NCBI GenBank assembly: GCA_938002085.1
Contig: CALLAT010000063.1
Coordinates: 1 to 37,509, forward strand
DNA: 37,509 nucleotides
Reading direction: 5' to 3'
DNA from: an uncultured Pseudanabaenaceae cyanobacterium
GTDB lineage: Bacteria; Cyanobacteriota; Cyanobacteriia; PCC-9006; JAAUQQ01
In this document: positions 1-37,509 of the stretch, piece after piece
Layout of the letters: every line of letters begins with the position of its first letter
Numbering within the stretch: position 1 is the first letter of the stretch
Notes under the pieces: model-generated
Seen by the model: the letters and a program-made list of their open reading frames with translations, nothing else
What the model was told of the DNA's origin: nothing
Databases searched by the model: none
Made by a program: the position numbers and the translations under genes

Positions 1-146
1 CCCTGTCGCACCTGCCCTGTCTTCAAGGTTTTAGTACCGTTCTTGACGATGGCTTCGCTTACACAATAGAGACAAGTCATATCTGCCAAACCTAGAGTAG
101 CTCTATATTATAGCTCTCACTCTCTAGCTGGACAGTGCCGCGATCG

Positions 147-740
147 CTAAAACGATGAACCTGGCTGCTGCAAAAATGCCGCTTCCTCAGCAGTCGTTTG
201 CCGCCCCAGCACCTGATTTCGATGGGGAAATCGCCCAAAGCGTTGAATGACCTCTCGGTGGCGATAGGCATAATCAATCGTACTCGCGCTCTCTCCATCG
301 CCCAGCAATTGCTCAAACAGCGCCACTGACCGTTCTTGGTCACTGAGCTTTTCGCTATGTTCAAAGGGCAAATAGAAGAACCAGCGCTGCGCCGTTGGGC
401 GAGCTTGCTCATTGGTGGCATAGCGATCAAAGCCCTGTATCAGAGCGTGATCTGCCACCGAAACGGCTTCTCCATCGGTGGCAAACGCCTGTGCTGAGCC
501 CCGATACAGGTTGCGTGGGAATTGGTCCAGCAGCAGGAGTAAAGCCAGGCAGCTATCAGAGTCGGCTTTCCAAGACTTAAGCTTGCCCGCCGATGCTGCT
601 TCTACCGTGGAGGCAAAGCGATCGCGAATCTCTTGATCAAACTGAGTGCTCTTGATAAACCAAGCCTTTCGCTGCTTGCCATAGTCCGGGGCATCGGGCG
701 CACCAAACCAAAAATCGAGAACATCCCTTGCACTGGCCAT
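147..740 (-). CDS. DUF924 family protein
   Basis: About 197 residues, the usual size for the DUF924 family, whose biochemical role is not established. The N-terminus carries the family's opening pattern (DVLDFWFG), followed by a mostly helical body with the typical DQFPRNLYRG stretch and, later, RWFFYLPFEHSE. These motifs make the family call firm even though the function is unknown; the fold is TPR-like and soluble. I start at the ATG at 740 rather than the GTG one codon upstream. It is the last gene of the leftward murC-murB-ybaB-phosphatase series, 57 bases after the phosphatase stop, so it is probably transcribed with that gene. Confidence 0.85.
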   Translation of the reverse strand: MASARDVLDFWFGAPDAPDYGKQRKAWFIKSTQFDQEIRDRFASTVEAASAGKLKSWKADSDSCLALLLLLDQFPRNLYRGSAQAFATDGEAVSVADHALIQGFDRYATNEQARPTAQRWFFYLPFEHSEKLSDQERSVALFEQLLGDGESASTIDYAYRHREVIQRFGRFPHRNQVLGRQTTAEEAAFLQQPGSSF

Positions 741-797
741 CACCCTATCCCCGACTTCACTATCCAGTCATTCAATTCGACGAGGCAAAGCCTGAAC

Positions 798-1280
798 CTA
801 CAGCTCCTCTGCCACCACCTTATCCAAAAGCCCCTGGCTCGCATCCATCAACAGGTCAATCACATATTTGAAGCCATCTGCTCCACCGTAGTAGGGGTCA
901 GGGACTTCAGTGTCAGAATGCTCGCTGCAAAAGTCGCACATCATTTTGATCTTGTCAGCGTATTGCCCGCTGCGATCCAAGGCGAGAATGCCGTCGTAGT
1001 TACTGCGATCCATCGCCAGCACGAGATCAAACTCTTCCAGGTCGCTGGGCTCTAGTTGACGCGATCGCCCCCGCATTTCGATCCCCTGGGCATTAGCCGC
1101 CTGGGTCATGCGGCGATCGGGCTTTTCGCCAATGTGATATCCCGAGGTCCCGGCCGAGTCGCACTGAATTTTGTCGCCTAGGCCCGCCTGTTCAATCAGG
1201 TGGTTCATGATGTTTTCAGCTGAAGGCGATCGGCAAATATTGCCCAGACAGACAAACAACAAGCGATAGGGAACAGCCAT
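798..1280 (-). CDS. Low-molecular-weight protein-tyrosine phosphatase
   Basis: A 160-residue cytoplasmic phosphatase. The P-loop CLGNICRS (C-X5-R-S, nucleophile Cys11, Arg17) sits at the N-terminus, and the general-acid loop DPYYGG (Asp about 128) lies near the C-terminus, the two hallmarks of the LMW-PTP family. The enzyme hydrolyses phosphotyrosine on proteins. In bacteria such enzymes often act with tyrosine kinases in polysaccharide export, but no such kinase is in this window. I use the ATG at 1280, which gives MAVPYRLLFVC; an upstream in-frame start would add six residues with no support. It lies downstream of a strong terminator that follows ybaB, so it may have its own promoter in the 135-base gap. 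Confidence 0.93.
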   Translation of the reverse strand: MAVPYRLLFVCLGNICRSPSAENIMNHLIEQAGLGDKIQCDSAGTSGYHIGEKPDRRMTQAANAQGIEMRGRSRQLEPSDLEEFDLVLAMDRSNYDGILALDRSGQYADKIKMMCDFCSEHSDTEVPDPYYGGADGFKYVIDLLMDASQGLLDKVVAEEL

Positions 1281-1331
1281 AGCATCCAAGAAAAACAACG
1301 CCAGAGGAGACTCGCTCCAATTCTAAAATCT

Positions 1332-1369
1332 CAAAAAGAGAGGGGACTGGCTAGGCCAATCCCCTCTCT
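1332..1369 (-). terminator. Intrinsic terminator after ybaB
   Basis: Arms 1337-1346 and 1360-1369 (AGAGAGGGGA / TCCCCTCTCT) are perfect complements. On the minus strand the hairpin is followed by five T (1332-1336). It lies about 50 bases past the ybaB stop, so it should end the murC-murB-ybaB transcript. Confidence 0.85.
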
Positions 1370-1415
1370 CAAAGAAACGAGGAGAAGTCTATCTCTCCCT
1401 CAAATCTCTAACGAA

Positions 1416-1763
1416 TTACAAGCCAGGAATATTCAAACCACTGGTCAGCTCTTCCATCCGGCCACGCATGGTGTCCGTAGACTTCTGATAAGCCTCTTTC
1501 ATCGCCGCAGTCACGAGATCAGAAAGAACTTCCTCACCTTCTTTTAAGGCTTCAGCAGTAATCTCAGTGCGAATAGGCTCCTGGTTACCCGTCAGAACAA
1601 CCTTGACCATACCGCCACCAGCCTGACCTTCAATCTCCATTTTCTCCAGTTCTTCCTGGAGTTCCTTTGCACCCTCTTGGACTTGCTGAGCTTTTTTGAA
1701 AGCCTCAGTGAGTTCCTTCATCTTACCGAGGCCGAAGCCGCCACCAAATCCTTTACCGCTCAT
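1416..1763 (-). CDS. ybaB: YbaB/EbfC family nucleoid-associated protein
   Basis: A 115-residue small DNA-binding protein of the YbaB/EbfC family, which forms dimers that bind DNA and influence nucleoid structure. Visible features are a Gly-rich start ([18 protein letters not shown]), a long charged helix (about residues 12-45), and the conserved core [16 protein letters not shown] followed by a helix with [15 protein letters not shown]. An upstream in-frame start adds 34 residues unlike the family, so I use the ATG at 1763. It sits 157 bases after murB; the murB-ybaB neighbourhood is, from memory, common in cyanobacteria. A strong terminator follows. Confidence 0.9.
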
Positions 1764-1920
1764 ATTGTTATTGGTCTCAATTGATCTTGAATTCAGGCGA
1801 GCCCCAGCCAATCTAGCGGGGTAGATTCCGCAGAAAGCCTTATGGAGTGCCAATTTGCCAAACACACTCTATCACTCTTCGAGAGGAATATTCGCCAGAG
1901 CAAAGGTGGGAAAGCCCTAC

Positions 1921-2853
1921 CTAGGCGGGCTGGAAATTCCCCAACATCTTCACTTCGGGATGGAGATCCAGAGCAAAGCGATCCTGAACCGTATTTTGCA
2001 CATGACGAATCAGATGGAAAATATCCTGAGCCTTTGCATCTCCAGCATTGAGGATGAAATTGGCATGACGTTCAGCAACCTTAGCCCCGCCAATGCGGTA
2101 TCCCTTCAGGCCCAGTTCTTCAATCAAGCGACCCGCACTCTCTGGCACAGGATTGCGGAAAACACTACCGCAACTGGGACGATCATAGGGCTGAGTCGCC
2201 TTGCGAGCCCGCAAGGCCTGGTTCGTTTCCTGCTTAACCAACTGAGGGTCAAATCCAGGAGCCATTTGCAAGGTTGCATTCAAAACGATGTAGTCGCTGC
2301 CCTGAATCGAGGAATGGCGATAGCTGTACTGCAACTGATCTGGTGTCCATAGCTCAATGCCATTTGGCCCCAAGACCTTTGCACTCAAGAAGCAATCTGA
2401 CATGCAACCGCCGTGGGCACCAGCATTCATAACCACGGCACCACCAATGGTTCCAGGGATGCCAACGGCCCATTCAAATCCTCGCCAACCGCGACGAGCC
2501 ATGCGACGAGACAGCGCTGGCAGGGGAGTCCCCGCCGCCACTTCCACCTGACCTTCGTCTTCATCCACAACAAAGCGCTTGAGGAAGCGCATCGAAATCA
2601 CAAGACCTGGAAGACCTTCATCACTAATCAAAAGATTAGAACCAGACCCCAAGACTGTAATAGGCAAGGATTCAGACTGGGCCCAAGCCACGCAGGCTTC
2701 AAGGTCATGGGTTGAACGCGGCTCGGCATACCATTCAGCCTGACCTCCTACGCGAAAGGAGGTATAGGGCGCTAGGTCTACCGCACGGCGCACAATCGGG
2801 GGGGCACACATTACAACAGCGGAAGGACGTTCCTGAGTGGGCAGTGAAAGCAT
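1921..2853 (-). CDS. murB: UDP-N-acetylenolpyruvoylglucosamine reductase MurB
   Basis: A 310-residue flavoenzyme that reduces UDP-GlcNAc-enolpyruvate to UDP-MurNAc with NADPH, the second committed step of peptidoglycan synthesis. FAD-binding motifs are present: YTSFRVGGQAEWY, then GSGSNLLISDEGLPG and GIPGTIGGAVVMNAGAHGG. The catalytic Ser lies in CGSVFRNP and the C-terminal catalytic Glu in LHPEV. The shorter type II layout fits. It follows murC by 99 bases on the same strand, so the two probably share a transcript. The ATG at 2853 has little visible Shine-Dalgarno sequence. Confidence 0.97.
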   Translation of the reverse strand: MLSLPTQERPSAVVMCAPPIVRRAVDLAPYTSFRVGGQAEWYAEPRSTHDLEACVAWAQSESLPITVLGSGSNLLISDEGLPGLVISMRFLKRFVVDEDEGQVEVAAGTPLPALSRRMARRGWRGFEWAVGIPGTIGGAVVMNAGAHGGCMSDCFLSAKVLGPNGIELWTPDQLQYSYRHSSIQGSDYIVLNATLQMAPGFDPQLVKQETNQALRARKATQPYDRPSCGSVFRNPVPESAGRLIEELGLKGYRIGGAKVAERHANFILNAGDAKAQDIFHLIRHVQNTVQDRFALDLHPEVKMLGNFQPA

Positions 2854-2952
2854 TTGAGTCCAGTCACTAAAGAGGTTGGGAAATCCCTATCTATCGCGAT
2901 CTACGGAACATCCAGGGTCAGCTCCGGTCGATTTAGCTTGGCAAAAGGTTAA

Positions 2953-4473
2953 TTAGCTAGCTGAATCAAAATATGCGACCAAGTCAGGAATAACTTGATT
3001 TAGGTTACCCGCACCTAAAAATAAAGCAAGGTCATGGGGCCTCAGGGTTTTTCGCAGGCGATCGCCCACTGCCTCCAATGAACCGCCATAGGATACATTC
3101 TTATGCTGCAAAGAAATGGCATCCACGAGCTGTTGCCCGCCAGCGAGACCACCGGGATCTTTCTCACCGGCACTGTACACGTCGCAAACTATAACTTCGT
3201 CTGCATTCTTAAAACATTCAGCAAAGTCATCCATCAAAGCCTTAGTACGGCTGTAACGGTGGGGTTGAAACACTGCCACAATGCGCTTTGGCAAGACAGG
3301 CAATCGAGTACTTTCAGTCTCAATCTGCAATCGAGCAGCCCCTAAAGTTGCCAGCAATTCACTGGGATGATGCGCATAATCTTCAACGAAGACAATGCCA
3401 TTAGCATGGCCACGATATTCAAATCGGCGGCGCGCCCCTTCGTAAGTGGAAATTGCCTTGGCGATCGCCTCAAATGGCAGGCCAGCATAGCGGGCCACAG
3501 CAACAGCAGCCAAGGCATTGCTCAAATTGTGAGCACCTAGCAGAGCCACTGACATCTCACCCAGGAGCTCACCCTTCTCCCAAACGCGGGCCGTAGTACC
3601 ACTCCCTGCGTAGTTAATCTCATCAACCGCATAGTCAGCGCCACTGCTTCGGTCCAAGCTGTAGGTGATGCTTAAATCCATGCGATCGCGAACATTCTCA
3701 CAGTCAATACAGCCCACTAAAAGGTCACAACGCTCAGCGAACTTCCGAAACGTTGCAACAACGGCTTCAAGGTCCTCATAGTGGTCGGGATGATCCAACT
3801 CCATATTGGTGATCACTCCCATGTGAGGAGAAAACTTCACCAAAGAGCCATCGGACTCATCAGCCTCTGCCACTAGAAAGTCGCTCTGCCCCAAGCGGGC
3901 ATTGCCACCCAAAGCATTGACCTCTCCGCCAATGACAACCGTAGGGTCAGCGCCAGCCTCAGTCATCACATAGCTGATCATGCCGCTAGTCGTCGTTTTC
4001 CCGTGAGTACCCGCCACAGCGATGGACTTAGAGCGAGTTTCAATTAACGCCGCGAGAATATCTGAACGGTGGAAAATTGGACATCCCATTGCCTTGGCAG
4101 CACTGTATTCAGCATTGTCAGCATGAATAGCAGTAGAGCAAACAACTTGAGGCAAATAGTCTTCGTCAAGCTCCTGAAGCTTGAGCTCAACCGCAGTCTG
4201 GGTCAGCGTAGCAGTCGCTCCCGCAGCTTCAGCCTGCTCATAATCCGAAGCCTTTGCAGAAGGTTGGAAATAATAAAGATTCTCAGCTCGCTGACCTAAG
4301 AAAACATGGGCACCCAAAGACTCCAAACGAGCTGTAATGGAGGACTGCCTAACATCCGACCCCGAAACAGGCAATTTTTTTTCTGCCACAATTTGGGCCA
4401 AAGCGGACATTCCGATGCCACCAATTCCAATGAAATGAAATGGTTTACCGGAAAAGTCGACAGCTTGCGTCAT
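2953..4473 (-). CDS. murC: UDP-N-acetylmuramate--L-alanine ligase MurC
   Basis: A 506-residue ATP-dependent ligase that adds L-Ala to UDP-MurNAc. Domains: N-terminal UDP-binding Rossmann fold with IGIGGIGMSALA (about 16-27), central Mur ligase ATPase with GTHGKTT (about 155-161), and C-terminal domain with DDYAHHPSE-like EDYAHHPSE. A stretch of about 45 residues between GQRAEN and the VVCSTAI strand is longer than in E. coli MurC; my recollection of other cyanobacterial MurC proteins shows a similar insertion, so I treat it as a lineage trait. The ATG at 4473 is favoured over an in-frame GTG five codons upstream because GAGGAG lies at good spacing before it. Confidence 0.97.
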   Translation of the reverse strand: MTQAVDFSGKPFHFIGIGGIGMSALAQIVAEKKLPVSGSDVRQSSITARLESLGAHVFLGQRAENLYYFQPSAKASDYEQAEAAGATATLTQTAVELKLQELDEDYLPQVVCSTAIHADNAEYSAAKAMGCPIFHRSDILAALIETRSKSIAVAGTHGKTTTSGMISYVMTEAGADPTVVIGGEVNALGGNARLGQSDFLVAEADESDGSLVKFSPHMGVITNMELDHPDHYEDLEAVVATFRKFAERCDLLVGCIDCENVRDRMDLSITYSLDRSSGADYAVDEINYAGSGTTARVWEKGELLGEMSVALLGAHNLSNALAAVAVARYAGLPFEAIAKAISTYEGARRRFEYRGHANGIVFVEDYAHHPSELLATLGAARLQIETESTRLPVLPKRIVAVFQPHRYSRTKALMDDFAECFKNADEVIVCDVYSAGEKDPGGLAGGQQLVDAISLQHKNVSYGGSLEAVGDRLRKTLRPHDLALFLGAGNLNQVIPDLVAYFDSAS

Positions 4474-5296
4474 TTGTACTCCTCGCACACCACATTAGCT
4501 AGAGCCGGGGGAACTACCTCGTCCAATCAAGCAATGTCCTAATCTGAGAACAACGCAATGATTGATTAAGGGATGCCATCTTTCAGGCGTCATCATAGTA
4601 TCAGCAATCGATAATCTCCAATAATGATTCGTAACATCAATCAGAAACAATCAGAAGTGCTTACTAGAAGCCACTTCATCAGACCAAACCAAACATTATT
4701 TTAATCATCAGAAGAAATAGCGCTTGTGCCCAGAAGCAATTCGTGCTGATGAGAAACAATTTATTCAAAAGGATCTTAATGCTTGTCTTATAGGACAAAT
4801 GGGCAAAGCCCTCACCAGCCTGTCATCGATTCTAGTGAGGCAAGCGTCATTCACTCACCAAATAGTCGCCCAACATTGCTGGTTGCGATTCAAGAGTCCA
4901 TCGAAGGTGCGTCGAAGTTCAAAGCGCAACAATGACAGACATAAGAAGGTAGTTAGTAATGCATTGGCTATTTGAAAGCCGTATTTAGGGCAAAGTCAAG
5001 CCTGAACCTGCAGCTCAATCCCAAGTCAGGATTAGATGTTTTCCAAAAATTCACTGAACAAACTAAATGGCTGCTTACACATTAAACAAACGTTTCCCCC
5101 AAAGCACTCTCAAATTAAATAGATAAGTAACGATCTCTACAGTTCTCCAATTATCAGTCCTCAAGTGAGGGTCAAGGTTAGATCGCCCCAACGAAAGGTT
5201 CTGAGATTTTCTTGAGCGTTGGGGGATCGTTTATGAGATATAGTTATGTAAATCAATGAGTATTTACACCTGTCGTTATAGAAGGGGGATGTCGCA
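4474..5296. other. 0.8 kb gap between murC and gap2
   Basis: AT-richer than its surroundings. It should hold the divergent promoters of murC and gap2. No tRNA or known RNA is recognisable. Open frames exist (for example 4724-4975 +, and a 50-codon frame at 4783-4935 + with a TTG start) but none shows a family. Nearest gap2 there is a TATAGT box and a perfect inverted repeat, listed separately. A 20-base stretch at about 4995-5015 nearly repeats one at about 785-805. Confidence 0.5.
5239..5268 (+). promoter_or_regulatory. Inverted repeat and possible -10 box upstream of gap2
   Basis: TGTAAAT (5247-5253) and ATTTACA (5262-5268) are perfect complements separated by 8 bases, ending 28 bases before the gap2 start. 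A TATAGT hexamer (5239-5244) directly precedes it and could be a -10 box; the nearest -35-like TTGAGC (5212-5217) is 21 bases away, longer than ideal. The half-site spacing matches neither NtcA (GTA-N8-TAC) nor the CRP pattern, so the regulator is unknown. Confidence 0.4.
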
Positions 5297-6304
5297 GTGA
5301 TTCGAGTCGCGATTAATGGTTTTGGACGTATTGGTAGAAACTTCCTGCGCTGCTGGCTTCAGCGTGAGAACAGCAACATCGACATTGTTGGCATTAACAA
5401 CACGTCCGAGCCTTCCACCGCTGCGCACCTGCTCAAGTATGATTCGCTGCTAGGTCGCCTGGATGCTGATATCCATGCTGATAAGACAGCGATGACAATT
5501 GATGGCCGCACCATCAAATGTGTTTCTGACCGTAACCCTCTCAATATGCCTTGGAAAGAGTGGGAAGTAGATTTGGTCATCGAATCTACTGGCGTGTTTG
5601 TTACCGAAGAAGGTGCTGGTAAGCACATTCAGGCGGGTGCTAAAAAAGTTCTAATCACTGCACCTGGTAAGGGCGGCAACGTTGCCACCTACGTCATGGG
5701 CGTTAACGATGGTGAGTTCGACAAGAACGCCAAAATCCTGAGTAACGCAAGTTGCACCACGAACTGCCTAGCTCCTGTGGTTAAAGTTCTCCATGAGAAC
5801 TTTGGCATCGTAAAAGGCACCATGACCACCACTCACAGCTATACCGGTGACCAGCGTTTGCTGGATGCTAGCCACCGTGACCCTCGTCGCGCTCGCGCCG
5901 CAGCTGTGAACATCGTTCCTACTACCACTGGTGCTGCTAAGGCCGTTGCCTTGGTCATCCCTGAGATGAAGGGAAAGTTGAACGGTATTGCATTGCGCGT
6001 ACCCACCCCCAACGTATCCATCGTTGACTTGGTTGCTGAAGTTGCAAAGCCCACCATCACCGAACAGGTGAATGATGCTTTCAAGAAGGCTTCTGAGACC
6101 ACAATGAAAGGCATTTTGGGCTACACCGAAGAGCCTTTAGTCTCCATTGACTACCGTGGCATGAATGATTCCTGCATGCTTGACTCCAGCCTGACTTTGG
6201 TCATGGATGGCAACATGGTCAAGGTTGTTGCTTGGTACGACAACGAGTGGGGCTACAGCCAGCGCGTTCTCGATTTGGCTGAGCTGGTTTCCACCAACTG
6301 GTAA
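5297..6304 (+). CDS. gap2: Glyceraldehyde-3-phosphate dehydrogenase, Gap2 type
   Basis: A 335-residue enzyme interconverting 1,3-bisphosphoglycerate and glyceraldehyde-3-phosphate; Gap2 is the photosynthetic, Calvin-cycle isoform able to use NADPH. Evidence: NAD(P)-binding NGFGRIGRN (7-15), catalytic SNASCTTNC (Cys153), [17 protein letters not shown] and the C-terminal [12 protein letters not shown]; overall it follows Gap2 of other cyanobacteria closely. The usual Asp after GIN in the cofactor loop is Asn here (GINNTSEP, Asn35). Start is GTG at 5297 with a GGGGG tract just upstream. It is monocistronic, flanked by a regulatory inverted repeat and a strong terminator. Confidence 0.97.
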
Positions 6305-6330
6305 TCGCTCTAGTCAACTAGTTTGATTGA

Positions 6331-6368
6331 AAAGAGGGTGGCACGATTCATTGTGCCACCCTCTTTTT
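6331..6368 (+). terminator. Intrinsic terminator after gap2
   Basis: Arms AAAGAGGGTGGCAC (6331-6344) and GTGCCACCCTCTTT (6353-6366) are perfectly complementary with an 8-base loop and a T run. The hairpin lies between the convergent gap2 and thiL genes and could serve both, though the T run is better on the plus strand. Confidence 0.9.
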
Positions 6369-6391
6369 CTTGATTTTGGCGATTCTACAAC

Positions 6392-7432
6392 TTATGAAAA
6401 GTGCTGAAAGCCCGATTCAAGGTCGAGCCTTCGTCGAATACCGCCTTCTTGTAATAGAAGTACCTCAGAATTTGCTGTGATCTGCCCAATCGTCACAGCC
6501 GTAAAAGATGGTTCTCCACAAATCTGAGCAGCCAGTTGAGGCTCCATGCACAACACGAGTTCAAAATCTTCACCACCATAGAGAACACAGTTCAAAGCCT
6601 GATCTGACAAAGAACGAAGAGCTTGAGGCATCGGAATGGCATCTGCAAAAACCTTCGCACCGACTCCACTGGCACGGCAGAGTTGAAAGATAGCGTCGCC
6701 TAGGCCATCACTGCTATCCATCGCCGTGACCCAATGCTCGCCTGAGCGCCCACGACGAACAAAGGCTCGAAAGCTTTCGACCCAATCTAGCCTGGGTCGA
6801 GGGTATTGATGCTGGCGTATGAGTTCATCTTGAAGCGATCGCTCCCCACTATCTGCTCCATGGAAAATATCGAGCGGTTCACCAAGTAACAAAGCTAAGC
6901 CAGCCCTGGCCCCACCGTGACTTCCGGTCACCACAATGGCATCACCCACTTGAGCCGTCTTCCGCTGCCAAGCGAACTGAGGCTCCACCTGACCCAAAGC
7001 AGTAATCGCGATCGCCCGCTGCTCCGCTCTACACACATCCCCACCCACAATGGGAATACCGTAGATCGCTAAACAATCAGCCATTCCCCGATAAAGCTGT
7101 TCCACCCAAAAAACAGGACAGTTGGGCGGCAAAGAGAGGCCCACCGTAATGCCCAAGCCTGTTGCCCCCATTGCGGCCAAATCTGATAAATTTGCGGCCA
7201 CGGCTCGCCAGCCAGCAGAGTGGGGCGGGGTCGTGCGATCGCTAAAATGCACGCCATCCACCAGTACATCTGTCGTTACCACCAACTGCTGACCCGGTGC
7301 TGGAGTCAGCAACGCTGCGTCATCCCCCACAACGTCCGTAGGGCAATAGGATTTCAGTAACCGCAACAGCCCCTGTTCTCCCAGCTCAGCAATGGTTAGG
7401 CCTGGGTCATCCAATCGTTCAGCAAAAGTCAA
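6392..7432 (-). CDS. thiL: Thiamine-monophosphate kinase ThiL
   Basis: A 346-residue kinase that phosphorylates thiamine monophosphate to thiamine diphosphate, the last step of cofactor synthesis. Recognisable family motifs: GDDAALL near residue 37 and the following TTDVLVDGVHF with metal-binding Asp, then NLSDLAAMGA, the glycine-rich GGDVCRA, VTGSHGGARAGL and the substrate loop MDSSDGLGDA. Length is normal. The start is TTG at 7432: a TGA stop lies directly upstream in frame and GGAG precedes the TTG at about nine bases. It is convergent with gap2; no other thiamine genes are nearby. Confidence 0.95.
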   Translation of the reverse strand: MTFAERLDDPGLTIAELGEQGLLRLLKSYCPTDVVGDDAALLTPAPGQQLVVTTDVLVDGVHFSDRTTPPHSAGWRAVAANLSDLAAMGATGLGITVGLSLPPNCPVFWVEQLYRGMADCLAIYGIPIVGGDVCRAEQRAIAITALGQVEPQFAWQRKTAQVGDAIVVTGSHGGARAGLALLLGEPLDIFHGADSGERSLQDELIRQHQYPRPRLDWVESFRAFVRRGRSGEHWVTAMDSSDGLGDAIFQLCRASGVGAKVFADAIPMPQALRSLSDQALNCVLYGGEDFELVLCMEPQLAAQICGEPSFTAVTIGQITANSEVLLLQEGGIRRRLDLESGFQHFS

Positions 7433-7470
7433 TGGCCATCACTCCACGGGCGCATCGCTCCGATACATTC

Positions 7471-7539
7471 CACAAAAAAAGGTAATCGGCCAGTCCTAGG
7501 GAAACTTTTAATCCCCATAGAGCGATAACCGATTACCTT
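7471..7539 (-). terminator. Intrinsic terminator after the cyclophilin gene
   Basis: AAGGTAATCGG (7479-7489) pairs perfectly with CCGATTACCTT (7529-7539); on the minus strand the second arm runs straight into seven T (about 7473-7480). The loop is long, 39 bases. It lies 36 bases beyond the cyclophilin stop and upstream of thiL, so thiL should need its own promoter or read-through. Confidence 0.7.
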
Positions 7540-7574
7540 GCGATCCAATCTAACTTGCCGAGAACTAGCAGGTC

Positions 7575-8717
7575 TTAGGAACCTTTGACCAAGTTCTCCG
7601 CACCCTCAAGAACCGTGGCCGAAACGATCTTGTCACCCGCGATCATTTCCTTCAAGACATTCTCCCCATCAATCACATAGCCAAATGCGGCATAACGACC
7701 ATCAATGAGATTGAGGCCCGCAGGAGTCATCTCAGGTTCAAAAAGGAAGAAGAAAAACTGGGAGGAGCCGGCATTAACATCCTCACTAGGACGGGCCATA
7801 CCCACCGTGCCATAGGCAGAGAAAGGCAACACAGGCAGGGAATTAAATAGCCCCAAATCTTCTAGGGTATTGCCATACTCAGGCAAGGTTTCACCTTCAA
7901 CCCGCACCTCAAAAGGGATATCGCGCTGTTGCTTTGTTTTGGGATCAACAAAGCCTTCGGCAGGGCCGTCAGGGTCGCCAGCCTGGAGAACATAGGATTC
8001 ATCCGCACGGGTAAAAGCCAAGCCGTCATAAAAGCCTCGCTGCACCAAATCCACAAAGTTACCCGCCGTCACCGGAGCATTATAGCCATCGACAACGAAG
8101 GTGACATCTCCTTGAGAAGTAGAGAGCAGAACCGTTGCCCGCCCCTTGAGCTGGGGCAAACTGCTATATTCTTCCGGCACATCAAAGGGGAACTCACCCA
8201 CCATTAACTCTTCAACCTGGCCGACTTGATCCAACAAACGGCTACGAGTATTCCAAATAACCGTTTTGAATTTTGCGTCCACGGCTTCATTCACCTCGCC
8301 CAAACCCACCTTAATATCAGCTAAGAGCGCTTCTGCTTCAGGTCGATTGGCCTCAGGAATAGCGGCTAAGACTTTGTCTCCCCGCAAGTTGAGATTCTTC
8401 TCAGCTTGCTTCACATGGCGCCGAATGGAGTTCCAACGCTTACTCCCTCGCAAATCACCAGAAATATCCTCCAGCTCCTTCTGAACCTTACGCATCTCCG
8501 GCGATTCAATCGGCAATGCGTAGCGCAGCAAGGCACGGCTATCAGTAACAGCATCCCCAGGAGGCAGGTTAGCCAAGCTCTCCTGGGGGGCTACGAATAG
8601 ACCCATCGCCAAAATCAGAACACAGACCCAGGGAGTCAAACCTTTAGCTCCCTGGGGACTGAATGCCCAGCATCGGCGAACAGCAGCATGAATGAAGCGG
8701 CGGAGGGCAAATAGCAT
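7575..8717 (-). CDS. CYP38/TLP40-like cyclophilin-type peptidyl-prolyl isomerase
   Basis: 380 residues. An N-terminal hydrophobic segment (about 30-48) ends in SLA-NLPPG, a signal peptide pointing to the thylakoid lumen or periplasm. Residues about 60-190 form the helical N-terminal domain (KELEDISGDLRGSKRW and the following helices) typical of plant CYP38/TLP40; residues about 195-375 are the cyclophilin fold (VTAGNFVDLVQRGFYDGLAFTR, GTVGMAR, AGSSQFFFFL). In plants CYP38 assists photosystem II assembly and its isomerase site is degenerate; by homology this protein is likely a photosystem II assembly factor rather than an active isomerase. It is divergent from efp and has its own terminator. 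Confidence 0.9.
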   Translation of the reverse strand: MLFALRRFIHAAVRRCWAFSPQGAKGLTPWVCVLILAMGLFVAPQESLANLPPGDAVTDSRALLRYALPIESPEMRKVQKELEDISGDLRGSKRWNSIRRHVKQAEKNLNLRGDKVLAAIPEANRPEAEALLADIKVGLGEVNEAVDAKFKTVIWNTRSRLLDQVGQVEELMVGEFPFDVPEEYSSLPQLKGRATVLLSTSQGDVTFVVDGYNAPVTAGNFVDLVQRGFYDGLAFTRADESYVLQAGDPDGPAEGFVDPKTKQQRDIPFEVRVEGETLPEYGNTLEDLGLFNSLPVLPFSAYGTVGMARPSEDVNAGSSQFFFFLFEPEMTPAGLNLIDGRYAAFGYVIDGENVLKEMIAGDKIVSATVLEGAENLVKGS

Positions 8718-8945
8718 AACGATGTTAAGGACCTGTGATGATGGCGAAATCAGAATGAATGGAAATTCAACGAATTCGAAAAAAGGGCGCAGCAGCTAGC
8801 ATCCTAAGCCTTAATTTTGCCACAGGATCTTCGAGGAATGGACAAGAGCCGCCTGCAAAGCAAGCTGCTTCTAGCCCAGGCCATAAAATCCCGCCAGCGG
8901 GCGGTAAAATGGGGTGCTGACGATTCTGCAAAGACTTCTAAGACC

Positions 8946-9506
8946 ATGATTTCTAGTAACGATTTTCGGACCGGCACCACAATTGAAATTGACGGCGCCG
9001 TTTGGAAAGTGGTCGAGTTTTTGCATGTCAAACCTGGCAAGGGGTCTGCGTTTGTTCGCACAAAGCTAAAGAACGCCCAGACCGGCAGTGTTGTGGAAAA
9101 AACCTTTCGAGCGGGTGAAAGCGTCACCCAGGCTGTGATCGAAAAGAACGTTATGCAGCATACCTATAAAGACGGTGAAGACTTTGTCTTTATGGATATG
9201 GAAACCTACGATGAAACTCGCCTCGGAGCCAAGCAGATTGGTGAGCGAGTCAAGTATTTGAAGGACGGCATGGAGGTGAACGTGATCACCTGGAATGAGA
9301 AGGTTATCGAAGTCGAGTTGCCTAACTCAGTCGTTTTAGAAGTCACCCAGACCGATCCTGGCTTGAAAGGGGACACCGCTACAGGTGGAACTAAACCTGC
9401 CACTGTAGAAACAGGGGCACAGGTGATGGTTCCCTTGTTTATCACCATCGGTGAGAAGATTAAAATTGACACTCGCAGCGACTCCTACCTCGGTCGCGAA
9501 TCTTAA
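8946..9506 (+). CDS. efp: Translation elongation factor P
   Basis: A 186-residue three-domain EF-P, which binds ribosomes stalled on polyproline and promotes peptide bond formation. Domain I carries the loop [10 protein letters not shown] with Lys32 at the tip, the position modified in many bacteria; domains II and III follow ([20 protein letters not shown], and the C-terminal [13 protein letters not shown]). An upstream in-frame start would add 43 residues foreign to the family, so I use the ATG at 8946. accB follows 213 bases later, a neighbourhood I recall as common in cyanobacteria. The polyproline- and Ala/Pro-rich linkers encoded nearby (such as AccB) are plausible clients. Confidence 0.97.
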
Positions 9507-9719
9507 ATGTCATGGGATAGATTCCCAAAGATGACAGGTGGGGCCATGGCTTTTACCGCGATAGCCCTTCTATAAAATCAGCCTTTATGCGAAGAATTCG
9601 ACAGAAAGAATCACCTTAATGGTGAAATTAACTCCAAGGGAAATCTTGTGATTTTCACAGAGCATTCCAAACCGTTTTCCTAGCAACTTTTCTTTGAGTA
9701 AACAACCGGGGCCACAACT

Positions 9720-10241
9720 GTGCAACTAGACTTAGACCAGCTAAGAGAGCTTCTCGCCTCCCTCAATCAGACCGACATTTCGGAACTGAATCTCAAGGGC
9801 GAAAACTTTGAGCTAGTTGTGCGCCGTGGCCCAGACGGTACGGCTCAAGCCGCTGTTGCCCAGCAGGGGCAACCCCCTGCGATGGCTCCCATGATGCAGC
9901 AGCCTGTCATGATGGCGGCTCCGCAACAAATGCAAGCAGCTCCGGCTGCTCCAGCGGCTCCGGCTCCTGAGCCAGTTGCTCCTCCCAGCAGCACTCAAAG
10001 TTGGGTTGAGATCAAGTCTCCGATGGTGGGGACCTTCTACCGCGCACCGGCTCCCGGCGAACCCAACTTTGTCAACGTTGGCGACAAGATTACGAATGGT
10101 CAGGCAGTCTGCATTTTAGAAGCAATGAAGCTGATGAATGAGCTAGAAGCAGAAGTGAGTGGCGAAGTCATTGAGATTTTGGTTGAGAATGGCCAACCCG
10201 TGGAATTTGACCAGCCGCTGATGCGGGTGAAGCCTGCCTAA
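9720..10241 (+). CDS. accB: Biotin carboxyl carrier protein of acetyl-CoA carboxylase
   Basis: 173 residues. The protein carries biotin between the carboxylase and carboxyltransferase halves of acetyl-CoA carboxylase, the entry step of fatty acid synthesis. The C-terminal biotinyl domain (about 95-173) has the canonical EAMKLMNE with biotinylated Lys137; an Ala/Pro/Met/Gln-rich flexible linker fills about residues 42-92. The start is GTG at 9720. The TAA stop overlaps the next gene's ATG (TAATG), implying translational coupling with the downstream lipoprotein gene. accC, accA and accD are not in the window. Confidence 0.97.
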   Translation: MQLDLDQLRELLASLNQTDISELNLKGENFELVVRRGPDGTAQAAVAQQGQPPAMAPMMQQPVMMAAPQQMQAAPAAPAAPAPEPVAPPSSTQSWVEIKSPMVGTFYRAPAPGEPNFVNVGDKITNGQAVCILEAMKLMNELEAEVSGEVIEILVENGQPVEFDQPLMRVKPA

Positions 10242-11248
10242 TGATGGGCAAACGGCAAAGTCAATCTGCCATCCCCGTTCAACGGCATCGTTTTAGCTGG
10301 ATGCTGAGTCGCAGCTGTAGCTTGAGAAACTTGGGGACCTTGCGTTCATTGGTTTCTAAGGCTCGGCTGCTTGCGATCGCTTGTACCGGACTGCTGCTCT
10401 TAAGTAGTTGTCAGGTGCTCGAACGCAAGCATGGTTCTCTTCCTCCCACCGATGACTCGGCTGTTCCAAGAGAAGTGAACTCCCTGCCACCCATCACCCT
10501 CGGGCTAGAGGCTCCAGTTGGAACTGAAGCTTTAGGCAATGAGTTTTTGACAGTGGGTCACAGCGATCGCCTCCTAGACCGAGAAGTGGGCGATCGCATT
10601 CAGCAATATTGGCCGTTGCGAGAGCTACTGCTTGCCTTTAATGGCAAATTTAGAGCAGCTTCCCCTCCCCTTCGCTTAGCAATAGCAACTTGTAGAGACC
10701 TGTCACCAGAGACGACACTCCAGCCCATCTTCCAAAGCAGCGACCAACCGCTCGTCGTTTGCTACGACCTGCTTCAACAGATGGACGATTATGCCGATGA
10801 CCTCAGTGGCTCTCTAACGGAGCAACATCAGGCTGTGCTCGACATGTTTTATTTCGCTGTCGCCCGCGAATTGAGCCACCTGGTTCTAACTGCAAGTCAG
10901 TCACCCGAGCAAAGTATCAAGTTAGGCATTAACCCCTTAGAGCCCAAGGCTTGGGCAGCGTTGAATGGGCTAGCTGATGAAGCTGCTTTAGATCAGCTCA
11001 CAGCCCAGCTGCCTCAGCACCTCCAACTCCAGGATCAAACCGCCATTCTCTCTGGGACCCAATGGCTCTTTAATCAGGGGCATCCACTCCTTAGCCCAGA
11101 AAAGTTAAGGGACTGGACTGGACAATTAATGGACGAGTCAAATTATCAAGCCATCATTTGCACAGCTGAACAGATTCAGTCCAAACAATTTCCCTTCTTA
11201 GAAAAGGAGCTGCCTGCTGGTTTTGAGCTAGCCAGCTGCCCTGCGTGA
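10241..11248 (+). CDS. Putative lipoprotein with degenerate metallopeptidase motif (DUF4344-like)
   Basis: 335 residues from the ATG that overlaps the accB stop. A hydrophobic segment (about 43-55) ends in LLSSC, a good lipobox with Cys57, so the mature protein is probably membrane-anchored; the leader before it is long, and internal starts near 10301 or 10340 would give a normal length. The body resembles the DUF4344 putative metallopeptidases: a VVCYDLLQQM segment, then FYFAVARELSHLVL. Where active members have HExxH, this protein has R209-E-L-S-H213, so zinc binding is probably lost. The family call is from motif layout only. Coupled to accB; convergent with murF. Confidence 0.6.
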   Translation: MMGKRQSQSAIPVQRHRFSWMLSRSCSLRNLGTLRSLVSKARLLAIACTGLLLLSSCQVLERKHGSLPPTDDSAVPREVNSLPPITLGLEAPVGTEALGNEFLTVGHSDRLLDREVGDRIQQYWPLRELLLAFNGKFRAASPPLRLAIATCRDLSPETTLQPIFQSSDQPLVVCYDLLQQMDDYADDLSGSLTEQHQAVLDMFYFAVARELSHLVLTASQSPEQSIKLGINPLEPKAWAALNGLADEAALDQLTAQLPQHLQLQDQTAILSGTQWLFNQGHPLLSPEKLRDWTGQLMDESNYQAIICTAEQIQSKQFPFLEKELPAGFELASCPA

Positions 11249-11297
11249 AGAGACAATGATCCAAATTAGCGAAGTGACTTAGGGAAAAGATTCGACT

Positions 11298-12668
11298 TTA
11301 GCTCCAATGGGCCCTGAGTTGCTCTACAACCTGATCAAGCGCCACAGCGCGGGAGGCCTTAAAGAGGATGCGATCGCCTTCACTCCCTGCCTCCTTCAAA
11401 TAGGCCACTAGCTGCTCAGCGGTACCAAAGGACTGGCACTCAACCCCAGCAGCTCCTTCCACCAAAGCCTCCGCCTCGGCGGGATCTGCCAGGGTGAGCA
11501 ATAAATCAATGCCTTGCTTCGCCACAACGCCTCCCACTTGGCGATGCAATCGCACGGAATGCTCGCCTAACTCTTTCATGGTGCCTAGGACTGCGATCCG
11601 TCGCTGGCCAGGGGTTTGAGCCAAGAGTTCCAAGGCTGCAGCCATGGATTCAGCCCCGGCATTATAAGTTTCATCGAGTAGCGCAATCCCATTTGATAAG
11701 TCATGGCGCTGGGAACGTCCATCGGGAAGAGTCAATGCTAAGGCGGCTAATTCAGCCCAATCAATCTCTAAAGCACGGGCTACTGCCAAGGCCCCGCAAA
11801 AGTTCAAAGCATTGTGCCGACCTGGCAAAGGAAGCTTAAACTGCTGTCCATCCACATCCAGAACATCACCCTCCAAAAGCTGGCCCTGAACATCACCTTG
11901 CCCTAGGCCAAAGGTGATTGTCTTACCCGACCAAACCTTTGCAGCAGTCTCCATCAGCCTGGGGTTATCTGCATTGAGCACCGCAATGCCATTGGGCTTC
12001 AATCCCGTGAGCAATTCACACTTGGCCTGGGCGATCGCCGCCTCAGACCCCAAACGCTCAATGTGGGCTGTACCGACATTGGTAATCATGGCCACATCGG
12101 GCTCAGCAATCTGGGCCAATAACTCGATTTCCCCTAGACCTCGCATCCCCATCTCCACGACGGCATAGCGATGCTCATCCACCAGACCTAGCAGCGTCTT
12201 TGGCACACCAATTTCATTGTTGAAATTAGCCTGAGTTTTAAGCACAGCTCCCTGGGTTCCCAAAGCAGCAGCAATCAACTCCTTCATCGTGGTTTTTCCA
12301 ACGGAACCTGTCACCGCCACCACAGGTCTAGCAAATTGTTGCCGCCAATAACGCCCCAGTGCTTGATAAGCCACCAGGGTATCTTCCACTTGCAAAATGC
12401 TGCAGCGTCCTGACTGCTCAAAGGCTTCGGGTAACTCAAAAGCCTGATCCACAATGGCAACCGTCGCTCCCGCAGCGGCAGCCGTCTCCACAAAACCATG
12501 GCCGTCAAAGCGATCGCCTCGCAGCGCCACAAAGACATCACCAGCAGCAATTTGGCGACTATCAGTCGAGATGGACAAAACAGGCTGCATCCATGAGTCC
12601 GACGCAATCACTAGCGCATTCGCCTGGCAAATATCGCAAATCTGGTTAGGTGTGGGCAAAACAGCCAT
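11298..12668 (-). CDS. murF: UDP-N-acetylmuramoyl-tripeptide--D-alanyl-D-alanine ligase MurF
   Basis: A 456-residue cytoplasmic ligase that adds D-Ala-D-Ala to UDP-MurNAc-tripeptide, completing the soluble peptidoglycan precursor. Motifs: STDSRQIAAGDVFVALRG in the N-terminal domain (about 34-51), P-loop VTGSVGKTT (119-127) in the central ATPase domain, NFNNEIGVP, and DETYNAGAESM plus AVLGTMKELGEHS in the C-terminal part. Length is typical. It lies alone, convergent with the accB pair, 8 kb from murC/murB. An intrinsic-terminator-like hairpin sits 50-80 bases upstream in its leader on the same strand. Confidence 0.97.
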   Translation of the reverse strand: MAVLPTPNQICDICQANALVIASDSWMQPVLSISTDSRQIAAGDVFVALRGDRFDGHGFVETAAAAGATVAIVDQAFELPEAFEQSGRCSILQVEDTLVAYQALGRYWRQQFARPVVAVTGSVGKTTMKELIAAALGTQGAVLKTQANFNNEIGVPKTLLGLVDEHRYAVVEMGMRGLGEIELLAQIAEPDVAMITNVGTAHIERLGSEAAIAQAKCELLTGLKPNGIAVLNADNPRLMETAAKVWSGKTITFGLGQGDVQGQLLEGDVLDVDGQQFKLPLPGRHNALNFCGALAVARALEIDWAELAALALTLPDGRSQRHDLSNGIALLDETYNAGAESMAAALELLAQTPGQRRIAVLGTMKELGEHSVRLHRQVGGVVAKQGIDLLLTLADPAEAEALVEGAAGVECQSFGTAEQLVAYLKEAGSEGDRILFKASRAVALDQVVEQLRAHWS

Positions 12669-12712
12669 AGGGTTCAGAAAAGAACAACAAAATCAACCGC
12701 ACAAAGAAAAAA

Positions 12713-12745
12713 TCCGCAAAAAAAAGCTGGGTTCCGCAGCTTTTT
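12713..12745 (-). terminator. Terminator-like hairpin in the murF leader
   Basis: AAAAAGCTG (12721-12729) and CAGCTTTTT (12737-12745) pair around a 7-base loop. On the minus strand the hairpin is followed by further T residues (eight in all, to 12718). There is no minus-strand gene upstream for it to terminate; it lies 50 bases before the murF start, so attenuation or an unseen short RNA are the alternatives. On the plus strand it has five T and could also act. Confidence 0.5.
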
Positions 12746-13051
12746 ATCAGGGTTCCAAAGGTATCACGGTGCGTGTGAAGCTTCGCTGAAGATTGGTTTT
12801 TCGGCGTCCTGGGGTCAGGCAAGACTGTATATGCTTTATGTGTTGACCTGTATGCACCTGCGTTCAGAATTAGATTTCTTCAGCGATTCGCCTAAGCAAT
12901 CAGCACATTTCTGGAATGCTTGCCTAGCCCGGAACTAGCTTTGCTCCAACCCATTGGTGACCTGGATCCTTGACTAGGCCACTTACATGAGGGCTCTTTT
13001 CTCAGTAAGTGACGTCAATCACAATGGTCATTGATTTGTGAGGTATTGCCA
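12746..13051. other. Gap between murF leader and the 464-aa unknown gene
   Basis: About 300 bases between divergent genes, so it should contain both promoters. A TTGACC hexamer lies at about 12843 on the plus strand but without a convincing -10 box at the right distance. No RNA gene, repeat or small ORF with a ribosome binding site was seen. Confidence 0.4.
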
Positions 13052-14443
13052 GTGAGGGCAACTTTCCAAAACCGTCTAACCAGCTCACGCTCCACGGAAA
13101 CGAATCTTTCCGACCAATCGCGACTAAACCGCAATTTCTCAACTATGGGTGTCATAGAAGCTGGAAACAGCTACAACAATCGACAAATTAGCCAGGATGA
13201 AAGTCGTATTTATGACTACTTCCTGCATTTGGTGGAGCGAGAATCTACTGATTCGTTGATTGACCGCTTCCGCCGTCTCTTTATTGAAGGAGACGGTAGC
13301 GATAACGTGCAGGTCAATCAAGCGTTTTATAGAGTTGTCACAGCTCGTAAGGCCGAAGCAGATTTCCCCCATATTGTGAATCGCTGCTGCCACATTCTTA
13401 TTAATCGATGGCAGCTCAACATTCGCTCTAATGAATCCATCATCACGCTAATCGAGCTGTTTGATGTTCCTCCCTCACCTTACGGTGCCAGTGCAACCCG
13501 CTCCCGCGTGGTTCAGCGCTTGCGACAACTTGTCCAAAGGTTTGTCAAAACGGAGCAGTACGGAACCTTACAGCGTCTAGCGACAGTCCTCGCCCAACAA
13601 AACGTCTCCAGGGAGGATCTATTCCAGGCGCCTTTGGGGACATTAATTCGGCGCTATCCCTATCTGTACGAGCACTGCTTACTCGGTGATGAGAGTACTA
13701 AGGAACAGCAACATACAATTCAACGCCTCCAGTCCCAGCATCAGCGGCAGTTTGAAGTGGACTTGTCCCAATATGTGCTCTATCAGGTGCGTTGTGCAAA
13801 AGCAGCTCGCCAAGGAAAAGCACAGCTAGAAGCCCTACAGCAACGCATTCAGCCTGCAACAAATCCAACGCTACTCACAAATTACGAGCTAGCTGCTTCA
13901 GTGCGCCACTTCACGGGCAAAGTCAGTGATGGCAATACCTACCGTGACATGGCCAAAGGCTTCCATGCCCAAACGAGCTATGGCCCACTCTATGGCCAGT
14001 TCAAACGCGATTTGCATCAATATCTCTCTGAGTCTATCGATCCAAGCTTTGGCAAAAAGCGCTTCAATCAGCAGCTCTGCAATAATCTGCAAAGCACCTT
14101 CGCAGATTTAGATCACCAGCCCCTGAGTGATTTTCTGATGGTGAGAACCTGCGGTCAGCTACTCAACTTTTTAGTCGTCGAAAACTCTCGAAAACTCAAC
14201 CACTTTACCTTCGTCGACCTGGTAGGCAACATGGGGGCCACAGCGACCACGGGTCTCTTGCTTAAGGTCGTCTTACTTTGCACCAAGGTGAAACCTTACT
14301 TAGAAAAGCGCTTGGCTATTCTATTTGACCACTACGAAAGCGCAACTCAAGAGTCCGTAATGTGGTTGGTTCAAGTTCTAGAGAACTTAAACATTGCCTT
14401 CAGCACCAATTTTGGTAATGCGAATCTGTCTTTGGTTGTTTAG
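13052..14443 (+). CDS. Conserved cyanobacterial protein of unknown function
   Basis: About 463 residues; I do not recognise a characterised family. The sequence is soluble and mostly helical, with a basic, Ser/Thr-rich, probably disordered start (to about residue 35), then helices rich in Arg/Gln (RVVQRLRQLVQRFVKTEQYG; a later QQHTIQRLQSQHQRQFEVDL). There is no signal peptide or membrane span. The start is uncertain: GTG 13052 has GAGG eight bases upstream and is chosen; TTG 13031 and ATG 13145 are alternatives. Codon use looks like the neighbours. It is followed 136 bases later by a GTPase gene on the same strand, so a shared pathway is possible but unproven. Confidence 0.75.
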   Translation: MRATFQNRLTSSRSTETNLSDQSRLNRNFSTMGVIEAGNSYNNRQISQDESRIYDYFLHLVERESTDSLIDRFRRLFIEGDGSDNVQVNQAFYRVVTARKAEADFPHIVNRCCHILINRWQLNIRSNESIITLIELFDVPPSPYGASATRSRVVQRLRQLVQRFVKTEQYGTLQRLATVLAQQNVSREDLFQAPLGTLIRRYPYLYEHCLLGDESTKEQQHTIQRLQSQHQRQFEVDLSQYVLYQVRCAKAARQGKAQLEALQQRIQPATNPTLLTNYELAASVRHFTGKVSDGNTYRDMAKGFHAQTSYGPLYGQFKRDLHQYLSESIDPSFGKKRFNQQLCNNLQSTFADLDHQPLSDFLMVRTCGQLLNFLVVENSRKLNHFTFVDLVGNMGATATTGLLLKVVLLCTKVKPYLEKRLAILFDHYESATQESVMWLVQVLENLNIAFSTNFGNANLSLVV

Positions 14444-14461
14444 CTCTTGCTTTTGCAAGAG
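14444..14461 (+). terminator. Weak hairpin after the 464-aa unknown gene
   Basis: CTCTTGC-TTTT-GCAAGAG begins at the base after the stop codon. The stem is only 7 bp and no T run follows, so termination is doubtful. A second small stem (CGCC/GGCG) follows directly. Confidence 0.25.
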
Positions 14462-14579
14462 TCGCCCTCCTTGGCGGTACAGCCCATGGGGTCATCTATT
14501 CCAAGAGTCTCAATAACTCCAGCCGGCCATGCTAGCTTAGATGAACTGACCCTATTGTCCAGCTTTGTATTGCACCCCA

Positions 14580-16199
14580 GTGGAACCATCTGAATCATCA
14601 AATACTTTTTTTCAGGAGGATTTAGAAGACAAAACATCCAAGATTTCTTCCGAAAGCTCGCAACCCGATAGCTTACAAAGCTTTCGTAGCGATAGTCATG
14701 CAGCATCTTCTCCAGCCCCATTCAAAGGGGAGCGAGAGGCTGAGACTCCCTCCATAGGCGATGTAAGTGCAGACTTCAACCAGCTTCAATCAGAGCTGCA
14801 CTACTTCCAAGCCAAGGACCTAATCCAAGATTTAGTCAATCGTTTAGATCTGTCAGAGCGGGAGAAAAGTAGCCTTAATCCTATGCTGGATGAGCTAACC
14901 AAAACGCTCCAACGCATCGAAAGTGGCAAAGTACAAATAGCAGCTTTTGGCATGGTAGGCCGGGGCAAATCCTCCCTACTCAATGCTCTGATTGGCGAAA
15001 CAGTCTTTGAAACGGGGGCCATTCACGGCGTGACTCGTACGATGGAGTCTTCAGCATGGAGACTAACCCATGACCCCCTGAGCCCAGCTGCATCCAGCCA
15101 ATCAATTCAGACTGCGAGCTTAAATCCTCTTGACCATCTAGCCATCAACAAAGACGGCTTGCCAAGCGAAGTCAATCAGAAAGCGAATGTTGAGCTGATT
15201 GATACGCCTGGCATTGATGAGGTGAATGGTGAGCAACGTGAAGCTCTGGCAACGGCTGTGGCAGAACGGGCTGATGTCATTCTTTTTGTGGTCACTGGCG
15301 ATATTACCCAAGTGGAATATAACGCCTTAAAGCGACTGCGCCAGGCCAGTAAACCGATTTTGCTGGTGTTTAACAAGATTGATCAGTACCCCGAAGCCGA
15401 TCGCCAAGCCATCTACGAAACAATTCGCGATACTCGCCTACGGGAACTCATTTCCCCCGACGAAATTGTCATGGTCTCCGCAGCGCCCCTCGAAGTTCAA
15501 GCCAAGCGGGGGCTCGATGGTCAGCTCAAAGTCAGTCGTACGACAGGGGCTCCCCAGGTAGAACCGCTCAAGCTCAAGATTCTGGATGTGCTCCAGCGCG
15601 AGGGCAAATCTTTGATGGCGATCAATACATTGCTGTTTGCCGATGAGGCCAATGGCCAGATTGTGGCGCGGAAGATGGCGATTCGCGATCGCGAGGCCGA
15701 TCAGCTCATCTGGAATTCCGCAGTCATGAAAGCAAGCGTGATCGCCATCAACCCCGTCACGGTATTGGACGTGCTGGGCGGTGCAGCGGTCGACGTCTAC
15801 ATGATTATGTCCTTATCCAAGCTCTACGGCATCGACATGACCGAAGCAGGAGCGCTGGCGTTGCTGAAGAAGATTGCGATCGCCATGGGCGGACTCAGTC
15901 TCAGCGAACTATTAGCGACCCTAGGGCTCAGCTCCCTCAAGCTATTTCTTGGAGCAGGTACGGCGGTTACAGGCGGTGCCACCATGGTGCCCTATGTTTC
16001 TGTTGCAGCCACTCAAGCAGCAGTCGCGGGAGTTTCTTCCTATGGGATTGGTCAGGTCACAAAAACCTATTTAGCGAATGGAGCAACTTGGGGAGAAGAA
16101 GGACCAAAGGCAACGGCAATGAGAATTTTAGACTCTCTGGATAACGAATCGATTCTGAATCGTCTAAAGGGAGAGCTATCAGAGAAATTACGCTCCTAA
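14580..16199 (+). CDS. Dynamin/Era-like GTPase with C-terminal DUF697 domain
   Basis: About 539 residues. An acidic, Ser-rich N-terminal region (to about 60) and a helical stretch precede a GTPase domain with all signature motifs: G1 GMVGRGKSS (about 124-132), G3 DTPGID (about 208), G4 NKID (about 265) and G5 SAA (about 300). Residues about 385-500 form a hydrophobic helical DUF697 domain (VMKASVIAINPVTVLDVLGG and following), which probably associates with membranes. Cyanobacteria carry several such proteins; their role is unclear. Start is uncertain: GTG 14580, or TTG 14565 giving five more residues; neither has a clear Shine-Dalgarno sequence. It follows the unknown gene at 13052 on the same strand. 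Confidence 0.85.
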   Translation: MEPSESSNTFFQEDLEDKTSKISSESSQPDSLQSFRSDSHAASSPAPFKGEREAETPSIGDVSADFNQLQSELHYFQAKDLIQDLVNRLDLSEREKSSLNPMLDELTKTLQRIESGKVQIAAFGMVGRGKSSLLNALIGETVFETGAIHGVTRTMESSAWRLTHDPLSPAASSQSIQTASLNPLDHLAINKDGLPSEVNQKANVELIDTPGIDEVNGEQREALATAVAERADVILFVVTGDITQVEYNALKRLRQASKPILLVFNKIDQYPEADRQAIYETIRDTRLRELISPDEIVMVSAAPLEVQAKRGLDGQLKVSRTTGAPQVEPLKLKILDVLQREGKSLMAINTLLFADEANGQIVARKMAIRDREADQLIWNSAVMKASVIAINPVTVLDVLGGAAVDVYMIMSLSKLYGIDMTEAGALALLKKIAIAMGGLSLSELLATLGLSSLKLFLGAGTAVTGGATMVPYVSVAATQAAVAGVSSYGIGQVTKTYLANGATWGEEGPKATAMRILDSLDNESILNRLKGELSEKLRS

Positions 16200-16734
16200 T
16201 CGTCGATAAAACCATCGAGTTTGTTCATTACATACTGACAGTAGATCAAGCTCACAACTCATCAATCCCCTCTATTAGAACGAGGATTCTTGTAGGTATA
16301 GATAGCCAAACAAAATCACCGAACAAGGAGTTCACAGAACTAGAATCACATCCACAAGATTCTCAGATCTATAATTTTTAAATTCATCACATTGTCAGGG
16401 ATCATCTACTGCCAATGCATTTTCATGCTGTCCGGTTTAATCAAGATATCGACAAAAAGGAGCCTAGAATCCTTACAAAGAGGAGAAATAAAGCTCTTTA
16501 TAAGCCTAACCAACAACCCCAAATAGACCCGAAATCATCACAGGGAGTGACACTAAAATAGTGAGAAAAGATATTGTTTATGCTACTTCAAATTTTCAGA
16601 CGGGCACTATTTTTGTTATGGGAGGCCAACTTCAATAATGAGTCTACTTGCAGGCATGCCATCTACTTTCGAACATCAACGCGATGTGTTCTCCCTAGAC
16701 AAAGTCGATGTATTATTCCTCAAGGAATTCAACT
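16200..16734. other. 535-base AT-rich gap before the DUF1400-like gene
   Basis: Markedly AT-rich. No RNA gene is recognisable. Two short plus-strand frames (16580-16738, ending in a 4-base overlap with the next gene; 16638-16817, with GGGAGG 12 bases upstream) overlap the following gene and show no family; I do not call them. Promoter elements for the next gene probably lie here; a small palindrome CACTAAAATAGTG occurs near 16550. Confidence 0.4.
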
Positions 16735-17457
16735 ATGAAGTCCTCTTTAAAGCTATCTGTGATTCTTGGAGCAGCATGCACAGCTCTAATCCCTGGCACT
16801 GCAAAGGCAGCAGATAGCATAATGCTGACCAATGGCAATTTACACCATCATTTTGAGATCGAAGAATTTAACACCCTCGCCCAAGGCAATCGCTCTGCTA
16901 GCTGCCTAGGCGACATGCTATCTCGTGCAGGCATTGCCCCCGAAGCGGCTCGTGCGTTCTTAACCCAAGGCGTTAGCTATGATGTTGCTTCCGCAGACGT
17001 ACTCTTTCGCAACAACGAAGGTCGGGCATTGCTCCAAGAGATTGGAGCCGTTATTCAACCTGTAGAGCGGCAAACCAATGCAGAACAGTCCCTACGGGCT
17101 GCAGTGGTCACATCTCTGATGGATGATGGCCAAATGACTCCCTTGGAAATTTTGGCGAACTACCCTGTGAAAGCTCAAGTCAACCTCAAGGAACTGCGTA
17201 GTCGCAACTTGCTCAATACAAGCTTTTCCAGCATGGAATCCATGCAAGTCCAGTCCAAAGCTCAAATAGCCCAAGCAGAATTAGCGACTCGCTTTGCCCA
17301 ATCCGATGAGCGAATGCAGTCTCGCTATTACGCAATGTGGTTTAACAGAAGCACAACAACGGCCAGCCGCCCCGTAGCGCTTGAAGCGAGACAGGTCCAA
17401 GTTCAGCGCCCCCAAGTTCAACAAACCCAGGTTGCTCCTGTGAGAGGTCTTTGGTAA
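16735..17457 (+). CDS. Secreted DUF1400-like domain protein
   Basis: 240 residues. A clear signal peptide (MKSSLKLSVILGAACTALIP, cleavage after TAKA) indicates export. Residues about 27-160 resemble the DUF1400 domain that in cyanobacteria usually precedes an alpha/beta-hydrolase: a short strand, the FEIEEFNTLAQGN helix, then an AARAFLTQGVSYDV segment and the DGQMTPLEILANYP segment. No hydrolase domain follows; instead there is a helical, Gln-rich region and a C-terminal tail of alternating Val/Gln (about 220-235) ending in RGLW. So this is a stand-alone DUF1400. The ATG at 16735 has AAGGA eight bases upstream and is preferred over a start nine codons earlier. A long hairpin follows. Confidence 0.7.
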   Translation: MKSSLKLSVILGAACTALIPGTAKAADSIMLTNGNLHHHFEIEEFNTLAQGNRSASCLGDMLSRAGIAPEAARAFLTQGVSYDVASADVLFRNNEGRALLQEIGAVIQPVERQTNAEQSLRAAVVTSLMDDGQMTPLEILANYPVKAQVNLKELRSRNLLNTSFSSMESMQVQSKAQIAQAELATRFAQSDERMQSRYYAMWFNRSTTTASRPVALEARQVQVQRPQVQQTQVAPVRGLW

Positions 17458-17521
17458 GTCAAAGCAACATGATGAAAGCGATGCTGCTTTCAGGTCGCTT
17501 ACTTCAGAGTTAACTCAAGAC

Positions 17522-17564
17522 TGAAGAAGAGCAGCGAGATGAAGTTTCCCGCTGCTCTTCTTCA
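17522..17564. terminator. Long hairpin between the DUF1400-like gene and guaA
   Basis: TGAAGAAGAGCAGCG (17522-17536) pairs perfectly over 15 bp with CGCTGCTCTTCTTCA (17550-17564), loop 13 bases. It sits between convergent genes and could end both. There is no uninterrupted T run, so an intrinsic terminator is likely but not certain. Confidence 0.6.
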
Positions 17565-17659
17565 ATTGTCCAGTCCACAATCTCCATGAGCTGAATATTC
17601 TATTCCCATCGCCACCGTCCGGGCATCATGCCCTTGGCTTCAGTGGAAGGTTGAGCAAC

Positions 17660-19267
17660 CTATTCCCACTCAATTGTCCCAGGCGGCTTAGAAGTCACGT
17701 CATAAACGACTCGGTTTACCCCTTCCACTTCATTAACAATGCGGTTAGAAATAACCTCCAGCAAATCGTAAGGCGCACGGGACCAGTCCGCTGTCATGCC
17801 ATCCTCACTACTGACGAAGCGCAACACGATCGGGAAAGCATAGGTGCGTTGGTCACCCATGACGCCAACACTGCGCACAGGCAGCAGTACTGCAAAGGCC
17901 TGCCAAAAATCGTTATACAGGCCGCGATTTCGGATCTCTTCGCGCACGATGTAGTCCGCATCTCGCAGAATATTCAGCTTTTCAGCAGTGACTTCGCCGA
18001 GAATGCGAATGGCGAGGCCGGGGCCAGGGAAGGGCTGGCGCTTGACGATTTCTTCAGGTAGGCCAACCGCTAGGCCAACTTTGCGAACTTCATCTTTAAA
18101 CAGCTTGCGCAGGGGCTCAACTAGGGTGAATTGAAGGTCTTCAGGTAGGCCGCCAACGTTGTGGTGGCTCTTGATTTTCACCGCCACACGCTCGCCAGTT
18201 TTGGGATCAACGTTGGTATCAGCAGATTCAATCACGTCAGGGTAGAGAGTGCCCTGGGCAAGGTAATCGAAGGGACCAAGGGCCTTAGATTGCTCTTCGA
18301 AAACGCGAATGAATTCGTGGCCAATGCGCTTGCGCTTTACTTCGGGGTCGGTGACGCCTTTGACCTTCTCTAGGAAGCGATCGCGGGCCATGACATATTC
18401 CACGTTGATGGCGAACTGCTTATCAAACACTTCCACCAAGCGCTCCGGCTCGCCCTTACGCATGAAGCCCTGATCAATAAACATGCAGGTCAACTGATTG
18501 CCAATGGCCTTGTGAAGCAAGAAAGCCAAAGTGGAAGAATCCACGCCACCGGACAGTGCCAACAAGACTCGCTTATCGCCTACACGAGCCCGGACTTCAC
18601 GAATGGCTTCTTCAACGAAAGCTTCAGTGGTCCAAGTGGGTTCGCATTCGCAGATGTGATAAACGAAGTTGCGAATCAGGGCCATGCCACCGATGGAATG
18701 GACGACTTCGGGGTGGAACTGAACGCCGTACATCTTGCGTTCGTGATTGGCGATCGCCGCATTGGGCGTGTTGTCCGTATGGGCCATGATTTCGAAGCCC
18801 TCGGGCAACTTCATCACGGAGTCCCCATGACTCATCCACATGGTGGTGCCTTCATCCACATTGGTTAGAAGGTCGGTGGGATCATCAATGTGAATCGAAG
18901 CCTTACCGTACTCAGCCCGATCCGCAGCCTCGACGCTACCGCCCTGCTGCTGCACCATCAACTGCATGCCGTAGCAGACACCCAGAATGGGAATGCCCAA
19001 GTTCCAAAGTTCTGGGTCACATTTGGGCGCATTCTCGGCATAAACCGAACTAGGCCCCCCCGAGAGAATAATGCCCTTGGGGTTGAGCTGCTTAAGCTGC
19101 TCTGCGGTGGTGCGGTAAGAAATCACCTCGGAGTAAACTTCAGTTTCGCGAATGCGACGGGCAATGAGTTCGGAATATTGAGAGCCAAAGTCAAGGATGG
19201 CAATCATCTGGCGATTGACTTCTAGGCCCTGGGCCTTGGTGGATACGGATTCGGGGGATGAGACCAC
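17660..19267 (-). CDS. guaA: GMP synthase (glutamine-hydrolysing)
   Basis: 535 residues. The enzyme aminates XMP to GMP using glutamine and ATP. The N-terminal class I glutamine amidotransferase domain has GVCYGMQ (nucleophile Cys98) and FHPEV (His185, Glu187); the ATP pyrophosphatase domain starts with LSGGVDSST (about 239-246); the C-terminal dimerisation domain ends in PPGTIEWE. The GTG at 19267 gives a 20-residue extension before [12 protein letters not shown], like other cyanobacterial versions; the ATG at 19207 is the alternative. Beyond the TAG stop the frame stays open 19 codons and ends in another Trp-Glu-TAG. cbiD lies 505 bases upstream on the same strand. Confidence 0.96.
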
Positions 19268-19772
19268 AGCTATAACCCTGGATGGCGACGGTATGGGAAT
19301 GGCGCAAAGCAGAAGCGAAGCAGAGTGCCTAGGGCCAATGTAGAGGTAAGCCGTAGGAAAACGGGTGTTTCCTTCGATGGGCTTAATACCTCCGCATTCT
19401 TCGTAATGTTTGGCGGTGAAATGACAAATTTAGCCAAGTCAGAGGCATGCCTTGGCAATGCACAGGTGACTGGGCAGAAATTGGAGATGAGGTTGTGAAG
19501 CGCGTTACACGCAAATGAAGTTGGTGTTACAAGTTGCCCCATCAGCTGTCCAAAACATGAACGAGGGGCAGGCAATTGAGCTAGGGAAAAAAGGAAACCA
19601 GACTCGTCATGCAAAGTCTGAAATTAGCCCATTGCTTAAGCTTTTATTAAAAGGGAATATTCAAAACAATCTATCACAAGGCCTTTAGCAAGCGAACTGG
19701 TTCGGCGGAAAAATCCAGCGCTTCAACACAGGAATCTCGGCTAAGCATTGTGCCATGAGCCACCGCCTAGGC
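19268..19772. other. 505-base gap between cbiD and guaA
   Basis: No RNA gene or motif-bearing ORF. A minus-strand frame of 114 codons (19270-19614) ends just before guaA but shows no family or ribosome binding site. The cbiD stop lies inside a perfect 8-bp hairpin CATGAGCC/GGCTCATG (19754-19761, 19770-19777) without a T run; it may mark the transcript end. The guaA promoter should lie here. Confidence 0.4.
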
Positions 19773-20945
19773 TCATGATGCCGGTCGGCAAAGGCTCGGC
19801 CAGACTTGCTGAGCCATCGCGCTCTTCACGATCACCTGGCGCTGCCGATCGAACAACACAGCCCCCACAGAAACTGAGGCTTCAGACTGCTTGCGAATGT
19901 AATCCGCAGAACGGCGATCAATGCGCTGGGCCATGGCTTCATAAACAGGGACAACCGATTCTGCCTTCTGTAAAAGACCCAGCCCCGCTTCAACGGTAGG
20001 GCTATCGAGAAGTTGCTGGAGTAAAGCATGGGGAAGATTTTGGGAGGCCGCGATCGCGCACAAGGTTTCCATGCGTCCATCGGCCACATGGTGATGGGTG
20101 TGGAAAATCCCCGCCGCCAGCTTAATCAACTTGCCGTGGTAACCCAGTAGCAGAATTTGTTGAACGCCCAGCAATCCCGCCTCAGCCAGCAGTGGCCCCA
20201 GCCAATTTGCGGTTTTGACCAAACGCTCGGGAGCCAGTCCTAGGGCTGGGGCCAAGGCCAAGCCATTTTCACCGATGCAAAAAACGAGACTGTCATAAAT
20301 CGCTGCCTTAACCCGCAGTTGCTCACGATATTCCTCCAGTTGCCCCGGCGCACTGAGCGGCTGGGCAAGGCCGCTGGTGCCCAGGAGAGACAAACCATCC
20401 ACCACGCCAAAGGCAGCATTAGAGGTTCGCAGGGCCAGCGCCTGGCCTTCGGGCAGGGTAATCGTGACCCTAAGCTTCATCCCGCTGGGGATTAACGGCA
20501 GCAGGTTTTCTCGCAGCAAACGCTGGGCATAGCTATAGATTGCCGCTTCGCCATCTCGCCCTAGCTGCTTGCCAATGCCTTCCCCCCCTGCAATCACCAA
20601 CGGTTCGGTCTGCCCATCTGGGTTCAGCTCTACCTGGGACCAAATCGGAGTGTGGCGAGTCAGGTCAAGGTTATCGCCTGGGTCGCTCCGGGTAATGGCC
20701 AGGGCTCTGGTGGCTGAGAGCGCAGCCAGTTGTTCAATGGGAATCGTCACCGCTTTAGCAGGTTCAACGAGGTTGAAGGTCACTGCCATGCCGCCTTGAA
20801 GCGGGACCGTGGAAAGGCCAGATGCGTCAGCATCAGCAGTCAAATCATGCTGAATGAGCAGATGCTGTAGGGCTGCGATCGCCCCCGCGCAGGCAAACAC
20901 TGGCAATGTAAAGCCAGCTCTAGGCGTCACAGGCTGCGATGGCAT
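19773..20945 (-). CDS. cbiD: Cobalt-precorrin-5B (C1)-methyltransferase CbiD
   Basis: About 390 residues. CbiD methylates C1 of the corrin ring during anaerobic cobalamin (pseudocobalamin in many cyanobacteria) synthesis. Family patterns are clear: RAGFTLPVFACAGAIAAL at the start, then ITRSDPGDNLDLTRHTPIWS, a GGEGIGKQLGR loop, the TSNAAFGVVDGLSLLGTSG segment and LLLGYHGKLIKLAAGIFHTHH. The N-terminus is uncertain: I use the ATG at 20945; the ATG at 20975 and a start at 21065 would add residues not expected in the family. It is divergent from the SGAT gene and upstream of guaA on the same strand. No cobalamin riboswitch is visible upstream. Confidence 0.92.
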   Translation of the reverse strand: MPSQPVTPRAGFTLPVFACAGAIAALQHLLIQHDLTADADASGLSTVPLQGGMAVTFNLVEPAKAVTIPIEQLAALSATRALAITRSDPGDNLDLTRHTPIWSQVELNPDGQTEPLVIAGGEGIGKQLGRDGEAAIYSYAQRLLRENLLPLIPSGMKLRVTITLPEGQALALRTSNAAFGVVDGLSLLGTSGLAQPLSAPGQLEEYREQLRVKAAIYDSLVFCIGENGLALAPALGLAPERLVKTANWLGPLLAEAGLLGVQQILLLGYHGKLIKLAAGIFHTHHHVADGRMETLCAIAASQNLPHALLQQLLDSPTVEAGLGLLQKAESVVPVYEAMAQRIDRRSADYIRKQSEASVSVGAVLFDRQRQVIVKSAMAQQVWPSLCRPAS

Positions 20946-21116
20946 CCTTTTAGCTTGATCCCCATGCTTCAAATCCATTTCTCGCAAATTTTTTCTTACC
21001 TTCCCTTGATGGCGGTCGGAAAAATCGTAATCTAGAAAGCTGAACCGCTGGTCCGGCGTTCCCATTCACGGACCAAATTAAGGCGGCTTAACGCGAATTT
21101 TAGGGTACGGCGAGGC

Positions 21117-22268
21117 ATGGACGACAAGCTGATGTTGATGATTCCGGGTCCCACCCCGGTGCCAGAGCAGGTGCTCTTGGCAATGGCTAAACACACAATT
21201 GGGCACCGGACCGCAGCATTCAGCGCCATCGCCAAGGATGTGACTGAGAACCTCAAGTGGCTCCATCAAACCAAGAGCGACGTATTGGTTGTAGCTGCCA
21301 GTGGTACGGGGGCCATGGAAGCTGGGATTATTAATTTCCTCAGCGCGGGCGATCGCGTGCTCGCGGGCAGCAACGGTAAGTTCGGCGATCGCTGGGTCAA
21401 AGTCTCCCGAGCCTTCGGCCTGGAAGTCGATGAAATCACCGCCGACTGGGGTAAACCTCTAGACCCCGCAGAATTCAAAGCCAAGCTAGAGGCTGACAGT
21501 GGCAAAGAAATCAAAGCCGTCATTGTCACCCACAGTGAAACCTCCGCAGGCGTGACCAACGACCTGCAAACCATCGCGGGCTACGTTAAAGCCCACGGTG
21601 CACTGATGATTGTCGATGCCGTCACCAGCATGGGCGCTGCCAGCGTTCCTGTAGATGACTGGGGCCTGGATGTGGTCTGCTCTGGCTCTCAGAAGGGCTA
21701 CATGATGCCCCCTGGCTTAGGCATCATTTCCGTCAGCGACAAGGCCTGGACCGCCTATGAAAGCGCCACCTTGCCCAAGTTCTACTTCGACCTCAAGGCT
21801 TACAGCAAAAACGCTGCCAAGGACTTGACCCCCTTCACCCCACCGGTCAACCTCTATTTCGCGCTCCAGGCTTCTCTCCAGATGATGCGCAAAGAAGGCC
21901 TAGAGAGCATCTTCGCTCGCCATACGCGGCTGCGGGATGCCACTCGTGCTGCCATGCGGGCCATCAATATGCCGCTTCTTGCTGCGGATGACGTGGCCAG
22001 CACCGCTGCCACCGCCGTCATGGGCACTGACAAAGCCGATGCCGTTCAAATCATCAAGCAGTGCCAAAGCCGCTTTGATATGTCCCTCGCGGGCGGTCAA
22101 GACCACCTCAAGGGCAAGATATTCCGCATTGGTCACCTGGGCTTTATGGACGATCGCGATGTGCTGACGGCCACGGCGGCGATCGAATCAATTGTCCGCA
22201 GCATGGGCCAAGACAGCTTCACACCGGGAGCAGGCGTCTCTGCAGCCGCCCAAGTCCTGATGGGTTAA
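21117..22268 (+). CDS. Class V aminotransferase, serine/alanine--glyoxylate type (SGAT)
   Basis: A 383-residue PLP enzyme. Motifs: MIPGPTPVPEQVL at the N-terminus, SGTGAMEAG (about 62-70), the PLP-Asp strand ALMIVDAVTSMG (Asp about 167), and SGSQKGYMMPPG with Schiff-base Lys193. It belongs with the cyanobacterial proteins long annotated as 'soluble hydrogenase 42 kDa subunit', now regarded as aminotransferases for glyoxylate disposal in photorespiration. The exact substrate pair (Ser, Ala, glyoxylate, pyruvate) cannot be read from sequence. ATG at 21117 is the natural start. A second class V aminotransferase lies at 33985. Confidence 0.92.
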   Translation: MDDKLMLMIPGPTPVPEQVLLAMAKHTIGHRTAAFSAIAKDVTENLKWLHQTKSDVLVVAASGTGAMEAGIINFLSAGDRVLAGSNGKFGDRWVKVSRAFGLEVDEITADWGKPLDPAEFKAKLEADSGKEIKAVIVTHSETSAGVTNDLQTIAGYVKAHGALMIVDAVTSMGAASVPVDDWGLDVVCSGSQKGYMMPPGLGIISVSDKAWTAYESATLPKFYFDLKAYSKNAAKDLTPFTPPVNLYFALQASLQMMRKEGLESIFARHTRLRDATRAAMRAINMPLLAADDVASTAATAVMGTDKADAVQIIKQCQSRFDMSLAGGQDHLKGKIFRIGHLGFMDDRDVLTATAAIESIVRSMGQDSFTPGAGVSAAAQVLMG

Positions 22269-22293
22269 GGCTCAGGCAATAGACCGGAGAGGG

Positions 22294-23259
22294 CTATTCC
22301 TTAGCCTTACGCAGCGCCTTCACTTCGGCCTCTAGCGTTTTGACGGTGTCTTGGAGCGATTCAATGACACCGTACATTTCCATGGGGTCGAAAATTCGTA
22401 GCAGGCTGGTTTGGGTCACAATGCCTAAGCCTTTCCCCCAATCCCAAGACACGACCAAACGCCGCACCCGCCGTTGCTGCATTTCCTCATAGGCCGTGAG
22501 CAGGGAATCCTTCGGATTGAGCAAGAACAAAGGAGCGCTCATCACATCCCTAGCCTCTAGGCTAGCCAGCTCCAGCTGCAAAGCTTGAAATTGAACGAGA
22601 TCCCGTTCCGTCACAATGCCCACCGGGATTAAGCCAATGTGTCGCAGGTCTAGCTCAGGGTCTTCTTCAATAATCACAATGCAGCTCACCCGATGCTCTG
22701 CCATCAGCTTGGCCAGCTCTAAAACCGGCGTTGATTCGTAGGCATAGATGACTGGGTTGGTCATGACATCGGCAACGCGACGCATCTTCAACAAGTTCGC
22801 TGGGCGGACAATCTCTCGCAGACTGCTTTGGGAGACCACGCCCACCAAACGTTCATCGCTATCCAGAATGACTAGATGGCGAATGCGGTAGCGGCGAAAT
22901 AAGAATAGGGCCGAAAAAACATCCCTCAGATCGCTCTGGGGCAGGGAAATAACGGGACTCGCCATCACTGCAGATACAGCCGTCTCAGAGGCATCCAGCT
23001 GTCGAGCAGCCAAGCGAACCATATCTCGCTCGGTCACAATACCCTGGACAGCCTCACCTTCCATCACCAGCACACAGCTTGAGCAACCTTGAGTACGCCG
23101 CGTTACATCCGGCACTTCCTCCAGGGAACAAGACTGCCCTCGGCGTTGACTCATTAACTCAATCACCTGGATCAAAGGCATCGCCGGAGTCACGATAAGC
23201 GGCTCTCGGTCGATCGCATCCACCACCTGGGGTTCCATGAGGGGTGAATCTAGGGGCAT
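22294..23259 (-). CDS. Four-CBS-domain protein
   Basis: About 321 residues composed of two CBS pairs: CBS1 about 8-90 (with a Cys-containing insert TQGCSSCVLV), CBS2 about 95-155, CBS3 about 160-230 and CBS4 about 235-295. Each repeat ends in a VGIVTERDLV-like strand-helix. A short coiled coil (ESLQDTVKTLEAEVKALRKA) closes the protein. CBS pairs bind adenosine nucleotides and usually regulate a partner domain. In cyanobacteria similar arrays often precede PAS, kinase or GGDEF domains; here the chain stops after the coiled coil. Start ATG 23259 has AGGA seven bases upstream and is preferred over TTG 23265. Convergent with the SGAT gene. Confidence 0.9.
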   Translation of the reverse strand: MPLDSPLMEPQVVDAIDREPLIVTPAMPLIQVIELMSQRRGQSCSLEEVPDVTRRTQGCSSCVLVMEGEAVQGIVTERDMVRLAARQLDASETAVSAVMASPVISLPQSDLRDVFSALFLFRRYRIRHLVILDSDERLVGVVSQSSLREIVRPANLLKMRRVADVMTNPVIYAYESTPVLELAKLMAEHRVSCIVIIEEDPELDLRHIGLIPVGIVTERDLVQFQALQLELASLEARDVMSAPLFLLNPKDSLLTAYEEMQQRRVRRLVVSWDWGKGLGIVTQTSLLRIFDPMEMYGVIESLQDTVKTLEAEVKALRKAKE

Positions 23260-23393
23260 GGGCAATTCCTAAAACAGAATTTGGGGGACTGCGATCGCGA
23301 GACTCGAACCAACAATCCAACAATCTGATCCTACTCCTCACCAGCCCCAGCTATTTCTGTTTAAAAACACACAAAAGGAAGCAGTGCTTGCTC

Positions 23394-24509
23394 CTAGGAA
23401 GGCGTTTGAGAGTTGCGGGGATCTAGCACATCGCGCAATCCATCCCCCAGCAAATTGAACGCCAGCACGGTCAGAACAATCAAGACAGCCGGGGGCCAAA
23501 TCAACCAGGGCTGCAAGACAATAATCGATGGGTTGCTAGCCACCGACAGCATATTGCCCCAGGAGGGGTCGGGCTGCTGAATGCCCAAGCCCACGATGCT
23601 CAAAATTGCCTCGGTGACAATAAAGCTCGGAATCGTCAAGGTTGCCGCCGTGATGATGTACGTCGAAGTTTGGGGCAGCACGTGACGAAAAATAATACTT
23701 AAGTCCCCCGCTCCCATGGCCTTGGCGGCTTGGACGAAGGTGCGCTGCTTAATGGACAGCACCTGGCCTCGAATCACCCGCGCCAAGCCCGCCCAGCTAA
23801 TCACCGAGACAATCATCACAATTAGCAAAAAGCGCTGGGCACTGCTCAAACCCGCTGGCAACACCGCCGCCAGCGCCACTAGGAGATAGAGGCTGGGGAT
23901 AGTCATCAGCACCTCTGCAAAGCGCATCAGCACCGCATCGATCCAGCCACCGAAGTAGCCTGAAATGCCTCCCACAAAGAGTCCGATGGGAAAGGAGACT
24001 GCTACGCCAACTAGGCCAATAAACAGGCTAATGCGTCCGCCATGGAGCAAGCGGCTGAGCTGATCGCGAGCCTGATCATCAGTGCCTAGCAGATTGAACT
24101 TTGCAGGACCAGTGGTGCCAAACAGATGTCGGTTCGTGGGAATTAGGCCCCAAAACCTGTAGTCAGGCCCTTGGGCAAAGAGGCGAATGGGGGACGGTTG
24201 GGTGCGGTCAACGAGGAGGGGGCGATCGCCGGTCTCCAAATCCACCGGCCCCTGGGTGGTGGGATACACATGGGGCCCTATCCAGTCGCCTCCCGCATCG
24301 CGCAGATAAACGGGTGTGGGCGGCAATAACGACCCATTGGGCTGGGATTCGTAGGGGTCATAGGGGCCAACGAAGCCGGCAAAAATGACCGCAGTGTAGA
24401 ACGTAATCAAAATTGCCGCGCCAATGCGAGCCAGAGGATTGCGTTTGAGTTGTTGAAGGTTTTGCCGCCAAGCCATGGGGATTTGGAGTGGGATAACGCG
24501 CTGGGTCAT
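23394..24509 (-). CDS. ABC transporter permease, OppC/DppC family
   Basis: About 371 residues. An N-terminal domain (WRQNLQQLKRNPLARIGAAIL, one membrane helix, then FVGPYDPYE) leads to a periplasmic loop of about 110 residues and a binding-protein-dependent permease domain with five further helices. Diagnostic features: FNLLGTDDQARDQLSRLLHGGRISL and the EAA-like loop AKAMGAGDLSIIFRHVLPQ. The C-terminal GLRDVLDPR is typical of peptide/nickel-type OppC/DppC permeases. The partner OppB, ATPases and binding protein are not in this window, so the substrate is unknown. It starts about 70 bases after the folP stop. Start ATG 24509 is one of several possible. Confidence 0.9.
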   Translation of the reverse strand: MTQRVIPLQIPMAWRQNLQQLKRNPLARIGAAILITFYTAVIFAGFVGPYDPYESQPNGSLLPPTPVYLRDAGGDWIGPHVYPTTQGPVDLETGDRPLLVDRTQPSPIRLFAQGPDYRFWGLIPTNRHLFGTTGPAKFNLLGTDDQARDQLSRLLHGGRISLFIGLVGVAVSFPIGLFVGGISGYFGGWIDAVLMRFAEVLMTIPSLYLLVALAAVLPAGLSSAQRFLLIVMIVSVISWAGLARVIRGQVLSIKQRTFVQAAKAMGAGDLSIIFRHVLPQTSTYIITAATLTIPSFIVTEAILSIVGLGIQQPDPSWGNMLSVASNPSIIVLQPWLIWPPAVLIVLTVLAFNLLGDGLRDVLDPRNSQTPS

Positions 24510-24581
24510 TCGCGGTGGAAGAGCTGCTGCTGCCCATAGGGCTATGCCGCCGCTTGCGATGCCCAATACAGTAGCGCCAAA

Positions 24582-25430
24582 TCAGCGCCAAAGGGCATCG
24601 GCCACGCGGCAAACGTCATGCATCTCCGCAACGTCGTGGATGCGTAGGATATCAGCACCACCTGCGATTGCCCCACAGCAGGCTGCCGCCGTGCCCCACA
24701 CCCGCTGCTTCGGATCGGGCTGGTCGAGGATTTTGCCAATAAAGCTTTTGCGCGACGGCCCCACTAGCAGCGGATAGCCCAGGGCCCTCAGCTTCGGAAG
24801 CTGCTGCAAAATCTCGATGTTCTGCTCATAGGTCTTGGCAAAGCCAATGCCGGGGTCAAGGATGATTTGCTCTGGGATGGCTCCGGCGGCGATCGCCTTC
24901 TCAGCCTGGGCCTTTAGTCCCGCCACCATCTCTCCCATAAGGTCGTCATAGTCCGTCATGGACTGCATCGTTTCCGGCGTACCCCGCAGGTGCATGAGCA
25001 CGATGGGGGCGTTTAGTTCAGCAGGGAGGTTGAGCATTTCCGGCTCATAGGTGCCTCCCGAGATGTCATTGAGCCAATCGGCTCCGGCAGCGATCGCCGC
25101 CCGTGCCACGGCCACCCGCGTCGTATCGATGGAAATCGTGGTGCGACCCGCGACATTGCGGCAGATGGCCTCAATCACCGGAACCGTGCGCTCCAGCTCT
25201 TCTTCCAAAGAAATCTGGGTGGCCCCAGGTCGGGTCGATTGACCACCAATGTCTAAAATATCGACCCCGGCCTTGACCATGCGCCGAGCCTGGGCAACGG
25301 CGGCATCGACGCTATTGAACTGGCCCCCATCGCTAAAGCTATCCGGTGTGACGTTGATGACGCCCATAAGATAGGTGCGATCGCCCCAGCGAAAACTGGA
25401 ATCATCCGTCGTGAGTTCCGTGGCAGCCAT
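24582..25430 (-). CDS. folP: Dihydropteroate synthase
   Basis: 282 residues. The enzyme joins p-aminobenzoate to 6-hydroxymethyl-dihydropterin pyrophosphate in folate synthesis and is the sulfonamide target. Signatures: MGVINVTPDSFSDGG and DILDIGGQSTRPGA in the N-terminal third, ISIDTTR, the NDISGGTYEPEM segment, LDPGIGFAKTYEQN, and GPSRKSFIG (substrate-binding Lys-Ser). Gln replaces the more common Glu in DIGGxSTRPG, which I recall in other cyanobacterial sequences. Start ATG 25430; divergent from the cupin gene by 50 bases. Downstream on the same strand is the permease. Confidence 0.95.
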   Translation of the reverse strand: MAATELTTDDSSFRWGDRTYLMGVINVTPDSFSDGGQFNSVDAAVAQARRMVKAGVDILDIGGQSTRPGATQISLEEELERTVPVIEAICRNVAGRTTISIDTTRVAVARAAIAAGADWLNDISGGTYEPEMLNLPAELNAPIVLMHLRGTPETMQSMTDYDDLMGEMVAGLKAQAEKAIAAGAIPEQIILDPGIGFAKTYEQNIEILQQLPKLRALGYPLLVGPSRKSFIGKILDQPDPKQRVWGTAAACCGAIAGGADILRIHDVAEMHDVCRVADALWR

Positions 25431-25480
25431 AGGGAATTTATGCCGGTTAAATGGAGAAGAAATCAGTCAGGTGATCTCCC

Positions 25481-25789
25481 ATGGTCCATTTTCCCTCGCA
25501 ACTGCTCGCCCTGCCTAAATTTGATGGTCCCTTCGATGCCTTCAAGCTAGCGGCCCAGGGCTGCGACGTTCTATTTGCCAGCTATCCCCCAGGCACAGCC
25601 ATTCCCGAACATAGCCATGACACAAACAATGTTGGCGTCATTACCCAAGGTGAGCTGATTTTGATTGTGGATGGAGAGGAGCAACGCTACGCCCCTGGCG
25701 ATTGGTATCAAGTCGCCGCCCATAAGCCCCATGCTGCAAGATTTGAGCAGGAGACTTCGGAGATTGAATTTTGGTTTGAAGCGAGCTGA
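25481..25789 (+). CDS. Small cupin-domain protein
   Basis: 102 residues forming one cupin beta-barrel. Cupin motif 1 is visible as AIPEHSHDTNNVGVITQGEL (metal-binding His pair and Glu) and motif 2 as APGDWYQVAAHKPHAARF (Pro-Gly-Asp and His). Such proteins bind a metal and serve as small enzymes or sensors; the substrate is unknown. It is divergent from folP, and a strong hairpin terminator follows, so it is a single-gene unit. Confidence 0.85.
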   Translation: MVHFPSQLLALPKFDGPFDAFKLAAQGCDVLFASYPPGTAIPEHSHDTNNVGVITQGELILIVDGEEQRYAPGDWYQVAAHKPHAARFEQETSEIEFWFEAS

Positions 25790-25820
25790 ACTGCTGCTGA
25801 GCCTCCAAAGTCCAAATACA

Positions 25821-25854
25821 AGAAATCCGACTTCTCTGAAGAAGTCGGATTTCT
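25821..25854. terminator. Bidirectional terminator between the cupin gene and tpiA
   Basis: AGAAATCCGACTTC (25821-25834) pairs perfectly with GAAGTCGGATTTCT (25841-25854) around a 6-base loop. It lies 31 bases after the cupin stop and 30 bases past the tpiA stop, so it can end both converging transcripts. Confidence 0.85.
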
Positions 25855-25884
25855 AAGCAACAGTCTGTTCAATCAAACCTTCAA

Positions 25885-26610
25885 TTACTGGAAGTTGACC
25901 AACCGCGCAAAGCTCTCAGGCTCCAAGCTGGCACCCCCCACCAAGGCTCCATCAATCTCGGGCTGAGCCATAATCTCATCCACATTGCCTGGCTTCACCG
26001 AGCCGCCGTACTGGATGGGTACATCAGCATTGTGTAGCTTGCCACGAATCAAGCCAATCACCCGATTGGCCTCATCGCTGGCACAGGTCAGGCCCGTCCC
26101 AATCGCCCAAATCGGCTCATAGGCAATAATCAAGTTGCTTTGATCAACGCCAATCAAACCGTTCTTGAGCTGGGCAAAAATTACATTTTCAGTTTCACCG
26201 GAGTCCCGCTGCTGCTTGCTTTCACCCACACAAAGGATGGGCGTCAGCCCTGCTGCCTGGGCAGCCCGCAGACGCTGGTTGACCGTCTCGTCCGTTTCAC
26301 CAAAGTACTGTCGCCGCTCACTGTGACCAATGACCACATAGCGCACACCCAACTCCGTCAGCATTGCTGCCGAAATCTCACCTGTATAGGCTCCATTCTC
26401 AGCCCAATGGACATTCTGTGCCCCGACTCTAACTCGGTTGCCGTGGAGGTTCTTAGACAGAACCGCTAAATCTGTAAACGGCACGCAGAGAATAACTTCG
26501 CGATCCTCGGGCGTATTCTCTAGCTTCGGTAGGAACCCATTGAGAAACTCGGTCGTTTCCTCGCGGGTTTTGAACATCTTCCAGTTGCCAGCGATTACGA
26601 TTTTGCGCAC
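25885..26610 (-). CDS. tpiA: Triosephosphate isomerase
   Basis: 241 residues. The enzyme interconverts dihydroxyacetone phosphate and glyceraldehyde-3-phosphate in glycolysis and the Calvin cycle. Catalytic residues are all present: Lys11 in GNWKMF, His96 in VIGHSERR and Glu165 in [11 protein letters not shown], with the phosphate loop YGGSVKPGN and the closing [10 protein letters not shown]. Slightly shorter than the usual 250, within the cyanobacterial range. The start is GTG at 26610. The S4 gene lies upstream on the same strand, 153 bases away. Confidence 0.97.
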
Positions 26611-26763
26611 AGCGTTAGGGGGTATCTACTTCAAAAGGGCATTAGCTAGTCTATATGACAGCGGCAGTGGGGATCGGAGGAGGTTGAGTCCTGAGGGGTC
26701 ATTAGTCACATCAAAAATGCAGCTTCCTACTTACGGATCACTCGCTTTCAGCAATTTTGCTAG

Positions 26764-26961
26764 CTACTCAACAGTCCAGGTTTGACCATCAATCGTGACG
26801 CGATCGCCTGCCGCTAGCTTTCGCCCCCGCCGGATTTCCACCTCATCATTCACCATAACCATTCCCTCTTGGATGATCGCTTTAGCCTCCCCCCCACTGC
26901 CCACCAAGTTTTGAAACTTGAGGAATTGGTCTAACTTAATCGGCTTTTTCTCGTCACTCAT
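26764..26961 (-). CDS. Small S4-domain RNA-binding protein (YbcJ-like)
   Basis: 65 residues, essentially one S4 domain: IKLDQFLKFQNLVGSGGEAK, then the typical turn IQEGMVMVNDEVEIRRGRKL and a final strand GDRVTIDGQTW. Stand-alone S4 proteins of this size (YbcJ/YaaA-like) bind structured RNA, often linked to ribosomes. Start ATG at 26961. It lies upstream of tpiA on the same strand and divergent to the ABC exporter. Confidence 0.9.
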   Translation of the reverse strand: MSDEKKPIKLDQFLKFQNLVGSGGEAKAIIQEGMVMVNDEVEIRRGRKLAAGDRVTIDGQTWTVE

Positions 26962-27063
26962 CGAATGCAGTCTCTGAAAGTTGGTTTGGACAGGTTGCAG
27001 CGCTAAACCGAGCGTAAGCGCCCTAAAGGCACAGACAGAGTCACACTTCTGCCCAGCCCCCTT

Positions 27064-27117
27064 ATTTTGATAGGGTTTGGGATGGCAAGCTCAGCTCAGA
27101 AATGAATTTTGATAGGG
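27064..27117 (+). repeat. Direct repeat pair ATTTTGATAGGG
   Basis: Two identical 12-base copies at 27064-27075 and 27106-27117, period 42 bases (about four helical turns). They lie in the 300-base gap between the divergent S4 and ABC exporter genes and could be paired protein-binding sites. The rest of that gap holds no gene or recognisable RNA. Confidence 0.45.
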
Positions 27118-27261
27118 CCGTTCCCTCAGCAGCCTGCGAAGCCATGGCTCCGTAGCCTCTGACAGCCCTGAAATGCTGATGACCAGGACACAGTGACATG
27201 TGTCTCCCATTGAGGTGCTTTCCCCTGCCGAGGAAAGCCGCGCTCCCTTGAGGATTTCCCT

Positions 27262-29052
27262 TTGACCACCCTCCGCCAAAACCCAGCCCAGCACCGTGAG
27301 GGAGTGACCCGCGATCGCCGCTCCAACTACTGGAATCTCCTCCCCTTCTTGAAGCCCCAAACCGGGCGTATCTTGCGAGCGCTGGGCTGCACAATCATAT
27401 TCAGCATTTTTTGGCCCATCCTGGCCCAGCTATTTGGCTCCGTGGCGGAGTACTTGGGCAATGGGCAGGTGCGGGAGATGGCTCAGCTTGCGGGGGTGCT
27501 GGCGATCGCGTTTTTGATTCATAAGGTTGCTCAATACGGCCAAGATTCGCTGATGGCCAAGGCGGCTTTAGCGATCGCTCTAGACTTGCGCCGAGCCCTC
27601 TACAGCCACCTACAAAAGCTAGACCTGGGCTATTTCGAATCGGCTAAAACCGGCGACCTCACCTATCGCCTCACCGAAGACGTGGACCGCGTCGGCGAAG
27701 TCGTCAAAAAGCTTTTTCATGACTTTGCGCCCTGCATTTTGCAGCTGGTCCTGGTCCTGGCCTATATGCTTTACCTCAACTGGCAGCTCACCCTCTCAGC
27801 ATTCCTAATCGCGCCGCTGATGGCTGCCCTGGTGAGCTGGTTTGGCGAGCAGCTCCTACGCTTCTCCCGCCGCAGCCAAAACCGCATTTCGGACCTATCC
27901 TCGCTGCTGACCGAGGTCTTCTCCGGCATTCGCCTCATCCGCGCCTTCGCTGCCGAAGATTACGAAGAAGAGCGTTTCCGGTCCATCGCCGAGGAAAACC
28001 GCAAGGCCAACTACTCTGCGGCCTGGCTCCAAGCCGTCCAGCATCCTGTCATCGGCTTCCTCTACGCCATGAGCATCCTCATCGTGCTGCTCCTGGGCAC
28101 CTGGCAAATCTCTGAGGGCAATCTCACCGGCACCAGCTTTGTCAGCTACATCGCTGCGGTGGTCATGCTCGTGGACCCCATCGCCCATATGACCGAGAAC
28201 TACAACCTGTTCAAGCAGGCTGAGGCCTCGGTGGATCGGGTGTTTGAAGTCATGGCCATCGAGCCCGCCGTGCTGGAGCACTCTGACGCGAAAACAATGC
28301 CCATGGTGGATGGCAAGGTGGAGCTGCAAAACGTCAGCTTTTCCTACGATGCAGAGCTAGGTCAAAACAGCCATCCTGTATTGCGAGAGATTGGGCTGAT
28401 TGCTCTGCCTGGAGAAGCGATCGCCCTCGTTGGTGCATCCGGTGCAGGCAAAACCACCCTAGTCAACCTACTGCCCCGCTTCTACGACCCCCAGGGTGGC
28501 GAAATCTTAATCGACGGCATCGACATCCGCAGCGTCACCCTACGCAGCCTGCGCCGCCAAATCGGCATCGTCCCCCAGGAAACCATTCTCTTCTCCGGCA
28601 CCATTGCCCAAAATATCGCCTTTGGCCAACGAAATATCGACCTCGCCGCAGTCGCAGAAGCCGCGAAGGTTGCCAATGCCCACCAGTTCATCAGCCAACT
28701 TCCCGATGGCTACAACACTTATGTCGGTGAGCGTGGTGTCAATTTATCGGGAGGACAGCGACAACGGATTGCGATCGCCCGCGCTGTCCTCCTCGACCCT
28801 CGCATCCTCATCCTCGACGAAGCCACCTCCGCCCTAGATTCCGAATCCGAAGCCCTGGTCCAAGAAGCCCTGGAGCGATTGATGGACAACCGCACCGTCT
28901 TCATCATTGCCCACCGCCTCGCCACTGTCCGTCGAGCCGATCGCATCCTGGTACTAGAGAAGGGACAAATTGTCGAATCCGGCAGCCACAATGATTTGCT
29001 CAAGAAAGGCGGGCGCTACGCTGGCTACTACGCTCAACAGTTCAGTGCTTAA
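27262..29052 (+). CDS. ABC exporter, fused membrane and ATPase domains (MsbA/HepA-like)
   Basis: 596 residues. Six membrane helices in residues about 38-310 form a type 1 exporter domain, followed by a nucleotide-binding domain with Walker A GASGAGKTT (391-399), signature LSGGQ (495-499), Walker B ILILDE (515-520) and the switch His in IAHRLATV. The half-transporter should form a homodimer exporting lipid, polysaccharide or peptide. The cyanobacterial relatives include HepA-type exporters of envelope material, but no glycosyltransferases or partners lie here, so the cargo is unknown. The start is TTG at 27262 with GAGGA eight bases upstream, which decides it. Confidence 0.93.
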   Translation: MTTLRQNPAQHREGVTRDRRSNYWNLLPFLKPQTGRILRALGCTIIFSIFWPILAQLFGSVAEYLGNGQVREMAQLAGVLAIAFLIHKVAQYGQDSLMAKAALAIALDLRRALYSHLQKLDLGYFESAKTGDLTYRLTEDVDRVGEVVKKLFHDFAPCILQLVLVLAYMLYLNWQLTLSAFLIAPLMAALVSWFGEQLLRFSRRSQNRISDLSSLLTEVFSGIRLIRAFAAEDYEEERFRSIAEENRKANYSAAWLQAVQHPVIGFLYAMSILIVLLLGTWQISEGNLTGTSFVSYIAAVVMLVDPIAHMTENYNLFKQAEASVDRVFEVMAIEPAVLEHSDAKTMPMVDGKVELQNVSFSYDAELGQNSHPVLREIGLIALPGEAIALVGASGAGKTTLVNLLPRFYDPQGGEILIDGIDIRSVTLRSLRRQIGIVPQETILFSGTIAQNIAFGQRNIDLAAVAEAAKVANAHQFISQLPDGYNTYVGERGVNLSGGQRQRIAIARAVLLDPRILILDEATSALDSESEALVQEALERLMDNRTVFIIAHRLATVRRADRILVLEKGQIVESGSHNDLLKKGGRYAGYYAQQFSA

Positions 29053-29063
29053 GACCATTAATA

Positions 29064-29105
29064 GAAAAACTCGCCATTGCCCTAAGAGATAGAGCAATGG
29101 CGAGT
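29064..29105 (-). terminator. Terminator for the 50-codon minus-strand ORF
   Basis: ACTCGCCATTGC (29069-29080) pairs perfectly with GCAATGGCGAGT (29094-29105). Only on the minus strand is it followed by a T run (TTTTCT, 29064-29069), so it looks built to end a leftward transcript, although it also lies just after the rightward ABC exporter gene. Confidence 0.7.
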
Positions 29106-29155
29106 AGGCGTCACGGGCTTTGGCCGCAACCTCACTGCTTCAGAACATTTGCGAC

Positions 29156-29213
29156 TCACATCACCATCTGCCATAGCTGAGTTAAACCAGATGGAAACCC
29201 AATGGTGATGTGA
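29156..29213. repeat. Inverted repeat with two competing stems
   Basis: TCACATCACCAT (29156-29167) and ATGGTGATGTGA (29202-29213) are perfect 12-bp complements. Inside, CCATCTG (29164-29170) also pairs with CAGATGG (29188-29194). The two stems share CCAT and cannot form together. It lies directly downstream of the 50-codon ORF. Confidence 0.5.
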
Positions 29214-29227
29214 CAACGCCAATATCC

Positions 29228-29380
29228 CTAGCGCTGAGTCATGCGATCTCGCTGGCGAGTTGCCTTGCGATCGCGCCTATAGCGCTCCTGAGCCCTCGCC
29301 TTCAGCGAATGCTTAGGACGTAGAAGAAAAAACCCAAAGAGGACAAAAGCAATACAAGCAAATCCAAAGACAGGCGTCAT
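29228..29380 (-). CDS. Candidate small membrane protein, 50 aa
   Basis: An ATG at 29380 opens 50 codons ending in TAG at 29228. Residues 1-20 (MTPVFGFACIAFVLFGFFLL) are a clean hydrophobic membrane helix; residues 21-50 are strongly basic, with about a dozen Arg/Lys and no hydrophobic stretch, giving a single-span protein with a positive cytoplasmic tail. The codons use the local composition and include a HIP1 site. A Shine-Dalgarno sequence is weak (AAAAGAA). Downstream on the same strand are two hairpins, the further one with a T run. I know no family for it. It could be a regulator or assembly subunit of a membrane complex; that is only inference from size and topology. Confidence 0.55.
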   Translation of the reverse strand: MTPVFGFACIAFVLFGFFLLRPKHSLKARAQERYRRDRKATRQRDRMTQR

Positions 29381-29801
29381 ATTAGTTCTTTTAGATAAAG
29401 GATAAATAAATGATTTTTTTAGTGCTTAGGGCACGGTGCGATTGATAGATAACCCTGTTTCAAACCTCAGAACAATTATTTTGTCCACAGGTATTTAGAT
29501 AGGAGCCTAACATCTCGGTTCTAAGAGGGCAGGGTCTAAACCTAAAGTTGACGAAATTTTCATCTAAGCCTTGCCAAAGAGAATCAGCCTCACTCAACTG
29601 CCCCTATTCCCCAAAGGCTCCTGGCAGAAGGCTAACAATGCCACTCTCTCTAGCTTTTTTACAGCAATATTTATACGACTCAGGCAGCTCAGACAGAACT
29701 TTTGGGCATCTTAAGCTGGTCTACCAATAGCTGCAGCAGCAAGCATTTTTTCTCCAATCCAGGAAGAATTTGATTGCCCCCTGCCAGTAAATAAGTAACA
29801 G
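29381..29801. other. Gap of about 420 bases upstream of the GAF protein gene
   Basis: AT-rich next to 29390-29480, where the promoter of the minus-strand 50-codon ORF should lie. A 60-codon plus frame (29548-29730) has no family or ribosome binding site and is not called. Nothing else recognised. Confidence 0.4.
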
Positions 29802-29846
29802 GAAATCTCAAATCAATTTGGTCGCTTAAACCAATTCAGAGATTTC
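29802..29846. promoter_or_regulatory. Two-part inverted repeat upstream of the GAF/GGDEF-like gene
   Basis: GAAATCTC (29802-29809) pairs with GAGATTTC (29839-29846); inside, AATTTGGT pairs with ACCAATT with one bulged T. It ends 55 bases before the ATG at 29902, so it may lie in the leader RNA or act as an operator. Confidence 0.4.
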
Positions 29847-29901
29847 TCAACATCCCCAGAGTCGCGCTTCTAACCTGTCCTTGACTCAAAGCAACCCTGA
29901 G

Positions 29902-30858
29902 ATGACCACCTCTGCTCCAACCTCCCTGCTGCTCCAACCCTTCCATAATTTTCACGCTGCCACGGGGGCTGTTCTGAAGTTTCTCCAAGGCCACCTTGGA
30001 TTTGACCTCTGCATGGTCACGCGGGTCAAGGACGAGCAATGGATTGTGGTCAATGTTGAAGACCAACGCTATGGCATGAAGGCTGGTGCTGTTTTTCCAT
30101 GGAAGAATACGCTGTGTTATTCCATGGTGATGGGCCAAGGCGGCAATATAACGCCGGATGTCTCCACCGTGGAAGCCTATGCCAAGGCCCCTCTGACAGA
30201 GCAGTTTAATATTGCGGCTTACATCAGCATGCCGTTATTCCATGGTGATGGAACTCTGTTTGGCACCCTCTGCGCCTTTCACTCGGAAGCCAAGCCAGCC
30301 AGCATGGAAGCCCAACAGCCCCTGCTAAAAGTAATGGTTCAGCTTTTGGTATCGCTCCTGGATAGTGATCTCAAACTCCTTCAGCAAAAGCGGCAGGTCG
30401 AGCGGAGTCAAGCGGAGTGCTGGCGCGATGAATTGACAGGTCTGTACAACAGACAGGCCTGGGAGCACTTTTTATCTGTGGAAGATAGCCGCTGCCATCG
30501 CTACGGCAGAGATGCTTGCCTGATCAACCTACAGCTCGATTTACAAGCTGCAGACATCACCTATGGCGAAAGCCCTGCGGAAACTTGGATCAAGGCGATC
30601 GCCCAGCTTCTCAGTTCAATCCTGCGAGAAGAGGACATTATTGCCCGCGTCGCATCGAATCAAGTGGGCATTATTGCTGTGGAAACAGAACCTGAACGCC
30701 TAGTTCGAGTCGTCAATCGGATTAAAGCTGAGCTCAAGTTCGCAGCCTTTCCCCTGACGATTGGCAGTGCAGTCCGAGACCCTAGCGCGACCTTAGGAGC
30801 CGCTTGGCATCAGGCCCAAATGAACTGCCAGGCGGCTAGCTCATCCCAAGCGAGTTAG
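29902..30858 (+). CDS. GAF domain protein with degenerate GGDEF domain
   Basis: About 318 residues. Residues about 12-160 are a GAF sensor domain (FDLCMVTRVKDEQWIVV, then FPWKNTLCYSMVMG and YISMPLFHGDGTLFGTLCAF). A short linker helix leads to a GGDEF-type domain starting DELTGLYNRQAWE (about 176-188). The active-site sequence that should be GGDEF reads ASNQV (about 251-255), so diguanylate cyclase activity and the nearby inhibitory site are lost; the protein probably works as a sensor or c-di-GMP-independent signalling scaffold. The ATG at 29902 is chosen; TTG 29881 would add seven residues. No partner histidine kinase or EAL gene is adjacent. Confidence 0.85.
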   Translation: MTTSAPTSLLLQPFHNFHAATGAVLKFLQGHLGFDLCMVTRVKDEQWIVVNVEDQRYGMKAGAVFPWKNTLCYSMVMGQGGNITPDVSTVEAYAKAPLTEQFNIAAYISMPLFHGDGTLFGTLCAFHSEAKPASMEAQQPLLKVMVQLLVSLLDSDLKLLQQKRQVERSQAECWRDELTGLYNRQAWEHFLSVEDSRCHRYGRDACLINLQLDLQAADITYGESPAETWIKAIAQLLSSILREEDIIARVASNQVGIIAVETEPERLVRVVNRIKAELKFAAFPLTIGSAVRDPSATLGAAWHQAQMNCQAASSSQAS

Positions 30859-30883
30859 TTTTGAGAACTCGCAACGGCATCAG

Positions 30884-31249
30884 TCAAAATCGTTCATAGA
30901 ATCCTTCATAGTGCCCGCAGCCCAGACAAGGTCCAGGCGGATTTACAGCACAACGAAGCAGGGGCGAGCGGCTATTGAAGCGGCAGCTACTATCTCCTAA
31001 AATCCATTGCCCATCCACCAATCTAGCTTCAGATGCTCGACTGAGCTGCACATAGAGCACAGCCTGGGCTAGCCGATATCGGCCCTGAGTATATCGATAG
31101 CGATGTCGACGCTCAAGTACGGCATAGGTTTCGCCTTGCCAAACCACCATCCCTCCTGGATTGGGCTCCCAGTCTAGCTCCAGCCTCCCCAGAGGCTGTT
31201 GGGATACCATCAGAACTAACTCAAACGAGCGCCCAGTGAAACGCTGCAC
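30884..31249 (-). CDS. Four-cysteine protein, DUF6464-like, coupled to TerC
   Basis: 121 residues. The N-terminal two thirds form beta-strands rich in Arg and aromatic residues (VVWQGETYAVLERRHRYRY). The C-terminus has Cys89-X10-Cys100-X7-Cys108-X2-Cys111 with a nearby His113 (RSPLLRCAVNPPGPCLGCGH), a likely metal-binding cluster. I recall this ending from cyanobacterial proteins called DUF6464, without known function. The start is GTG 31249, which overlaps the TAG stop of the TerC gene (TAGTG), so translation is probably coupled. That links its job to the transporter, by inference only. Confidence 0.75.
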   Translation of the reverse strand: MQRFTGRSFELVLMVSQQPLGRLELDWEPNPGGMVVWQGETYAVLERRHRYRYTQGRYRLAQAVLYVQLSRASEARLVDGQWILGDSSCRFNSRSPLLRCAVNPPGPCLGCGHYEGFYERF

Positions 31250-32082
31250 TAACTCAGCGTCTCCTCCGTCACCCTCGCATCACTGGAGGACACCGAAGAT
31301 AGGTTTACGTTGCCCACTTCCAAACCATCACGACTAGCCAGGTCACCCACTCCAGCTGCAACCACAGCATGCCCTTCGCTTACGGTTGCACTATCAACAG
31401 AATCCGATTCATCAATCCGTTTAGAGAAGCCCCAAACAAAGACCAGGGCAATCAGGGCGACCATCACCCATTCAGGCGGAACCCAGTCATCATTGGCCAC
31501 CCGCAGCATCAAGCGACTGGAAACTAAAGCCACAGCCACATAGCCCGCATCTTCCAGATGGGTGTACTCCTCCAACCACTTGATAAATAGCCCGGCCATA
31601 AAGCGCAGGGTGATGACCCCGATCGCGCCCCCCGTAATCACCAGCCAAGTCTCCTTGGAAAGGGCGATCGCCGTGGTCACGCTATCCAAGGAAAAAGCTA
31701 AATCCGTCAGTGCAATTAAGGGAATCGCCGCCCAGAGGCTATTGAGTTGCCGACTCGCTATTGCCTCTTCGCTGTCGTCAGTCAAGAAGAAATGCTGGAC
31801 CACCAGCCACATCAAATAGAGCGCCCCGGCCAGCTCAAACTGCCAGTATTTCGTCACCCAAGTGGCCGTGAGAATCAGCAGCACCCGCAGGGTAAAGGCC
31901 ACGATCAAGCCAATATCCAAGGCCCGACGCTGCATCTTGCCATCCGGCAGATTCTGGGCGATCGCCGCCAGGGCAATCGCATTATCCGCAGACAGCACCG
32001 CCTCCAGGCAGATCAACAGCGGCAGGAGAATCAGCGTATCGCTGCTAAAAAATTCAAACGGAGCAAGAATCTGGTCCAGCAT
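31249..32082 (-). CDS. TerC family integral membrane protein
   Basis: About 277 residues with seven or so membrane helices. The two family signatures are clear: LEAVLSADNAIALA in the first helix region and LTDLAFSLDSVTTAIAL in the middle, acidic residues thought to bind cations. TerC-type proteins move metal ions (manganese in some bacteria) and affect metal homeostasis or membrane protein metalation; plant TerC is needed for thylakoid assembly. The last 50 residues are an acidic, Ser/Val-rich soluble tail (SDSVDSATVSEGHAV). Start ATG 32082 is preferred over a GTG 13 codons upstream. Overlaps the downstream four-cysteine gene by one base. Confidence 0.92.
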   Translation of the reverse strand: MLDQILAPFEFFSSDTLILLPLLICLEAVLSADNAIALAAIAQNLPDGKMQRRALDIGLIVAFTLRVLLILTATWVTKYWQFELAGALYLMWLVVQHFFLTDDSEEAIASRQLNSLWAAIPLIALTDLAFSLDSVTTAIALSKETWLVITGGAIGVITLRFMAGLFIKWLEEYTHLEDAGYVAVALVSSRLMLRVANDDWVPPEWVMVALIALVFVWGFSKRIDESDSVDSATVSEGHAVVAAGVGDLASRDGLEVGNVNLSSVSSSDARVTEETLS

Positions 32083-32228
32083 GGGCTCCAAGGAATGCAA
32101 ATGCAGTTGAGCAGCTAACACCGGTCGTTCAATCCAGTCAATCAGGCTGAACGGTCAGGGACGAAGCGATCGCCGCCAATCGTCACATTGGCCAATCAAT
32201 AAATTGCAATCTGATACAGGCGTGATCA

Positions 32229-32260
32229 CTAGCTTAACGTTCTGTTACATATCAAGCTAG
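32229..32260. repeat. Short inverted repeat in the TerC / acidic-protein divergent region
   Basis: CTAGCTT (32229-32235) and AAGCTAG (32254-32260) are complementary over 7 bp with an 18-base spacer, in the 290-base divergent promoter region. Too short to call an operator firmly. Confidence 0.25.
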
Positions 32261-32372
32261 GAGCTGACCCTTCTTAGAATGGAAACGCAGGTGTCTGCTC
32301 CAGATATTTGAGATATTCGAGGTTGTTTCCAGAACCTCGCTCACAGGCCCGCATCCCATCGCCAGTGTTTCC

Positions 32373-33788
32373 ATGCCTGTTCCTATGTCTTCATCACCGT
32401 CCCAGGAAGCCTCTACTGCATCTGTCTTGCAAGACCAGGCTGTTCAGAACGACGCTCCTACATCACCTCTGACCCTAGAGGTCCATGGGCAGTTTGCTCG
32501 CTTTCGCGATCGCCATCCCCACAGCAGCTTCACCAGCGTTTTAGAAAGCGGACCCACTCTCAATGGCGCAGGCGTAGCGGAATACATCGTACGAGCCACC
32601 ATTAGCCTGGAAGGTCGGCCCCTGGTGAGCAGCCTCGCGACAGCCCCCACCCTTGAAGAAGCCGAAGACCTGGCCCGCCTGCGCAATCTGGCCCTCGCCA
32701 AAGCTCTTCTATCCGGCTCAGGTCATGGCCTGACAGCACCGCCCCATTCCACGGCCTCTCAGGCTTCTGCGGCCCCAATGCCTGTACCAACCGCCCCCCT
32801 ATCAGCTCCGCCCCAAAGCCACTCAGACTATGGCAGCGATGACGGCTTAGGCGACACCATGATTAACCTCGGTCCCTTGGGGGACGAGCCGGACAATGAC
32901 AAAATTGTCCCTGCCAAAAGCAGTAAACCCAAGCCCAAACCAAAACCGAAAAAGTCAGTAGCAGCTCCTCCCTCTCCCAGTCCCGCCGTCGAGACTGCAG
33001 CGGAGGATCCAACGCCTGAAGCAGACTCTGCCGAAGCAAACACACAACCCGAGCAGGAATTTGTTGCGGACTGGTCCGAAGACCTAGCTCAAATATCAGT
33101 CGAACTCAAACGCCTCAACTGGGACAGCAAACAGGAACAGGAATATCTCCAACGCACCTTTAACAAATCCTCCCGCGACGACATCATCGACCACGGAGAG
33201 CTGATGGAATACCTCGGCTATCTCCAAGCCTTGCCCTCTAACTTCGAGGAGAAATCAGAAGCAGAAGACGATAGCCCCATTGCCGATGCCGGTCTCAGCG
33301 TGGATGAAGCGGACCTTGCTCCGAAGTCCGTGTCCGAGCTTATGGCCAGCGCCGGGCTGAAATCAGGCGCTGAAATCCCCGCTCCCCCGCCCGCAGTCGC
33401 CCCGACTGTGACAGAGGCAGAAATGTCTGATGCCGCTGCCGAAGCCTCCGACAGCCCCGCAGACGACATCATCGTGCGGGAGCCAGAGCCGGAAATTGAG
33501 ATTGCTGATGATGGGCCAGACGAAGATCCACTGGCCGAGGATCCAGCGGTTGTCGCAAGCCAACCTACCGCAGAAAGCCAAGCGCCCACCGAAGGCCTGA
33601 CCCGAAGCGAGATGATGGAAGAGACCGCCCGCCTCTGCAAACAGCTCGGCTGGAAAAATCGCCAGGGCAGCGACTTCCTCAAAGCCACTTACAACAAGGC
33701 AACCCGCAAAGATCTGACCGACGCGGAGATGATGGATTTCCTGGAGCAATTGCGATCGCTCTCCACAACGGAAGCCCTGCCCTACTAG
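32373..33788 (+). CDS. Acidic protein with two copies of a helical domain; unknown function
   Basis: 471 residues. Residues about 33-114 form a compact alpha/beta domain (a VAEYIVRATISLEGRPLVSS hairpin, then TLEEAEDLARLRNLALAKAL), of a kind I recall in cyanobacterial proteins with possible nucleic-acid roles. Then a Pro/Ala/Lys linker with a KPKPKPKPKK tract (about 185-194). A helical domain (about 236-286; LNWDSKQEQEYLQRTFNKSS, ending GELMEYLGYLQAL) is repeated at about 412-463 (QLGWKNRQGSDFLKATYNKA, ending AEMMDFLEQLRSL). Acidic, Ala/Pro-rich disordered stretches join the parts. No signal peptide. Function unknown; a nucleic-acid-related role is only a guess. Divergent from TerC; 196 bases before the next gene. 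Confidence 0.75.
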   Translation: MPVPMSSSPSQEASTASVLQDQAVQNDAPTSPLTLEVHGQFARFRDRHPHSSFTSVLESGPTLNGAGVAEYIVRATISLEGRPLVSSLATAPTLEEAEDLARLRNLALAKALLSGSGHGLTAPPHSTASQASAAPMPVPTAPLSAPPQSHSDYGSDDGLGDTMINLGPLGDEPDNDKIVPAKSSKPKPKPKPKKSVAAPPSPSPAVETAAEDPTPEADSAEANTQPEQEFVADWSEDLAQISVELKRLNWDSKQEQEYLQRTFNKSSRDDIIDHGELMEYLGYLQALPSNFEEKSEAEDDSPIADAGLSVDEADLAPKSVSELMASAGLKSGAEIPAPPPAVAPTVTEAEMSDAAAEASDSPADDIIVREPEPEIEIADDGPDEDPLAEDPAVVASQPTAESQAPTEGLTRSEMMEETARLCKQLGWKNRQGSDFLKATYNKATRKDLTDAEMMDFLEQLRSLSTTEALPY

Positions 33789-33984
33789 CTCCCGTACGGG
33801 CGGGTTTAGCAGTCAAGAATTGCTCCCCACCCCCCAATCCCAAACAAAACCCGCCCCCAGTCCCAGCCGGAAAAAGCCCAATTCCGCTGCAACCCTCCCG
33901 CGATCGCGCGAAATTTGGGAAACTTGATCCGCATCCGGTAGCCCCTGCTACGCCAACCGAAGAGAAATCCCCCCAACAACTGCT

Positions 33985-35139
33985 ATGCCTCAGATCAACG
34001 AAGCCCACCGCAAATCAGTTGGCCCCCTGGAAATGCCCCCGCGCCTCCTCCTCGGCCCTGGCCCCTCCAACGCCCACCCTGCGGTACTCCAAGCCCTCGG
34101 TTTACGCCAAGTCGGCCACCTAGACCCCAGCTTCCTCAATATGATGAGCGAAGTCCAGGAGCTGCTGCGCTACGCCTGGCAGACCGAGAACCGCATCACC
34201 ATTCCCGTCAGCGCCACCGGCAGTGCGGCCATGGAAGCCACCATCGCAAACATCATCGAGCCCGGCGAAGTGATGCTAATCGGCAACATGGGCTACTTCG
34301 GCAATCGCCTGGAAGATATGGCCAGCCGTTACCAGGCTGATGTGCGCACGATTAAGAAGCCCTGGGGTGAAGTCTTTAGCCTCGATGAGCTAAAAGCAGC
34401 TATGGAAGAGCATCGTCCTAAGGTTCTTGCCCTGGTCCATGCAGAAACTTCCACTGGCGCTCGCCAGCCCTTTGAAGGTGTCGGTGACCTCTGCAAGCAG
34501 TACGACTGTCTGCTCATTGCCGATACCGTCACCAGCCTGGGTGGCGTGCCTCTGTTCATCGATGAGTGGGGCATTGATCTGGCCTATAGCTGTAGCCAGA
34601 AGGGTCTGAGCTGCCCTCCCGGTGCCTCGCCTTTCACCATGAGCGATCGCGCCCTGGAGAAGCTGAGCAAACGCGAAGGCAAAGTGCCTAACTGGTACCT
34701 GGACATGTCCCTCGTGGGCAAGTATTGGGGAGCGGAGCGCACCTACCACCACACCGCACCTATCAATATGAACTACGCCATCCGCGAGGCCCTGCGCCTG
34801 ATCTCGGAAGAAGGCCTAGAGGCTCGTTGGGCGCGTCACCAGAGCACCGCTGAGCTGATGTGGGATGGCCTGGAAGCCCTGGGTCTGGAAATGCATGTGC
34901 CCAAGGAATTCCGCCTACCCACGCTAACCACCGTGCGCGTACCCACAGGTGTCGATGCTAAGGCTGTAACCAGCAAGATGCTCAACGACTACAACATTGA
35001 GATCGGCAACGGCCTTGGTGAATTGGCAGGTCAGGTCTGGCGTATTGGCCTGATGGGCTTCAACAGCCGCCCTGAGAATGTGGTGACGCTGCTTGGGGCC
35101 ATGGAGCGAGTGCTGGCTGATGTGGGCTACAAGAAGTAA
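33985..35139 (+). CDS. Alanine--glyoxylate aminotransferase family protein
   Basis: 384 residues, a class V PLP aminotransferase. Features: RLLLGPGPSNAHPAVLQAL (residues 20-38), SATGSAAMEATIANI (76-90), AETSTGA, the LLIADTVTSLGGVPL strand (Asp180 contacts PLP) and YSCSQKGLSCPPG with Schiff-base Lys206. It is closer to animal-type alanine--glyoxylate aminotransferases than the enzyme at 21117, which lacks the first of these patterns. Likely reaction: transfer from Ala or Ser to glyoxylate. The ATG at 33985 is the natural start. Single gene followed by an exceptionally strong terminator. Confidence 0.93.
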   Translation: MPQINEAHRKSVGPLEMPPRLLLGPGPSNAHPAVLQALGLRQVGHLDPSFLNMMSEVQELLRYAWQTENRITIPVSATGSAAMEATIANIIEPGEVMLIGNMGYFGNRLEDMASRYQADVRTIKKPWGEVFSLDELKAAMEEHRPKVLALVHAETSTGARQPFEGVGDLCKQYDCLLIADTVTSLGGVPLFIDEWGIDLAYSCSQKGLSCPPGASPFTMSDRALEKLSKREGKVPNWYLDMSLVGKYWGAERTYHHTAPINMNYAIREALRLISEEGLEARWARHQSTAELMWDGLEALGLEMHVPKEFRLPTLTTVRVPTGVDAKAVTSKMLNDYNIEIGNGLGELAGQVWRIGLMGFNSRPENVVTLLGAMERVLADVGYKK

Positions 35140-35166
35140 GTTCAAAACTCAAAAGCAAAGTCCCGC

Positions 35167-35210
35167 ATGAAAAGGGGGAGGCTCAAGGACTTGAGCCTCC
35201 CCCTTTTCAT
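35167..35210 (+). terminator. Strong terminator after the aminotransferase gene
   Basis: Arms 35167-35186 and 35191-35210 are perfectly complementary over 20 bp (ATGAAAAGGGGGAGGCTCAA / TTGAGCCTCCCCCTTTTCAT) with a 4-base loop GGAC and a T run inside the second arm. Confidence 0.9.
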
Positions 35211-35304
35211 TTATCGAACAACTACAAGCAAACCCATTAATGACCTAAACCCTGATTTCTGGACACTTTAGTCTTCAGTAATCTCGCACAAGCCACAGTC
35301 CAGA

Positions 35305-35520
35305 TCACACAAAAGCCTTGGCCTTGAGAGGTGCAACAGCGATCGCCCCCCTCAATTCCGCTTCTCCAGCTCCGTACAACTCAGGATTTATTTTGATCTT
35401 CTCAAGCAAATTCCGGATGCAGTAGCCCCCATTCATAAGCTTCTAGGCATTCATCTTGGGAAAAATAAACTAAGCTTGCTCTGCCCTGTCCATAAGCATT
35501 CGGCAGCGACTCCTCCGAAA
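35305..35520 (-). pseudogene. Possible frameshifted small gene
   Basis: On the minus strand one frame reads protein-like text (SLVYFSQDECLEAYEWG) until a run of five G (35426-35430), after which it soon stops. The next frame takes over with IRNLLEKIKINPELYGAGEA and ends AIAVAPLKAKAFV-TGA at 35305. Removing one G joins both into a continuous chain of about 60 residues. No ATG/GTG precedes the first part in its own frame; an ATG at about 35490 with GGAGGAG upstream would need a second shift. The post-shift part alone is a 43-codon ORF (ATG 35436). Alternatives: chance open frames, sequencing error, or programmed shift. No family recognised. Confidence 0.3.
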
Positions 35521-35545
35521 GCTTGCGTTGAGATCGCCCCCAGCC

Positions 35546-36310
35546 ATGACATTCCAAGACTTCTTCCTCCTCCTCTTCGAATATCGCGCAGTCATCGCGG
35601 GGCTAATCTTTGCGGCCCCTTGGCTCACCTGGCTGATCTGCATCGTCATACCGGGGCAACGGGAAGAGCCGCTACTGCTCAGCGCCAACCTCCTCCTCTC
35701 CGCCCTCACCCTCGTTCTCTGGGCAGGGTATCTCGCCTACGCCAGCAGCACCGGCGGCTGGGAGCAAGTTATTGAACAGGCAGACATCTTGCTGCTGTTC
35801 GCACCGCTCTACTACGTCGGCACCTCCCTCTGGGTCTCCAAACAGCGCCTGCCCCTGGATCGCATCCCCGCCTTCCGCATGTTCCAGGGCCTGGCCATGA
35901 TTGCGGCAGCCTACCTCTTCCTCTCCTGGATGGCTTCGAAGACTCGCATTGTCTTCTTTTCCTATGTGCCCTTCAGGGTCTGGTTGTGGATTATTGCGAT
36001 CGCGATCGCCCTTGGCTATTGGGGCTACCTGCGAGTCACCGGCCAATCCATCAAAACTTCCAGCTCGGCTCAGACCGAAGACTCCCAATGGAGCGCTGAT
36101 ATCGAGCAAGAGCTCAACAACCTCAAAGGTCAAGCCCGCCGCACAACATCTGGCCAAGCCAATCGCGCTCGAATCAACCTCAACAGCTTGATCTTGCCCA
36201 TCGTTCTGATCGCTATTTTCCTGGGTCTTTGGGGCGTCACCCTCAACAATGCCCCTCAACCACCTAACACCCAGCCTGTCTCCAGTCTCGTGCAACTGCA
36301 AGAGTCATGA
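35546..36310 (+). CDS. Multi-pass membrane protein of unknown function
   Basis: 254 residues. Hydrophobic segments at about 15-36, 45-66, 78-98, 113-131, 136-160 and 212-231 suggest six membrane helices. Between the fifth and sixth is a soluble loop of about 50 residues rich in Gln/Ser/Asn with a possible coiled coil (SADIEQELNNLKGQARR). The C-terminus is a short Pro/Gln/Asn tail. I do not recognise a family and no catalytic motif is visible. The ATG at 35546 is used; an upstream start six codons earlier is possible. It stands alone, followed by a convergent SDR gene. Confidence 0.75.
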   Translation: MTFQDFFLLLFEYRAVIAGLIFAAPWLTWLICIVIPGQREEPLLLSANLLLSALTLVLWAGYLAYASSTGGWEQVIEQADILLLFAPLYYVGTSLWVSKQRLPLDRIPAFRMFQGLAMIAAAYLFLSWMASKTRIVFFSYVPFRVWLWIIAIAIALGYWGYLRVTGQSIKTSSSAQTEDSQWSADIEQELNNLKGQARRTTSGQANRARINLNSLILPIVLIAIFLGLWGVTLNNAPQPPNTQPVSSLVQLQES

Positions 36311-36419
36311 ACTCATCACGGACGAGCGGGCAACCACAGCCAAGGCTCAGTTGAGCACACAACAAATTCATCTTCAAATATAAATTCAAAGAGTAAAGTT
36401 GCTTTCGCAACAAAAGACA

Positions 36420-37091
36420 TCACAGAGCAAACGGTTCAAACTCAATTTCCACGAACCGTTGATTGGGGTCCAATGCAGAGAGCACCTGCCCCAAAGCCTG
36501 TTCCGAGGACAAAGCCTGGCACACCAAGGCCGCCACATCCGCCCGGTGAATCATCCCAGACACTCGCACATCCTGAGTCACCACCGCATTCCCCGTCGCA
36601 GGCTCAGACTTAAGTCCGCCCGGTCGCACCACCGTATAGTTCAGGCCACTCGCAGCCAAATGAGCCTCTGCTTTATCCTTCTCAATGAGCGCAGGCTTTA
36701 AGGCAGCTAAGACCTGGGCCGACAATGCCCCGACAGTCTCCCCAGCACCAATCGAAGACACCAAGACAAATCGTTTCACCCCAGCCTTTACCGCAGCATC
36801 CATCAAATTGCGATTGCCCACGAAATCCGAGCGATCGCCCGCTTCAGAGATCCCGCCCACCGTACTAATCACCGCATCCACATTGCTCTGAGTCACGGCC
36901 TGTTCCATGGCTGAAGCATCCAGGGCATCTCCCATCACCACCTTCGCCCCCAGCGCTTCCAACGCCGCTTGGGCATCAGCAGAGCGAAACAGTCCCACAA
37001 CTTCAACACCTTGGGCTCGAAGCTGTTTCACTACCTCAAGACCCACACCACGACTGGCTCCCGCCACCAAGACCTGAGCATAATTCGCCAT
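36420..37091 (-). CDS. NAD(P)-binding SDR-family protein (NmrA/Ycf39-like)
   Basis: 223 residues, an atypical short-chain dehydrogenase. A Rossmann fold begins at residue 5 with VLVAGASRGVGLEVVKQL (the GxxGxxG nucleotide loop), followed by VEVVGLFRS and the AVISTVGG strand. KRFVLVSSIGAG and YTVVRPGGLKS mark the middle; the usual YxxxK active site is not obvious, as in NmrA/Ycf39-like proteins that bind NAD(P) but may not catalyse. In cyanobacteria such proteins include assembly factors for photosystem II and regulators; this one cannot be assigned. The ATG at 37091 is used. Divergent from the metallo-beta-lactamase-fold gene by 111 bases. Confidence 0.88.
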   Translation of the reverse strand: MANYAQVLVAGASRGVGLEVVKQLRAQGVEVVGLFRSADAQAALEALGAKVVMGDALDASAMEQAVTQSNVDAVISTVGGISEAGDRSDFVGNRNLMDAAVKAGVKRFVLVSSIGAGETVGALSAQVLAALKPALIEKDKAEAHLAASGLNYTVVRPGGLKSEPATGNAVVTQDVRVSGMIHRADVAALVCQALSSEQALGQVLSALDPNQRFVEIEFEPFAL

Positions 37092-37202
37092 TAATCCGTT
37101 ACTCCAAGGGCACAGCTGTGAAAGTACATTGGAAATCTCAGGCCAAGTCACAGCCATCGGCCAGACTGACCAATCTCCAGCTTTTCACAGTTCTTTCCCG
37201 CC

Positions 37203-37509
37203 ATGCCAGCCCTTCAAGAAATTCAGCATACCGGCATGGACCCTCGGGTTCGCATCTTCCGCTTTGGCCAGGAAGTGGATGCCTATGCCATCACCACCCA
37301 AGAGCATCTCGTCATCTTCGATACCTTCGCCACGCCAGAGCTGGCGCTGGAAATGATGGAAACAGTCCAGGCAGATTTGGCAGGTCGCCAACTCCTCGTC
37401 ATCAACAGCCATGCGGACTGGGACCACTTCTGGGGCAATAGCATCTTCACAGCCTCTGGCGCCTACCCCGCTCCCATCATTGGCCATGAAAACATGCTGA
37501 CCCGCATCC
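37203..37509 (+). CDS. Metallo-beta-lactamase-fold hydrolase, 5' part
   Basis: Open from the ATG at 37203 to the window edge, 102 codons seen, 3' end outside. The frame reads VRIFRFGQEVDAYAITTQEH, then LVIFDTFATPELALEMM and LLVINSHADWDHFWGN. HADWDH corresponds to the HxHxDH zinc motif of metallo-beta-lactamase-fold hydrolases (first His, Asp and last His kept). The family includes glyoxalase II, RNases and flavodiiron-type proteins, so the substrate is open. Divergent from the SDR gene. Confidence 0.85.
   Translation, partial: MPALQEIQHTGMDPRVRIFRFGQEVDAYAITTQEHLVIFDTFATPELALEMMETVQADLAGRQLLVINSHADWDHFWGNSIFTASGAYPAPIIGHENMLTRI

Follow-up and report, generated by a model that had tools for sequence, protein, structure and literature searches.

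The window, that is, the whole stretch of DNA analysed here, comprises 37,509 nucleotides of contig CALLAT010000063.1 from an uncultured Pseudanabaenaceae cyanobacterium, whose genome is referred to as G000 in the following. On its minus strand, it contains a small open reading frame (ORF), which is accompanied by the following features:

29228..29380, minus strand: gene for a small protein of 50 aa (ATG at 29380, TAG at 29228-29230), supported by orthologs and codon-level purifying selection
29321..29374, minus strand: codons 3-20, a predicted membrane helix that drifts yet stays hydrophobic (AlphaFold2 helix 3-20; codon comparison)
29255..29308, minus strand: codons 25-42, the invariant tail SLKARAQERYRRDRKATR within the predicted helix 26-49, identical in three species
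29156..29213, minus strand: second hairpin of the 3' untranslated region, with a perfect outer stem of 12 bp, single copy and present in this genome only
29069..29105, minus strand: intrinsic terminator hairpin with 16 pairs and a 5-nt loop, present in this genome only
29503..29513, minus strand: candidate promoter element ATGTTAGGCTC of the extended -10 form TGtTAnnCT, 133 nt upstream of the ATG
29902..30858, plus strand: divergent gene for a protein with a GAF and a degenerate GGDEF domain (Pfam GAF and GGDEF), 318 aa from the ATG at 29902

The ORF, read from 29380 to 29228 on the minus strand, encodes the 50-residue product MTPVFGFACIAFVLFGFFLLRPKHSLKARAQERYRRDRKATRQRDRMTQR. A preliminary description of this DNA had noted an ORF of 50 aa from ATG to TAG with a hydrophobic N-terminus and a basic tail, and the sequence contains all of these as described: residues 4-20 include no charged residue and have a mean Kyte-Doolittle value of 2.73, while the tail carries a net charge of +10 (+9 to +10 among the orthologs). 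Among the ORFs of 40-80 aa in the window, it is the only one that combines an uncharged N-terminal span with a strongly basic tail; Markov-1 random sequence is expected to yield 0.045 such ORFs in a whole window and 0.0013 in an intergenic stretch of equal size.

In a search of 59 relatives, orthologs of the small gene were found at the same locus in two of the three genus-mates that we compared (G001, 72% identical; G002, about 60%; none in G003), and a scan of 84,980 species returned the same two again, both of them uncultured Pseudanabaenaceae metagenome-assembled genomes (MAGs); the MAGs of this genus are 63-87% complete. The gene is single copy in each genome. Its three known members measure 50, 50 and 57 aa and each have one uncharged hydrophobic stretch, which places them in the general class of proteins below about 80 aa with one hydrophobic span. 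Beyond these, 390 genomes of the class yielded no relative with a useful score, and the family's other genus none even at E values of up to 10; none turned up elsewhere in G003, G004 or G005. Viral contigs and plasmids contained no relative either, and a viral or plasmid origin was rejected on these searches. Searches of Pfam, NCBIfam, PHROGs and PADLOC gave only sub-threshold matches (E >= 0.007), which differ between the members and fall short of a curated family, and a search of the PDB revealed no related family. Weak profile matches in the cyanobacteria G384, G199 and G054 were discarded for lack of an ORF of the right architecture, and a 203-aa ORF that follows the ABC gene of G005 was read and judged unrelated. 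Among the genomes examined, the small gene is thus an orphan, apparently confined to part of one genus.

The gene order around it is well preserved. G001 and the window share the order TPI, S4-like, ABC, small gene, GAF-GGDEF, TerC, ORF471 and aminotransferase, with one extra gene, DUF6464, in the window; the latter (30884-31249, minus strand) directly follows TerC and is missing at the locus in G001 and G003. On its contig, G002 follows this order for the part between the end of ABC and ORF471, except that it carries two tandem copies of the GAF-GGDEF gene. Each of the three genomes with the small gene has the convergent ABC gene next to it, and in all of them the small gene stands head-to-head with the GAF-GGDEF gene across a divergent spacer of 520-540 bp. 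In G003, the fourth genus member, the flanks are present, but between them neither the small gene nor the GAF-GGDEF gene occurs: ABC and TerC converge directly on each other, their stops 35 bp apart. Likewise, no GAF-GGDEF ortholog was found elsewhere in G003-G005. Read most simply, this arrangement points to a joint gain, or a joint loss, of the two genes. The TerC gene of G003 (L038:3490-3541) has a short in-frame repeat of SQSPVE units just before its stop, beside the junction at which the two-gene unit is absent.

The case for translation comes from the codon comparison. Across the three species, 13 of the 18 codons in positions 25-42 have changed synonymously, while the residues are identical. 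Between G000 and G001, codons 25-50 differ by 10 substitutions, nine at third positions and one a synonymous change at a first position, and none of them nonsynonymous; between G000 and G002, codons 25-42 differ by 12, with no residue change. When the same number of substitutions was placed at random, a fully synonymous outcome was reached in 0 of 200,000 simulations for each pair. Consequently, as such conservation implies translation, the ORF is almost certainly a genuine protein-coding gene that is read in this frame. Coding on the opposite strand can be ruled out: the antisense frames are interrupted by stops or not the same in all three genomes, and of the 22 tail and core differences, 18 fall on third positions of the sense frame. 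A chance ORF or a decaying gene fragment could account for the lack of any homolog outside the genus, but this explanation is barely credible and is ruled out by the codon-level conservation, given that the tail has accepted synonymous changes only in three species, that start and frame are preserved, with the start codons aligning within two codons across the three genomes, and that the architecture is so rarely expected by chance in an intergenic stretch. The claim of the preliminary description that this is a single-span protein is borne out accordingly, the frame having been kept in close relatives under strong purifying selection rather than lost.

This selection is distributed unevenly. 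Over codons 1-24, dN/dS is about 0.4-0.8, with some 20 nonsynonymous against nine synonymous differences between G000 and G001, and the substitution contrast between the tail and the membrane half is significant (Fisher p = 1.5e-4). Every replacement within span residues 4-20 is to a hydrophobic or small residue. At the codon level, the comparison thus shows very strong purifying selection on the arginine- and lysine-rich C-terminal region and little constraint on the membrane segment beyond hydrophobicity. Within the core of the tail, lysine and arginine have not been interchanged, although dS is about 1 or saturated. As silent sites have changed but each arginine and each lysine has been retained, this pattern suggests that the core makes specific contacts, rather than forming a generic patch of charge.

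AlphaFold2, given the three sequences, predicts a helix over residues 3-20, a break over 21-25 (RPKHS) and a second helix over 26-49, albeit with modest to low confidence (mean pLDDT 70.7, pTM 0.28). The hydrophobic moment of the tail does not exceed that of shuffled sequences (rank p 0.34); it is therefore probably not an amphipathic helix on the membrane surface, but should project as a soluble helix. According to the positive-inside rule, the N-terminus, which is short and uncharged, likely lies outside and the tail, with its charge of +9 to +10, in the cytosol. Taken together, we regard the product as a genuine, lineage-specific single-span membrane protein, with its membrane location predicted from these features.

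On the minus strand, the strongly structured 166-nt 3' region 29060-29225 contains two stable hairpins (fold z = -5.9 against shuffles). It matches no known RNA family, the window as a whole holds no Rfam match or tRNA, and a dispersed repeat is ruled out for the hairpins, which occur at a single locus in the genome. The preliminary description had credited the gene with its own terminator. A terminator running from 29105 to 29069 with the tail TTTTCTATTA is indeed present, and its T run exists on the minus strand only, although in a loose scan, shuffled versions of the region yield about 1.2 terminator-like sites each; it begins about 120 nt past the stop codon, with the second hairpin in between, and is not conserved. 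In G001, just 40 bp separate the small gene from the ABC gene and both hairpins are missing, and in G002 the small gene is followed by no comparable hairpin and by no terminator. Upstream, the block ATGTTAnnCTC recurs at distances of 133 nt (G000), 127 nt (G001) and 123 nt (G002) before the ATG and is matched once in the window, where 0.14 matches are expected. We consider it a candidate extended -10 box of the small gene, with function and strand deduced from form and position; it could serve the opposite strand instead.

The divergent neighbour provides a further lead. Its GGDEF signature reads ASNQV in the window, EENQL in G001, and SENEI and SGNEI in the two tandem copies of G002 (L028:2433-4456), which share 75% and 54% identity with the copy in the window. 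None of these has the intact GG(D/E)EF motif of an active diguanylate cyclase, and the enzyme site accordingly looks dead. By comparison, among 27 distant relatives from other families (about 35-40% identity), the GGDEF motif is exact in 21, one residue off in five and degenerate in one. With all four paired copies degenerate and the distant relatives mostly intact, the loss of the active site coincides with the small gene in our sample, a coincidence seen in one lineage only. Within about 1.5 kb of the distant relatives, no ORF resembling the small gene was found; a 66-aa ORF in L051 and a 51-aa ORF with a GTG start in L055 passed a loose filter and were rejected, as they share no sequence resemblance with it. 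In the alignment of the TTG-start form of the GAF-GGDEF gene, G001 has an in-frame TAA, which suggests that the true start is the ATG at 29902.

What, then, might the small protein do? The invariant tail makes it likely that it has a specific partner. We tentatively favour, without rating it an even chance, a membrane tether or regulator whose partner would most likely be the dead-GGDEF protein, because the presence, absence and degeneration of the latter track the small gene. In such a mechanism, the N-terminal helix would act as an anchor only, and a single specific partner would dock, at the membrane, onto the arginine-rich helix that follows the RP hinge. With the divergently encoded GAF protein and its catalytically dead GGDEF domain as the likeliest candidate, the pair would constitute a membrane-localised sensor or effector, not a c-di-GMP synthase. 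The link between the two is drawn from one presence/absence event and a shared location in four incomplete MAGs, and their association may be linkage only. Nor is there a strong electrostatic case for pairing, since the acidity of the GAF-GGDEF protein is slight (net charge -6).

Other roles would fit parts of the evidence. With its size, single span and charged tail, the protein matches the accessory subunits or regulators of large membrane complexes (transporter, photosynthetic or respiratory), such as AcrZ, KdpF, CydX and SliP4/HliR1, and a genus-limited precedent with one predicted span exists in the 37-aa HliR1 (PMC5126843). The ABC gene beside it in every genome that carries it would also suit this role. 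Conserved complexes, however, tend to have subunits of wide distribution, whereas the small gene is limited to part of one genus; furthermore, variation lies in the membrane helix, the very element that would pack against such a complex, and G003 keeps the ABC gene without the small gene. The preliminary description had proposed just such a subunit or regulator. With selection falling on the tail and not on the membrane helix, and with a gene for a predicted soluble protein instead of a membrane complex as the conserved neighbour, the emphasis shifts, and we consider this role possible, if on balance unlikely.

A role in tethering RNA, ribosomes or the nucleoid to the membrane would make sense of a tail that is arginine-rich, charged +10, predicted to be helical and strictly conserved; yet the protein resembles no RNA-binding family in Pfam or NCBIfam, and its distribution is very narrow for so general a role, which renders this option improbable. 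We judge it still less probable that the gene encodes a type I toxin, a short hydrophobic peptide with a charged tail that is repressed by an antisense RNA. One span, 50 aa, a charged C-terminus, a long AT-richer 5' region and a structured 3' region are all compatible with a toxin, and a candidate of this type is known from the cyanobacterium Microcystis (PMC12390103). This reading is weakened by the single copy per genome, by the 3' region, which is unconserved and therefore offers no shared antisense overlap, and by the pattern of constraint: for a membrane-disrupting peptide, one would expect the opposite of an invariant tail next to a freely varying membrane segment. In addition, a simple scan of the region detected no sigma-70-like promoter on either strand.

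Returning to the tether or regulator of the dead-GGDEF protein, a bolder version, which we offer at low confidence, is that of a two-gene module arisen within one genus, consisting of an inactivated relative of diguanylate cyclases and a dedicated 50-residue anchor encoded head-to-head. If it holds true, the tail keeps the former enzyme at the membrane and thereby converts it into a membrane-localised sensor. Irrespective of this, codon conservation establishes an ORF of fewer than 60 residues, without a known family, as a real and strongly selected gene, and locates the selected part in the tail, not in the membrane helix. The paired presence and absence with a degenerate GGDEF gene moreover yields a concrete, testable candidate partner, something that the majority of orphan small proteins do not have.

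Among the closest known systems, YajC (PDB 2rdd_B) also has an N-terminal membrane helix that ends in an RP motif (ILRPQQ versus LLRPKH), but the match (E = 0.86) is at chance level and confined to that helix, and none of the three members has a Pfam match to the YajC domain at E <= 1. TatA/Hcf106 share the short N-terminal span, the P-containing hinge and the second helix, but there is no Pfam match, and the second helix of the small protein is not amphipathic beyond shuffles. Kinship with YajC, DivIC or TatA was rejected, the scores being at chance level or absent. Type I toxins (Ldr/Fst/TxpA-like and MsoT1) are likewise small, with one span and a charged tail; they differ from the single-copy small gene with its unconserved 3' region and invariant tail, and for the Microcystis candidate MsoT1, two helices are predicted (PMC12390103). 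A further comparison is offered by the cyanobacterial small single-span proteins SliP4 (PMC12850537) and HliR1, which are very short with one predicted span. The latter, from Synechocystis, is genus-limited as well, with no homologs detected beyond the genus; by its description, it differs in its predicted pI of 7.9, hence without a strongly basic tail, and in its neighbour, as it lies upstream of sodB (PMC5126843) and not next to a GAF-GGDEF gene. The general type is therefore already known, as genus-restricted single-span small proteins exist in cyanobacteria, and the protein described here is a lineage-specific one.
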